A DNA stretch of 64,000 nt, taken from NCBI GenBank assembly GCA_948146395.1, contig OX411545.1, positions 16,109,526-16,173,525 on the forward strand. Reading direction: 5' to 3'. Each line of letters starts with the position of its first letter. Within the stretch, counting starts at the first letter, position 1. Shown here piece after piece: positions 1 to 64,000 of this stretch. Source of the stretch: Fragum whitleyi (lineage: Eukaryota; Mollusca; Bivalvia; Cardiida; Cardiidae). The notes beneath the pieces were generated by a model that saw only the letters and a list, made by a program, of their open reading frames with translations, searched no databases and had not been told where the DNA came from. A program made the position numbers and the translations under genes.

Positions 1-99
1 TGCCATTTGACAATAGAAATGAAATACCATGATATTGCTCAGTGTATCACTGGCCTATTGTTTCATGCAGCAGATAGGAGAGGGTAATAAAATTTTGTG

Positions 100-338
100 A
101 CTGCTATAAGGCAAAACTTCAGTCTTTTGAAACCTAAGAAGTAGGGAAAAAAAACTTTAAAAAAATTTTTGTTGAAAATGAAGAAATTGCTTGTAAAAAG
201 CAATTTCTTCATTGTCCACATTGTTTTCTTCCTAATGATAGAGATGGATTTTTAGTTTGCACCGGCCGGTAAACATGTCTTCTGCAACTTCTTTAGATTT
301 GGACCTGTCAAAAATTATGATTTTGAGTAATGGGTTAA
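100..338 (-). mobile_element. Diverged family-1 MITE abutting the next one at a shared TTAA
   Basis: Read on the minus strand from 338, this segment parallels family 1: TTAACCC, then a GACAGGTCCAAAT block, then the GAAGAAATTGCTT hairpin at 179-211 (14-bp arms, 5-nt loop). It meets the plus-strand MITE at a single TTAA (335-338). The left boundary is approximate. The same pair is repeated in each 867-bp unit. Confidence 0.55.
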
Positions 339-562
339 CCCTTCCTGTTTTACAAAATTTTGGACCTGTCCAAATTCAAAGGTTTTGCAGACGAAAATTT
401 AAAGTGGATTTAATTTGAAAGATAACCATTCATTAGGGTAGAAAATAGTGTGGAAAAAGAAGAAATTGCTTGTCAGAAGCAATTTCTTCTTTTTTCACAA
501 TGTTTTCTCAATCATAAAATCAAAGGCACGTAAAAAGCAGGGAATAAACAGCAAAGGGTTAA
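335..562 (+). mobile_element. Palindromic piggyBac-like MITE (family 1), amplified in the 867-bp array
   Basis: Starts TTAACCCTTCCTGTTTTA and ends AAACAGCAAAGGGTTAA, i.e. TTAA target sites flanking CCCTTT-type inverted termini, the signature of piggyBac-superfamily MITEs. The centre is a hairpin with 18-bp arms and a 5-nt loop (454-494), extended imperfectly to about 440-508. Array copies lie at 1202-1429, 2069-2296 and 2938-3165. Dispersed copies of the same family are at 25124, 29017, 35752 and 56611. No transposase is encoded. Confidence 0.8.
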
Positions 563-3165
563 TACTGTATATTCAATATTTTGCCTCAAGAACTGGCCTG
601 ATTGAAGAAATCCTGTCCTGCGTTCAGGATGACAAAATGGTGTGAACAATTTGCCAATTATTCCCCACTTTTCATGCAAATGCACATGCAAAGTGAGGTA
701 AAATTGGCAAACTGTTTGCACTATTTGTGATCTAGAACACAGGACTGATTTAGACCAGCCCACTCCTTAAGTCGTGCTCCGCCAATGATTATCCCTGGGA
801 AATGATTCTACTAACATACAAATTGGTCTGATCAGATTTTGTAATACATGTAATATACCATTTCCATTGCCATTTGACAATAGAAATGAAATACCATGAT
901 ATTGCTCAGTGTATCACTGGCCTATTGTTTCATGCAGCAGATAGGAGAGGGTAATAAAATTTTGTGACTGCTATAAGGCAAAACTTCAGTCTTTTGAAAC
1001 CTAAGAAGTAGGGAAAAAAAACTTTAAAAAAATTTTTGTTGAAAATGAAGAAATTGCTTGTAAAAAGCAATTTCTTCATTGTCCACATTGTTTTCTTCCT
1101 AATGATAGAGATGGATTTTTAGTTTGCACCGGCCGGTAAACATGTCTTCTGCAACTTCTTTAGATTTGGACCTGTCAAAAATTATGATTTTGAGTAATGG
1201 GTTAACCCTTCCTGTTTTACAAAATTTTGGACCTGTCCAAATTCAAAGGTTTTGCAGACGAAAATTTAAAGTGGATTTAATTTGAAAGATAACCATTCAT
1301 TAGGGTAGAAAATAGTGTGGAAAAAGAAGAAATTGCTTGTCACAAGCAATTTCTTCTTTTTTCACAATGTTTTCTCAATCATAAAATCAAAGGCACGTAA
1401 AAAGCAGGGAATAAACAGCAAAGGGTTAATACTGTATATTCAATATTTTGCCTCAAGAACTGGCCTGATTGAAGAAATCCTGTCCTGCGTTCAGGATGAC
1501 AAAATGGTGTGAACAATTTGCCAATTATTCCCCACTTTTCATGCAAATGCACATGCAAAGTGAGGTAAAATTGGCAAACTGTTTGCACTATTTGTGATCT
1601 AGAACACAGGACTGATTTAGACCAGCCCACTCCTTAAGTCGTGCTCCGCCAATGATTATCCCTGGGAAATGATTCTACTAACATACAAATTGGTCTGATC
1701 AGATTTTGTAATACATGTAATATACCATTTCCATTGCCATTTGACAATAGAAATGAAATACCATGATATTGCTCAGTGTATCACTGGCCTATTGTTTCAT
1801 GCAGCAGATAGGAGAGGGTAATAAAATTTTGTGACTGCTATAAGGCAAAACTTCAGTCTTTTGAAACCTAAGAAGTAGGGAAAAAAAACTTTAAAAAAAT
1901 TTTTGTTGAAAATGAAGAAATTGCTTGTAAAAAGCAATTTCTTCATTGTCCACATTGTTTTCTTCCTAATGATAGAGATGGATTTTTAGTTTGCACCGGC
2001 CGGTAAACATGTCTTCTGCAACTTCTTTAGATTTGGACCTGTCAAAAATTATGATTTTGAGTAATGGGTTAACCCTTCCTGTTTTACAAAATTTTGGACC
2101 TGTCCAAATTCAAAGGTTTTGCAGACGAAAATTTAAAGTGGATTTAATTTGAAAGATAACCATTCATTAGGGTAGAAAATAGTGTGGAAAAAGAAGAAAT
2201 TGCTTGTCAGAAGCAATTTCTTCTTTTTTCACAATGTTTTCTCAATCATAAAATCAAAGGCACGTAAAAAGCAGGGAATAAACAGCAAAGGGTTAATACT
2301 GTATATTCAATATTTTGCCTCAAGAACTGGCCTGATTGAAGAAATCCTGTCCTGCGTTCAGGATGACAAAATGGTGTGAACAATTTGCCAATTATTCCCT
2401 GCTTTTCATGCAAATGCACATGCAAAGTGAGGTAAAATTGGCAAACTGTTTGCACTATTTGTGATCTAGAACACAGGACTGATTTAGACCAGCCCACTCC
2501 TTAAGTCGTGCTCCGCCAATGATTATCCCTGGGAAATGATTCTACTAACATACAAATTGGTCTGATCAGATTTTGTAATACATGTAATATACCATTTCCA
2601 TTGCCATTTGACAATAGAAATGAAATACCATGATATTGCTCAGACTGTATCACTGGCCTATTGTATCATGCAGCAGATAGGAGAGTGTAATAAAATTTTG
2701 TGACTGCTATAAGGCAAAATTTCAGTCTTTTGAAACCTAAGAAGTAGGGAAAAAAAACTTTAAAAAAATTTTTGTTGAAAATGAAGAAATTGCTTGTAAA
2801 AAGCAATTTCTTCATTGTCCACATTGTTTTCTTCCTAATGATAGAGATGGATTTTTAGTTTGCACTGGCCGGTAAACATGTCTTCTGCAACTTCTTTAGA
2901 TTTGGACCTGTCAAAAATTATGATTTTGAGTAATGGGTTAACCCTTCCTCTTTTACAAAATTTTGGACCTGTCCAAATTCAAAGGTTTTGCAGACGAAAA
3001 TTTAAAGTGGATTTAATTTGAAAGATAACCATTCAGTAGGGTAGAAAATAGAGTGGAAAAAGAAGAAATTGCTTGTCAGAAGCAATTTCTTCTTTTTTCA
3101 CAATGTTTTCTCAATCATAAAATCAAAGGCACGTAAAAAGCAGGGATTAAACAGCAAAGGGTTAA

Positions 3166-3850
3166 GAAAGTGGAAATTCCCTATTTGTACCTGTAAAAAT
3201 TTTTTGTTGAGTAATGGGTTAAGGAAGTGAAAATTCCCTATCACATAAAAGAGGTTGGAAGATCTTATGTAGTTATCAGATGGAACAAGACAAGAGAGAT
3301 TTTTGATGGATGACTTTTGAGGAGAGAATGAAATTATCTGCAAATATGTCATTAGAAAACAAACATTCACAAAATTTGATCAGATTGATTCCCACAATAT
3401 CTTGAATTTGGATTTGTTTCTAGTAATAACTAGGTTCAGTGCTTTTTGCCCTTTGATTTTGATGAAAATTTTTAGCCAAAATTTATTCAGCATGACAAGG
3501 GTTAACAGATGGAACAAGACAAGAGAGATTTTCCATTGATGACTTTTATGAAATTATCTGCAGATACATCATCTGGAGAACAAACATTCACAACATGTGA
3601 TCTGAGTTCCCCATAATTTTATATATATGCCATCTACAGAATTTGGATTGTCTAAAACTTTGATGTTGTGAAAAGGTTAAGGAGGTTGAATTTTCCTATC
3701 ACAGAAATGAGGTTTGAAGTTCTGAGATAGTTATCAGATGGTATAAGACAAGAGAGATTTTTGATGGATGAGTCTTCAATGGAACGAATGAAATTATCCA
3801 CAAATATGTCATCAAACAAACATTCACAACATGTGATCAGTTATTATCTT
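3166..3850. repeat. Three diverged copies of a ~165-bp repeat with a MITE fragment between them
   Basis: Blocks at about 3218-3385, 3508-3610 and 3678-3845 share an ordered series of phrases (CAGATGGAACAAGACAAGAG, GATTTTTGATGGATGA, GAAATTATCTGCA, ACAAACATTCACAA). Between the first two, 3428-3505 is the 3' end of a family-2 MITE ending ATTCAGCATGACAAGGGTTAA-like. The 90-codon minus-strand frame at 3098-3370 crosses this boundary and is not supported as a gene. Confidence 0.7.
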
Positions 3851-4380
3851 TAGTGTTTCAAAATGATCAAAACAAATCTGTGTGATTTAACAACAGAAAA
3901 CCACAAGGATATTGCTCAAAGAGAAAAATTTAACAGAGACAAATTGCTAGTCAAGCATCTGATTTTTCTACGGGACTAAATCTATTGATAACAAGGGATT
4001 TATATCAAAAGTTTTGTTTTTTAAACAAGACTGTAAGACAACTAGGATGCAAAGGTACATTTCTGAAGTTTAATTCAGTAAATAAATAAAGCCACATGCT
4101 TTCCTTATATAATGTACGAACAGGAGCTACCAATATTCATAGATTGAAAATTTCTTGTTCAGTCTCTGAAGCAGCAGTATTTTCTATTTTGTTTGGATTA
4201 TAAGAGTTTCATTTTAAACACTATGGTAACCTCGTAATCTTAGTAGGTTTTTTTTAAAATTATATCTTTTATCAGCATTGAAACCTCAGATATTGGTAAA
4301 ACACAAGATTTTGGTCTCCAGTAATCAATACCTTCTATCTGATGATGGAATAAAATCTCAGAAAAGCTATATAATATAAT
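3851..4380. other. No recognised feature
   Basis: AT-rich sequence with no long frame, terminal inverted repeat or tandem period that I can see. Confidence 0.5.
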
Positions 4381-4638
4381 ATAACATGGTCAGGGAGTAT
4401 TTTCTAGAATGCATTTTCTGATTTAAAAAACATTAAATTGATGTCTTTCATGCCCTTTTCCCTTCAATTTGAGGGGAATTTCCTCTAAACAATCACATAA
4501 ATGATTGTTTAGAGGATATTCATCTCAAATTAGAGAGAAGAAGTCTCAAAAAGATAGGCATTTGAAGTGGGTTTTCTTAGTAAAAAATGTAGGGGTGCTT
4601 CAATTAAGGAGGGCGCTATTATTAGAGAAAATACGGTA
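4381..4638 (+). mobile_element. Palindromic MITE, family P (AAATACGGTA terminus)
   Basis: Central hairpin ATTTCCTCTAAACAATCA / TGATTGTTTAGAGGA and right end AAATACGGTA. Homologous to 23782-24079 (+), 55641-55944 (-), 58038-58295 (-) and the short form at 44430-44531. This copy lacks the leftmost terminus. Confidence 0.7.
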
Positions 4639-4659
4639 GATTACATATTGTTAGTTGAC

Positions 4660-4722
4660 GATCAAAACCATGTAACTCCAGCTTTTTCTAAAAGCTGTTA
4701 CTAAAGTTACAAGGTTTTGATC
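4660..4722. repeat. Foldback hairpin, ~25-bp arms
   Basis: GATCAAAACCATGTAACT on the left pairs with AGTTACAAGGTTTTGATC on the right (one mismatch). CAGCTTTT/AAAAGCTG forms an inner stem offset by 7 nt. Confidence 0.75.
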
Positions 4723-4928
4723 GCCAAATGAAGATATGATATTTGAGGACAATGAAGGAATTATCCTATCTAAAATTGTCATCTTTTAGACAAACATCTC
4801 TCTGTCTTCAACATGAAAACTAGGTCCCTATTAAAATCACAGAGAAAATAGTAAATTCTATATGCAGATGAGCTGACTAAAACTAGAAATGTTTTAAGGA
4901 CACAGATGCCTCCAAAATTTTATTTTCT

Positions 4929-5017
4929 GCATATGGAAGGGTCAGCACAAAACTATTGTAAGTTACCTATAAATTTTATTGACATTTACAAAAGTTTTGC
5001 GCTGACAACCTTCATAT
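4929..5017. repeat. Foldback hairpin element (family H)
   Basis: Arms GTCAGCACAAAACTATTGTA and TTTACAAAAGTTTTGCGCTGAC face each other, with an outer CATATGGAAGG/CCTTCATATG stem. It belongs to a family of ~75-bp foldbacks found about ten times in the window. Confidence 0.7.
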
Positions 5018-5135
5018 GTCAATGATGGCTCGTGGCATCAATCATTGAGAAACTTGCAAGATCAATTTTTGAATACTGAATCCAATTGTAAATTATACTA
5101 TGGACGGGCATGACCAATTGTCCATGACCTTAGGC

Positions 5136-5150
5136 AAATACAAAAAATAA
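5136..5150 (+). other. 15-bp target-site duplication, left copy
   Basis: AAATACAAAAAATAA occurs immediately left of the hammerhead element and, without mismatch, immediately right of it (12541-12555). A perfect 15-bp duplication fits reverse-transcription-type insertion (LINE, Penelope or retrozyme); cut-and-paste transposons and LTR elements leave shorter ones. Confidence 0.9.
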
Positions 5151-5596
5151 GAAGAAAAAAATGGCTGCACAAGACTTGAGATATGTTCGTTGATTGACTT
5201 GCCTTCTGGAGAGATGTTTTTCTCGTTGTTGGACATGCTTTGTCCTGTGAGGTTCAAGAAAAGCATGTCTTACAAGACATGCTTTGTTCTTGTTTGTCCT
5301 CGGAGATCTGCTTCTGTGGGTGATGATGCAAGATTTGCTCTGCAATTATTTAAGCAAACAGTCTGCCGAAGACTAAATGCTTTTACTTTGCTAGACAATA
5401 ATGTGATGCTTAATGCTAGCATCTAGAGTCTGTTAGCAAGCGAGTCTTATAGGAGACATGCTTCTTTTGTAGCTTGTTAGGGAAGAGCTGCTTCATCTGC
5501 TATATTACTTTCCCCTGGGAATAAGTCGAGTGATTAAGTCTAAGGTGACTTGCTTTTAGTTTCCTTGAGTAGAGAGAGATGCTGCTTGCACTGTCA

Positions 5597-5649
5597 ACCT
5601 TCTATCCCTGACCGGTTTCGTTCAAATTAGAACTCATCAGAGGGAAGGT
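5597..5649 (-). ncRNA. Type I hammerhead ribozyme, copy 1
   Basis: On the minus strand the catalytic core is complete: CTGATGA, stem II GTTC/GAAC around a TAATTT loop, GAAA, a minimal stem III (A-CCGG-T), then GTC as the cleavage triplet. Stem I pairs ACCTT and CCCT with AGGG and AAGGT across an ATAG internal loop, placed as in natural tertiary-stabilised hammerheads. Predicted cleavage falls after the complement of 5610. The very short stem III resembles those of newt and Penelope-type hammerheads, which can act as dimers. Confidence 0.86.
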
Positions 5650-5719
5650 ACAAGCTTTAGTTAGCTTGTTGAGGATGAATGTTCCCTCAATTTGGATGGA
5701 TAGAGAGACGGGGAACGTC

Positions 5720-5888
5720 TATATATACTCTATGGTGCCGGTGGGTGCCGGCGTTGCTATAGTTTCACAGGATATTGGTGCCGGCTGGTGCCGGTAAGGA
5801 GCTTATTCAGCTTCCACAATACTCTGTGGTGCCGGTGGGTGCCGGCATGACTATAATTAAACAAGGGAATGGTGCCGGTTGGTGCCGG
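5720..5888 (-). promoter_or_regulatory. Candidate promoter, left arm copy 1
   Basis: Reverse complement of the right-arm layout: TATATATA at 5720-5727 and GGTGCCGG motifs from 5734 to 5888, upstream (minus strand) of the hammerhead at 5597-5649. Confidence 0.58.
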
Positions 5889-7321
5889 TTTGAAACTTTC
5901 ACAGCTTTCTTAGAATGATGTTTTTTGTCATCTGTCCATTTTAATATGCGTAAACAGAGCGCAAAGTTTTCTCTTGAATAGGGGTGGCAGTCGTTGTATG
6001 TATAAAGGGATGATCTGCTATATCAGGCGATCTACCCGGGTTAGAAAACCCGTTGTTAGGGTGAAACCAACGTCACAAACACTATATACCGGTATTTTAC
6101 TGACGTCCTTCAGTTCGAATATGAACATGAAGTAGTTAACATACTGACTGCAAACCAAATTGGTTCTATAAACCGGAAGACTTTGCCAATTTCATAATTT
6201 TTACGACGCATCTTTGCACAACACAAGAGACAGAAAAAAAAAGACAAGAGAAAAAAGATGGCTGATTGCAGGTCTCTAGGCTATGCTCGGATGCAAATCC
6301 TGACCGGAAGGAGTTTATGAAGTGGATCTTGTTAACCCTGTTTGAGTGTAACTGTTTGTACACCGTTTAAGTGACAGAAATTAGCTGTTCACTGGGCCTT
6401 GTTTGAGCCTAAGGGCCTTTTCGCAACATGTTATAGATTCTTTCTATTTTAAACAATCCCAACACGAAGATGTGATTGGCTACATGTGTAGTCCTCGGAG
6501 GCTTTGGTATTAAAGCCATGGGTGTTAGGGATTCTAAGCACAAATTGGCTATGACAGGGAGAAGAAAAAGAACAGAGTTTGAATGAGAAACATTCAATGC
6601 ACATTTTGGCCATTGATTGACAATGCGAAAAGGATCTTTGCTTTCTCTGTGGAGAAGGAGTAAGTGTTTCATCTGTCTGCTAATGCACACGATAGTTACC
6701 ATCAGTCTCCAACTGATTGATGGTCTTCATATCCAATATGACAAAGGTTGTCATAAGTATATGATTTGTCTTACTTCACATTTCTTGAAGTGTAAGTGTG
6801 CTTCCGGTACTGGTTGGATGCTCGCTTTGTGAAGAGAACGATCAAGTCCCGAGTCTTGGTAAAAGGTAAAGACAAGAAGAAAAAAATGGCTGCACAAGAC
6901 TTGAGATATGTTCGTTGATTGACTTGCCTTCTGGAGAGATGTTTTTCTCGTTGTTGGACATGCTTTGTCCTGTGAGGTTCAAGAAAAGCATGTCTTACAA
7001 GACATGCTTTGTTCTTGTTTGTCCTCGGAGATCTGCTTCTGTGGGTGATGATGCAAGATTTGCTCTGTAATTATTTAAGCAAACAGTCTGCCGAAGACTA
7101 AATGCTTTTACTTTGCTAGACAATAATGTGATGCTTAATGCTAGCATCTAGAGTCTGTTAGCAAGCGAGTCTTATAGGAGACATGCTTCTTTTGTAGCTT
7201 GTTAGGGAAGAGCTGCTTCATCTGCTATATTACTTTCCCCTGGGAATAAGTCGAGTGATTAAGTCTAAGGTGACTTGCTTTTAGTTTCCTTGAGTAGAGA
7301 GAGATGCTGCTTGCACTGTCA

Positions 7322-7374
7322 ACCTTCTATCCCTGACCGGTTTCGTTCAAATTAGAACTCATCAGAGGGAAGGT
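7322..7374 (-). ncRNA. Type I hammerhead ribozyme, copy 2
   Basis: Identical in sequence to copy 1 and exactly 1725 bp from it, with the same core, stems and GTC cleavage site. Its integrity in a tandem copy means a read-through transcript would be cut into unit-length monomers. Confidence 0.86.
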
Positions 7375-7444
7375 ACAAGCTTTAGTTAGCTTGTTGAGGA
7401 TGAATGTTCCCTCAATTTGGATGGATAGAGAGACGGGGAACGTC

Positions 7445-7613
7445 TATATATACTCTATGGTGCCGGTGGGTGCCGGCGTTGCTATAGTTTCACAGGATAT
7501 TGGTGCCGGCTGGTGCCGGTAAGGAGCTTATTCAGCTTCCACAATACTCTGTGGTGCCGGTGGGTGCCGGCATGACTATAATTAAACAAGGGAATGGTGC
7601 CGGTTGGTGCCGG
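7445..7613 (-). promoter_or_regulatory. Candidate promoter, left arm copy 2
   Basis: Same TATA box and eight GGTGCCGG motifs, 1725 bp from left copy 1, upstream on minus of the hammerhead at 7322-7374. Confidence 0.58.
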
Positions 7614-9448
7614 TTTGAAACTTTCACAGCTTTCTTAGAATGATGTTTTTTGTCATCTGTCCATTTTAATATGCGTAAACAGAGCGCAAAGTTTTCTCTT
7701 GAATAGGGGTGGCAGTCGTTGTATGTATAAAGGGATGATCTGCTATATCAGGTGATCTACCCGGGTTAGAAAACCCGTTGTTAGGGTGAAACCAACGTCA
7801 CAAACACTATATACCGGTATTTTACTGACGTCCTTCAGTTCGAATATGAACATGAAGTAGTTAACATACTGACTGCAAACCAAATTGGTTCTATAAACCG
7901 GAAGACTTTGCCAATTTCATAATTTTTACGACGCATCTTTGCACAACACAAGAGACAGAAAAAAAAAGACAAGAGAAAAAAGATGGCTGATTGCAGGTCT
8001 CTAGGCTATGCTCGGATGCAAATCCTGACCGGAAGGAGTTTATGAAGTGGATCTTGTTAACCCTGTTTGAGTGTAACTGTTTGTACACCGTTTAAGTGAC
8101 AGAAATTAGCTGTTCACTGGGCCTTGTTTGAGCCTAAGGGCCTTTTCGCAACATGTTATAGATTCTTTCTATTTTAAACAATCCCAACACGAAGATGTGA
8201 TTGGCTACATGTGTAGTCCTCGGAGGCTTTGGTATTAAAGCCATGGGTGTTAGGGATTCTAAGCACAAATTGGCTATGACAGGGAGAAGAAAAAGAACAG
8301 AGTTTGAATGAGAAACATTCAATGCACATTTTGGTCTTGTAAGACATGCTTTTCTTGAACCTCACAGGACAAAGCATGTCCAACAACGAGAAAAACATCT
8401 CTCCAGAAGGCAAGTCAATCAACGAACATATCTCAAGTCTTGTGCAGCCATTTTTTTCTTCTTGTCTTTACCTTTTACCAAGACTCGGGACTTGATCGTT
8501 CTCTTCACAAAGCGAGCATCCAACCAGTACCGGAAGCACACTTACACTTCAAGAAATGTGAAGTAAGACAAATCATATACTTATGACAACCTTTGTCATA
8601 TTGGATATGAAGACCATCAATCAGTTGGAGACTGATGGTAACTATCGTGTGCATTAGCAGACAGATGAAACACTTACTCCTTCTCCACAGAGAAAGCAAA
8701 GATCCTTTTCGCATTGTCAATCAATGGCCAAAATGTGCATTGAATGTTTCTCATTCAAACTCTGTTCTTTTTCTTCTCCCTGTCATAGCCAATTTGTGCT
8801 TAGAATCCCTAACACCCATGGCTTTAATACCAAAGCCTCCGAGGACTACACATGTAGCCAATCACATCTTCGTGTTGGGATTGTTTAAAATAGAAAGAAT
8901 CTATAACATGTTGCGAAAAGGCCCTTAGGCTCAAACAAGGCCCAGTGAACAGCTAATTTCTGTCACTTAAACGGTGTACAAACAGTTACACTCAAACAGG
9001 GTTAACAAGATCCACTTCATAAACTCCTTCCGGTCAGGATTTGCATCCGAGCATAGCCTAGAGACCTGCAATCAGCCATCTTTTTTCTCTTGTCTTTTTT
9101 TTTCTGTCTCTTGTGTTGTGCAAAGATGCGTCGTAAAAATTATGAAATTGGCAAAGTCTTCCGGTTTATAGAACCAATTTGGTTTGCAGTCAGTATGTTA
9201 ACTACTTCATGTTCATATTCGAACTGAAGGACATCAGTAAAATACCGGTATATAGTGTTTGTGACGTTGGTTTCACCCTAACAACGGGTTTTCTAACCCG
9301 GGTAGATCGCCTGATATAGCAGATCATCCCTTTATACATACAACGACTGCCACCCCTATTCAAGAGAAAACTTTGCGCTCTGTTTACGCATATTAAAATG
9401 GACAGATGACAAAAAACATCATTCTAAGAAAGCTGTGAAAGTTTCAAA

Positions 9449-9617
9449 CCGGCACCAACCGGCACCATTCCCTTGTTTAATTATAGTCATGCCGGCACCC
9501 ACCGGCACCACAGAGTATTGTGGAAGCTGAATAAGCTCCTTACCGGCACCAGCCGGCACCAATATCCTGTGAAACTATAGCAACGCCGGCACCCACCGGC
9601 ACCATAGAGTATATATA
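9449..9617 (+). promoter_or_regulatory. Candidate promoter: 8 CCGGCACC motifs in 4 pairs, then a TATA box
   Basis: CCGGCACC begins at 9449/9459, 9492/9502, 9543/9553 and 9586/9596. Members of a pair are exactly 10 bp apart; successive pairs are 43, 51 and 43 bp apart. TATATATA follows at 9610-9617. The same layout occurs at 11175-11343 (+) and, inverted, at 5720-5888 and 7445-7613 (-). The order repeats-TATA-hammerhead suggests an internal promoter driving the ribozyme transcript; transcription is inferred. Confidence 0.6.
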
Positions 9618-9687
9618 GACGTTCCCCGTCTCTCTATCCATCCAAATTGAGGGAACATTCATCCTCAACAAGCTAACTAAAGCTTGT

Positions 9688-9740
9688 ACCTTCCCTCTGA
9701 TGAGTTCTAATTTGAACGAAACCGGTCAGGGATAGAAGGT
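9688..9740 (+). ncRNA. Type I hammerhead ribozyme, copy 3
   Basis: Plus-strand copy: stem I 5' strand 9688-9696, CTGATGAG from 9697, CGAAA closing stem II, ACCGGT as stem III, and GTC at 9725-9727 with predicted cleavage between 9727 and 9728. It lies 71 nt downstream of the TATA-like box at 9610-9617. Confidence 0.87.
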
Positions 9741-10052
9741 TGACAGTGCAAGCAGCATCTCTCTCTACTCAAGGAAACTAAAAGCAAGTCACCTTAGACT
9801 TAATCACTCGACTTATTCCCAGGGGAAAGTAATATAGCAGATGAAGCAGCTCTTCCCTAACAAGCTACAAAAGAAGCATGTCTCCTATAAGACTCGCTTG
9901 CTAACAGACTCTAGATGCTAGCATTAAGCATCACATTATTGTCTAGCAAAGTAAAAGCATTTAGTCTTCGGCAGACTGTTTGCTTAAATAATTACAGAGC
10001 AAATCTTGCATCATCACCCACAGAAGCAGATCTCCGAGGACAAACAAGAACA

Positions 10053-10076
10053 AAGCATGTCTTGTAAGACATGCTT
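10053..10076. repeat. Perfect hairpin inside the hammerhead unit
   Basis: AAGCATGTCTT and AAGACATGCTT flank a 2-nt spacer. Equivalent sites are 5261-5284 and 11779-11802. The right arm begins in the middle of this hairpin (8335), so it coincides with the point where synthesis of that arm ended. Confidence 0.85.
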
Positions 10077-11174
10077 TTCTTGAACCTCACAGGACAAAGC
10101 ATGTCCAACAACGAGAAAAACATCTCTCCAGAAGGCAAGTCAATCAACGAACATATCTCAAGTCTTGTGCAGCCATTTTTTTCTTCTTGTCTTTACCTTT
10201 TACCAAGACTCGGGACTTGATCGTTCTCTTCACAAAGCGAGCATCCAACCAGTACCGGAAGCACACTTACACTTCAAGAAATGTGAAGTAAGACAAATCA
10301 TATACTTATGACAACCTTTGTCATATTGGATATGAAGACCATCAATCAGTTGGAGACTGATGGTAACTATCGTGTGCATTAGCAGACAGATGAAACACTT
10401 ACTCCTTCTCCACAGAGAAAGCAAAGATCCTTTTCGCATTGTCAATCAATGGCCAAAATGTGCATTGAATGTTTCTCATTCAAACTCTGTTCTTTTTCTT
10501 CTCCCTGTCATAGCCAATTTGTGCTTAGAATCCCTAACACCCATGGCTTTAATACCAAAGCCTCCGAGGACTACACATGTAGCCAATCACATCTTCGTGT
10601 TGGGATTGTTTAAAATAGAAAGAATCTATAACATGTTGCGAAAAGGCCCTTAGGCTCAAACAAGGCCCAGTGAACAGCTAATTTCTGTCACTTAAACGGT
10701 GTACAAACAGTTACACTCAGACAGGGTTAACAAGATCCACTTCATAAACTCCTTCCGGTCAGGATTTGCATCCGAGCATAGCCTAGAGACCTGCAATCAG
10801 CCATCTTTTTTCTCTTGTCTTTTTTTTTTCTGTCTCTTGTGTTGTGCAAAGATGCGTCGTAAAAATTATGAAATTGGCAAAGTCTTCCGGTTTATAGAAC
10901 CAATTTGGTTTGCAGTCAGTATGTTAACTACTTCATGTTCATATTCGAACTGAAGGACATCAGTAAAATACCGGTATATAGTGTTTGTGACGTTGGTTTC
11001 ACCCTAACAACGGGTTTTCTAACCCGGGTAGATCGCCTGATATAGCAGATCATCCCTTTATACATACAACGACTGCCACCCCTATTCAAGAGAAAACTTT
11101 GCGCTCTGTTTACGCATATTAAAATGGACAGATGACAAAAAACATCATTCTAAGAAAGCTGTGAAAGTTTCAAA

Positions 11175-11343
11175 CCGGCACCAACCGGCACCATTCCCTT
11201 GTTTAATTATAGTCATGCCGGCACCCACCGGCACCACAGAGTATTGTGGAAGCTGAATAAGCTCCTTACCGGCACCAGCCGGCACCAATATCCTGTGAAA
11301 CTATAGCAACGCCGGCACCCACCGGCACCATAGAGTATATATA
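11175..11343 (+). promoter_or_regulatory. Candidate promoter, second right-arm copy
   Basis: Eight CCGGCACC motifs from 11175 and TATATATA at 11336-11343, 71 nt before hammerhead copy 4. Spacing is identical to the first right-arm copy. Confidence 0.58.
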
Positions 11344-11413
11344 GACGTTCCCCGTCTCTCTATCCATCCAAATTGAGGGAACATTCATCCTCAACAAGCT
11401 AACTAAAGCTTGT

Positions 11414-11466
11414 ACCTTCCCTCTGATGAGTTCTAATTTGAACGAAACCGGTCAGGGATAGAAGGT
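11414..11466 (+). ncRNA. Type I hammerhead ribozyme, copy 4
   Basis: Same sequence as copy 3, 1726 bp downstream. Cleavage at copies 3 and 4 would release a 1726-nt monomer with the 5'-OH and 2',3'-cyclic phosphate ends that can be ligated into a circle. Confidence 0.87.
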
Positions 11467-12540
11467 TGACAGTGCAAGCAGCATCTCTCTCTACTCAAGG
11501 AAACTAAAAGCAAGTCACCTTAGACTTAATCACTCGACTTATTCCCAGGGGAAAGTAATATAGCAGATGAAGCAGCTCTTCCCTAACAAGCTACAAAAGA
11601 AGCATGTCTCCTATAAGACTCGCTTGCTAACAGACTCTAGATGCTAGCATTAAGCATCACATTATTGTCTAGCAAAGTAAAAGCATTTAGTCTTCGGCAG
11701 ACTGTTTGCTTAAATAATTACAGAGCAAATCTTGCATCATCACCCACAGAAGCAGATCTCCGAGGACAAACAAGAACAAAGCATGTCTTGTAAGACATGC
11801 TTTTCTTGAACCTCACAGGACAAAGCATGTCCAACAACGAGAAAAACATCTCTCCAGAAGGCAAGTCAATCAACGAACATATCTCAAGTCTTGTGCAGCC
11901 ATTTTTTTCTTCTTGTCTTTACCTTTTACCAAGACTCGGGACTTGATCGTTCTCTTCACAAAGCGAGCATCCAACCAGTACCGGAAGCACACTTACACTT
12001 CAAGAAATGTGAAGTAAGACAAATCATATACTTATGACAACCTTTGTCATATTGGATATGAAGACCATCAATCAGTTGGAGACTGATGGTAACTATCGTG
12101 TGCATTAGCAGACAGATGAAACACTTACTCCTTCTCCACAGAGAAAGCAAAGATCCTTTTCGCATTGTCAATCAATGGCCAAAATGTGCATTGAATGTTT
12201 CTCATTCAAACTCTGTTCTTTTTCTTCTCCCTGTCATAGCCAATTTGTGCTTAGAATCCCTAACACCCATGGCTTTAATACCAAAGCCTCCGAGGACTAC
12301 ACATGTAGCCAATCACATCTTCGTGTTGGGATTGTTTAAAATAGAAAGAATCTATAACATGTTGCGAAAAGGCCCTTAGGCTCAAACAAGGCCCAGTGAA
12401 CAGCTAATTTCTGTCACTTAAACGGTGTACAAACAGTTACACTCAAACAGGGTTAACAAGATCCACTTCATAAACTCCTTCCGGTCAGGATTTGCATCCG
12501 AGCATAGCCTAGAGACCTGCAATCAGCCATCTTTTTTCTC

Positions 12541-12555
12541 AAATACAAAAAATAA
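12541..12555 (+). other. 15-bp target-site duplication, right copy
   Basis: Second AAATACAAAAAATAA, directly after the CTTTTTTCTC end of the right arm. Confidence 0.9.
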
Positions 12556-13142
12556 ACTTTTAGCTTGACTTATAATAATTTTACTCATAAAGGAGAACAA
12601 TTAAGCCAACTTTTGATAGAGTAAGCTCCAAACATAATCAAATTTGTCCATTTGACCTATAGCTGATATCTTAATTGACCTGTGTGAATCAAAAATTACT
12701 TTCTTCTCAGATTTAATTATGAAACCAATCCATAAATGTAGAAGATATGCTCTGGACAAAGACAATTTCTTATTTGACCTTCAGCAATGACTTTTGATAA
12801 TTCTTGAGTATTTCAAACAAATGTTTGCATGACATTTGCACTAATCAAGAAGAAAAACTTAGCTAAATTATTGTGAATTTAAGCTGTAAATGGAAAATAT
12901 ATGACCTGGACAAAAAAAGGTGACCCACACATTGACACACCCACACACCCATCCACTCATAAACACTCACACAAACAAAGACATGGACTCGCACTCACAC
13001 AAGGACAAAGTCACTCTATTGCCTTTGCACTATTTCTTTCGGGGGGTCCTCAGATTACAAGATATCCGACTGCTCAGCTGTATGCAAACAGCAAGTTAAT
13101 ACCATTGACTATGTGACAATTCAATTTTCATAAATTTGAACT
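12556..13142. other. Flanking AT-rich DNA with a CA-rich patch
   Basis: No gene or element recognised. 12925-13010 is rich in CACACA/CACTCA. The 71-codon frame at 12901 merely reads through that low-complexity patch. Confidence 0.5.
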
Positions 13143-13386
13143 GGGCCCGAGGTTATAAAAGTTTTCTAAGGGCTCAACTGGGAATTTTCTCAATTTTTAA
13201 ATTCAAATAAATGTATGAAAATAAAAGATGATATTAATAAGGTGTTATTCATTACAACTTATTAATATTATTTTTTTAAGTTTATACATTAAATGAGTAT
13301 TAAAACAGAATTACGGCTTTAATCTCAAATTGAAATTTGAGAAAATTTTGAATTGAGAATGAGAAAAGTTTTATAACCTAGGGCCC
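13143..13386 (+). mobile_element. 244-bp MITE with GGGCCC termini (family G), copy 1
   Basis: Inverted ends GGGCCCGAGGTTATAAAA and TTTTATAACCTAGGGCCC, each followed by an AAGTTTTCT-like extension. Internal AT-rich palindrome around TTATTAATATTAT. A second 244-bp copy lies in opposite orientation at 43111-43354, fixing both boundaries. Confidence 0.85.
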
Positions 13387-14652
13387 AGATGATGATGTTG
13401 TAGCAACATAGTATACTTATTGACTTACAGTCTTGACCAAGGCGGTACATTTTGCACTTTATATCCACATGGTCTCTTTTTGCATGGCATATCATATATT
13501 ACAAAACAAAGTTTGTTGAACCTGTAAGTTAGTCAAATATATTTCATCGCGAAAAATCTGGTAGCAAGTAAATGATTTCTCAGAAGAAAATTCAATATGT
13601 TTCCTTTCAAGAAGCGAAAAAGAAATATTTCAGTAGTCAGCTTTCCCTGTGTATGACAAATTCACTCAATCATCGTTGCCATTTTCCTGGCCAAAAAAGA
13701 TCATTTCTTCCATTGTCAGAAACTCCCTTGATAAATATTTAAGTATTTTGACAGTCATATAAGTTCCTTATCTTTTCCCTTTCAATATGTTACCAGAACT
13801 AAATATTGTAATTTAATTTTGATGGGTCAATGGAAAACTATTGTAAGTACCAATGAAATATTTTTAACTTTTTAGCATGTTTTATTGTTTAGTCCATAAA
13901 TTCATCATCATATGAACTCCGTATATTCGGCAGAAACTTTGCTTGAGCTTGTAAAAGCTTTGAGTATAGTCCCTTGCAATTATGTAGACACTTAATGCAA
14001 GAGAGCTACATGAACAAAATAATAATGAAAGTTCCATCAAAATATATGAAATATTATAAAATCCTTAATATTAGTTTAAGGGCTAATTGCTTTGCCTGTG
14101 TCAATTAATCTTATCCACAACACAACAAGTTTGGCTTCTTTTCAAGGTCGTGAGAAAATGTAATTAATAAAGCTACCAAACAGGCACGCTTAAAGTACGA
14201 CCTAATTAACCTCGGTTGACAAATGACGCCCTAGTTCATGATCATTCCTGATCGTAAATCGAGTTTTCCTGTAGTGTGTCTAAATATACAGAAATATCCA
14301 ATTATAGATAGAATAGACTCAGGTCCAATCAAAGATGTAACCATGTCCTCCAAAAGATGCCTGAACGTAATATCGTTTCAATTATGGGAGTATTTACTGA
14401 GACCTTTTGAGGGGTCAATGCATAAAATTATTGAAATTGCCAGGATTTATGACACTTTCAATGTAGTTTTGGACAATAATATCTAAATTTCAGTTTTATG
14501 ATTTATTTACCATTAAAAAGCATAAGATCCTGCTCTATCAAACTATTACTTTTTTCTTGCCGATTGAGTACTAATTAGTAGACAAGAATTTGCAATCGCA
14601 TTTGCTCATGTAATCTATAACACCTTCTTGCCAAATTAGATAACATTTCAAA
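13387..14652. other. Mostly unique sequence with foldback remnants
   Basis: Half-copies of family H foldbacks occur near 13824-13860 and 14409-14445 (GGTCAATGGAAAACTATTG and GGTCAATGCATAAAATTATTG). No convincing gene; the 82-codon frame at 14238 runs into one remnant. Confidence 0.5.
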
Positions 14653-15693
14653 CAAGAGGACCCAGAGGGCCCTAAATCGCTCACCTGATATTTCAATTAA
14701 ATTATCATTAAGACTCCTTTTCCTGTGATATGGCATGAACCTTCCCATTTTCAATAGAGTTCATTCTTGTGACCTGGCAAACATTTTGACCACGTTGCAT
14801 GAAGATTGGACCATATTTTAGGGGTCTAGAGCTCTTACAAGAAAATTGTCATTAAGGCCCCTTTTCCTGTGATATGGCACAGATACTTCCCATTTTCAAA
14901 AGAGTTCATCCTCTTGACCTAACAAACATTCTGACCAAGTTTCATGATGTGGGACCATATTTGTGGCTTCTAGAGTGTAAACAAAAAAAATGTCATTAAG
15001 GCCCCTTTTCCCGTGATATGGCACTCATCCTTCCCATTTTCAATAGAGTTCATCCTCATGACCTAACAAACATTCTGACAAAGTTTCATGAAGTCATTGG
15101 ACCATATTTGTGGCTTCTAAAGTGTAAGCGAGAAGTTTGTCATTAAGGCCCCTTTTCCCGTGATATGGTACAGATCCTTTCCATTTTAGCAATTTTTACA
15201 AGGAAACACCCAAGGAATATTTATGCCAAGTTTGGTTGATTTTGACTCATAAGTTTAGGAGATGTCGCTTAAAGAAATTGTTAACAAAAATGTCATTGAG
15301 GCCCCTTTTCCCATGATATGGCACTCATCCTTCCCATTTTCAATAGAGTTCATCCTAATCACCTAACAATCATGCTGAAAAGGTCCATGAAGATTGGACC
15401 ATAATTGTGGCTTCTAGAGTGCAAACAAGAAATTTGTCATTAAGGCCCCTTTTCCTGTGATATGGCACAGATCCTTTCCATTTTAGCAATTTTTACAAGG
15501 GACCATCCAAGGAATATTTCTGCCAAGTTTGGTTGATTTTGACTCAGTAGTTTAGGAGATGTCGTTTAAAGAAAATGTTGATGCCGTGACAGACAGACGG
15601 ACAGACAGCCAGAAGGACAGATGGACAGATGGACACCGGACATTGATAGATCACATTAGCTCCCTTGAGCACTTCATGCTCAGTTGAGCTAAA
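14653..15693 (+). mobile_element. Pearl/CvA-like non-autonomous element A
   Basis: Head CAAGAGGACCCAGAGGGCCC...CGCTCACCTGA, then repeated blocks with TCATTAAGGCCCCTTTTCC and TGATATGGCAC at ~160-bp spacing, then a GACAGACGG-type tract (15585-15645), then the tail CCTTGAGCACTTCATGCTCA...GAGCTAAA. Head and tail carry inverted GCTCACCTGAG-like sequence. Tandem core plus tetranucleotide tract is the architecture of bivalve pearl/CvA elements, later grouped with non-autonomous Helentrons; that assignment is by resemblance. Confidence 0.7.
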
Positions 15694-15794
15694 TAGCTAT
15701 CAAAGCTAGCCTCAGCACTGGCACTAATGTATTGAGATATATTTAATAGAGTATATTGAATGAGTGGTCACATAATACCAAAGTTTTTTCATGA

Positions 15795-17153
15795 GTCATC
15801 TTCAAGTAAACTCATAACTTGTCAACCATGTTATTAACACCAGAGATTGTCTGATGTACATTTAGGGTGGATTTAAAAGAAACAGACTTTAATTTACTCC
15901 TACAGCAATTTGATTTTCTTTTTAATTGCAAACATAGTTATTGATGGAATTGAATTCTTTTAAAAAGTTAAGTAGACCTAAACCTTAAGAATATCCCTAC
16001 CAAGTTTAAGATATGCCCAATAGTTTAGGCAAAAATTAACCTTCTCTGAGATTTTTGGCAATATTTTGACATTTCTAATGCCATGGAAACCAGACATTTT
16101 GACTGAATAAAAATTATTTTTACAATTTTGGTAGAGTTTCATCCAAAGAATATCCCTACCAAGTTTCAGCTTATTTAGCCTAGTGGTTTAGGAATAGAAG
16201 ATTTTTTTCTAAGATTTTCAGCAACTTTCCGCCATTTTTCAGCCTTTCTGTTACCATGCAAACCAGAGTTTTTGATGAATTTCAATTCTTTCAACAACTT
16301 TAGAGGAACTTCACATAAGGAACATCCTTGCCAAGTAACAGCTTGATTGGCCTAGTGGTTGAGAAGGAGAAGATTTTTTTCTAACATTTTCGGCCATTTT
16401 TGGCCATTTTTCAACTTTTCTGTTTCCATGGAAACCAGAATTATGATGAATTTAAATTCTTTTAACAACTTTAGAAAAGCTTCTTCCATAGAAACATCTC
16501 TGCTCAGTTTCAGCTTGATTGGTCCAGTGGTTGAGAAGGAGAAGATTTTTTCAAAGATTTTCAGCAATTTTCGGCCATTTTTTTACCTTTCAGGTACCAT
16601 GGAAACCAGAGTTTTTGATGAAATTTAATTCTTTTAAACACTTTTGAAGAGCTTGACAAAGGAACATCTCTGCTAAGTTTAAGCTTGATTGGTCAAGAGT
16701 TTTAGGAGTAGAAGAATTTTTCTAAGATTTTCAGCAATTTTAGGCAATTTTTCATCCTTTCCGTTACCATGGAAACCAGAGTTTTTGATGAAATTAAAGT
16801 CTTTAAACAACTTTTGAAGAGCTTCACCCAAGGTGCATCTCTGCCAAGTTTCAGCTTGATTTGCCCAGTGGTTTGGGAGGAGAAGAAATTTTTCTGAGAT
16901 TTTCGCGATTTTCAGTCTTTCTGTTACCATGGCAACCAGAGTTATTTATAGAATTAAATTCTTTTAACAACTTTTGAAGAGCTGCACCCAAAGAACATCC
17001 CTGCCATTTTCAGCTTGATTGGCCAAGTGATTTAGGAGGAGAAGATGTTTAAAGAAATTGTTGACAGACCGACGGACAGACAGACGGACAGACAGACGGA
17101 TGGTGAGTGATCACAATAGCTCACCTTGAGCACTTTGTGCTCAGGTGAGCTAA
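15795..17153 (+). mobile_element. Pearl-like element B with ~165-bp core repeats
   Basis: Homologous to element C (30171-31410) from CTCATAACTTGTCAACCATG onward but lacking the head. About seven core repeats share CCAAGTTTCAGCTTGATTGG and TTACCATGGAAACCAGAG. Then come a GACGGACAGACAGACGG tract (17070-17102) and the tail CACCTTGAGCACTTTGTGC. Frames of 71-89 codons here follow the repeats on both strands and are not genes. Confidence 0.72.
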
Positions 17154-17640
17154 TAAAAACAAGGCTGCAGCAAGTATTTACCTGTTTCAGATGAAAAGCT
17201 TAATTAATTTGGTATTTTATGAGTTTGATATTCTATTTATAATATGAATCAATGTAATGAGAAAAATAAACTATATTTTTGAAACTGAAAAAATTGAAAT
17301 TGAACATTGAACATTTTTCACGTAACTAATAGAACCTTTTTGAAATGACGTCATCACATCCACAAATTAGTCAATTTCAAGGAGACACAAAAGCGTTGCT
17401 TACGCTCTGAGCTCATTTGCGTAGTTATTCCACTAGTGCAATAACACCAGTGTAATATCAAAAATTATTCAACAGTGTAATTTCATTTAATTAATTTGAC
17501 AAATTAATTTCTTCTTTCATAGTTAAAAAGAAAGAGATGAATATTCATTATTTCAGATCTTAATCATGCATGTAATTATATTTAAAGTCTTGGAGACTGC
17601 TTAAGTATGCGGTAAAGCAGAGTTATTGAATTTAATATCA
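17154..17640. other. No recognised feature
   Basis: AT-rich, no long frames, no clear repeat. Confidence 0.5.
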
Positions 17641-17730
17641 GGATGAGTCTGCCCAACAAAGCAAGCTGATCCTTGTCTTAACCTGACCTATCAAAAACAG
17701 GACTATTCCAGGCTGAGCTAGACAATAGTG

Positions 17731-17979
17731 TTAACCCTTATCATGCTGAATAAATTTTGGCTACAAATTTGCTTCAAAATCAAAGGGCAAAAAGCACTGA
17801 AAGTACCAACTGTAGGTCAAGTTTTTTTTTTAATAACAAAATATATTGACAGTCCTGGTTTGAAAGTGAGAAACAAGTGGTGTAGATCAACATCAGACTG
17901 CACATTATGTGCAGGCTGATGTTTGTCTATAGCTCTTACCAAAGCAGAAATATTCCAGGTTCAGCATGACAAGAGTTAA
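17731..17979 (-). mobile_element. piggyBac-like MITE family 2
   Basis: Begins TTAACCCTTATCATGCTGAA and ends CAGCATGACAAGAGTTAA, with an internal CTGCACATTATGTGCAG palindrome. TTAA plus CCCTT-type inverted ends suggest piggyBac mobilisation. Related copies: 23484, 26049, 26387, 28900, 36530, 53858, 56159. Confidence 0.75.
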
Positions 17980-17980
17980 T

Positions 17981-19045
17981 CTTGTATTTATGCCTGATAA
18001 TTCCTTGTGTCTGTAATTCCAAAGGTGGTTAATCATTTATACCATTGTCTGATATTCCACCTACACATAGTCAAATCTTAACTGACAGTTGATTTCTTGG
18101 TGGGATTTCATGTCTTCACTTTGAACAAGAATACTAAACTTTTAACACTTGTAATTCTGAATAAAACTTTTAATGCAATGTTATTGAAGTTAATACTAGG
18201 ATGAGACTGCCCAACAATGCGAGCTGATCTTTGTCTTAAACAGGACTATTTAAGGTTAAGCTAGACAAAAGTGTTAATCTTGCGTTTGTGCCTGATAATT
18301 CCTTGTGTCTGTAATTCTGATGGTGGTTAATCATTTATACCATTGTCTGATATTCCACCCACACATTAATTGTCAATCATTGATTGTAATCTAAACTGTC
18401 GGTTGATTTCTTGGTGGGATTTCATGTCTTCACTTTGTACAAGTATATAAAATGATCAAGATAATCCCGTACATGCCTTACAATGCAAGCTAATCTTTGT
18501 CTTAAACAGGACTATTCAAGGCTAAGCTAGACAATAGTGTTAATCTTGTGTTTGCGCCTGATAATTTCTTGTGTCTGTAATTCCGATGGTGGCTAATCAT
18601 TTATACTATTGTCTGATATTCCACCCACACATTGTCAAACATTATGATTGTAATCTTAACTGTCGGTTGATTTCTTGGTGGGATTTCATGTCTTCACTTT
18701 GAACAAGAATATAAAACTTTTAACACTTGTAATTCTGAATAAAACTTTTAATGCAATGTTATTGAAATTAATACTAGGATGAGACTGCCCAACAATGCGA
18801 GCTGATCTTTGTCTTTAACAGGACTATTTAAGGTTAAGCTAGACAAAAGTGTTAATCTTGCGTTTGTGCCTGATAATTTCTTGTGTCTGTAATTCTGATG
18901 GTGGTTAATCATTTATACCATTGTCTGATATTCCACCCACACATTGTCAAACATTATGATTGTAATCTTAACTGTCGGATGATTTCTTGGTGGGATTTCA
19001 TGTCTTCACTTTGTACAAGAGTATAAAATGATCAAGATAATCACA
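17981..19045 (+). repeat. Four tandem copies of a ~270-310 bp repeat
   Basis: CTTGYRTTTRYGCCTGATAAT begins at 17981, 18279, 18545 and 18857. Each unit contains ATCATTTATACCATTGTCTG, TTGATTTCTTGGTGGGATTT and, in the longer copies, a fragment reading GCCCAACAATGCGAGCTGAT. Unit length varies through internal indels. Confidence 0.85.
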
Positions 19046-19046
19046 T

Positions 19047-19151
19047 ATAGATCCACAAGTTTAAGTGAGTGATCAAAGGTCAGTTTTGTCTTTACCTGTA
19101 TAGACAAAATAGACCTTTGATCATTTACTCTAAATTGTGGAACTATATATA
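19047..19151. repeat. 105-bp near-palindrome
   Basis: Arms of ~48 bp centred near 19099; the inner parts GATCAAAGGTC and GACCTTTGATC pair perfectly, the outer parts with some mismatches. Foldback element of unknown family. Confidence 0.75.
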
Positions 19152-19167
19152 TGATCTTTACCAAAAC

Positions 19168-19330
19168 TTTTAACCCTTTTCATGCTAAATACAACACTGA
19201 CTTGTATCCACTATTTATCTGAAAAGTAAACCATCTTACAATTGGAATAATTGCGGAAAAAAAGAAATTGCTTGTAACAAGCAATTTCTTCTTTCTGCAA
19301 TGTTCTTCCTAATATGAAAGAAAAAACTGC
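19168..19330 (+). mobile_element. Diverged family-1 MITE
   Basis: Starts TTTTAACCCTTTTCATGCT and contains the GAAATTGCTTGTAACAAGCAA hairpin at about 19261-19294. Termini are degraded. Confidence 0.5.
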
Positions 19331-19689
19331 TTTTTAGCTAGGACTCCTTAACATCGTAAAATAGCCGAGAGTCTGCTTTATTAGGCTCCTTACTCACAGA
19401 AGTTGAACCCTGTTAAATTTCCTGATTTTGTGGCTTGTATATTAATCCACTATATTGTAGAAGTTGTTGCACAACTTTGGTAAGAATATATTTCAACAAA
19501 AGAAAACTTCTTCAGGGAATAGTTGGCTGTCTGCGAGATCTCTATTCAATAAAGAAATGTCATCTAAATTGAATAGGAATGTACTTATATGACAGCTCTG
19601 TTTTCTGCAGAGTAGATAATCATCTAGCTCTAAAACTGGACATTAAGGAGAATAGGAACACCATCACATTAACCAAATAACACAAAACT

Positions 19690-20345
19690 AGAAAGCCATG
19701 AATGGCTTGTGTCGCTCCACAGGCTTGAAATTCTTATAAAAACAAATAAATGTTTTGACTAGATTTTTCGATATTTGGGGTTCTACTGATGTTGAAAATG
19801 ATTTAAAAGTTTCAACTATATAACAAATAGAGAAATGACCTCCACTCTAAAAAGACATATTTTTCATCAAATCAAATAATTTTTGGCTGCATGATAATGG
19901 GTCACCCAAAGATAATACCAAAAATGTTTGATTGATATCCATCCGTAATATTCTAAGAAAATGATTTTCATAGTTAGCACTATTCAACATATTGAGAAAT
20001 GAACTCCGCCCATAAAATACATATTTTTCATCCAATCAAAATAATTTTTGGAACACTGATAAAGGGTCACTCATGGATCATTCCAGTGAAATTTGGTTGA
20101 TATCCAAAAATTAGATTCTGAAAAATAACTTTCAAATTTTCCACTATATGACATATAGAGAAACGACCTCTGCCTATAAAATGCATATTTTTCATCCGAT
20201 CACAATGATTTTTGGTAGACTGATAAAGGGTCACTCAAGGATCATTCCAAAGAAATTTGGTTGATATCCATCAGTTACATTCTGAGAAAATGATTTTCAA
20301 AGTTTCCACTGTATAACATATAGAGAATTTACCTCCACCCATAAA
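19690..20345 (+). mobile_element. Pearl-like element J1, left part
   Basis: Head TTGTGTCGCTCCACAGGCTTG, then core repeats with GAGAAATGACCTCC at 19831, 19992, 20158 and 20323 (~161-166 bp). Interrupted at 20346 by the CACTA-like insertion and resuming at 22332. The uninterrupted paralogue is 61850-62910. Confidence 0.75.
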
Positions 20346-22331
20346 CACTCATTCTCACGAGAATTGGGATTTTGGTGTCGCCGCATTTTTAAAAGCCTAA
20401 AATAAATTTTATGTGATCGTTTGGTGCTTAATTTGATAGACCTCCATGAACTTAGTTTATGCACACTAAGAAAATGATCATGGTTGACGTTTCGGAGACA
20501 AGAGATTTGTTTATATGTGCATTTTGTAATATTCGATACTGTCGCTTTTTCATTTGATGATTTTGGCTCGTACACTAAGCCGAGGTGCCTATTTTCAGAA
20601 CAAAGATATTCTTTCAAACATAAGGCACACATGTCCTTTACCTCTAGAAAACGCGCCGTGCACCGCATGGGCCAATTTTAATAATTATTGAGCCAAAACC
20701 TGGTGTCGCCGAAAAAAGCAAAAATGAAGTAATCTTCGATTCCGAGACTTTGAAGGGGCTAATTTGATGGAATAAAGCCTAAAAATTGAGCCATTTCTTT
20801 TTCTTAGCATGCTGAATTTATGCTTAAAAAATAATGCGTTTTAATAATAATAAAGAAATTGACACAGAATTCCTTAAACCAGTTCATTCAGACAAGGGGT
20901 CTTCTTGCAAACAACTAATGTAATCTTCGATACTAGGTTTTTCAATACGTTCCACAACAAAATCATAACGTTTGAGATCATTAAAACATGTAACATAACC
21001 AGTATAAACAATTCACATTTAGAAATGTTGCATACAGCGTTCAGTGGGTTAATTATGCTGTAAAGCGGTGCGTTTTGTAATCATCGAGACCGTAATATTC
21101 GATACCAAATTTAAATACCTACGAAAAACTTTAACCGAAACACATGAATAGACCAGATATCCGTTCCTATGGTACCAAAAAATACAAAACAACATTTCTA
21201 TGATGGGTAAACCTAATTTCCTACCTTTAAATGCTGCAAGAATAACTTTTTGTAACCTTCGAGACCGTGTGAATATATTTCATTCCAATTGGTATTTCAC
21301 GGTGGTACAATTATTATTTGTTTTTAATCGGCATTCTTAGTCTTGAGAAATAAAAGTTTGACCCGACCATCATTACATTTTACACTTTAGCATGTTTGAG
21401 AAACTGTAATCTTCGATACCGTGAAAAGTGGGCAGAAAATACGATGCTTAAAGTGATGACAAGTCTTTGTGAGTGGGTCAACCCCGATGTGCGATATGCA
21501 TTAGTATTCAACCATAAAGAAGTTAATTTGCGTTTTATATTTAAAGAAATTTTGATGTTTAAAAGGTAACTTGCCAATGCTTTTTATATTCAGATTATCT
21601 CACCTTTTTGAAAGAGACTAGATACCTAAAACCATTTATTTCAAAGCTTCAGATAATTTTTCAACCAAGCATGGTTTTATATACGATTTAACAGTTTTTT
21701 GGGCTATGGGTCATCATTTAAACTGCACTCGATAAATCATGAGTAATCTTCGACACAATATACCTTATTCGAGCATTCAAACAGAGAATCACAATTTTGC
21801 AATGAAAAAGAAGGTAAATTCATTATTTTTATTTGATACGTATTCCAGTTGATTTTTCGACGAACTTAAACTTTAGAATGTTATCGTGCACTTTGAAAAT
21901 AAAAGTGAAAGTCGGTGTAAAATTAAAAAATCTATATTTGAAAAGGTCTGTCACCGACACACATTCTAATATCGGAGAAATATCCGTTTCCTGAAAGTGA
22001 ATAGAACTGCAAACATATTAATGTGCAGAAAAAACATATTTGGTTTGAAAGAGAATCAAAGCAAAAGATAAAAATTCTTTTTAAGTTTTTTACTTTGATA
22101 TTACTGCGGCAAGGGTACAAGTAACGAATATTACTTGATGAAAAATGCCAAAATAAGACAGTCACGCGTTGCTTAATAACATTTTTTCCTCTCGGACGTA
22201 GAATAAAAAATTTCACATCAATATAGGTTGATGTTTACTTCATCTGATTTTCGAAAAAATAGAGCAGTACTAAGATTTTCATTTTTTGATTTTTTAGAAT
22301 CCCAAAATCCCAATTCTCGTGAGAATGAGTG
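20346..22331. mobile_element. CACTA-like DNA transposon, non-autonomous, 1986 bp
   Basis: Perfect 30-bp terminal inverted repeats start CACTCATTCTCACGAGAATT (20346-20375 and 22302-22331). Relative to the core repeat of the host element (CATAAAATGCATATTTT), the join has three extra A, consistent with a 3-bp AAA target duplication. CACT- ends and 2-3 bp duplications are typical of CACTA/EnSpm elements. About eight GTAATCTTCGATACC-like motifs are scattered inside (20526, 20729, 20920, 21077, 21092, 21252, 21406, 21743), as expected for transposase-binding repeats. No transposase frame remains; the 123-codon minus frame at 20297-20668 crosses the left TIR into the host element and is accidental. 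Confidence 0.8.
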
Positions 22332-22710
22332 AAAATGCATATTTTCCATCCGATCACAATGATTTTTTGTAGACTGATAAAGGGTCACCCAAGGATCATT
22401 CATGTAAAATCTAATTGGTATCCATTGATTAGAATCTGAGAAAACTTATTTTTTACCATATTTGGAAATTAGCCACGCCCATTAAATCCATGTAATTCAT
22501 TGGATCAAAATTTCTTGAACAACTTTGAAAGAGGGTCATCCAAGGATCATTCCTGTGAAGTTTGGTTGAAATTCATCCAGTTGTTTCTGAGGAGAAGATT
22601 TTTAAAGAAAAGTTTACGACTGCACACACGCACGCACGGACAGACGGTCGCACGACAGACACAAAGCCATGACAATAGCCCCAGTGGCTTTCAGCCAGTG
22701 GAGCTAAAAA
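22332..22710 (+). mobile_element. Pearl-like element J1, right part
   Basis: Resumes with the core repeat, then GAGGAGAAGATTTTTAAAGA, a CACGCACGGACAGACGG tract (22622-22660), and the tail CCAGTGGCTTTCAGCCAGTGG followed by AGCTAAAA. The tail GCCAGTGGAGC is an inverted, imperfect match to the head GCTCCACAGGC. Confidence 0.75.
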
Positions 22711-22740
22711 TGATTTGCATTGATTTGTTTCATTATGAAT

Positions 22741-22920
22741 GGGGTTAATGACCGCTTTAAACAATCTTTCAGTTATATAGCGACAACTGGAGCACTAAGC
22801 AATGTATTCATTGTATTTCTCACACAAGTAACTTTCCTAGCCTCCAGCTGCTTTCCCACATGGGTCTATGATTATCAACCTATAAGTGGAAGACAAATAG
22901 TCAGCCAGGATTAGTGCCGC
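22741..22920 (-). mobile_element. tRNA-derived SINE family 2, fragment
   Basis: Shares CCTAGCCTCCAGCTGC, GTCTATGATTATCAACC and GTGCCGCCATC with the full copy at 63504. The tRNA-like promoter end is missing. Confidence 0.65.
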
Positions 22921-23035
22921 CATCAATATTTTGGACTGAAAGAAGTTGATTGGACATCATAAATGTTTATTATGACTGTGTAAATTGAAAATACTATGTA
23001 TAAACCCATTACATATAAAATATGATGGTTCATTC

Positions 23036-23122
23036 AACAGGAAGCAGAATCAAGAGGGGTTAATATAAGTTGCAAGAACTTATGTATCCCTATCTTTGTA
23101 AAATAAATAGGTTTAAACCAAT
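23036..23122 (+). mobile_element. SINE family 1, 3' fragment
   Basis: ACAGGAAGCAGAATCAAGAG...AAAATAAATAGGTTTAAACC matches the 3' end of the full copy at 32697-32912. Confidence 0.65.
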
Positions 23123-23483
23123 TGTCTGGGAGTTATATTATAGGAGCGTCAACCTAAAATGACTTGCACTTGTAGAACAGCCAGCAATAAACTTGCATGC
23201 TGCAATTCATAGCCATTTTTAAGTAAACAATGATGATTTTACAACTCAAGGATATAAACATTTATTTTTATTTGCCGTCATGAATACTTCAATTTTTCCC
23301 ATCCTCATGCATTAGATCTGTGTATTCAGGCTTTAGTGGTTTTTAGATCATTACTTCGGAGAAAACATTAAGGAAAAAGTTTTTTTAAAAGTAGAAGTTT
23401 GTTTGTTTGTATGCCAAGTATAATCATTGCAACTGACTTTCCACAAAAAATAACACATATACCCTCCCTCAGGGAAGAGTAAT

Positions 23484-23735
23484 TCTAACCCTAAATGACA
23501 TGGTGATCCTAAAATATTCCTGGTTTGGCAGAAGATATAGTCAAAACATCAGCCTGGACATATTTGTAGTAAGACCTTAGTCTATATTAACTAAATTTCC
23601 TTTTTTAGAACAGAAAAGTTTTAACATCATATTATCACAATAAAAACTGACTCATGATTAATGCATCCAGTGCTTTCAGCACTTTGAATTTTATCCTATT
23701 TTGTCAAGGTTTTTATTCAGTATGACAAAGGTTGA
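23484..23735 (+). mobile_element. Family-2 MITE, degraded
   Basis: CTAACCCTAAATGACATGG at the left and TTATTCAGTATGACAAAGG at the right, with AATATTCCTGGTTTGGCAGA and CATCCAGTGCTTTCAGCAC inside, as in other family members. Confidence 0.65.
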
Positions 23736-23781
23736 TTTTTAAATTTATTCTACAATAATAACTTTCTGTTTCAAAACAGCT

Positions 23782-24079
23782 TCCATATTTCTCCTGAAAA
23801 ACGCTCCCGAGAGCAATACATAACATGTCTGAGGACCTTTTATTTAGTATGCATTTAATGATTGAAAAAAAAATGATGTCTTTTATGCCCTTTCCCTTTA
23901 AATTGAGGTAAATTTCCTCTAAACAATCATATTAATGATTGTTTAGAAGAAATTCACATCAAATTAAAAAAGAAGTCTCAACAAGTTCTTAAAATTTAGG
24001 CATTTGAAGTGCGTTTCTTAGTAAAAAAATGTAGGGTGCTACTATAAGGGAGGGCACTATTACTAGGCTAAATACGGTA
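23782..24079 (+). mobile_element. Palindromic MITE family P, near-complete copy
   Basis: Left CCATATTTCTCCTG, right AAATACGGTA, central AAACAATCATATTAATGATTG hairpin. It shows the full extent of the family. Confidence 0.75.
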
Positions 24080-24460
24080 ACTCAAAATTAAGTTTTTGAC
24101 TTGATCAGTATCAACATATTTTGTTGTTGTCTTCTATTAATTTGCAGTAATGGAAATCAAGAATATCTTGAGATAATGTTTTGGAAAATTAGTTCTAGAA
24201 AAGATGGCTCTGTCAATCTGAATTACCCACACAAGTTCACGCTGGAAAATCTGTAATTTTCTAGATTCTGATTCCATTTACTTGGTAAATTATTAATAGC
24301 TGATTCAGTAATTCCAAATAAATGGAAAAATGTAATCTATCATGTAATTCAAACATTTTCTTTTAAATTAAATTGTTTACTTTTTCAAGTTGATATTAGT
24401 TACTCCAATTTCTCAGATCTACAGGAAAATTGCAAATTAGATTCTAATTCCTAACCTTTT
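24080..24460. other. No recognised feature
   Basis: AT-rich sequence with no supported gene or repeat. Confidence 0.5.
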
Positions 24461-24614
24461 TTAAGGTAGTGGACCTGTAAATTAGTTCCGCAACTCATGA
24501 TCTTTTACAATGTTGACAGAGGTTTCCTAATGAAAATCATAGGAAACCTCGGTTAACACTGTTAAAGTTGAACATCTGAATCATGGTGGTACTATTACGG
24601 GTCCACTACCTTAA
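24461..24614. mobile_element. Foldback MITE family K (TTAAGGTAGTGGACC ends), copy 1
   Basis: TTAAGGTAGTGGACCTGTAA at left and GGGTCCACTACCTTAA at right are inverted. The centre AGAGGTTTCCTAATGAAAATC folds back on ATAGGAAACCTCGG. ~154 bp. Confidence 0.8.
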
Positions 24615-24624
24615 GGAGGATAGA

Positions 24625-24704
24625 GCTTTAAGAGGGCTGCAACAATAGACAACCCACAAGACTGGTATAACCAAAGTCTGTGGCCTGTTGTACCAGAGCT
24701 GCCT
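24625..24704. repeat. Short foldback between two family-K copies
   Basis: GACAACCCACAAGACT faces AAGTCTGTGGCCTGTTGT, with an outer GGCTGCAAC/GAGCTGCC stem. Confidence 0.5.
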
Positions 24705-24858
24705 TAAGGTAGTGGACCCAGAATAGATCCGCAACATTTCGAAACTCATTAACTTTCACAATGTTGACAGAGGTTTCCTAATGAAAATCATTTCGAAACC
24801 TCAGTTTACATTGTTAAAGTTCATTACTTCCAAAGCTTTGCAGAACTATATTGGTTCC
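24704..24858 (+). mobile_element. Family K, copy 2
   Basis: Starts TTAAGGTAGTGGACC and shares the AGAGGTTTCCTAATGAAAAT core with copy 1, 240 bp away. The right terminus is degraded. Confidence 0.7.
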
Positions 24859-25123
24859 AATTCCTTTATAAAACTAAAATAATGTTGAGGGCTCTGTTAA
24901 ACACCATTTAAATAAATTAATAAATCTACTTTACTGCTAGTTTCTTGGTGAGTTAGTCCATACTTGACAAGACTTATATTTTTTTTAATTCTACGACATA
25001 TATATCTGTTTTAAATCTACCTTAATTAAATCTAGTGTTACCTCTTTTCATTCCGATCCAAATCTACATACACCAAAATGCAAAATTTTTCTTACAAATA
25101 AGCAATGAGCTAACTTTAATGAT

Positions 25124-25352
25124 TTAACCCTTTCCTGTTTTTCAAAATTTTGGACCTGTCCAAATTCAAAGGTTTTGCAGAAGAAAATTTAAAGTGGATT
25201 TAATTTGAAAAATAACCATTTAGTAGGGTAGAAAATGGTGTGGAAAAAGAAGAAATTGCTTGGCAGAAGCAATTTCTTCTTTTTTCACAATGTTTTCTCA
25301 ATCATAAAATCACATGCACGTAAAAAGCTGGGATTAATCAGCAAAGGGTTAA
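25124..25352 (+). mobile_element. Family-1 piggyBac-like MITE, dispersed copy
   Basis: TTAACCCTTTCCTGTTTTTC to CAGCAAAGGGTTAA with intact TTAA on both sides and the GAAGAAATTGCTT hairpin. Single copy outside the array. Confidence 0.85.
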
Positions 25353-25716
25353 CTGCTTATTAAATTAGTTATGATTAAGTATATTTATACCAAAAAATGA
25401 TTTCATACAGCTAGCAATAAATGAATCAGTGTCAATTCCATGTGATTGAAATCATGAAATCATCTATCCCATGACCTATCCAAAATCAAAAAATATAACT
25501 AACTTTTTGGAATTTCATTAAAATTATAATTTGAAGTTTTGAACCTATTGAGAGTGATTAAACATAGAAAAAATACAATAAAAATAAATTGCTAAAAACA
25601 ATATTTCTCCTTTTTTCATGAGCACATGCAGTTAATATAATTTTAAAATACTAATGAACTTTTTTCAGTGCAATATAAAATGTAGATTGTAATACAAGTG
25701 AGTGATTCAGGGCTTA
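25353..25716. other. AT-rich, possible degraded family-1 MITE
   Basis: Around 25548-25625, TTTTGAACCTATTG and AAATTGCTAAAAACAATATTTC loosely echo family 1. Nothing else recognised. Confidence 0.3.
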
Positions 25717-25876
25717 TTAGGTAGTGGAACCTTAATATTCTGCGAAATTCGGGAGTATTGAATTGTAACAGTGCTAACCAAGGTTTCCTAATGATTTTAT
25801 TAGGAATCCTTGGTTATCATTGTGAAAGATCATGAGTTTTAAAATGTTGCCGAGCTATTACAGGTCCAATACCTAA
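25717..25876. mobile_element. Family K, copy 3
   Basis: TTAGGTAGTGGAACC at left, GGTCCAATACCTAA at right, central CAAGGTTTCCTAATG/ATTAGGAATCCTTGG hairpin. Confidence 0.75.
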
Positions 25877-26048
25877 ATAGAATGCAGTATACAACCAACC
25901 TATTTATGGTGTGATGCTTACTGAAATCATGAAATCCTTTAATTTTCAATAAGTTTCAGATATCATATCAAGTAAGCACAATTGGTGAGTAAGCTTTAGT
26001 CTGTCAGTAACCTGAGAGCTCTTCTCATTCCAATTGTTTATCATAATT

Positions 26049-26295
26049 TTAACCCTTGTCATGCTGAGCCCGGAATATTCCTGCTTTGGCAGGAGCTATA
26101 AACAAACATCAGCCTGCACATATGTGCAGTCTGATGCTAGTCTACACCACCTGTTTCTCACCTTTATACCAGAATTGTCAATAGACTTAATTTTTCAAAT
26201 AAAAATTGACTTACAGTTTATACTTTCAGTGCTTTTTGCCCTTTGATTTTGATGAAAAATTTTAGCCAAAATTTATTCAGCATGACAAGGATTAA
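26049..26295 (+). mobile_element. Family-2 piggyBac-like MITE, well-preserved copy
   Basis: TTAACCCTTGTCATGCTGAG at left and TTCAGCATGACAAGGATTAA at right. Inside are AATATTCCTGCTTTGGCAGG, a CTGCACATATGTGCAG palindrome and GTGCTTTTTGCCCTTTGATT. ~247 bp, no coding capacity. Confidence 0.82.
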
Positions 26296-26386
26296 GTTTG
26301 TGACAAATGTATGTATGCAAATATTGTATTGTATTTTTCTTGACCTTATCCTTATAAACATTTTGATTGAGGTTTAATGCCACTTT

Positions 26387-26633
26387 TTAAACCCAGTCAT
26401 GCTGAGCCTGGAATATTCTTGATTTGGCAGGAGGTATAGACAAAGATCAAAGATACGGGTATGTGCAGTCTGATCTAAGTCTATATCAACTGCCTTTTTT
26501 TTAAACCAGAAAAATTATATTTCCCAAACAAAAAAAAGACTGACACATTAAGTGCATCCAGTGTTTTCAGTACTTTGGTTTTGATACAATTTTTGCCAAG
26601 GTTTATAATTATTCAGAATGACATAAGGATTAA
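26387..26633 (+). mobile_element. Family-2 MITE, diverged copy
   Basis: TTAAACCCAGTCATGCTGAG to TTCAGAATGACATAAGGATTAA-like end, 92 bp after the preceding copy, same orientation. Confidence 0.75.
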
Positions 26634-27204
26634 TAGTGTTTCAGTCTATCAAAAAGACTGGAGTACCTATAACCATAGATTCCTATTTTTAATTCATTCC
26701 ATAGAGGATCAATTCCTGATAGAGTCCCATACACTTCTAGTTAGCACTTTTCAGTGATGAAAATTGAATAAATTTTGATACTGCTACGTCGGTTAATTGG
26801 AATTTTTCATCTATGATAAGTCATGCTACAAAGACATAGAATTTCAACTTTCAAAATATAAGAGTTGATTTGCAAAATAATGCCTAAACAAATTAAGTTC
26901 AATGTTTGATAAAGTGTTTCTTACTTAGAGAGGGACTTACAGAAACATTTAAATATACCAATCTTGCTTTAATTAGAGTTAAATAATCAATAAAGAAATA
27001 ATGAGACCTATGTTTCGTCAGCCTTCCTTTGCTAACCTTAGAGTTCTCATAATCCTCTAATTTTCAGTAAATTGGCTACCCTGGTTAATGACTTATAGAT
27101 CTGGGACCAGTTTTCCAGTACCCTGGTAGCGGGAACCCAGGTCCTGAATCATTTCACACTACCAGACTATTGTATAAGCATTATGTACCTTTTGGGACCA
27201 AATT
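26634..27204. other. No recognised feature
   Basis: AT-rich; the 60-codon frame at 26575 starts in the MITE and is not supported. Confidence 0.5.
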
Positions 27205-27262
27205 CAGAAAGAAATTGAAGACTGTTAAAAACAGTCTTCAATTCTTGGAGTTGATTTCCACA
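27205..27262. repeat. GAAGACTGTTAAAAACAGTCTTC foldback, family S
   Basis: Inverted GAAGACTGTT/AACAGTCTTC followed by AATTCTTGGAGTTGATTTCC. Copies at 57240-57300 and, diverged, at 41890-41962. Confidence 0.65.
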
Positions 27263-27551
27263 TGATCCTACAGACTTACATTACATAGTTTTGGGAGTCC
27301 TGGATAATTGTTTGTGATCACAGACTCGCACCACCAGTGTCCCTTCAAAGCCAATCATAATCTGAATGTTCCAACCCCACTTACAAAAATTCAGGATCCG
27401 CCTTATTATCTTTATGATAAAACAAATAAATGAACAGTTATCATCAGGTACCCACAAGTAAGGAGATCTTGGGTACACGGGTACCAAATTTCTACAGTCC
27501 CAGCTCTAGTGATGAAAATATAGTACCGGTGTTAGTAACGTAACAGTGCAA

Positions 27552-27605
27552 CGTGTCCCCCAGGGTAATATGTCCCCAGGGTAACCTGTCCCAGGGGACA
27601 TGGTA
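27552..27605. repeat. Three short repeats of CAGGGTAAYRTGTCCC
   Basis: GTGTCCCCCAGGGTAATATG, then TCCCCAGGGTAACCTGTCC, then CAGGGGACATGGTACCCT. The last is partly inverted relative to the first two. Confidence 0.6.
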
Positions 27606-27710
27606 CCCTACAAATAAGTCGGTGGTACTTAAAGCTAAAATATATTCCTTTTTAAAACAGCCAAGCCTAATTTAACCATCCAAACAAATAAATCATTTTA
27701 AAAGTTAAAC

Positions 27711-28180
27711 AAGATGTGTTTGTGAAAACACGAATGCCCCCGTAATGGCATTTTCTTTTCAAAGTTGACCTTTACAGATGACCTTGACCTTGTCACATGA
27801 CCTTGACTTTGGTACCAGCGGATGCAGATCATTGAGATCTATCATCATGCCAAATATTAGCTTTGTATCTTGAATAGGCTTGAAGATATTGGCAAAGTTT
27901 TCGGGTTAAGTTTTTTCAAAGTTTGACCTTGACAGATGAACTTGACCTTGTCACATGACCTTGACTTTGGTACCAGCGGATGAGGATCATTGAGATCTAT
28001 CATCATGCCAAATATTAGCTTTGTATCTTGAATAGGCTTGAAGATATTGGCAAGGTTAAGTTTTCAGGTTAAGTTTTCGGACAGACGGACGGACAGACGG
28101 ACAGACAGACAGACGGACAGACAGACAGACGGACATGAGTAAAACAATATGCCCCTGATCTCTCGATACGGGGGCATAAA
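27711..28180 (+). mobile_element. Pearl-like element F1 with TGACCTTGA motifs
   Basis: Head AAGATGTGTTTGTGAAAACA followed by CGAATGCCCCCGTAATGGCA; two ~145-bp core units with repeated TGACCTTGAC, TCATTGAGATCTATCATCAT and GTATCTTGAATAGGCTTGAA; a GACAGACGGAC tract (28080-28136); tail TGCCCCTGATCTCTCGATAC then GGGGGCATAA. Head GCCCCCGTAAT and tail ATACGGGGGCAT form inverted ends. Paralogues at 45903 and 42740. Confidence 0.72.
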
Positions 28181-28516
28181 AATCTATAAGCCTCTTTTTA
28201 CCTTCTCTGCCTATCATAATATTGATCTTAAGGTTTTCTTCGGAAATATTTCTGGCAAAAGGGTATTATAATCATTTTAGCAGGTCCCATCTTTCACAGA
28301 AAATATGGATCTAATTGAGAGCAAAATTGAGATAGCATAAACCAGAAATTTTTAATCCCCCAGGAGTTCACTTTTTTTACTCACACCATAATGCAATTTT
28401 CATTTTCTTCAATAAATGATTCAAAACTCTAGCTTATTTTCAACAGAAAATTGATTAGTTTTTTAAACACTTCTCATTCAGGTCTCATTCTTATCATTTC
28501 AATGAAGTTATATTTT
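28181..28516. other. No recognised feature
   Basis: AT-rich unique-looking sequence. Confidence 0.5.
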
Positions 28517-28611
28517 TGAGGGATCAGTGCAAATCTATTGAAAGTGCCTATATAATTATATATATATATATAGGCACTAAAATTACTATAGTTTTGCACT
28601 GACCCTTTGAT
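28517..28611. repeat. Family H foldback with (TA)n loop
   Basis: GGGATCAGTGCAAATCTATTG and ATAGTTTTGCACTGACCCTT are the outer arms; GTGCCTATATA...TATATAGGCAC the inner stem, with a TA run at 28552-28574. Confidence 0.75.
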
Positions 28612-28652
28612 TTGAATGTGAAAGGTAACATGGAGCCTATTATAACTCCCTG

Positions 28653-28865
28653 GTTTAAACCTATTTCTTTTACATTGATTGGGAAACAAGTTCTTACTAC
28701 TTAGATTAATCCCTCTCGATTTTTTTTCAAGGAAATTTCAATAAAACTCGCGCCGAATGTGTAGGCCATTAAAAGAACCAAGATCGATATCCACTCCCAA
28801 GAATCGAACTCAGGAGCTTTTGGTCAAGAGGCTGACACTCTACTTCTAGACTATGTACACCACAC
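28653..28865 (-). mobile_element. tRNA-derived SINE family 1
   Basis: Minus-strand copy: tRNA-like end with degraded A box (AGTCTAGAAGTAGAGTGTCA) and B-box-like GAGTTCGATTC, ending in TTTAAACCTATTT-complementary sequence. Same structure as 31764 (-) and 32697 (+). Confidence 0.72.
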
Positions 28866-28899
28866 TTAAAAACCTTTTATTTCCCTTGTAAATCTTTGT

Positions 28900-29300
28900 C
28901 ATTGCTAAAACCCAGAATATTCCTGCTTTAAAATTGGGAGGAGTTGTAGACAAAGATCAGCCTGCATATATGTGCAGTATAGTCTTTGTCTTTACCACCT
29001 TATTTTCCTTTTTCTAATTAGCTGTTTAATCCCTGCTTTTTACGTGCCTGTAATTTTATGATTGAGAAAACATTGTGAAAAAAGAAGAAATTGCTTCTGA
29101 CAAGCAATTTCTTCTTTTTCCACACTATTTTCTACCCTACAGAATGGTTATTTTTCAAATAAAATCAACTTTAAATTTTCGTCTGAATTTTGAATTTGGA
29201 CAGGTCCAAAATTTTGTAAAACATGAAAGGATTAAACAAAGTTTTAAAATAAATGATGACTGGCAATTAGTACATCCAGTGCTGACAGCACCTTGATTTT
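28900..29300 (+). mobile_element. Family-2 MITE split by a family-1 MITE
   Basis: The left half (28900-29016) contains CAGAATATTCCTGCTTT and CAGCCTGCATATATGTGCAG. The right half (29236-29300) contains AGTACATCCAGTGCTGACAG and CACCTTGATTTTGATG. The family-1 MITE at 29017-29235 lies between, so family 2 was here first. Confidence 0.7.
29017..29235 (-). mobile_element. Family-1 MITE nested in family 2
   Basis: Minus orientation: GCTGTTTAATCCCTGCTTTT to AAACATGAAAGGATTAA with the GAAGAAATTGCTTCTGACAA hairpin. The left TTAACCCTTT has been partly lost. Confidence 0.78.
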
Positions 29301-29767
29301 GATGAAATTTTGAGTTTTGGGGCCCTTAATCTATAACAAAGTAATTTTCATACCTGATTGAGCCTGGAAATAAAATGTAATAATCCACGCTCATAGAATA
29401 CAACTTCCACTCTAAAAATCCATTCAAGGCTTTTATGAGAGTACCATGAAAGCACACTAAAACCACTCGAAACAATACTTCACACTTAAATATTTCAATA
29501 AAACACAATCAAGTATACATCCAGCCTGGAATCAATACATTCTGTCACCAGAGTTTAAATTGGTCCACTTCAAGTTGAAAAGTAATCCATTCATTCCAAA
29601 TTCCAATCAATAAGTAATCAATTAATACTCAATACAGTTAATCAATAAAAAATACCTCAAGTCTGTTAGTGTCCCATTTACTATATAGGCCACTCAAACT
29701 ATCATTATACAGTCAGGCACAGATAAGAAGGGGGAGTTGTAACAAAGGTCTAAAATCTTTCTTTCTG
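29301..29767. other. No recognised feature
   Basis: AT-rich, short frames only. Confidence 0.5.
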
Positions 29768-29855
29768 AATGAAACCCTATGTTGTGGGTACACATTGTAA
29801 TTGTCTTGATCAGACAATTGCAATGAGTACCCACAACATAGGATTTGTGCAAGTA
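29768..29855. repeat. Family Q foldback (CCTATGTTGTGGGTAC arms)
   Basis: CCCTATGTTGTGGGTACACA pairs with GTACCCACAACATAGG, with an inner TTGTCTTGATCAGACAA stem. Copies: 40369-40430, 47371-47442, 49777-49848, 51939-52013, 60336-60410. Confidence 0.78.
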
Positions 29856-30145
29856 TTTACGAAATTTTTTATATGAAATCCAAAATATACCTTCCATCTG
29901 TTACTCTAGGAGTAATCTTAAAACATCCCTCAAACACTTTAGTTTTATCAATCAGAGATTTAAGTACTAAAATGCTTACAGGGTACCCTGAAAATCCGTA
30001 CTCAAACAAACTTAATTCAAGCCCCCAAAAATTTGAAGAAGAGTATTGTCAAAAAATCAACAAATTTCAATTATTATTTGCATTAATTTTGTCTCACCAG
30101 TTCTGGTCTTTAAATTTGAAGGAGAATGAGCTAGTCTAAAGCTAC

Positions 30146-30170
30146 CCCCCCCCCCCCAAAAAAAAAAAAA
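30146..30170. repeat. Poly-C then poly-A run
   Basis: A run of about 13 C is followed by about 14 A immediately before pearl-like element C. Homopolymers like this are assembly-sensitive. Confidence 0.9.
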
Positions 30171-31410
30171 CAAGAGGACCATGATGGTCCTATATCGCTC
30201 ACCTGAGTGTGTCACTCATAACTTGTCAACCATGTTATGAAAACGACAATTTGTTTGATGTAAATTAAGGTAGGTTAAAATACGTCCTATTGCAACTTGA
30301 TTTTTTTTTTAAGTTTCGTATATTTTCAACTTTTTTCTTATCATGGTGTATTCTTTTAACAACTTTTGAAGACCTTCACCCAAGGAACATCCCTGCCAAG
30401 TTTCAGCTTGATTGGTCCAATGGTTTAGAAGAAGAAGAATTTTTTCTAAGATTTTCAGCCATTTTTCAGACTTTCCGTTACCATGTAAAACTAGAGCTTT
30501 TGATGAAATTAAATTCTTTTTTTATTAACTTTTGAAGACCTTCACCCAAGGAACATCCCTGCCAAGTTTCAGCTTGATTGGCCCAGTGGTTAAGGAGAAG
30601 AAGAATTTTTTCTAATATTTTCAGCTATTTTCGGCCATTTTTCAGATTTTCCATTATCATGGAAACAAGAGTTTTTGATAAAATTAAATTCTTTTAACAA
30701 CTTTTAAAGACCTTCACCCAAGGAACATCCCTGCCAAGTTTCAGCTTAATTGGCCCAGTGGTTGAGGAGGAGAAGAATTTTTTCTAAAATTTTCAGCCAT
30801 TTTTCGCCATTTTTCAGATTTTCCGTTACCATGGAAACTAGAGTTTTTGATGAAATTAAATTCTTTTAACAACTTTTGAAGACCTTCACCCAAGGAACAT
30901 CCCTGTCAAGTTTCAGCTTGATTGGCCTAGTGGTTTAGGAGGAGAAGAATTTTTTCTAAGATTTTCAGCCATTTTTCGCCATTTTTCAGATTTTCCGTTA
31001 CCATGGAAACTAGAGTTTTTGATGAAATTAAATTCTTTTAACAACTTTTGAAGGAACATCCCTGCCAAGTTTCAGCTTGATTGGCCCAGTGGTTTAGGAG
31101 GAGAAGAATTTTTTCTAAGATTTTCGGCCATTTTGGGCTATTATGTAACCATGGCAACCAGAGTTTTTGTTGAAATTAAATTCTTTTAACAACTTTTAAA
31201 GAGCTTCACCCAAGAAACATCCCTGCCGAGTTTCAGCTTGATTGGTCCAGTGGTTTAGGAGGAGAAGATGTTTAAAGAAATTGTTGACGGACGGACAGAC
31301 GGACGGACGGACGGACAGACGGACAGACGGACGGACGGACGACGGACGGACGACGGACAGTGAGTGATCACAATAGCTCACCTTGAGCACTTTGTGCTCA
31401 GGTGAGCTAA
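30171..31410 (+). mobile_element. Pearl-like element C, full length
   Basis: Head CAAGAGGACCATGATGGTCC...CGCTCACCTGAG; about six core units of 166-172 bp (CTTCACCCAAGGAACATCCC at 30374, 30540, 30712, 30884, with a shortened unit near 31050 and another at 31204); an ACGG/ACAG tract (31290-31350); tail GCTCACCTTGAGCACTTTGT then GCTCAGGTGAGCTAA. The terminal GCTCACCTGAG / CTCAGGTGAGC are exact inverted repeats. ATG-initiated frames within it are repeat-derived. Confidence 0.78.
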
Positions 31411-31763
31411 AAATTCCACAATAAAATTCATGCTATTAATATTCTTTTGATTAAGCCAATAAAATTAAAAATATAAAAAAATAAATCTGTGATATAACCA
31501 TTATCTAAACCCGGACAAATAAGTAACGACAAACATTGTATTTTCTCCGGAGAATTCGTTTCACTGACATCCTAAAGCCGATTGAGACACTGTTGAACAG
31601 ATTTCGGAGAGCATCCCATCAAATCTGTTAACGGAATTTCTCAACCGTAGATAATATATTGTATCTGTACATGTCGGCAGCTATCGGACCCTAACAGGAC
31701 GAGTATTGAAATTGTTGATAGAATAATCCTTATACATCAAGAAGTATGTTTAATTGGTTGGTT
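31411..31763. other. No recognised feature
   Basis: Nothing supported. Confidence 0.5.
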
Positions 31764-31969
31764 TAAACCAATGTATTTTACATCAATTGGGAAACAAGTT
31801 CTTACAACTTGGATTAATCCAGATTCTGCTTCCTGGAAAATTCACAATAACTCGCGCCGAATGTGTGGGCCATTGAAAGAACCAAGATCAATAGCCGCTC
31901 CCGGGAATCAAACTTAGGACCTTTGGGTCAAGAGGCCAACGCTCTACCTCTAGACCACGTACACCACAT
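31764..31969 (-). mobile_element. tRNA-derived SINE family 1, best-preserved copy
   Basis: The minus strand reads GTACGTGGTCTAGAGGTAGA then GCGTTGGCCTCTTGACC (A-box region) and CCTAAGTTTGATTCCCGG (B-box region), then a conserved body with CACACATTCGGCGCGAG and a 3' end AAAATACATTGGTTTAAACC. Pol III promoter boxes at tRNA-like spacing mark a SINE. Confidence 0.78.
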
Positions 31970-31980
31970 ATGTCTAATTC

Positions 31981-32058
31981 AAGGGTTCAGAACAAAACTA
32001 CTGTAAGTGCTTATAAGTATATAAGCACCTACTATAGTTTTTTTGTACTGACCCCTCA
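31981..32058. repeat. Family H foldback
   Basis: GGTTCAGAACAAAACTACTG faces ACTATAGTTTTTTTGTACTG, inner GTGCTTATA/TATAAGCAC. Confidence 0.7.
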
Positions 32059-32106
32059 AAATATCCTCATTGAAAACATCCAATTTTATGTAAAATCAAT
32101 AAAGTT

Positions 32107-32127
32107 TGAATACCCCCCCCCCCCCCC
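32107..32127. repeat. Poly-C run
   Basis: About 16 consecutive C; length uncertain in an assembly. Confidence 0.85.
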
Positions 32128-32193
32128 CTTACCAATAACCCCATATTTGCAATGTACATGCTTAGCAAAACCTGGAATTGTTTCAAAGGGGTC

Positions 32194-32262
32194 AAGGGAT
32201 CAGCGCAATACTATTGTAAGTGCCTACATATTTACACTTACAATAGTGTTGCGCTGACCCCT
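32194..32262. repeat. Family H foldback
   Basis: GGGATCAGCGCAATACTATT and AATAGTGTTGCGCTGACCC pair. The CG/GC change in the arm (GCGC instead of GTGC/GCAC) is present on both sides. Confidence 0.78.
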
Positions 32263-32328
32263 CGGTAAAGTTCTTAACAAGAAATACTTAGCACTTAAGG
32301 AAGCAGTGTTTTTTCTGCAAATGGATTT

Positions 32329-32475
32329 GGGGACTACCCGAATTTTTTCAAAGATCACCCATATCTTCTCGATATACGGGGGATTTTTATTAATATTGAA
32401 TACCAGTTATTTCTCAATTGCTTCAATTTTGTGAAGAAATCCCCAACCATTACAATTCAAGGGTAGTCCACCCCT
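32329..32475. mobile_element. Short element with GGGGACTACCC inverted ends
   Basis: GGGGACTACCCGAATT at left and AATTCAAGGGTAGTCCACCCC at right are imperfect inverted repeats around AT-rich DNA. No second copy seen. Confidence 0.45.
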
Positions 32476-32568
32476 GATGAAAAACAGTTGAAATCGACTC
32501 CATGTCCAGAAGCTTTGGGAGACATCGTCATATATTGGTTTGACCAAATTTCCAGTTTTACTTTATCG

Positions 32569-32642
32569 TCATAGCAATACTAAAATGTCATAAGCTCCTA
32601 TACAATGTATAGGCACTTATGACATTTTAGAACTGCTATGAA
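32569..32642. repeat. Foldback hairpin, family H-like
   Basis: CATAGCAATACTAAAATGTC and GACATTTTAGAACTGCTATG arms with inner CCTATACAATGTATAGG. Confidence 0.75.
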
Positions 32643-32696
32643 GTAATCAATGACGAAATTCCTGTGATTATCTTCTGCTAGCAATCTAGAAAGAAA

Positions 32697-32912
32697 AGTG
32701 GTGTCCGTGGTCTACAGGTAGAGCGTTGGCTTCTTGACCCAAAGGTCCTGAGTTGATTCGCAGGAGCGGCTATCCATCTTGGTTTTTTCATTGCCCCACA
32801 CATTCGGCATGAGTACTGGTGAATTTTACAGGAAGCAGAATCAAGAGGGATTAATCTAAGTTGTAAGAACTTGTTTTCCAGTTGATGTAAAATAAATAGG
32901 TTTAAACAAGAA
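32697..32912 (+). mobile_element. tRNA-derived SINE family 1, plus-strand copy
   Basis: GTGGTCTACAGGTAGAGCG (A box), GGTCCTGAGTTGATTC (B box with one base missing), body CACACATTCGGCATGAG, 3' end GTTGATGTAAAATAAATAGG then TTTAAAC. Confidence 0.76.
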
Positions 32913-32972
32913 GGAAAAATGCATCATCCCACAAAACATGATCATGCCAATCTCAAAATTTTTGGCTAAGGG

Positions 32973-33058
32973 CATCTTTGCCAGCCAAGGGTTAAATGCC
33001 CACTATGTGTTCTATTCACAGAACACGTAGTGGGCATCACCCTTGGCTGGCGAAGATG
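32973..33058. repeat. 86-bp hairpin, ~40-bp arms
   Basis: CATCTTTGCCAGCCAAGGGT / ACCCTTGGCTGGCGAAGATG outside and TGCCCACTATGTGTTCT / AGAACACGTAGTGGGCA inside. Few mismatches suggest a young foldback. Confidence 0.82.
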
Positions 33059-33283
33059 GGCTAGGGGTGGTCTACCTCAAACACTAAATTATAACTTACT
33101 TGAAGGATTGGTTGAACTGTTGTTGAATGTTCAAGGGTTTTACTATTTTAGTAGCTCTACTCTATGCAGCAGTTTGATTCATCTCTGAAAGATATACATG
33201 AAATAACATTAACAGTTTATGTCCTTTAAGTAACATTTAAATAAAAATATGAAAAGTTATAATTATTGTTCTGTATTAAAAAA

Positions 33284-33520
33284 TCTAGTTGTGGTCGTAA
33301 AACAGTCATATACCCCTGAAACAGCATTTTTTTAAAATTTTAACCTTGATCAATGGCCTTGAACTTAAAATAGAATGATGCAATAAGAGGAATCTTCATC
33401 CCAAATATTAGCATTGTCTCTCAAATAGTGTTGAAGTTAGAGCAAAACATTTAGTTTGCAGGCTACGTTTTTCACTGACAGAAGGACAGACACCAGTAAT
33501 ACAATGTATGGTATATAAAA
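33284..33520 (+). mobile_element. Degraded pearl-like element of the F family
   Basis: CATATACCCCTGAAACAGCA head, one core unit with TTAACCTTGATCAATGGCC, and a CAGAAGGACAGACACC remnant of the tract. Confidence 0.5.
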
Positions 33521-34029
33521 ATATATATAAATACATATCAATGTGGAGCTTTAAAAAAATTAAGATCATTCAATGAAAAAGCTCAACCACAGATTTGTTG
33601 ATCCAATCAAAATAAAACTAATTACTTCCCTTAAATAGACATAAATTGAATTTAAAGGGAGACATTCACATGCAGGCATGACTGTTTAACAACAACAATG
33701 ACATCATATCAGTAAAACAAATTCACAAGATCATGATCAAGTCCTATATATTTTCTCCAAAAGTGGCAAAGTTCCTCTATAGTTCCATTGGGAATATGAT
33801 GCCTAGTTTAGTCATCTGATAACACTTTTTAGCTGTCTATCAAATAAGTGTGTTTAACACTTCTTTCTAATCTGGCATCTTTTCACATCTTTTTAGAGAA
33901 ATTGAGAAGAAATATTTAAGATGACTTTTATCTAAGGTGTTAACAATTGTTTCTTAACTCCATGGCATCTTTTCATATGAACTTTTTTTTTCTTCTTCTT
34001 TTACTTGAGGAAAACACGATAAAGGGTCG
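33521..34029. other. No recognised feature
   Basis: AT-rich; no supported gene. Confidence 0.5.
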
Positions 34030-34255
34030 AATGACTTATTTCCATCGTGGTCCTAACTCGTTCAGATCTTATCCTGGACATAGAGAGAGAGGCAATGGTT
34101 TCCAACCACTGCTCCTCACTTTTACAGCTGGGTGGACTGGAGCCCTGTCTTTAAAGTGTCCTGCCCAAATACACTACCCGCCTCCAGTGGAGTGAATCCC
34201 ACAGCCACCAGGTTACGAGTAGAGCGCACTTACCACTCGGCCAACGAGCCAGACA
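34030..34255 (-). mobile_element. Probable tRNA-like SINE, third family
   Basis: The minus strand reads TTGGCCGAGTGGTAAGTGCG, resembling the A-box region of Leu/Ser tRNAs, followed by GGTGGCTGTGGGATTCACTC as a B-box-like segment. Less AT-rich than its surroundings. Single copy seen; the 82-codon plus-strand frame here reads through it. Confidence 0.5.
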
Positions 34256-34627
34256 GAGCTAAAGAGCTAAATGAAGAGATACAGTAAATGTTCTAATAGA
34301 GCCCCATGCTCTAGTGTAACCCCAATCCCTTTTTTTGGACATCAAGATTGGCCATTTTTTTATGATTTGTAAGCTTTTGTGTTAATTCATTGCATCAATA
34401 ACAATTTGCTCTAAAGTTTTTCTTTGATATTCAGTGTGTACTGTACACTTGATTATTCAAAATACCTCTATTCAATAACAGTGATTCACAGTCATCGATG
34501 GCTTGGAGCTAAACAGTTGTTACTCCCTATATGTTGATGCGAAAATGTTTACTTGGACAACAAAAACTTGAAGCTAATTTTAAGAACAGTCATCTAAACA
34601 GCCACTGATAAATCTGTTCTTTTTTAC

Positions 34628-35750
34628 TTAGCTCACCTGAGCACGAAGTGCTCAAGGGGACTATCGTGATCGATAGATGTCCGGTGTCCGTCTGTCCCCC
34701 ACTGCGTCAAAAATTTCTTTAAACAACATCTCCTCCTAAACTTCTGAGTCAAAATCAAGAAAACTTGGCAGAAATATTCCTTGGGTGGTCCCTTGTAAAA
34801 ATTGCTAAAATGGAATGGATCCGTGCCATATCACGGGAAAAGGGGCCTTAATAACAATTATCTGGTTTACACTCTAGAAGCTACAAATACAGTCCAATCA
34901 TCATGAAACTTTGTCAGAATGTTTGTTAGGTCATGAGGATGAAGTCCATTTTAAATGGGAAGGATCCATGCCATATCAGGTGAAAAGGGGCCTTAATTAC
35001 GATTTTCTTTGATTACACTCTAGTGGCCACAAATATGGTCCAATCCTCATGAAACTTGGTCAGAATGTTTGCCAGGTCACAAGGATGAATCCTATGGAAA
35101 ATGGGAGGTTTTCATGCCTTATCATGGGAAAAGGGGCCTTTATTACAATTTTCTTGCTTACACTCAGGTGGCCACAAATATGGCAAAATCTTCATGAAAC
35201 TTACTCAGAATGTTTGTCAGGTCTCAAGGATGAACCCTATTGAAAATGGAAAGGACCTGTGCCATATAACGGGAAAAGGGGCCTGAATGACAATTTTTTG
35301 TTTACACTATAGAGGCCACAAATATGGTCCAATCATCATGGAACTTGGTCAGAATTTTTGTTAGGTCATGAGGATGAACTCTTTTGAAAATGGGAAGGAT
35401 CTGTGCCATATCATGGGAAAGGGGGCACTAATGACAATTTTCTTGTAAGAGCTCCAGATGCAACAAGTATGGTCTAATCTTCATTGAACTTGGTCAAAAT
35501 GTTTGCCAGGTCACAAGAAATAACTCTGTTGAAAATGGGAAGTATTCATGCCATATCATAGGAAAAAGGAGTCTTAATGATAATTTACTTGAAATAACTC
35601 TAATGGCCACAAATATGGCCCAAACTTTGTGAATCTTGGTTTTATGTAGAAATTATCTTCTTTATGACATCTGCCTTTTTAATTGATGTGATGTCCCAGT
35701 GATCAAAGAGACTAAGGTGAGTGATCTAGGACCACCATGGTCCTCTTGTT
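34628..35750 (-). mobile_element. Pearl-like element D, minus strand
   Basis: Left end TTAGCTCACCTGAGCACGAA, a short GTCCGGTGTCCGTCTGTCC tract, and core repeats GGGAAAAGGGGCCTTA with CACAAATATGGTCCAATC at ~150-bp spacing. Right end ACCACCATGGTCCTCTTGTT is the head of element C reversed. Same family as A and E. Confidence 0.75.
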
Positions 35751-35751
35751 A

Positions 35752-35980
35752 TTAACCCTTTCCTGTTTTACAAAATTTTGGACCTGTCCAAATTCAAAGG
35801 TTTTGCAGACGAAAATTCAAAGTGTATTTAATTTGAAAAATAATCATTCAGTAGGGTAGAAAATAGTGTGGAAAAAGAAGAAATTGCTTGTCAGAAGCAA
35901 TTTCTTCTTTTTTCACAATGTTTTCTCAATCATAAAACCACAGGCTCGTAAAAAACAGGGATTAAACAGGAAAGGGTTAT
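35752..35980 (+). mobile_element. Family-1 MITE adjoining pearl-like element D
   Basis: TTAACCCTTTCCTGTTTTA to ACAGGAAAGGGTTAT; the right TTAA is mutated to TTAT. Begins two bases after element D ends. Confidence 0.82.
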
Positions 35981-36366
35981 ATGAGTTCCAAATGATGATT
36001 CTTCTCTTATAATGTTAGCTTTACATTAAGAAAAATTCTATGACAAATAATCAAAGTTTTTCTTCCCTCTAAAAAACAGAAAAGGATTGCAAATTGCTCA
36101 GTAAATAGCCAATTCTGTTTCAACAAGGCAATCAAAAAATCATCTCACACATTAATTTAGACTGACAAGAGTAAATAAGGAGGAATAAAAACTCCCTGGA
36201 ATCTTTAATCTACTTGTTACCGAAACTTCTCCAATTGATTTATCGGCTACTAGATTGATTTCGTTTGGTTTTTCTTGTGTTTCCACACTTCAGAATTCAT
36301 TCAGAATCACATATGTATCTTAACCAATTGAGGGGTGATAGTGTTTTGAGTTTTACCATTTTTAGC

Positions 36367-36530
36367 CATTAAGCTAAACCCGTCCCTGTTTTTTCGAATT
36401 TTTAGATTGGTCAAAATTAAAAAGATGCTCCAAATGACAATAAAAAGTCAAAATTTGAAAAGAAATCATCCTATTGATAGTCACAACAACAAAGTTATTT
36501 AATCATTTTTTTTTTTTCACAATATTTTAT
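36367..36530 (+). mobile_element. Strongly diverged family-1 MITE fragment
   Basis: Order of blocks (CCCTGTTTTTTCGAATTTTT, ATTGGTCAAAATTAAAAAG, TTGAAAAGAAATCATCC, CACAATATTTT) follows family 1 loosely. Confidence 0.4.
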
Positions 36531-36745
36531 TACCCCTTGTCATGCTGTATAAAATCCCCACAAAAAATTGTATGCATTTTTGGTAAATATTCAAATGAAA
36601 GTAAAACTGTAGAAAAATCTAGTTTGGGCTTGGAAAACAGGTGGTGTCTAGACTAAGATCAGACTTCATTTAAATGCAGGCTGATCTTTGTCTATAACAC
36701 CTGCCTTTTTCCAGTAATATTCTAGGATCAGCTTGACAATGGTTG
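36530..36745 (-). mobile_element. Family-2 MITE
   Basis: TTACCCCTTGTCATGCTGTA at left and ATCAGCTTGACAATGGTT at right, with GCAGGCTGATCTTTGTC inside. Confidence 0.68.
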
Positions 36746-36848
36746 AATATAGATAGCATCACATTGGCATAAGGATTATTCAAATGATTACCCACAACAT
36801 AGGTTTCATTGAGAAACAAGCATTTGGAAGTATTGCATGGCAATACCA

Positions 36849-38053
36849 AGTCCCCTACCGGATTTATAAATCTATCCCTAGAGCAGTATCTTTTTTGGTG
36901 GTAAAGGTATAACTACCTCTCCAAAATATTAGTTGTATCAGAATTAATGTATCAGCACAATATCTCTGAGGATAAAAAAAAAAATCTGGAAATTTCCTGG
37001 TATTTTACTAAGACCAGCATCCATATCTTCCACAAAAATCAATGGACCGGAACCAAATACAAACTTGATCTGTAACTCATTAATGCGGACTCACATACCA
37101 AAAAATCAGCTCAATATCTCCAAGGGTTAAGAAAAAAAGTCCGGAAAACTGAAATTTCCTGGTAATTTTTGAAGTCCAGCATCCGTATCTTCCACAAAAA
37201 TCAATGGACCGGAACCAAACTCAAACTCATTCTGTCACTCATTGATGCGGACTCACATACCAAAAATCAGCTCAATATCTCCAAAGGTTAAGAAAAAAAG
37301 TCCGGAAAACTGAAATTTCCTGGTAATTTTCGAAGTCCAGCATCCGTATCTTCCACAAAAATCAATGGATCGGAACCAAACTCAAACTTGTTCTGTAACT
37401 CATTGATGCGGACTCACACTCCAAAAATCAGCTCAATATCTCCAAAGATAAAGAAAAAAAGTCCGGAAAACTGAAATTTCCTGGTAATTTTTGAAGTTCA
37501 GCAACTGTATCTTCCACAAAAATCAATGGACTGGAACCAAACTCAAACTCGTTCTGTAACTCATTGATGTGGACTCACATACCAAAATTCAGCTCAATAT
37601 CTCCAAGGGTAAAGAAAAAAAGTCTGGAAAACTGAAATTTCCTGGTAATTTTCGAAGTCCAGCATCCGTATCTTCCACAAAAATCAATGGACCCGAACCA
37701 AACTCAAACTCGTTCTGTAACTCATTGATGTGGAAGCACATACCAAAAATCAGCTCAATGTCTCCAAGGGTTAAGAAAAAAAGTCCGGAAAACTGAAATT
37801 TCCTGGTTATTTCTAAGTCCAGCATCCGTACCTCCACAAAAATCAATGGACCAGAACCAAACTCAAACTCGTTCTGTAACTCATTGATGCAGACTCACAT
37901 ACCAAAAATCAGCTAAATATCTTCAAGGGTTAAGAAAAAAGTCTGGAAAACTGAAATACGGACTGACAGACAGACGGAGGGACGGACGGACAGACGGCCA
38001 GACGGACGGAGCGCAAACCTATAGTCCCCTTTGGCTTTCGCCGGTAGGGGACT
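36849..38053 (+). mobile_element. Pearl-like element I, 161-bp period, perfect 13-bp TIRs
   Basis: AGTCCCCTACCGG (36849-36861) and CCGGTAGGGGACT (38041-38053) are exact inverted repeats. The core is ~6 units; CCGGAAAACTGAAATTTCC recurs at 37141, 37302, 37463, 37624, 37785 and 37944, a period of 161 bp (159 for the last). Then a GACAGACGGACGG tract (37963-38010). Plus and minus frames of 75 and 85 codons come from the repeat. Sequence is unrelated to the other pearl-like families; only the plan is shared. Confidence 0.82.
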
Positions 38054-38210
38054 AATCGTAGACCTATGTGAGATAGCAGCTGGAGGCTAGGAAAGGATGT
38101 GATGGTTGTACCGGTGAGAGAAATACCAGGAATTCATTGTTAGGGGCTCCAGCTGCCACAATTTAACTATAAACATGATGACAGCAGCGTTATACTCCAT
38201 TCAATCAATC
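38054..38210 (+). mobile_element. SINE family 2, 3' fragment
   Basis: ATCGTAGACCTATGTGAGAT and GCAGCTGGAGGCTAGGAAAG followed by a (TCAA)n end match the body of the SINE at 63504. It directly abuts element I. Confidence 0.65.
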
Positions 38211-38752
38211 AATCAATTCATCTGTACTCCTGAATTCTTTTGTAATTTTGTTTTGAGAAAATTGTCATGGACACGAAAAAAGCTGTATATAACCGTGGAC
38301 CCTGATAATGAGGGCCCAACATTAATGCATTCAACAAAAGACCACATTTTTTAGCAGACAATGGTTCAAACATCTTAAAGGTTTGAGAGTCCCTACTATT
38401 CAGTAATGTGGTCACAATGACCATAGGGGTCTTACATCAGTTTTTAGATCAATAGACAGTGACCATAGCGGTCTTACATCACAGTCACTAGATCAATGAA
38501 CCAAGGCCAGGTTTTTTATCTGATGAAGTTTATCAGTCAGATCAGGATCTCATTGACAACTCAAGAGTTACAATAACAGTGTCCCCTAAATTGGTCATGA
38601 AGAATCAACTGATTTTAGTTTCAGAGGTCTTTACTACATACCATATTTCTCTTAGTAAATCCTACCAGGAACTAAACAATTATACACAGACTGGGAGTCC
38701 CTATTTTGCACCCAATTTCTAAGCAACAATTCTGTCCAAATTAAAATTTCTA
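38201..38752. other. No recognised feature
   Basis: The repeated phrases CAATGACCATAGGGGTCTTA and CAGTGACCATAGCGGTCTTA at 38414 and 38457 form a short direct duplication; otherwise nothing seen. Confidence 0.5.
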
Positions 38753-38777
38753 TTTTTTTTTTTTTTTTTTTTTTTTT
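38753..38777. repeat. Poly-T run of 25
   Basis: Uninterrupted T run; length likely variable. Confidence 0.9.
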
Positions 38778-39204
38778 CTAAATTGATTTTTTCTTCTTTG
38801 AAAAGTAGTTTTCCTTCAGGAAATATCACAGTGGGAGCCACTATTAGATACAAGGCATTTCCAACCATTTGAAATCTGCGTGGGATGCAAGCATTGAGCA
38901 GTGTAGACAGCCTTCTATTGTAAATGTAATCTTACCTGGTGTTGTACAAGTACTTTGAGACCTTTTCTATGTAATAAACACATAGTGAAGACTGGTCAGA
39001 TTGTGGGGATGCACAGACTGGTCAGAGTCTATGCTATGTACATATATGAAATTGTTGGAAATCTCAAACACAGCTCACATACGATACTCTGAATTAAGAC
39101 CTGTTAGTTTTGAAATTTGAAATATGCAAAAATCTGTTATATAAAAATTTGTATGTACCATTATAGGTAAAATGTGTAGAACAACTTCAACATCAAATTT
39201 AGAA

Positions 39205-39283
39205 ATTGATGGCTCTGTGCGAAATAGTTGTAACTGCCTTTTATCATAAAGACAGTTACATTTTTTCTGCTGATCCATCAATA
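39205..39283. repeat. Family H foldback, diverged
   Basis: ATTGATGGCTCTGTGCGAAA and TCTGCTGATCCATCAAT outer arms; TAACTGCC/AGACAGTTA inner arms. Confidence 0.6.
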
Positions 39284-39370
39284 TCAAATTGCATGTACAG
39301 TAAATTTTCATTACGTTTTCTGCATGTAAATATAGGTGTTACTGTTCCGGTAATTTCAAGGTTAGAGCTA

Positions 39371-39443
39371 GGTTTACAGTGCAGAACCCTTGTAAGTGCC
39401 TATAGATATATAGGCACTTACAATAGTTTTGCAGTGACCCCTT
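39371..39443. repeat. Family H foldback
   Basis: GTAAGTGCCTATAGATATAT folds on ATAGGCACTTAC; outer ACAGTGCAGAA/TTTTGCAGTGA. Confidence 0.75.
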
Positions 39444-39645
39444 GATACTGTGGAATATCATGGAAAATTGCTAAGGATGCTTCAAAATATTAATTAACAA
39501 TATTTCTGTTGATGTGCTTTGATGTGTTATGATAACGGCTAATATTGCAAAATGATATTGGCTATTCTTATAGAAACTTGTTGTTGAATATTACTAAGTT
39601 GATGTGGCGTCAGAAAAAATACCAAATTGATTGAATTGAGTTAAC

Positions 39646-39994
39646 CCAGGGGTGTGGAAATACGACTTTTCCATGGACAAGTAAAAGTCGATTTCCTACA
39701 TGTCCAGGAACAAAATGAACTTGCCCAAAAAACGAACTGATAAATATTGAGAAAACATTGTCTTTTAATGAAGAAATGCAGTAATCCAGCATTTTCTTCA
39801 TCAAAGACAATGTTTTTTCCCCTTTTATACCAACAATAGGATGACTTTTCTCCAAGATATTTTTAGTACTGTATCAAGATTAACTCTGGTATTTACTTGT
39901 CCACAGACAAGACAGTAGCCTAGAAAAATGTACTTGCCTGCAAGTGGAAAAGCCTGTGTCTGACAAATATGGCATGGGAATTCAACACCCCTGG
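39646..39994. mobile_element. ~349-bp MITE with CCAGGGGTGT ends
   Basis: Left CCAGGGGTGTGGAAATACG, right GGAATTCAACACCCCTGG. Flanked by TTAAC on both sides (a probable duplication). Internal inverted phrases GGACAAGTAAAAGTCG and ACTTGTCCACAGACAAG, and a GAAAACATTGTCTTT...AAAGACAATGTTTT hairpin near 39750-39815. The 81-codon minus frame is not a gene. Confidence 0.72.
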
Positions 39995-40368
39995 TTAACC
40001 CATTATCAGATAACATAATTTTAGATTGGTCCTAATTCAAAGAATACATAAACTCTCCACAGACCCCAATTTAAATTGAATGAAATGTAGATTTAACTAG
40101 AAATTTTATGAAACCCTCAGAGGAATACAAAATCTATCTTGTGTCATAAGATCAGACTCGCTGGGGATATTACACCAAATGAGATCATGTTTAACTAAAT
40201 ATTTCATAGCTAAGGTGTAGTGAACATCTTACTATTCTGAAAACAATGGCAATTAAGATAATTTAAGAAAGTTATATTTTCTTCTTTTCTTACAATGTCT
40301 TTCAAAGCCAGGGCTCTGGATCAGACGGAGTGGTGACAATCTTAATCTTTTGCATCTCACCTAAACCA

Positions 40369-40430
40369 TTTGTTGTATGTACTCATTTGAATTGTCTTAA
40401 TGAGACGATTCCATTGAGTACCCACAAAAA
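40369..40430. repeat. Family Q foldback
   Basis: TGTATGTACTCATTTGAATT and CCATTGAGTACCCACA, with inner TCTTAATGAGA. Confidence 0.65.
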
Positions 40431-40435
40431 ACTCA

Positions 40436-40508
40436 ATGGTTCAGCGAGAAACAGTTGTAACTACCTATATATTTATAGGCAGTTACAACTGTTTCATACT
40501 TAGTCATC
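40436..40508. repeat. Family H foldback
   Basis: GAAACAGTTGTAACTACCTA folds on TAGGCAGTTACAACTGTTTC. Confidence 0.78.
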
Positions 40509-41172
40509 AATATAATTTCATAGGTGGCTAAGTTTCCGTTTTGAAAGCTTAATTGCTAACAGTCTCTATCTGGAAATCTGTTCCATAAGGACATATTATC
40601 AGGCCCCATTAATTAGCTTAAAACATTTTTCTCTTACTCATCTGAGAATATTCTCAAATTTCAACTTGAGATTAAATGTTTAATTTTTTTGTAAATCTAT
40701 GAAAAATGTTTGAATATAAAAGGTAGTATTCATAAGTTTTTACAAATAAATTCTAAATGAAAAAACTCTCATTGAGCATTTTTAGCCCTGAAAAAATTAA
40801 AATAGCTTTACCATAATGCATAAAATATCATTGTCATTAATCAGCCATATAGAATGGACCGTGCACAAAAGAGTCTCCATAAAAAACATGAGGTACACAC
40901 TCGATCTGTAAAAGCTGCTTTGAATATTACATTATAAAACACTGTCGTTCACAAATCTGAACAATAATCATGTACCAAAATAGAAATTGGTTATTGAACT
41001 TTGAAGATAACATGATGAATATTTCATTCTGGCAAGCTGGCAAACAGACAGGAAAATACAAAAGCATACAATGCAGAATAATGTAAGATTATTCTATTTG
41101 GTACAATTCATCTTGAAAATGTTTTGAAATTTCTGGCATATTGGATGCATGGCAAAATATCAACCATTAATC
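40509..41172. other. No recognised feature
   Basis: AT-rich unique-looking sequence. Confidence 0.5.
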
Positions 41173-41241
41173 AATGGCTAAGCACAAAACGGCTGTAACT
41201 CCCTATAATAGGGAGTTACAACTGTTTTACGCTGAGCCATC
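41173..41241. repeat. Family H foldback
   Basis: ATGGCTAAGCACAAAACGGC and GTTTTACGCTGAGCCAT are outer arms; TGTAACTCCCTA/TAGGGAGTTACA inner. Confidence 0.78.
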
Positions 41242-41549
41242 GTTATGATATTTCAGGTTTTTGTCAAAAACAGCCAAGCTAAAAAAGACCTTCAAAAAGG
41301 GTGACAATGTATGCATTTGGACTTTCAATATATCAGAGAAAATACGACTCCCGGGAGGGTCACTTGGGCAAACTTTTCTCAGAAATTCCCAGACATCTTT
41401 TTAAAATTGTTCTCGACTTCAATACACAGATTTTCAGATTTTGTAAAATTCAATGAAGCATAAATTTATTGCAGTATTTTGGATCTATTTCTCTGACAAC
41501 TGGGAGAAAAAAATCGGACAGTTTTTTCAACGTTTTGGTTCCTTAACAA

Positions 41550-41800
41550 AAGATTGATTGATTGAATGGGGTTTTACACCACTTTTAACATTATTTCAGT
41601 CATAGCTGATTGGGGGGGGGGGGGGGGGGCTGGAGGACCTAGCAAATGATTCCTGGTATTTCTCTCACCAGTATTACCATTACATCCTTTCCTAGCCTGC
41701 AGCTGCTATCCCACTTAGGTCTACAAATTATCAACCAATTGGTGGTAGACAAAAAGTATAGGAAAGAAATGACACTATGTGTAAAGGCTGGAAACATATG
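41550..41800 (-). mobile_element. SINE family 2, fragment with an 18-G run
   Basis: GATTGATTGAATGGGGTTTT end, CCTAGCCTGCAGCTGC and AGGTCTACAAATTATCAACC match the family. 41612-41629 is poly-G, interrupting the region that should read GGAGCACCTAA. Confidence 0.62.
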
Positions 41801-41889
41801 AAGCTGGGTTTTAAGGGACTCATGCTTTGCACATCTAAGATGCAAAAATAATTAGCCAGGACCCTAAAAACTTTGTGATGTGAGTCCCA

Positions 41890-41965
41890 TAGACTCTGGG
41901 AATCAACTCTTGAAGAGTTGAAGCCTGTTTTTAACATGCTTCAATTCTTTCATGAAGTTGAGCCC
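41890..41965. repeat. Family S foldback, diverged
   Basis: GGGAATCAACTCTTGAAGAG and CTTTCATGAAGTTGAGCCC form arms around GAAGCCTGTTTTTAACATGC then TTC. Confidence 0.55.
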
Positions 41966-42739
41966 TGAATACTAACATATACTTCCATGAATTTCTTTAC
42001 CTTTAAGCAGGGAATTGCTGTAAGTTTACAAAATAAACTTTTATAGCCTAAAGGAAATAGTCTACACCTAAAGCAGGGACTCCAAAATTATAAGAAAGGA
42101 CTCAAAAAATCTCAATGATTGATTCATTTGGACCCTATTTTGTTGATGTCTGACCAAAACCTTGATGAAGAACAACTATAAGTTGCCTATCACAACAGAC
42201 ATTCAGGAGACAATTCTTTTTTTCTTTTTTTTTTTCTTCAATTAAAATTACTAATATATTAACTTCAGCATGGTATTAGCAATCTGTTTGCAAAAATGCA
42301 TTTTGTTGAACATCGATTGAAAACTGGGGTTTTCCAAAATTTGAACTAAATGTCAACTAGTTTTTTGCAGATTTAACCAAATTTCAAATTAGTGTACAAA
42401 ATCAGGACATTTTGACCAAAAATAGAATGTGCACACAAGTTTTTCCGAAGACTTGACACTGTGACCTAGTTTTTGACCGAACTTACCTGATTTTAAACTC
42501 AATGTTCAAGATAATTATTATATGTTAATAAATGAGCCGACTTAGTTTCAAGTCATTTATAAGCCAAAAATATGGCCAGTCTAGAATGCAGTCTAGGTTT
42601 TTCTGTGATTTGACCCAGTTTTTTACTCAATTTGACCAATTTTTGAACTATTTTAACACAAATATAGGCAAATATTCTGACCAAGTTTCCTGAAAATGTT
42701 TTATCACACTTGACCCAATTTTGGTCTTGTCCAAAATCT
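41966..42739. other. No gene; TTGACC-rich stretch
   Basis: 42330-42730 repeats phrases such as TTTGACCAA and TTGACCCA on a ~60-bp scale, possibly a very old pearl-type core. No supported gene. Confidence 0.4.
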
Positions 42740-43033
42740 TGTAGAAACAAAATGCCCCAAAAATGTAATTCTTCACAAGTTATAAACCTTAATAGATGAC
42801 CTTGACCTTGTCAGATGACCTTGGTATTGACAGACACATATGACCTTGACCTTGTCAGATGACCTTGGTATTGCCAGACACATAACAATAAGATCTATCA
42901 TTATGACAAGTTTCAGCATTGTATCTAAATAGGCTTTGAGTAATTTGCAATGTTAGGCTTTTTATTATTGCAGACAGACAGACACAAGTAAAACCATTAT
43001 GCCCTGATCTTTAATCGATGAGGAGGGCATAAC
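42740..43033 (+). mobile_element. Pearl-like element F3, short
   Basis: AATGCCCCAAAAATG head, two TGACCTTGACCTTGTCAGAT units (42797, 42841), a CAGACAGACAGACAC tract, tail ATGCCCTGATCTTTAATCGA then GGAGGGCATAA. Confidence 0.68.
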
Positions 43034-43110
43034 AATCATTGCTATCAAGATTTTTTTAGCCAAAATATGCCCTGTGCAGAGAAAACAAGATGTTGATTCA
43101 GCTAAGATCA

Positions 43111-43354
43111 GGGCCCGAGGTTATAAAACTTTTCTCATTCTCAATTCAAAATTTTCTCAAATTTCAATTTAAGATTAAAGCCGCAATTCTGTTTGCAATA
43201 CCCATTTTAATGTATTAACATAAAAGATAATATTAATAGGTTGTTATGAATAACAACTTATTAATATTATCTTTTATTTACATCATTTATTTAAAGTTAA
43301 AATTTGAGAAAATTCTCAGGTTGAGCCTAAGAAAACTTTTATAACCTCGGGCCC
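43111..43354 (-). mobile_element. 244-bp MITE family G, copy 2
   Basis: Inverted copy of 13143-13386: GGGCCCGAGGTTATAAAACT at left, TTTTATAACCTCGGGCCC at right, here a perfect 18-bp TIR. Confidence 0.88.
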
Positions 43355-44429
43355 TGGGGCTGGACATCATAGCGTGAAAACAATAGCTTACCTTAAGCAA
43401 TTTGTGCTGTGGTGAGCTATAAAGAGAGGGTAACCTTAAAGCGCTATAGAGAGAGACGGTACATTCCTGAAAAATTTGGTATGAATTAAGTCAGCCAAAA
43501 AGTTTTGGAGAAGACATCATTGAAAGAATTGTCGACATTACAATACACATCGGATTTCGGATGATCATGTGCCAACCATACCACTATAACTTGTAATAGC
43601 TCATTTAATTAAGCCCTTAATTCACAAGCTCAGTTGAACTTTAAAAATCAAGATTTTGAAATTACGATGAGCTAGAAATTCTAAAAGACTCTATGCAATA
43701 TAGAATCATTTTGGGAGGTCAAAATCCTGGTAAACAAAATAGTGTTGTGCTCTCAAAGAAGTCGGAAACAAAATCCCTTCTCTTTAAATATCTTCGCTGA
43801 GTTTATTCTTTCCAATAGCCTATATAATTCAGCTTTGTATAGACATTATTTTCCATGTCTTACTCGGGTTTTCAGCCAAATTTCCATCTGTCAGTGCTGA
43901 TAGATTGAATCTATCATTTCCCAGATTTAGTCACTCTCTCTGAATCAACCCATGCACTTAGAGAATTTCCAAAATAAACTCTTTACGAATTCATGGAAAT
44001 CATCTACTTCTAACAGGATATGATGGCCTTGTGAGTCATTCAGTCTCATAATGTAACTTCATTTTTTTCCAAATAAGCCCAACCTGAATGAGTGTTCTCA
44101 GGGAATAGAATTAAACATGTACCAGTACTTTTTAAACATTATAGTTACAAAGAAAAAGCCAAAAACCAGCTTTAGCTACAACGAGATATTTTTTTTTACA
44201 TATTTTTTTATGATTTAGGATTAAATATTTCCTGAACATGAATTAGATAAAGTACAAATTTATGAAATACCAATCATGGGCATGGTATTCTGAAATACAT
44301 GTCATGTTATGTTTTATCAATACATGAAACTCCGATTCTGAAATAACATAAGAAGAAGAATTGTGCCTAGTAATTTTCAAATCCATCCATAAATGTATGC
44401 AATATACTTGGTACATTTGCTAAATTTCT
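43355..44429. other. No recognised gene
   Basis: 43380-43430 carries CACCTTAAGCAATTTGTGC-like and GGTGAGCTATAAA phrases echoing a pearl-type tail; the remainder is unassigned. Confidence 0.4.
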
Positions 44430-44531
44430 ACCATATTTCTCCTAATAAATGCTCCCAAGAGCTGTACATAACATGGTCAGGGAGCTTTTATTTAGTGTGT
44501 TTTCTACTTATTATTGGGAGAAATACGTTAT
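44430..44531. mobile_element. Minimal family P MITE (internally deleted)
   Basis: ACCATATTTCTCCTAATAAA at left and TTATTGGGAGAAATACG at right are inverted termini only ~60 bp apart; the central hairpin of the family is missing. Confidence 0.65.
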
Positions 44532-44539
44532 AACTGACC

Positions 44540-44800
44540 TGGGCCTGACCTTGGATCATTCTGAAAATTTCTTTCAAATAGCACATTTTCTAACTTTTTT
44601 GAAATCCACCTAAACATGTAGAAGTTTATAGTGCTCCAGACATGCTCAATTTTCAAATTTGAACTTGACCTGTGACCTTGACCTTGAATCCATCTGAAAA
44701 TTTCTTTTAAATAGCATATGTTTGCAAGATGAAGAACAACTGTGCCATGTTACTTTGAAATCTATTGATAAATTTAGGAGTAATTGTGGAGGAAAATGAA
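44540..44800 (+). repeat. Degraded pearl-type core with TGACCTTGA motifs
   Basis: CTGACCTTGGATCATTCTGA and TGACCTTGACCTTGAATCCA lie ~135 bp apart, each followed by ATCTGAAAATTTCTTT-like sequence and AATAGCA. No tail or tract. Confidence 0.45.
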
Positions 44801-45477
44801 GCTAGATTATTCATATGTCCCAAAATATGGAAATTTATTTCAAACAAAATTTAAATTCAGATGAGGACAAACATACATTTCATTTCAAAAAATATATTGG
44901 CCTACTATGTGGTTTTTCTGTGCCTTCTTTTTAAGTGATTTAAATTCATTTCTGATTTTCAAAATTATTTCATTTAGCATGACAAGAACTTAAGTAAATT
45001 GAGCTTAGGAGGAAGATAATACTCCAAAACCAAGAAATCTATAACAGTCTGTTGTCAGTTTTCTGGTCATGTCATAATCACTCTGATCTCCCATTTTATA
45101 TTTACATTTCTGAGGCAACTGAAGAGAATATGATGTCCATACTATAAATCAAATTTGCCACATTTCTACCGGCTGGTTGAGTGTCTAACAGCGTCTAATG
45201 ACTGTAGTGGGAATAATTTTTCTCATTTATGGACAAACTAGGATTTGATCTGGGATAATATACAAGGCTAAAATATTGAAAACACTAGTTTTATATACTC
45301 AATGTCAAAAGAGACATTCACAGCACTATTATGTTTTCTCTAAATCATTCCATAACTGTTTATAATCAAATTGCTCATTTTGGTCTTTTGGACAAGATTC
45401 CAAATTCAGGCCATAATGGTGTTTGACTTACCTGGCTTCCAGGCTGTCAGTTAGTGCTTGGTTAAAAATATATAAGG

Positions 45478-45795
45478 AATAGGTGTATTTTCAAAACTGA
45501 GCTCTGACCTCGGCGATGAGTCCATAACCATAGGTATATCAGGTATATTTAAAAAGAATATGATAGGAATTGAACTTGATCTCTCCTTTTCAACTTTGAA
45601 AGTACATGTATGACTTATACCTTACGATCTAACACAAGCAGTAAGTTTCATTTGAAAGGTAATTTGCACTTTTTATGTTTTGTTCAAACCTATTTTATCG
45701 ATATTGAAAGAATAGCGAGGGAATTTAACCGTTAAAAGTAGATTTCACGGCTCAAGGCGCAAAATCTGGTATAACATCACTCATGCTTTACTCAA
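45478..45795 (+). repeat. ~310-bp interspersed repeat R1, copy 1
   Basis: TAGGTGTATTTTCAAAACTG then AGCTCTGACC, later ACGGCTCAAGGCGCAAAATC. The same order of blocks is found at 58386-58700. Class unknown. Confidence 0.72.
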
Positions 45796-45902
45796 TCACC
45801 TTCCATATATTCAAAAACTGGCAACTGATCAGTCAGCAGTTTCCTAATTTGCATATCAAATGGCAAATCATCTCCCTTGAAAGTTGAACTACGGTAAAAA
45901 AA

Positions 45903-46815
45903 AAAGATGTGTTTGATTACAACACTAATGCCCCCATAACAGCATTTTTTTTCAAAGTTAGACCTTGATAGATGACCTTGACCTTGTCACATGACCTTGA
46001 CTTTGGTACCAGGGGATGCGGATCATTGAGATCTATCATCATCCCAAATAAGCGCCTTTTATCTTGAATAGGCTTGAAGATATTGGCAATGTTAAGTTTT
46101 TTGGTTAACTTTTTGAGTTATTTGACCTTGACAGATGACCTTCATCTTGTCACATGACCTTGACTTTGGTATCAGCAGATGCGGATCATTGAGATCTATC
46201 ATTATGCAAAATATGAGCCTTGTATCTTGAATAGGCTTAAAGATATTGGCAATGTTAAGTTTTTTGGTTAGCTTTTTGAATTATTTGACCTTGACAGATG
46301 ACCTTGACCTTGTCACATGACCTTGACTTTGGTATCAGCAGATGGGGATCATTGAGATCTATCATCATGCCAAATATGAGCCTTGTATCTTGAATAGGCT
46401 TGAAGATATTGGCAATGTTAAGTTTTTTGGTTAACTTTTTGAGTTATTTGACCTTGACAGATGAACTTGACCTTGTCACATGACCTTGACTTTGGTATAA
46501 GCAGATGCGGATCATTGAGATCTATCATTATGCCAAATATGAGCCTTGTATCTTGAATAGGCTTGAAGATATTGGCAATGTTAAGTTTTTTGGTTAACTT
46601 TTTGAGTTATTTGAACTTGCCACATGACCTTTACCTTGTCACATGACCTTGTCTTTGATATCAGCAGATGGGGATCATTGAGATCTATCATCATGCTAAA
46701 TATGAGCCACGTATCTTGAATAGGCTTGAAGATATTGGCAATGTTAAGCCTTTTGGTTAACTTTTGCAGACAGACAGACAGACAGACCTGATCTTTCGAT
46801 ACGGGGGCATAAAAA
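45903..46815 (+). mobile_element. Pearl-like element F2, five 163-bp units rich in TGACCTTGA
   Basis: Head AAGATGTGTTTGATTACAAC with ATGCCCCCATAACAGCA. Core units start near 45961, 46123, 46287, 46450 and 46613 (163-164 bp). Each has up to three TGACCTTGA-type motifs, then TCATTGAGATCTATCAT and TGAATAGGCTTGAAGATATT. A CAGACAGACAGACAGAC tract and the tail GATCTTTCGATACGGGGGCA close it. TGACCTTGA is the complement of TCAAGGTCA, the monomer site of NR5A/ERR-type nuclear receptors. Confidence 0.8.
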
Positions 46816-46962
46816 TCCAAAATCTGACAATACCCTGACTTCTAAAACATCTTTTCTCAATAATTTCAGTGCTTTATTAATAAATCATTATTTTCAGAGA
46901 TTTAGGAGAAACTATAGCATACTATCATAGTTTTGACATTTTTTTGACAGGTTTATAAGGAG

Positions 46963-49740
46963 TTTGACAAAACACCAAAGTTTACCAACACAATTATTAC
47001 GATGCCCTTGACCTTTCCACTTCTTGACAAATTTTCTCTGAGTTCCAAGACTCATTTATCAAGTTTCTCACAAGTCAAGCTTTCAGGTTTCCCAATTTTG
47101 TGTAGATTTGTTCCCATAACGTCCCAACAGGGAATACTAATGGGGCTTGAGTTAGTTCAATCTTGTGCTAATCGTGTACATGATTGAAGACACACGGGAG
47201 AGTCTTGTTTTCTCAAGATTTTCTGTGTTAGGTCATTACTTGTTAATTGACCTTCTTCCAAGTCCTGATGAGTTGTGTACAGAATCTTCACAGGAATCAA
47301 AATTTTCAGAGCTACAGAAAGAGGGTGTATTTTGGATTTCAATTTTAAACATTTCAAGATTACTTTCTTGAATCCTATATTGTGGTTACTTGTTGGAATC
47401 TTCTAGTTAAAACGATTCAAATGAGTACCCAAAAAATAAGGTAAGATTGAGAAACAAATACTTTAGGCCGGCTTTATCCACTGTTAACTGTAACACTGCT
47501 ATTTAAGCTCGTTGTCTGATGATAAAATTTAAAATAGTCCAATTTCAAAGAATTATGTTTAGACATTAAATTCCTGCACTGAAAGCTGTTTGTCATAATT
47601 GTGAGTATACATTTGATTTTGAAAATTAAATTCTGAAACTTTTTCTGATTCAAAAGCAAAAATCAGGTAGTATAAACTAAGATAAGACTGCGCATATGTG
47701 CAGACTGATCTTTGTCAATACCTCCTGTCAAAGCAGGAAATTTCTTATTCCAGGCTCAGCATGACAAGGGTTTAAGTCTATGTAGATTAAAACTATGATT
47801 TTAGCAAAAAGATTGTATCAGGAATTTGACAAAACACCAAAAAGTTTACCAACACTATTAAAACGTCCTTGACCTTTCGACTTCTTGACAAATTTTCTTC
47901 AAGTTCCAAGACTCATTTATCAAGTTTCTCACAAATCAAGCTTTCAGGTTTCCCAGTTTTGCATAGATTCGTTCCCATAATGTACCAACAGGGAATACTA
48001 ATGGGGCTTGAGTTAGTTCAATCTTGTGCTAATCGTGTACATGATTGAAGACTCACGGGAGAGACTTGTTTTCGCAAGATTTTCTGTGTTAGGTCATTAC
48101 TTGCTAATTGACCTTCTTCCAAGTCCTGATGAGTTGTGTACAGAATCTTCATAGGAATCACTTTTTTCAGAGCTACAGAAAGAGGGTGTATTTTGGATTT
48201 CAAATTCAAATATTTCAACATCACTTTCCACTATCCTATATTGTGGGTACTTGTTGGAATTATCTTTTTATGGGGACTCGAATGAGTATCTACATTTACA
48301 ACTTAATTATTAATACTGGTCCAATTTCAAAGAAGTATGTTGAGACATTTAATTTTTGCACTGAGAGCTCTGTATGTCCCAATTGTGAGTTAATATTTGA
48401 TTTTGAAAGTAAAATTCTCAAAATTTTCTGATTCAAAAGCAAAAATCAGGTTGTATAGACTAATATCGGACCGCACTTATATGCTGACTGATCTTTGTCA
48501 ATACCTCCTGTCAAATGGGGAATATTCCAGGTTCAGCACAACAAGGGTTAAAGTCTATGTTGTTTAAAATCATGATTTTTCCAAAAAGATTATATTTAGA
48601 AGTTTAAAAAAACACCAAAGTTAACCAACACTATTATAACGTCCTTGACCTTTCCACTTCTTGACAAATTTTCTCTGAGTTCAAAATCTCATTTATCAAG
48701 TTTCTCACAAGTCAAGCTTTCAGGTTTCCCAATTTTGCGTAGATTTGTTCCCATAACGTCCCAACAGGGAATACTAATGGGGCTTGAGTTAGTTCAATCT
48801 TGTGCTAATCGTGTTCATGATTGAAGACACACGGGAGAGTCTTGTTTTCTCAAGATTTTCTGTGTTAGGTCATTACTTGTTAATTGACCTTCTTCAAAAT
48901 ACTGATGAGTTGTGTACAGAATCTTCATAGGAATCACATTTTTCAGAGCTACAGAAAGAGGGTGTATTTTGGATTTCAAATTCAAATATTTCAACATCAC
49001 TTTCATTGATCCAATATTGTGGGTACTTGTTGGAATTATCTTTTTATGGGGACTCGAATGAGTATCTACATTTACAACTTAATATTTAATACTGGTCCAA
49101 TTTCAAAGAAGTATGTTGAGACATTTAATTTTTGCACTGAGAGCTCTGTATGTCCCAATTGTGAGTTAACATTTGATTTTGAAAGTAAAATTCTCAAAAT
49201 TTTCTGATTCAAAAGCAAAAATCAGGTTGTATAGACTAATATCGGACCGCACTTATATGCTGACTGATCTTTGTCAATACATGTACCTCCTGTCAAAGGA
49301 GGAATATTCCAGGTTCAGCACAACAAGGGTTACAGTCTATGTTGTTTAAAATCATGATTTTTCAAAAAAGATTATATTTAGAAGTTTGACAAAACACCAA
49401 AGTTAACCAACACTATTATAACGTCCTTGACCTTCCCACTTCTTGACAAATTTTCTCTGAGTTCCAAGACTCATTTATCAAGTTTCTCACAAGTCAAGCT
49501 TTCAGGTTTCCCAATTTTGTGTAGATTTGTTCCCATAACGTCCCAACAGGGAATACTAATGGGGCTTGAGTTAGTTCTATCTTGTGCTAATCGTGTACAT
49601 GATTGAAGACACACGGGAGAGTCTTGTTTTCTCAAGATTTTCTGTGTTAGGTCATTACTTGTTAATTGACCTTCTTCCAAGTCCTGATGAGTTGTGTACA
49701 GAATCTTCACAGGAATCAAAATTTTCAGAGGTGCAGAAAC
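46963..49740. repeat. Fourfold tandem duplication, 780-863 bp units
   Basis: GACAAAACACCAAAG-type starts occur at 46965, 47828, ~48606 and 49388. Units 2 and 3 are nearly identical; the fourth is truncated near 49740. Each full unit ends with a family-2 MITE remnant (TCAGCATGACAAGGGT or similar at 47758, 48534 and 49315). The minus strand carries a repeated 60-80 codon frame that is interrupted differently in each copy (see rejected items), so I do not call a gene. Confidence 0.88.
47371..47442. repeat. Family Q foldback inside tandem unit 1
   Basis: AATCCTATATTGTGGTTACT and GAGTACCCAAAAAATAAGG arms with inner GAATC/GATTC. Reduced to its left half in units 2 and 3 (near 48233 and 49013). Confidence 0.6.
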
Positions 49741-49776
49741 TGGTAAGAGGTCTTAAATCTTTGTTTCTCTTTCAAA

Positions 49777-49848
49777 ACCTATGATATTGGTGATTATTTG
49801 AATTGCCTCAACAAGATGATTTTAATGAGTACCCACAATATAGAATTT
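49777..49848. repeat. Family Q foldback
   Basis: CCTATGATATTGGTGATTAT and GAGTACCCACAATATAG, with inner GCCTCAACAAGATGA. Confidence 0.65.
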
Positions 49849-49849
49849 G

Positions 49850-49850
<1 letters not shown>

Positions 49851-49890
<40 letters not shown>

Positions 49891-50155
49891 GGAGTTCAAC
49901 ATGGCTTTCAACATTTTTTCAGTTCTATCACGGCAGTTGGAGCACCTAACAGTGGTTTCCTAGTATTTCTCTTACCAATACAAACACCACATCCTTTCCT
50001 AGCCTCCAGCTTCTACTTTACATAGGACTACGATTATCAACTCATTGGTGAGTAAAAAATAGTCAGAAAGAATGAGTGCCGCCATCGTGGATCAAACCCA
50101 GAACCTCTAGATTGACAGTCCGACGCGCTACCAACGCACTGTGATGGCAACTTTA
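49851..50155 (-). mobile_element. tRNA-derived SINE family 2, full copy with (GATT)n tail
   Basis: The (GATT)n run at 49851-49888 is the 3' tail. The body has CCTAGCCTCCAGCTTC and GACTACGATTATCAACTC. The tRNA-like head at 50090-50153 reads on minus TGCGTTGGTAGCGCGTCGGA then TCTAGAGGTTCTGGGTTTGA. Confidence 0.78.
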
Positions 50156-50245
50156 ATTACACTAAAAAAGATGTAGATATCAACAATTTTTAGTTGATGA
50201 AACTATAAAAATATTGGGAGGGATGGGGGAATCATTATTGACAAA

Positions 50246-51560
50246 CAAGAGGACCCTGAGGGCCCTAAATCGCTCACCTGATATTTCAAGTAAATTATCA
50301 TTAAGACTCCATTTCCTATGATATGGCATGAACCTTCCCATTTTCAACAGAGTTCATTCTTGTGACTTGGCAGACTTTTGATCAAGTTTCATGAAAATTG
50401 GACTATATTTGTGGCCTTTGGAGCTCTTGCGAGAAAATTGTCATTAAGGCCCCTTTTCCTGTGATATGGCATGGATACTTCCCATTTTCAAATGACTTCA
50501 TCCTCATGACCTAACAAACATTCTGACAAAGTTTCATGATGATTGGACCATATTTGCAGCTTCTAGAGAGTAAACAAAAAAATTATCATTAAGGCCCCTT
50601 TTTCCGTGATATGGCACGGATCCTTCCCATTTTCGATAGCCTTCATCCTCATGACCTAACAAACATTCTGACCAAGTTTCATGAAGATTGGACCATATTT
50701 GTGGCTTCTAGAGTGAAAACAAGAAATTTGTCATTAAGGCCCCTTTTCCCATGATATGGCACGGATACTTTCCATTTGAGCAATTTTCATAAGGGACCAC
50801 CCAAGGAATATTTCTGTCAAGTTTGGTTGATTTTGACCCATAAGTTTAGGAGGAGATGTCGTTTAAAAAAATTGTTGACAAAATTGTCATAAAGGCCCCT
50901 TTTTCTGTAACATGGCACGGATCCTTCCCATTTTCAATAGACTTCATCCTCATGACCTAACAAACATTCTGACCAGGTTCCATGAAGATTGGACCATATT
51001 TGTGGCTTCTAGAGTGAAAACAAGAAATTTGTCATTAAGGCCCCTTTTCCCGTGATGTGGCACGGATACTTTCCATTTGAGCAATTTTTATAAGGGACCA
51101 CCCAGGAAATATTTCTGCCAAGTTTGGTTGATTTTGACCCATAAGTTTAGGAGGAGATGTCGTTTAAAGAGATTTATTACAAAATTGTCATTAAGGCCCC
51201 TTTTTCCGTGATATGGCACGGATCCTTCCCATTTTCAATAGCCTTCATCCTCATGACCTAACAAACATTCTGACCAAGTTTCATGAAGATTGGACCATAT
51301 TTGTGGCTTCTAGAGTGAAAACAAGAAATTTGTCATAAAGGCCCCTTTTCCCGTGATATGGAACAGATCCTTTCCATTTGAGCAATTTTCATAAGGGACC
51401 ACCCAAGGAATATTTCTGCCAAGTTTGGTTGATTTTGGCCCATAAGTTTAGGAGGAGATGTTGTTTAAAGAAAAAGTTGACGCCGTGACGGACAGACGGA
51501 CGCCGGACAACGATCGATCTCAATAGCTTCCTTGAGCACTTCGTGCTCAGGAGAGCTAAA
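50246..51560 (+). mobile_element. Pearl-like element E
   Basis: Head CAAGAGGACCCTGAGGGCCC, six or more core units with TCATTAAGGCCCCTTTTTCC and TTCTAGAGTGAAAACAAG, alternating with GGACCACCCAAGGAATATTT blocks, then CGTGACGGACAGACGGACGC and the tail CTTGAGCACTTCGTGCTCAG. Higher-order alternation of two unit types gives ~300-bp super-repeats. Same family as A and D. Confidence 0.77.
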
Positions 51561-51599
51561 AAGAAATCACATTTTGATTGAAGGTAAATGTAGAAAAGA

Positions 51600-51690
51600 T
51601 ATTTTGTCCCTGCTGAGGCTTAAACCCAGGATCCCATAACTGAGAGACTGGCCCACAATATACTGCTGCACCGTCACAGCCACAGCTTCA
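51600..51690 (-). mobile_element. tRNA-like segment, possible SINE head
   Basis: The minus strand reads GGCTGTGACGGTGCAGCAGT and later GATCCTGGGTTTAAGCC, resembling A and B boxes. Single copy, no clear tail. Confidence 0.4.
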
Positions 51691-51938
51691 ATAATTTGAT
51701 AATTTGTTAAGGGTAGGAGGAAGGTATTAAGATTTCAAGGTAGATATATTGTAAAACCTTACTGTCATTCATAAATATTGAAAATATTTGTATAATTTTA
51801 TCACACCTATAGCTTCTAGTCATTCACAAACCTGCTTGTATGAAATAGTTTGAGGTTTTGTGGTTTTATAGGTAGCCGCAATCTGTGCTTCAGATAAGAG
51901 GAGGTTAATCATAACAACCCAAAATCTTTATTTCAAAA

Positions 51939-52013
51939 TGAAACCCTATGTTGTGGGTACTCATTTGAATCGTCTCGGCAAGACGATTCTAATCAGTCAA
52001 CACCAAATAGGAT
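51939..52013. repeat. Family Q foldback
   Basis: CCCTATGTTGTGGGTACTCA with inner GAATCGTC...GACGATTC; right arm degraded. Confidence 0.68.
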
Positions 52014-52282
52014 CTGTGCAAGTATTAATAAGACATTCAGATTTGAAATAAAAAATAATAATACCGCCTCTATCAGTAGCTCTCCACAATTTAACAAACT
52101 ATTGCATAAAACCACTTAAAGGGATTTAAACTGTTTGACGCTGCTTGTCCCACCCACACTGTTAATGATGATATTCTCCTTGCCCTGTGGGCTAGCAAAA
52201 TGACGTAAAAATAGTTAGAACAGAGTTGTGTTTACCCCATTGTGGTGGCCCTCAAATGAAATGTAATGGCCCTGTCACACCT

Positions 52283-52591
52283 CAACGTTTTAGCCAGCAT
52301 GTGCCTAACGCGTTTGAGAATACGACTAAGTCCGCAAAACGTCGGCATACGCTGACCTACATTTTCTTTTTGTCTATTCACAACGCGATGGTAGCGTGTT
52401 CATAGCGAGTTGGAACGTGTGAGTAACCATGAGAAACGTGTCCAGAACGTGTTGATAGCGTATGTCAGCGTATACCAACGTTCTTTAGCGTGTGTCCAAC
52501 GTTCTCGTAACGTTCTCAGAACGTGCTTAGCGTGTTTGTAACACGCTTCTAGCGTGTTTTAACGTGTTCGCAGCGTGTTTTGGATGTACGT
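52283..52591. repeat. CpG array phased at 10-11 bp (AGCGTGTT / AACGTTC motifs)
   Basis: About two dozen degenerate motifs of the form (A/G)(A/G)CG(T)(G/T)T lie in an otherwise AT-rich, CpG-poor window. From 52382 onward successive CG dinucleotides are mostly 10 or 11 bp apart, with one double gap of 21 and a few at 9 or 13. Flanked on the left by GGCCCTGTCACACCTCAACG. No open frame runs through. Function unknown; it may be part of a repeat family. Confidence 0.7.
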
Positions 52592-53265
52592 TAATATAAA
52601 TTCTGCAAGAAATTATCATTTTAAATTCATTCTTTTAATATATAAACAGGCCACTGGCCACTACACATATTCAAATTCAAAGTATGTTGGTTCATGTAAA
52701 AGAAAAATAGGAAAAGACGAAAAGAAAAATACACTGGCACCTGTTGCATATGAAAACACGCATATAACAAACTTATAAGATTACAGGCTGATTAAAGCTT
52801 CTAGTACTTTTCACTCGAAAAATATTGCGAAAGGGTAAGGAACTACTTGTCATAATGCACTCCTTTCTTCATCCATATGCTATACCATGTAGGATGACTT
52901 TCTACAACCTCTCTTAATCTTGAATAACTAGTCCTTTATTTATGTTATCAATATTGATTACAATCACATAATGAGTTTGTCCGTGTGTATGTCCATCCTT
53001 ATACATTTGCAGAATGTGCTGAGACCTTCACACAATATTCTGTTTTAATTTCTGTGGACTCCATCAATATGAGAAGCAGAAGCCTCAAATTAAATTTCTT
53101 GCAAACCTTTTGCATCCTAGAAAATAACTTGCATAACTTTTTGTTTATTTTGATCTTTACTTTGTATTTCAAAAACTTTCAATATCATGAGGAGCAGATT
53201 TCGTTCAGAGTTGAGGCATTAGACTCTACAGTATCAGGGGCCCCTGGTTTGACCAAGCATAAATC
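52592..53265. other. No recognised feature
   Basis: AT-rich; the 97-codon frame at 52985 has no recognisable domain and is not supported. Confidence 0.5.
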
Positions 53266-53640
53266 ATGCCTGCAATGACAAGACAAGAGTACTTACTGCC
53301 AACAGGTGCCATTGCTCAGATGCAGGTGCTAGACAATGAAAAAAATCTAATTGAAAAAAAGGGACATAACTGTTACAACAATATTTTCAGAGTTATCCCA
53401 CTTGATAGTCTGGATAGAGCTATCCAAACTATCAAGTGGGATAACTCTTGAAGCATAGCCCTTGTGATGGTGAGCACACATGCAAAGTTTCAGAAAGTTA
53501 TCTTCAATATTTAATCAAAAGAGATAAAAATTATGATCAAGGTTAAAGTTTGTCATGCAAACACCTACACAAATGACACCAATGTGATGACAATACCTCT
53601 ATTTCAAGGGAAAACAGCAGAGCTTAAAATGGGGAATTTC
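53266..53640 (+). repeat. Probable interspersed repeat containing a hairpin
   Basis: AAAAAGGGACATAACTGTTA leads into the hairpin at 53390-53447, then CTTGTGATGGTGAGCACACA, AAAGTTATCTTCAATATTTA and GATGACAATACCTCTATTTC. The arrangement resembles bivalve interspersed repeats I have seen, but only one copy is present here. Confidence 0.4.
53390..53447. repeat. 58-bp hairpin, 28-bp arms with one mismatch
   Basis: GAGTTATCCCACTTGATAGT pairs perfectly with ACTATCAAGTGGGATAACTC; inside, GGATAG and CTATCC extend the stem around a 2-nt loop. Confidence 0.9.
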
Positions 53641-53857
53641 ACTCAATTACAACTCTTGCTTTATTTTCACCTGAAACTTGATCAATTTCTAACAGAATAT
53701 TTGTTACGAAATCTCTTGTTCATTGATTCTTAAGTGACAATCTTTTCTGTTACAGGTAAAGGGAGTGGAAAAGGCCCGGGATTGGAAAGGTCCAGTCCCC
53801 CTATGGAATCATGCATTATCTTGAATCCACATGAACTTTTTAGACATATCCTTGGTC

Positions 53858-54079
53858 TTAACCCTTGTCATGCTGAATTGAAATCCTCTTTCAGAATTGC
53901 ATTGAAATCAATGAGCTGAAAGCAATAAATTGTGAGTCATTCAGTATTTTAATGATAAATCAACTTTCTACTTTTCTGGTTCAATAAGGAAAATCAGGTG
54001 GTGTAGACTAAGATCAGACTGCACATATGTGTAGGCTGATCTTTGTCTACACCTACTGCCAAAGCATGACAAGGGTTAA
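53858..54079 (-). mobile_element. Family-2 MITE
   Basis: TTAACCCTTGTCATGCTGAA at left, AGCATGACAAGGGTTAA at right, with CTGCACATATGTGTAGGCTG inside. Confidence 0.78.
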
Positions 54080-54119
54080 TTTGGTTCAGTAATAAACCCC
54101 TCCTTCCCCTCTGTCCTTT

Positions 54120-55500
54120 AAGAGTATTCATGAACTATTCATGAACATACGACAATATCAAACTGTTTTTACCAGCCATTGTGATTTTACCAGCTATCGT
54201 GATTTTATATCTCGGCTATAAAAGTAAGATAAATGTTTAAAGGGTGTTATTGAAATGACATAAAATGTTCTGTAGGTGTTAGAATGAATAGACAATAAAG
54301 TCACGATATTGTGCATATTTAATGAAGCTATACTGATGGCATGAAAAAAATGCATCACATAATCAATGGAATAATAATTTTCATTTCGATTCTTATTTCT
54401 CACCTTTAATATGTGTCTACCGAGAATTTACCCTTCTTAAAAATCTGAACTATTCATGAACATATGACAATATCAAACTGTTTTTACTAGCCATTGTGAT
54501 TTTATATCTCGGCTATAAAAGTGAGATAAATGTTAAAAGGGTGTTATTGAAATGACATAAAGGGTTAGTTCATATCAGACTCGGTTTTGACCCGAGTTAA
54601 CCGGGTTTCCATCAGAACGACCACGGTTTCGACACTAGTGATGTCATTTTAACCTTTCAACCTTAGCGCTTCTGATCTTGGGTCAGGCCGGTGTTACTTG
54701 GGTTCCAAAATGGCATCGAAAATAGTGCACAACAATTTGATTACATTAAACAAATGTTCTCTTTTACTTTAAACGACAAATGCTTTTTTCTTGTTTTATT
54801 TAGTATTTTACACGAGTTTATCACATTTCTTATTGGGATAACGATATTTCATGGTTAATCAATTATTGTACCGGTAAATGTGAAGTTTGTTTACTACCAC
54901 CAGTGGGTAACTCCGTTCACATGAATGTCCTTTCTGCGCATGCATATTACAATCAATTTTAGATTATAACATCATCTCACGCGACTCCAGGGTTGCCATT
55001 TGAATTTCCCCAAAATATTCTGAAGGTGTTAGAATGAATAGACAATAAAGTCACGATATTGTGCATATTTAATGAAGCTATACTGATGGCATGAAAAAAA
55101 TGCATCACATAATCAATGGAATAATAATTTTCATTTCCAGTTCTTATTTCACATTTTTAATATGTGTCTACTGAGAATTTACCCTTCTTAAAAATCTGAA
55201 CTATTCATGAACATATGACAATATCAAACTGTTTTTACTAGCCATCGTGATTTTATATCTCGGCTATAAAAGTGAGATAAATGTTAAAAGGGTGTTATTG
55301 AAATGACATAAAATGTTCTGTAGGTGTTAAAATGAATAGACAATAAAGTCACGATATTGTGCATATTAAATGAAGATATACTAATGGCATGAAAAAAATG
55401 CATCACATAATCAATGGAATAGTGATTTTCATCTCCAGTACCTTTTTCTCACCTTTGATATGTGTTCTACCCAGAATTTACCCTTCTAAGAATTCAGAAA
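54120..55500 (+). repeat. Three tandem copies of a ~305-315 bp repeat, the second interrupted
   Basis: GAACTATTCATGAACATA begins at 54131, 54446 and 55197. Each unit contains GTGATTTTATATCTCGGCTA, GAATAGACAATAAAGTCACG and GCATCACATAATCAATGGAA. Copy 2 is split at 54562-55011. Confidence 0.87.
54562..55011. mobile_element. 450-bp insertion within the second tandem copy
   Basis: The repeat phrase GAAATGACATAAAATGTTCTG is broken after ATAAA and resumes at AAAATATTCTG. The insert is richer in CpG (GACCACGGTTTCGACAC, CAGGCCGGTGTTAC) than its host. No clear inverted ends; possible A-rich target duplication. Identity unknown. Confidence 0.6.
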
Positions 55501-55640
55501 AGATTGATGAAAGATGAAATTTTAGGATAATGTGATCAAACTTGAAAATATAATGCTCTACTCACTTACCACATAAAATCAGCAACCTTATAGACTTTCA
55601 AACCTAATACATTTTTGCAGTTTGATCTTAAATTTGCTTA

Positions 55641-55944
55641 ACGCATTTCTCCTAATAGCTCCTCCCTGATAGTAGCATCCCTACATTTTCTACTTATAAA
55701 ACCCACTTCAGATGCCTAAATTTTAAGAACTTGTTGAGCATTCTTCTCTGATTTGATGCAATTTTCCTCTAAACAATTATTCATATAATTGTTTAGAGGA
55801 AATTTACCTCCTAAAATTAAAAGGAATAGGGCCTAAAAGACATAAGTATAATGTTTGTATTAATCAGAAAATGCATACTAAATAAAAGATCCCCTACCAG
55901 GTTATGTGTAGCTCTCGGGAGCATTTATTAGGAGAAATACGGTA
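55641..55944 (-). mobile_element. Family P MITE, full length
   Basis: GCATTTCTCCTAATAGCTCC at left, TATTAGGAGAAATACGGT at right (inverted), with the central CCTCTAAACAATTATTCATA hairpin. Confidence 0.78.
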
Positions 55945-56158
55945 CGCAACCTGTGTCCTCTCTCTTTAGCACTATTCCTCCTGAATTCAAAAATTGTTTA
56001 AATAATTCCCTATCTTGAGAGACATTTCAGCAAGTCTATCCCATGTTTATCCCATAATAAGTTAGTAAGGAATCAGGCAGTGTAGGCTACGATCAGCCTG
56101 CACAAATGATCCAGCTGATCTTAGTTTATACTTTCTACTATGAAGATCATTAGAAGGT

Positions 56159-56406
56159 TTTATCCTTGCCATGCAGATCCCGGAATATTCCTGCTTTGGC
56201 AGAAGGAATGGACAAACATCAGCCTGCACATATGTGCAGTCTGATCTTAGTCTACACCAATTGATTTTCCTTTTAAAACCAGAAAAATTTCAGAAATTAT
56301 ATATTTCAAAATCAAATGCTGACTCACAATTAGGCATTACAGATTTCAGCACTTTGATTAAAATATAATTTTGCCAAGGTTTTCTATTCAGCATGACAAG
56401 GGTTAA
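56159..56406 (+). mobile_element. Family-2 MITE
   Basis: TTATCCTTGCCATGCAGATC to TTCAGCATGACAAGGGTTAA, with CCTGCACATATGTGCAGTCT inside. A separate fragment with CAGCCTGCACAAATGATCC precedes it (56060-56140). Confidence 0.76.
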
Positions 56407-56426
56407 TACTGAATTATTTACATATC

Positions 56427-56501
56427 GAGGGTTCATTGCAACACTGTTGTCAGTTCCTAAATATATATAAGCACTTACAATAGTTTTGCACTGACCCCTT
56501 G
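56427..56501. repeat. Family H foldback
   Basis: GGGTTCATTGCAACACTGTT and ATAGTTTTGCACTGACCCC; the left arm has drifted, the right keeps the family consensus. Confidence 0.65.
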
Positions 56502-56610
56502 AGCCAGATGGGGAATAGGAATTACTGATCCTGATTCATTGCTGAAATTCTTTTTCATTAATACTTGATCATGTCAAAACAGCATGACTTTTTCCTGTGG
56601 TTATTTCCAC

Positions 56611-56839
56611 TTAACCCTTTGCTGTTTAATCCCGGATTTTTTCGTGTCTGTCATTTTATGATTGAGAAAACATTGTGAAAAAAGAAGAAATTGCTTCTGA
56701 CAAGCAATTTCTTCTTTTTCCACACTATTTTCTACCCTACTGAATGGTTATTTTTCAAATTAAATCCACTTTAAATTTTCGTCTGCAAAACCTTTGAATT
56801 TGGACAGGTCGAAAATTTTGTAAAACAGGAAAGGGTTAA
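56611..56839 (-). mobile_element. Family-1 piggyBac-like MITE, intact
   Basis: TTAACCCTTTGCTGTTTAAT at left, AAACAGGAAAGGGTTAA at right, both TTAA sites intact, GAAGAAATTGCTTCTGACAA hairpin in the centre. Confidence 0.86.
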
Positions 56840-57239
56840 GACTATTAAGCCAACAAAAAAACTGATGGTATTTAACTTCCTCATTTATATAAGGGCTAAC
56901 AAAGTAAGAACGATCTGACCTGATTTTATGACTATCATTTCAAAAGAGTATCAGTGATATTGGGTCCCTGTTCACCTAACCATTATATCCTTTATGGGCT
57001 TAATTCTTCTTCTTTGATAAATGATCCAGGGTTTTAGTCTGACAACAGCAAAATATGGTCAAAAAGACTCAATCAATGGGATCTTAGGGGTCCTTTCTTC
57101 AATTTAGGGAGTCCCTGTTTTAGATAATTCTACTATTTCTTTTAGCCTATAATCTTGAATTTGGAGATTTAGAGCTATTTCCCTGTTAAAGACAAAGAAA
57201 TTGGTAGATGTATATCAATATTTGGGGCTCAAATTCAGG

Positions 57240-57300
57240 GAAGAATTGAAGACTGTTAAGAGCAGTCTTCAATTCTTTTCTGAAGTTGATCCCCAGATGG
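57240..57300. repeat. Family S foldback
   Basis: GAAGACTGTTAAGAGCAGTC then TTCAATTCTTTTCTGAAGTT; close to the copy at 27205. Confidence 0.68.
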
Positions 57301-57519
57301 TATATGGGACTCGCATCACATGGTTTTGAGGGTCCTGGCTACTTATTTTTGCATCTCAGATGTGCAAAACCTGCATCCCTTAAAACCCTGATGATCATCC
57401 CAACATTGATAGGAGAGGTATGTCAGAATTGATACTTTGTCACTGTCAGTAAGGGAGAGGAAGCCAAGCCAAGCCAGCTCGCCCATTAATGCTCAAGGGT
57501 TGCGAGTTTGAACCACAGT

Positions 57520-57710
57520 TCGACAAACTTTCATCTAATATTTGACAAAACTCAATGTGACACAAGTCATACAGTTAATAACATCGTGAAATTGACAATC
57601 ATTCCGATCAAAATCATTCTAAATCATTCACTCAGCACTCCATTCATTCATTCCAAACACTCACTCAAATCGATAAAAAATGCTCCACACTCACTGAAAA
57701 ACATATAACA
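57520..57710. repeat. ATTCA/CACTC-rich low-complexity stretch
   Basis: Repeated AATCATTC, CACTCA and CATTCATTCC phrases. A TTGCGAGTTTGAACCAC segment just before (57495) resembles a B box but lacks an A box. The 66-codon frame at 57508 is low-complexity. Confidence 0.5.
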
Positions 57711-57843
57711 ACAACTTCGTTCAAACTAATAATAGCTAGGAAAAAAAATCGGGATTTCACTTATTTAATTGAAATTGTAGGCGTCTAATAGGTTCTTGAA
57801 GAAATTGGGAGCTATCTAATGAACTTGAATGCATATTTTATTA

Positions 57844-57912
57844 AAGGGAGGTAGTCAATATTGCTTATTTTGTTCATCCTGAACAAAATTTGCAATACTT
57901 GCTTACCTCCCA
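57844..57912. repeat. Foldback hairpin, ~33-bp arms
   Basis: GGGAGGTAGTCAATATTGC and GCAATACTTGCTTACCTCCC outside, ATTTTGTTCA/TGAACAAAAT inside. Confidence 0.8.
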
Positions 57913-58037
57913 TTAAATTCACTCAAAAGTCGCTCCACGCACTCATTCAATTTCATTCCTACATCATTCCAAAATCACTCACCTTGTCAATTTCACGATG
58001 CTTTTAACTGTATGTCTCCAACAAATAGATGTATTAG

Positions 58038-58295
58038 TACCATATTTCCTCTAATTATAACACCCTCCCTAATAGTAGCACCCCTACATTTTTTACTAAG
58101 AAAAAAACACTTCAAATAACTAAATTTTAAGAACTTGTTGAGACTTCTTATCTAATTTGAGGTGAATTACCTCTAAACAATCATATAAATGATTGTTTAA
58201 AGGAAATTTACCTCAATTTAAGGAGAAAATAGCCTAAAAGACATCAATTTTAATGTTTTTTAATCAGAAATGTATACTAAATAAAAGCTCAGAAA
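58038..58295 (-). mobile_element. Family P MITE, right end missing
   Basis: ACCATATTTCCTCTAATTAT at left and the CCTCTAAACAATCATATAAA hairpin; ends after ATACTAAATAAAAGCTC. Confidence 0.72.
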
Positions 58296-58385
58296 GTCTT
58301 TTTTTAGAAAAAAGTTGCATTCACTTTCACCTTATGTTTAACATTGATATTTTTAAGACACTAACATAATCATTATCTTCTATGT

Positions 58386-58700
58386 ATAGGTGTATTTTCA
58401 AAACTGAGCTCTGACCATAGGTAATTCGGGTATAATTAAAAAAGCAAATGATAGGAATTTAACCTGATCCCTTCACTGCAATTATGAAAGTACATGTTTG
58501 AGTGAACCTTACAATGTAAAACAAGCAATAACGTTGTTGTAAAAGGTAAAATTTAAACTTTCTGAAGGCGCTATTTAAACCTGTTTTGTCTATTTCGAAC
58601 AAATGGCACGAGGATCTAGCGCTAAAAAGTTGATTTTACGGCTCACCGCACAAAATCTACCTATACTGGGCAAAATTCACCTATGTTCACTCATTGGTAT
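58386..58700 (+). repeat. ~310-bp interspersed repeat R1, copy 2
   Basis: TAGGTGTATTTTCAAAACTG...ACGGCTCACCGCACAAAATC, co-linear with 45478-45795 with several indels. Confidence 0.72.
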
Positions 58701-58959
58701 ATGACTTGGCTGGAACGGTACACCATATTGACCCATCTACACAGAGTATGTTACCATTTTTGCCACGTCCTAATATAGAATATTTACACGTCCTAATATA
58801 GAATATTTACAGATGGTAAAATAAGTCAATATTGACTTGACCACAGTTGAAGTGAACAAATAGTCTACTAAATAAACTGGACCTCACATAATAAAAGTCC
58901 TACTCCTTATTTAGATGAGATATGTTAGCATGATGCAAAAGGAGACTATCTTGAAAACT

Positions 58960-59400
58960 TATCCATGTTGAAAAGGCCCCTTTTTCTGTGACAGTTAGGA
59001 TTCTTATGTTGGTACAATCATTCTGTAAAAGTGTGAAGCAAATCCTGTAAAAACGGTGGACTTATTAATTGTAATAACAATAATTAAATCAAATTTTCAT
59101 AAGGCCCCTTTTTCTATGACTCTTGATTATGGACCTGGCCCATTTTCAAAAAGGAACATAATTATGTTGCTACAATCACTGTCACTATTGTTGTGTATGA
59201 TGAAATCTGTGGATTCCATTGCAAAAGTGAGGATATATTAATCAAATCACAATAAGGTCTCTTTCCTCGGATGCTTGATAGACGGTATAGACGGTTCTAA
59301 CCAACACTTTTTTTGTACAATTATTCTGTGCAAGTTTGAAGCAAATCAGATTAAAAACTTTATGGACGCACAGACTGAGTGATAGACACATGGACAGATG
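58960..59400 (+). mobile_element. Degraded pearl-like element
   Basis: AAGGCCCCTTTTTCTGTGAC and AAGGCCCCTTTTTCTATGAC recur ~130 bp apart, with GTGTGAAGCAAATC and TTTGAAGCAAATCAG blocks; ends in GACGCACAGACTG and GACACATGGACAGATGGATG, a remnant of the tract. A family H foldback follows directly. Confidence 0.55.
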
Positions 59401-59401
59401 G

Positions 59402-59470
59402 ATGGCTCAGCACGCAACTGTTGTAACTGCTTATATGATTATAGGCAGTTACAACAGTTTCGCACTGAGC
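59402..59470. repeat. Family H foldback
   Basis: ATGGCTCAGCACGCAACTGT and ACAGTTTCGCACTGAGCAAT; inner TGTAACTGC...GCAGTTACA. Confidence 0.75.
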
Positions 59471-60202
59471 AATTTAGATGCACACTATTCTACGCCATCT
59501 CTAAACCTCTTCTGGCCTTTTAATTCTTATTTGTATCATTGCTTCTGGGTTTTTTTTTTAGCTTAAATCCCCTTCTATGCACACTTCTGTCTCACCCACA
59601 GTTCAAACCAAGTACGCCTTAAATAGAGCCCAAAGACTGGAACTAATTATTCCTTCATTCCCACACATTGATTACAACCTCTAAGGACTCACTCCTGGGT
59701 CGAAAAATTAAATTCTCTGCCTGAGTGATCCCAGATTAGCATAGATGTAACATTTGGTCACTTCTTTAAGTACCATGATTATTTGACCTATATTGGGAAC
59801 AATTTTCTCCATTATTTGGTCGTACTAAATTGGTCTGGCTGGAAGTTTGGGATTTAATTGGCCCAATATTTCTCCAGTGCAAAAGAAATGGCACCCTAAT
59901 TACTTGCATTAATGGCAATAAATGTCGCTTTAGAGTATATTATATTGCTTTTCTATTGTACATCGATAAAAAATCCTGACCAAAGCACTGGACCACATAA
60001 AAAGATCCAGACTTCACTCTTGTCAAGAAGTATAATAAAAACTTGTCGTGGAATGTGCAGACTGATTAGAATTGAAACTTTTTGTGCTTTCATAATCTTG
60101 TAAATCTAGCATGATCAATCTACTTTCCTGTGAAAGAATTATTGAAATGCAATCTCTGGTTGACTTGACTATAGAATCAATGTTGTTGTTTTTTTCAAAT
60201 GC
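59471..60202. other. No recognised feature
   Basis: Nothing supported; the short frames here have no recognisable domain. Confidence 0.5.
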
Positions 60203-60770
60203 AGTAAAACTTGTATGAAGTGACCATTTAAGGGACTACCAAAAAGGGGTCTTTAATGGGAATGGTCGCTTAATACAATGATAAATGTGACAGTTCATTT
60301 TGATAGCATTTATAGATTATCGGTCAAGTTGTAGTGAATCTTATGAAGTTCGAACCCATTAGAATCATCTTAATGAGACGATTCTTATTGGTTCCAACAA
60401 CATAAGATTCAACAATAACCAATTTTTTGTTAAGAATGTCCTCTTTTTCATAGATTTTGCTTACGGTGAAGGGACATTTTATGGTGGTCGCTTAATAAAA
60501 TTGGTCCCTTAACCCTTTCCCAAATAAGACCGGGTTTTGACGTCCCTATTAGGAAAGGATTGGGAAAACATGGAGGCAAAAGAAGAAAGTGCTGATAATC
60601 AGCACTTTCTCCTTTTACCTCATTATTTTCTGGACTATAACATAACTATTTTCTCCATTTGATATAATTTATTTTGTTGTCTGCAGCTCCTTTCAAATTG
60701 GACAGCCTTAAAATTTTGTTGTTTGGGAAAGGGTTAATAGACATGGTCGTTTGAGCAATATCGACTGTAT
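60203..60770 (+). mobile_element. MITE carrying two later insertions
   Basis: CAGTAAAACTTGTATGAAGT then GACCATTTAAGGGACTACC at the left, GGTCGTTTGAGCAATATCGA then CTGTA at the right; inside, GGTCGCTTAATA occurs at 60272 and 60488. Interrupted by a family Q foldback (60336-60410) and by a TTAA MITE (60509-60737). Confidence 0.65.
60509..60737 (+). mobile_element. piggyBac-like MITE, family 1b, nested
   Basis: TTAACCCTTTCCCAAATAAG at left, TTTGGGAAAGGGTTAA at right, central GAAGAAAGTGCTGATAATCA hairpin. Same length, TTAA target and hairpin position as family 1, but different sequence. Removing it and one TTAA rejoins GGTCCCTTAATAGACATGG, a good candidate for the empty site. Confidence 0.82.
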
Positions 60771-60864
60771 CAATTTTACCGAGTTCCCAGATTGTCCCTT
60801 TTCCCATGACAGGTCACAAATCAAATACAAAATGTGCACTGAATCTGCAGCTCTAAAAATTACA

Positions 60865-61226
60865 GCTACCAGGGCTCGTGTTTGACCCTCAAACCAGGGT
60901 CATGACCCTCAAAAATCTGAAAATATCCTATTTTGACCCACAGAAATTTCTTCCAAGGGGGTCATTATGACCCCCTTGTTAGAAATTTCTTAGGGTCAAA
61001 ACTTGGTTTTGGGACTCAATTTTTATGAAAAATACTAATAATCATTCAATAAATCAATTATTTCATATCTTGGCAAAAGAATATGCATTGACACAGGATA
61101 GTTTTACTCACAAAATAGGCTTTTTCTGTTATTTTGACCCCTTTAAAATGGATTTTGACCCCCAGAATTTCACGATTAAGGAGTCAATGACTCTCCTATT
61201 TCAAACACTAGCACAAGCCCTGGCTA
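60865..61226. mobile_element. ~360-bp MITE with CCAGGGCT ends and GACCC-rich interior
   Basis: ACCAGGGCTCGTGTTTGA at left, TCAAACACTAGCACAAGCCC then TGG at right. Inner GAAATTTCTTCCAAGGGGGT and ACCCCCTTGTTAGAAATTTC form a hairpin at 60943-60990. The 78-codon plus frame is spurious. Confidence 0.7.
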
Positions 61227-61735
61227 CTCTATCAATTTTGTTCAGTGGTTTATCCCATTGAGTAAATAATTCTATAATCCTTAATCTGATTTACATATTT
61301 AAGACGATTTGTTAAATTCTTGAATGTAATAAAGCATGAACAGAGTCAAAGACTTTTCTTATGAAATGCAGATTAAATGATTTATTTAAGAATATCTTAT
61401 TTGGCTTGCTAGATAAAAATTCTGACCAGTGTGAGGCAGAAAGGGGAAATCTAACATATCAAGAATTTTTCTTTGAAAGGCTTTGAAGTACAAATATGTG
61501 GAGTCTTCGTGAAGAACTACATATGTAACACTCTTGTTTTAAAAAATCATCCTGAATAAACCCCCTTTTGAAATTCATGCATTTAAATGTTCAATCTATT
61601 TACACGAATTACTCACAAAGATAATTTTTACCAATGTCAACATGCTGCCTTCAATGATTATGCACTTCACTACTTCTCATGAAGTCTTCATAAAATCATT
61701 TCATGAAGAAAACATTATTATTTCATGAATAATTC
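61227..61735. other. No recognised feature
   Basis: AT-rich; no repeat or gene supported. Confidence 0.5.
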
Positions 61736-61855
61736 AAGCAATTTCTACTTTTCCCTCAATATTTTCTACCACCTAGGTCACATATTTCTTGACCACTTTT
61801 CATTTCCATCTGCAACCTCTTTGAATTTGAACCAGTCCAAAATTTCGAACTTGAA
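61736..61855 (-). mobile_element. Family-1 MITE, diverged half
   Basis: CAATTTCTACTTTTCCCTCA, TATTTTCTACCACC, CATCTGCAACCTCTTTGAAT and CCAGTCCAAAATTT follow the right half of the minus-strand family-1 order. Confidence 0.5.
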
Positions 61856-62910
61856 AGGCTTGAGTCGCTCCACAGGCTTGAAATTCTTGTAATAGCAAAC
61901 CTTAGTTTTGACTAAATTTTTACATATTTTAGGGTTCTACTGAAATTGAAATGATTTTCAAAGTTTCCACTATATAACATATAAAGAAATGACCTCTGCC
62001 CATAAAAGACATATATTTCATCCAATCACGATAATTTTTGGCTACATGATAATGGTTCACCCAAGGATCATGCCAATGAATTTTAATTGAGGATCATACC
62101 AATGAATTTTAATTGATATCCAACAGTTACATTCTGAGAAAATGATTTTCAAAGTTTCCACTATATAACATATGGAGAAATGACCTCCACCCATAAAATA
62201 CATATTTTTGATACGATCACAATTATTTTTAGTAGACTGATAAAGGGTCACTCAATGATCATTCATGTAAAATTTGGTTGATATCCATCCATTACGTTCT
62301 GAGAAAATGATTTTCAAAGTTTCCACTATATATCATATAGAGAAATGACCTCCGCCCATAAAATCCATATTTTTCATCCGATCACAATAATTTTTGGAAG
62401 ACTGATAAAGGGGCACCTAAGGATCATTCTTGTGAAATTTGGTTGATACCCCTCTGTTACATTCTGAGAAAATGATTTTCAAAGTTTCCACTATATAACA
62501 TATAGAGAAATGACCTCCGCTCATAAAATGCATATTTTTCATCCGATCACAATAATTTTTGGTAGACTGATAAAGGGTCACCCAAGGATTATTCATGTAA
62601 AATTTAATTGGTATCCATCAATTAGAATCTGAGAAAACTCACTTTTTACCATATATGGAAATTAGCAACGCCCATTAAATCCATGTTTTTCATTGGATCA
62701 AAATTTCTTGAACAACTTTGAAAGAGGGTCACCCAAGGATCATTCCTGTGAAGTTTGGTTGAAATTCATCCAGTAGTTTCTGAGGAGAAGATTTTTAAAG
62801 AAAAAGTTTACGACCGGACGCACGGACGCACGGACGGACGGACGGACGGACGCACGACGGACACAACGCCATGACAATAGCCCCAGTGGCTTTCAGCCAG
62901 TGGAGCTAAA
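61850..62910 (+). mobile_element. Pearl-like element J2, uninterrupted
   Basis: Head TTGAGTCGCTCCACAGGCTT, core units with GAGAAATGACCTC near 61986, 62174, 62339 and 62506, then AGTTTCTGAGGAGAAGATTT, a CACGGACGGACGGACGG tract (62816-62852), tail CCAGTGGCTTTCAGCCAGTG then GAGCTAAA. It shows what element J1 looked like before the CACTA-like insertion. Confidence 0.8.
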
Positions 62911-63264
62911 AATGGGGAAATGGATATAGGATGACCACCCTCACCTGAGGTGTTAATTAACCTAACAAAACAGGAGTGATGTATACTCACAATGCATATC
63001 CTAGATATATCTGATAATCTTCACAATCTGTTAACCATTCTACCTTTCACACATGTATATATCTGCAATTAGAAAGGTCAAAAGGTCACAGAAACTGAGA
63101 TGAGCAAGGGATATTGTAATTTCATCCTACAAAGTCCGGAAAGTGTAATTCAATTTGGTTTTGCCATTTTTCTTAATTTTTTTAGCTTCAATATAACAAA
63201 ATACCTATTTTGGGACATTTCAAAGAAATATTCAGGTTCCAGTTTTTCCCTATGATTATAAAAA

Positions 63265-63362
63265 TTAGCTAAAAAGCAGGCAGTGGAGACTTAGATCAGA
63301 CTGCACAAGAAGAAACTGTGCAGGCGGATCTTAGTCTATACTGTCAGCCAAAGCTTTTTATA
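63265..63362 (-). mobile_element. Family-2 MITE fragment
   Basis: CAGGCAGTGGAGACTTAGAT then CAGACTGCACAAG and TGTGCAGGCGGATCTTAGTC match the centre of the family. Confidence 0.5.
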
Positions 63363-63369
63363 CTATAGG

Positions 63370-63503
63370 TTTGTTTGTTGGTTGGTTTTACACTGCTTTA
63401 AATAATCTTTCAGACATATTGCTATGGCTGGAGCACCTAACAATAGATTCCTGGTATTTCTTATACCTGTACTACCATTAAATCCTTCCTAGCCTCCAGC
63501 TGT
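63370..63503 (-). mobile_element. SINE family 2, 3' part
   Basis: TGTTTGTTGGTTGGTTTTAC tail, GGCTGGAGCACCTAACAATA and CCTAGCCTCCAGCTG on minus orientation; runs directly into the plus-strand copy. Confidence 0.7.
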
Positions 63504-63760
63504 CATCATAGCACAATTGGTAGCGCGTCTGCCTGTCAATCTAGAAGTCATGGGTTCAATCCCAGACAGCGGTACTCATCCTTTCTGACTATTTGTTTGT
63601 TTGTATGGGTTGATAATCATAGACCTATGTGGTATAGCAGCGGGAGGCTAGGAAATGGTGTACTGGTTGTATTGGTGTGATAAATATCAGGAATCCATCA
63701 TTAGATGCTCTAGTCGCCACAATATAATTGAAAGTTTGTTAAAGGCAGCGTAAAACCTTA
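63504..63760 (+). mobile_element. tRNA-derived SINE family 2, full plus-strand copy
   Basis: CATAGCACAATTGGTAGCGC (A-box region) and GTCATGGGTTCAATCCC (B-box region) at tRNA spacing, then TTGTATGGGTTGATAATCAT, GGGAGGCTAGGAAATGG and a 3' end AGGCAGCGTAAAACC. Internal Pol III promoter and tRNA-like head define it as a SINE; the body is shared by at least six fragments here. Confidence 0.82.
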
Positions 63761-63761
63761 T

Positions 63762-63932
63762 TCAAACTTTCCTAGCCTCCAGCTGCTACTAATCCCACAT
63801 AGGTCTATGATTATCAACCCATTAATAAAGGACAAATTGTCAAAACAGCTGAGCACCGCCATCTGGAATCAAACCTAGGACCTTTTGAATGATAGTTGGA
63901 TGTGCTTCCATTGCGCTATGACGGTGGCCCTT
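63762..63932 (-). mobile_element. SINE family 2, inverted copy facing the preceding one
   Basis: CCTAGCCTCCAGCTGCTACT, GTCTATGATTATCAACCCAT, and the tRNA-like head on minus (CGTCATAGCGCAATGGAAGC). With 63504-63760 it forms a long inverted repeat. Confidence 0.75.
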
Positions 63933-64000
63933 TTGTAAATAGGAATATGTCCTGAAAAGGAATTGATACAAATTGTATGGTCCTGATTGTAAATCTGGGA

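Follow-up and report, generated by a model that had tools for sequence, protein, structure and literature searches.

A two-armed insertion of a large, non-coding, hammerhead-bearing element in the bivalve Fragum whitleyi, probably a retrozyme-like unit moved by a borrowed enzyme

A 7.4-kb stretch of Fragum whitleyi DNA (positions 5151-12540 of a 64-kb window, the whole stretch that was analysed) has the appearance of a single recent insertion of a jumping element that is non-coding and bears hammerheads. Its two arms mirror each other, which suggests that, from each broken chromosome end, a borrowed enzyme copied the element RNA for more than one of its lengths. The preferred reading, with a probability of roughly 0.68, is that a non-autonomous, non-coding retroelement with hammerheads inserted recently and that reverse transcriptase (RT) acted in trans from both target ends, with an internal start and head-to-head joining of the products. 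The insert lies exactly between two copies of the 15-bp sequence AAATACAAAAAATAA, a target-site duplication (TSD) at 5136-5150 (left) and 12541-12555 (right); the copies match exactly and are the only two occurrences of this 15-mer on both strands of the 64-kb window. The match gains one C leftward, reaching 16 bp if this ambiguous base is counted (C5135 on the left, and C12540, which may belong to the TSD copy, on the right). The initial annotation had proposed a retroelement over 5151-12540 and did not mention the duplicates; its range coincides with the stretch between them, and the TSD supports a retroelement-like insertion. No further copies of the element were found outside the insert in the 64-kb window, and the GC content of the insert is 0.400-0.435 (six 1-kb bins wholly within it).

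The two arms are built from the same unit, in which position 1 is the first base 3' of the predicted hammerhead cleavage site. The left arm (5151-8334, minus strand; 3184 nt, 1.85 units) runs in RNA sense from 8334 to 5151, that is, from unit position 726 to 459, the latter ambiguous by up to 2 bases, and the right arm (8335-12540, plus strand; 4206 nt, 2.44 units) runs from unit position 333 to 1087 (or 1086). Each arm contains a complete unit between two predicted cleavage sites (9728-11453, plus, 1726 nt; 5610-7334, minus, 1725 nt). The repeat period of 1725/1726 bp agrees with the 1725-bp tandem units reported previously, but these do not form a single array, the opposed arms meeting at 8334/8335 with an overlap of at most 1 bp. 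The sequence continues through all four predicted cleavage sites with no scar. Five sites vary within the insert, four of them private to one copy and one (unit position 1232) arm-specific; two copies in each arm include this site, and those of the left arm differ there from those of the right. A head-to-head structure could also have arisen if a single cDNA had snapped back and primed itself at a palindrome; on its RNA 5' side, the right arm does begin within a palindrome of the unit (unit 318-355; 10045-10082, plus), and self-priming has been proposed for rotifer Penelope palindromes (PMC3846280, in part). However, the centre of the insert is not a palindrome of the unit, because one arm begins at unit position 333 and the other at 726; the arms also differ at position 1232, and each outer end has its own entry signal, so that this origin is regarded as very unlikely. 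Long near-identical inverted repeats, of which the insert is one, are error-prone in assemblies, but an inverted chimera of a tandem array is highly improbable, given that neither an exact TSD nor ends at homologous places of a repeated signal would be expected of it.

Both outer ends coincide with a putative RT-entry signal of 25 nt (pattern CAGCCATYTTTTTTC..TTGTC) that is present twice per unit, at 1071-1095 and 443-467, with an offset of 628. Signal A at the right end (CAGCCATCTTTTTTCTC; 12524-12540, plus) is the retained part, unit 1071-1087, of the former repeat, with further full copies at 9073-9089 and 10798-10814 (plus) and at 6248-6264 and 7973-7989 (minus). Signal B at the left end (CAGCCATTTTTTTCTTC; 5151-5167, minus) is unit 443-459 of the latter, with further copies at 8445-8461, 10170-10186, and 11896-11912 (plus) and at 6876-6892 (minus). 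The outer ends, at unit 1087 and 459, are homologous positions of the repeat within 1-2 ambiguous bases, and the 280-nt surroundings of the two signals yield a local alignment score of 38, which none of 500 Markov-simulated pairs reached (maximum 31). That the insert ends on specific internal start sites holds for both ends of this one insertion, with only two of the ten signal copies in the insert lying at its ends. The ends, as inverted copies of similar motifs, might instead be taken for the imperfect 17-bp terminal inverted repeats (the CAGCCAT..TTTTTTC motifs) of a DNA transposon. The TSD of 15 bp falls outside the usual DNA transposon range, eight of the ten motif copies are internal, and no transposase-like ORF was found among 20 ORFs searched against Pfam, all of which leave a DNA transposon scarcely probable. 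Twin priming by a LINE yields a head-to-head inverted 5' part with TSDs, so the same geometry would be expected if a LINE, instead of a Penelope-type enzyme, had mobilised the element. LINEs or Penelope-like elements (PLEs) are both named as possible partners of such elements (PMC7229834, in part). Mobilisation by a LINE is nevertheless unlikely, since PLEs alone are described as starting at an internal RNA site without homology to the cut DNA (PMC11167929), and the right primer end shares at most 1 base with the template and the left primer 2.

Four type I hammerheads are found where the initial annotation had placed them, two on the plus strand (9688-9740, core at 9697, predicted cleavage 9727/9728; 11414-11466, core at 11423, predicted cleavage 11453/11454) and two on the minus strand (7322-7374, core at 7365, predicted cleavage 7335/7334; 5597-5649, core at 5640, predicted cleavage 5610/5609). 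There is one per unit, as had been reported, and the four are identical over the 62-nt stretch compared. A full-core descriptor (CUGANGA, stem II, GAA, A..U stem III, H17, and a stem I of at least 4 bp) has four matches in the window, confined to one polarity of the unit, versus one match in 100 Markov-simulated windows (both strands), and 0.01 matches to a simpler hammerhead pattern are expected by chance. Helix III is minimal, consisting of ACCGGU only, without a loop, and the internal loop previously attributed to stem I reads in the canonical register as a one-sided 4-nt bulge (AUAG). The Rfam covariance check proposed earlier did not favor the motif; there is no match at the gathering threshold, the best being Hammerhead_HH9 with 29.0 bits (E 5.2e-4) against a cut-off of 52 bits, which puts the score under the limit that the initial annotation had itself named as a refuting condition. 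A minimal type I hammerhead variant has been described for Penelope-like elements and Terminons (PMC7761336, in part), and the motif looks closer to this variant than to the canonical retrozyme motif when compared by description rather than alignment. The hammerhead core is intact in sequence, yet it takes a non-native fold in the model. In nearest-neighbour folding, the 61-nt motif is more stable in a shifted register that occludes the core (-18.3 kcal/mol) than with the canonical stems I and II without helix III (-10.7 kcal/mol), and the proximal stem I pairs have a probability of 0.01 in the modelled 1726-nt circle. Since the Rfam score is below gathering and the fold favors an inactive register, self-cleavage is left as a prediction; if the hammerhead is active, the unit would be a natural scaffold for a large self-circularising RNA.

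Each unit appears to carry a promoter-like region upstream of the hammerhead. In order, there are eight CCGGCACC boxes, putative upstream promoter elements (11175-11329, plus; counterpart sets at 9449-9603, plus, and at 7459-7613 and 5734-5888, minus), then TATATATA, a putative TATA box that begins 117 nt ahead of the final base 5' of the cleavage site (11336-11343, plus; counterparts at 9610-9617, plus, and at 7445-7452 and 5720-5727, minus), and then the hammerhead. The insert contains 32 CCGGCACC boxes and the remainder of the window none on either strand, but the TATATATA octamer is not rare, with nine occurrences in the window outside the insert, and the promoter reading therefore leans mainly on the boxes. 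The longest M-start ORF of the insert (97 aa) was equalled in 46 of 300 simulations on either strand and in 37 of 300 on the sense strand, and a protein search with it gave two candidates, neither reaching E 0.001. Of the 20 ORFs tested against Pfam (17 outside and 3 inside the insert), none had a match at its cut-off, and no ORF large enough for RT and a canonical GIY-YIG endonuclease was present in the insert or the window. With no ORF above chance and no Pfam or protein match among the ORFs tested, a coding element was rejected, in agreement with the earlier statement that the element encodes no RT and is non-autonomous. Pattern scans of viral contigs gave no matches.

The insert is probably a non-autonomous retrozyme-like element moved by a Penelope-type enzyme. 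Given a promoter-like region upstream of each hammerhead, successive hammerheads could divide array transcripts into 1725-nt monomers, which a host ligase would close into circles. RT would be supplied in trans, most likely by a Penelope type with a GIY-YIG nuclease, and the A-rich target would be cut with a stagger of ~15 nt, as the TSD length implies. Both target 3' ends presumably served as primers, since the RNA 3' side of each arm faces the chromosome. Reverse transcription would then start internally at the same place of the 25-nt signal, in copy A at the right end and copy B at the left, with 2.44 and 1.85 unit lengths copied on two templates differing at position 1232; the one arm-specific site is thin evidence for two templates. 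Copying would stop within the unit (positions 333 and 726), and head-to-head joining of the resulting cDNAs would follow. The anole PLE protein likewise cuts and extends both target strands and starts reverse transcription internally, at two adjacent sites and a place non-homologous to the cut DNA (PMC11167929), and inverted copies also occur in rotifer Penelope inserts, of which some have TSDs of 8-10 bp, and a pseudo-LTR there contains TATATATA (PMC3846280, in part). Entry in the anole PLE takes place ~85-92 nt past the cleavage site (computed from PMC11167929), whereas the entry sites here lie 459 and 1087 nt past it.

Copies within an arm differ by private changes only, and the arms are separated by a change that both covering copies of an arm share; repeated laps along a single molecule in each arm would produce this pattern, and the templates were more likely circles than linear multimers. 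The fullest version of the event, in which a whole transposition is preserved and each staggered end primed more than a single lap on its own 1.7-kb circular RNA, with entry through one of the two duplicated signals, is held tentatively, at somewhat less than an even chance. Alternatively, linear multimeric transcripts, made by read-through of a donor tandem array, served as templates and the hammerhead was idle in transposition, a variant counted within the probability of the preferred reading and a credible possibility somewhat short of an even chance. Hammerhead mutants of the anole PLE insert normally in vitro, unprocessed RNA is termed its dominant substrate (PMC11167929), and the modelled hammerhead fold favors the inactive register; against linear templates, copies within an arm differ only privately and the arms by one change common to the copies of an arm, which, being one site, is thin evidence. 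Movement schemes for hammerhead retroelements are presented as models (PMC7229834 and PMC4918200, both in part), and the insert bears on how these elements move and on whether circular RNA is a real template. The young look of the insertion, the clean TSD, the two entry-site ends, and arms of more than one unit make this question testable: ends should fall on the two signals throughout the family and copies within an arm should share template-specific variants. Such copying on circles, if true, would constitute natural evidence for circular RNA as a transposition template and make the element a large two-signal class that stands between retrozymes and Penelope elements.

Nothing like this element was found in print in the open-licence literature searched, and what sets it apart from known relatives is its unit length, doubled RT-entry signals, and opposed arms. 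Metazoan non-LTR retrozymes (Cervera and de la Pena 2020, PMC7229834, in part) resemble it in having non-coding units in tandem, a single type I hammerhead in each, GC below 50%, TSDs of more than 4 bp, and a proposed circular RNA template with a PLE partner. Their RNAs of ~170-400 nt and genomic repeats of 150-450 bp are, as had been noted, much shorter than the 1725/1726-nt unit, which would raise the length of retrozyme-like units in animals to over four times the reported 400 nt; since hammerhead-flanked circRNAs from 150 to >1000 nt are discussed in the same source, this is a difference of degree. The element is further set apart from them by a minimal helix III, by the doubled RT-entry signal and promoter-like boxes, and by having two opposed arms within a single TSD-bounded insert. 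Penelope-like elements with pseudo-LTRs (PMC11167929; PMC3846280, in part) have inverted and partial-tandem copies, TSDs in some, TATATATA in the pseudo-LTR, and a type I hammerhead, as well as an internal RT start and extension of both target strands (PMC11167929). In contrast to these, the element has no RT/endonuclease ORF, its entry sites are distant from the hammerhead and occur twice per unit, and its TSD is 15 bp compared with 8-10 bp in rotifer Penelope (PMC3846280, in part). The designation as a large non-autonomous retrozyme-like element holds with regard to the TSD, the single hammerhead per unit, the lack of coding capacity, and the long unit, but the hammerhead itself looks nearer to the Penelope-like description. 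Plant LTR retrozymes are likewise non-autonomous and non-coding with a circular RNA model, and are larger than animal ones (~900-1050 nt in eucalyptus), but have LTRs, type III hammerheads, and 4-bp TSDs (PMC4918200, in part), as against type I and 15 bp here. Schistosoma W-element families are also repeated, transcribed, and hammerhead-bearing, with a TSD-like flank suggested for one, but the W25.2 hammerhead family measures 415-428 bp and the excerpted account (PMC8490949) describes no two-armed insert.

Delta-like agents, of 1500-1700 nt and some with hammerheads, approach the unit in length (PMC7936874, in part), which raises the alternative of an endogenised circular RNA agent, delta- or viroid-like. 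HDV-like circular RNAs share the ~1.7-kb length and a hammerhead, but their type III hammerheads, rod fold, and delta antigen (PMC7936874, in part) were not found here. The predicted circle is branched (44 hairpins) rather than a rod, with 55% of bases paired, the same as in shuffles; the unit has no ORF above chance and a hammerhead of type I on one polarity only, and the insert is a DNA insertion with a TSD, so that such an agent is barely credible. In the minimum-energy circle, the two largest loops (41 and 36 nt, the next being 9) are located at the entry sites. The idea of matching hairpin loops at both sites was weakened, and a conserved entry hairpin is not claimed, because the ensemble backs site B alone (pair probabilities 0.80-0.94, versus 0.20-0.23 at site A) and neither stem clearly exceeds shuffles in stability (z -0.9 and -1.4). 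A dimer cofold gave a full duplex and is uninformative, and the strongest fold in a 110-nt window profile is unit 276-385 (z -5.09), around the palindrome at unit 318-355.

Window positions 5151-12540 appear to hold one insertion, bounded by an exact pair of AAATACAAAAAATAA (5136-5150 and 12541-12555), a sequence with no further copies on either strand of the window, and since the match continues one C leftward, the target-site duplication (TSD) is 15 or 16 bp long. Within the insert, copies of one repeat unit form two arms that face in opposite directions and meet at the junction 8334/8335. Unit position 1 is set at the first base past the predicted hammerhead cleavage site. Following the hammerhead RNA from 5' to 3', the left arm (minus strand, 3184 nt, 1.85 units) starts at 8334 and finishes at 5151 (unit 726 to 459), and the right arm (plus strand, 4206 nt, 2.44 units) starts at 8335 and finishes at 12540 (unit 333 to 1087). 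No unit copies were found outside the insert in the window. Five sites vary among the copies: a change confined to one copy is seen at each of unit positions 267, 993, 1308, and 1093 (the last a single T within a run of Ts), while at unit 1232 the two left-arm copies covering the site differ from the two right-arm copies. This pattern is consistent with each arm having been copied from a single template molecule over more than one lap, with a few errors introduced during copying or afterwards, and the small number of differences suggests a recent event. None of the four predicted cleavage sites within the arms bears a scar, so at these sites the templates had either stayed uncut or been re-ligated; alternatively, a homogeneous donor array may have supplied the templates as linear multimers.

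Comparison of the unit with itself (E up to 0.1) yielded a 94-bp repeat, a palindrome at 318-355, and one more repeat, 1071-1095 versus 443-467 (88% identity, E 7e-4). The right end of the insert (unit 1087, uncertain by one base) and the left end (unit 459, uncertain by up to 2 bases, over which flank and template agree) occupy the equivalent place in this last repeat, at an offset of 628, so that both resemble sites selected for starting reverse transcription. Local alignment of the 280-nt surroundings of the two ends gave a score of 38, which was reached by none of 500 Markov-simulated pairs (maximum 31). The putative entry signals, A at the right end and B at the left end (of the form CAGCCATYTTTTTTC..TTGTC, with 17 nt kept at each insert end), are present in 10 copies within the insert. 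Two of these are at the ends and eight are internal, as expected if reverse transcription, once started, runs over them. In the minimum-energy circle, A and B occupy the two largest of 44 apical loops; the ensemble supports the hairpin at B (pair probability 0.80-0.94) and gives 0.20-0.23 at A, and neither stem is clearly more stable than shuffled sequences (z -0.9 and -1.4). A few bases beyond entry signal A, the middle right-arm copy carries a run of ten Ts (window 10820-10829), one T above the other covering copies at unit 1093, which accounts for the difference between unit lengths of 1725 and 1726 nt.

The 3' side of the RNA faces the chromosome in both arms and the TSD implies 3' overhangs, so that both ends of the target can have primed reverse transcription. 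We propose that both target 3' ends did so, and that the enzyme may have halted within the palindrome at which the right arm starts; this start lies inside 318-355 and within the window that scores strongest in the local fold profile (z -5.09). Something of this kind would have an in vitro parallel in the purified anole Penelope protein, which cleaves the two target strands, extends both of them, and initiates reverse transcription at internal sites without homology to the cut DNA, with genomic insertion ends that coincide (PMC11167929). Rotifer Penelope inserts, in the excerpts of PMC3846280 used here, include inverted arrangements, some with TSDs of 8-10 bp and others with none, as well as a host gene apparently mobilised in trans between pseudo-LTRs. 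Snap-back self-priming, proposed for rotifer Penelope in the same excerpts, is disfavoured for the present insert because its two arms do not share a starting position within the unit and are not identical at unit 1232.

The four type I hammerheads that the initial annotation had reported from sequence alone are present where it placed them, with identical motifs, and a full-core descriptor found 4 in the window versus 1 in 100 Markov-simulated windows of equal size. Rfam gave no matches at the gathering threshold; with an E-value threshold, the best was Hammerhead_HH9 (29.0 bits, E 5.2e-4), whose gathering score is 52. For the 61-nt motif, the lowest-energy fold adopts a shifted register in which core and cleavage strand are paired (-18.3 kcal/mol, versus -10.7 kcal/mol for canonical stems I and II), and in the 1726-nt circle the predicted pair probabilities are 0.01 for proximal stem I, 0.83-0.85 for stem II, and 0.84-0.99 for distal stem I. 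The shifted fold and weak proximal stem I speak against ready cleavage, a caution rather than a refutation, since the energy model ignores the tertiary core. The hammerhead of an anole Penelope-like element (PLE) showed zero cleavage without protein (PMC11167929).

Upstream of the hammerhead (predicted cleavage after unit 1726), the sense strand of the unit carries eight CCGGCACC boxes in two 94-bp repeats (unit 1448-1602), followed by TATATATA at unit 1609. The insert contains 32 CCGGCACC boxes (four sets of eight) and neither strand of the window contains any outside it; TATATATA occurs 9 times in the window outside the insert. We read the boxes and TATATATA, a putative TATA element, as a probable promoter from which transcripts would start a short way upstream of the hammerhead. 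A putative TATATATA box is also described in the rotifer Penelope pseudo-LTR (PMC3846280, in excerpt). The CCGGCACC boxes are paired at a start-to-start distance of 10 bp, and from one pair to the next the starts are 43, 51, and 43 bp apart (unit 1429-1611, for instance window 11156-11338); such regular spacing suggests that they serve as arrayed protein-binding sites. The longest ORF of the unit starting with M encodes 97 aa; ORFs at least this long occurred in 46 of 300 simulated units on either strand (37 of 300 on the sense strand), and a protein search with it returned no matches. Amongst the 26 ORFs of 88 aa or more in the window, 9 overlap the insert (several being copies of one another) and 17 lie outside; none of the 20 submitted to Pfam (all 17 outside and 3 of the 9 overlapping) reached the curated cut-off.

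A delta-like agent is an unlikely identity for the element: its predicted circle is branched, no ORF exceeds chance, and hammerheads were found on one unit polarity only. The circle folds more stably than 40 dinucleotide shuffles would predict (z -6.6) and has 44 hairpins against a shuffle average of 31.9, with a paired fraction (0.55) equal to that of the shuffles. A PLE in the strict sense is excluded because the element has no reverse transcriptase. It agrees with retrozymes in four tested features and departs from them in length, for which PMC7229834 gives ~170-400 nt for the RNAs and 150-450 bp for the genomic repeats, against 1725 nt for the present unit; the discussion of that paper mentions hammerhead-flanked circRNAs up to >1000 nt. 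We place the element, as a new variant, in between the retrozymes and the Penelope elements of non-autonomous type, on the basis of one insertion and with novelty judged from the open-licence literature.

Part of the right flank (13143-13390) recurs on the opposite strand at 43107-43354 (90% identity over 251 aligned positions), placing the insert among interspersed repeats. To its left, the stretches 4645-4737 and 4922-5026 are hairpin-forming, match microRNA-precursor models far under their gathering scores, and are possibly MITE-like palindromes. Arrays of ~144-172-bp repeats (some detected as multiples) occupy 14699-15635, 16051-17100, 27756-28135, 30350-31358, 36989-38010, and 62113-62862, with GACA/GACG/ACGG-type microsatellites following them closely or within 180 bp; together these resemble the 'pearl'-type or Helitron-related repeats of bivalves.
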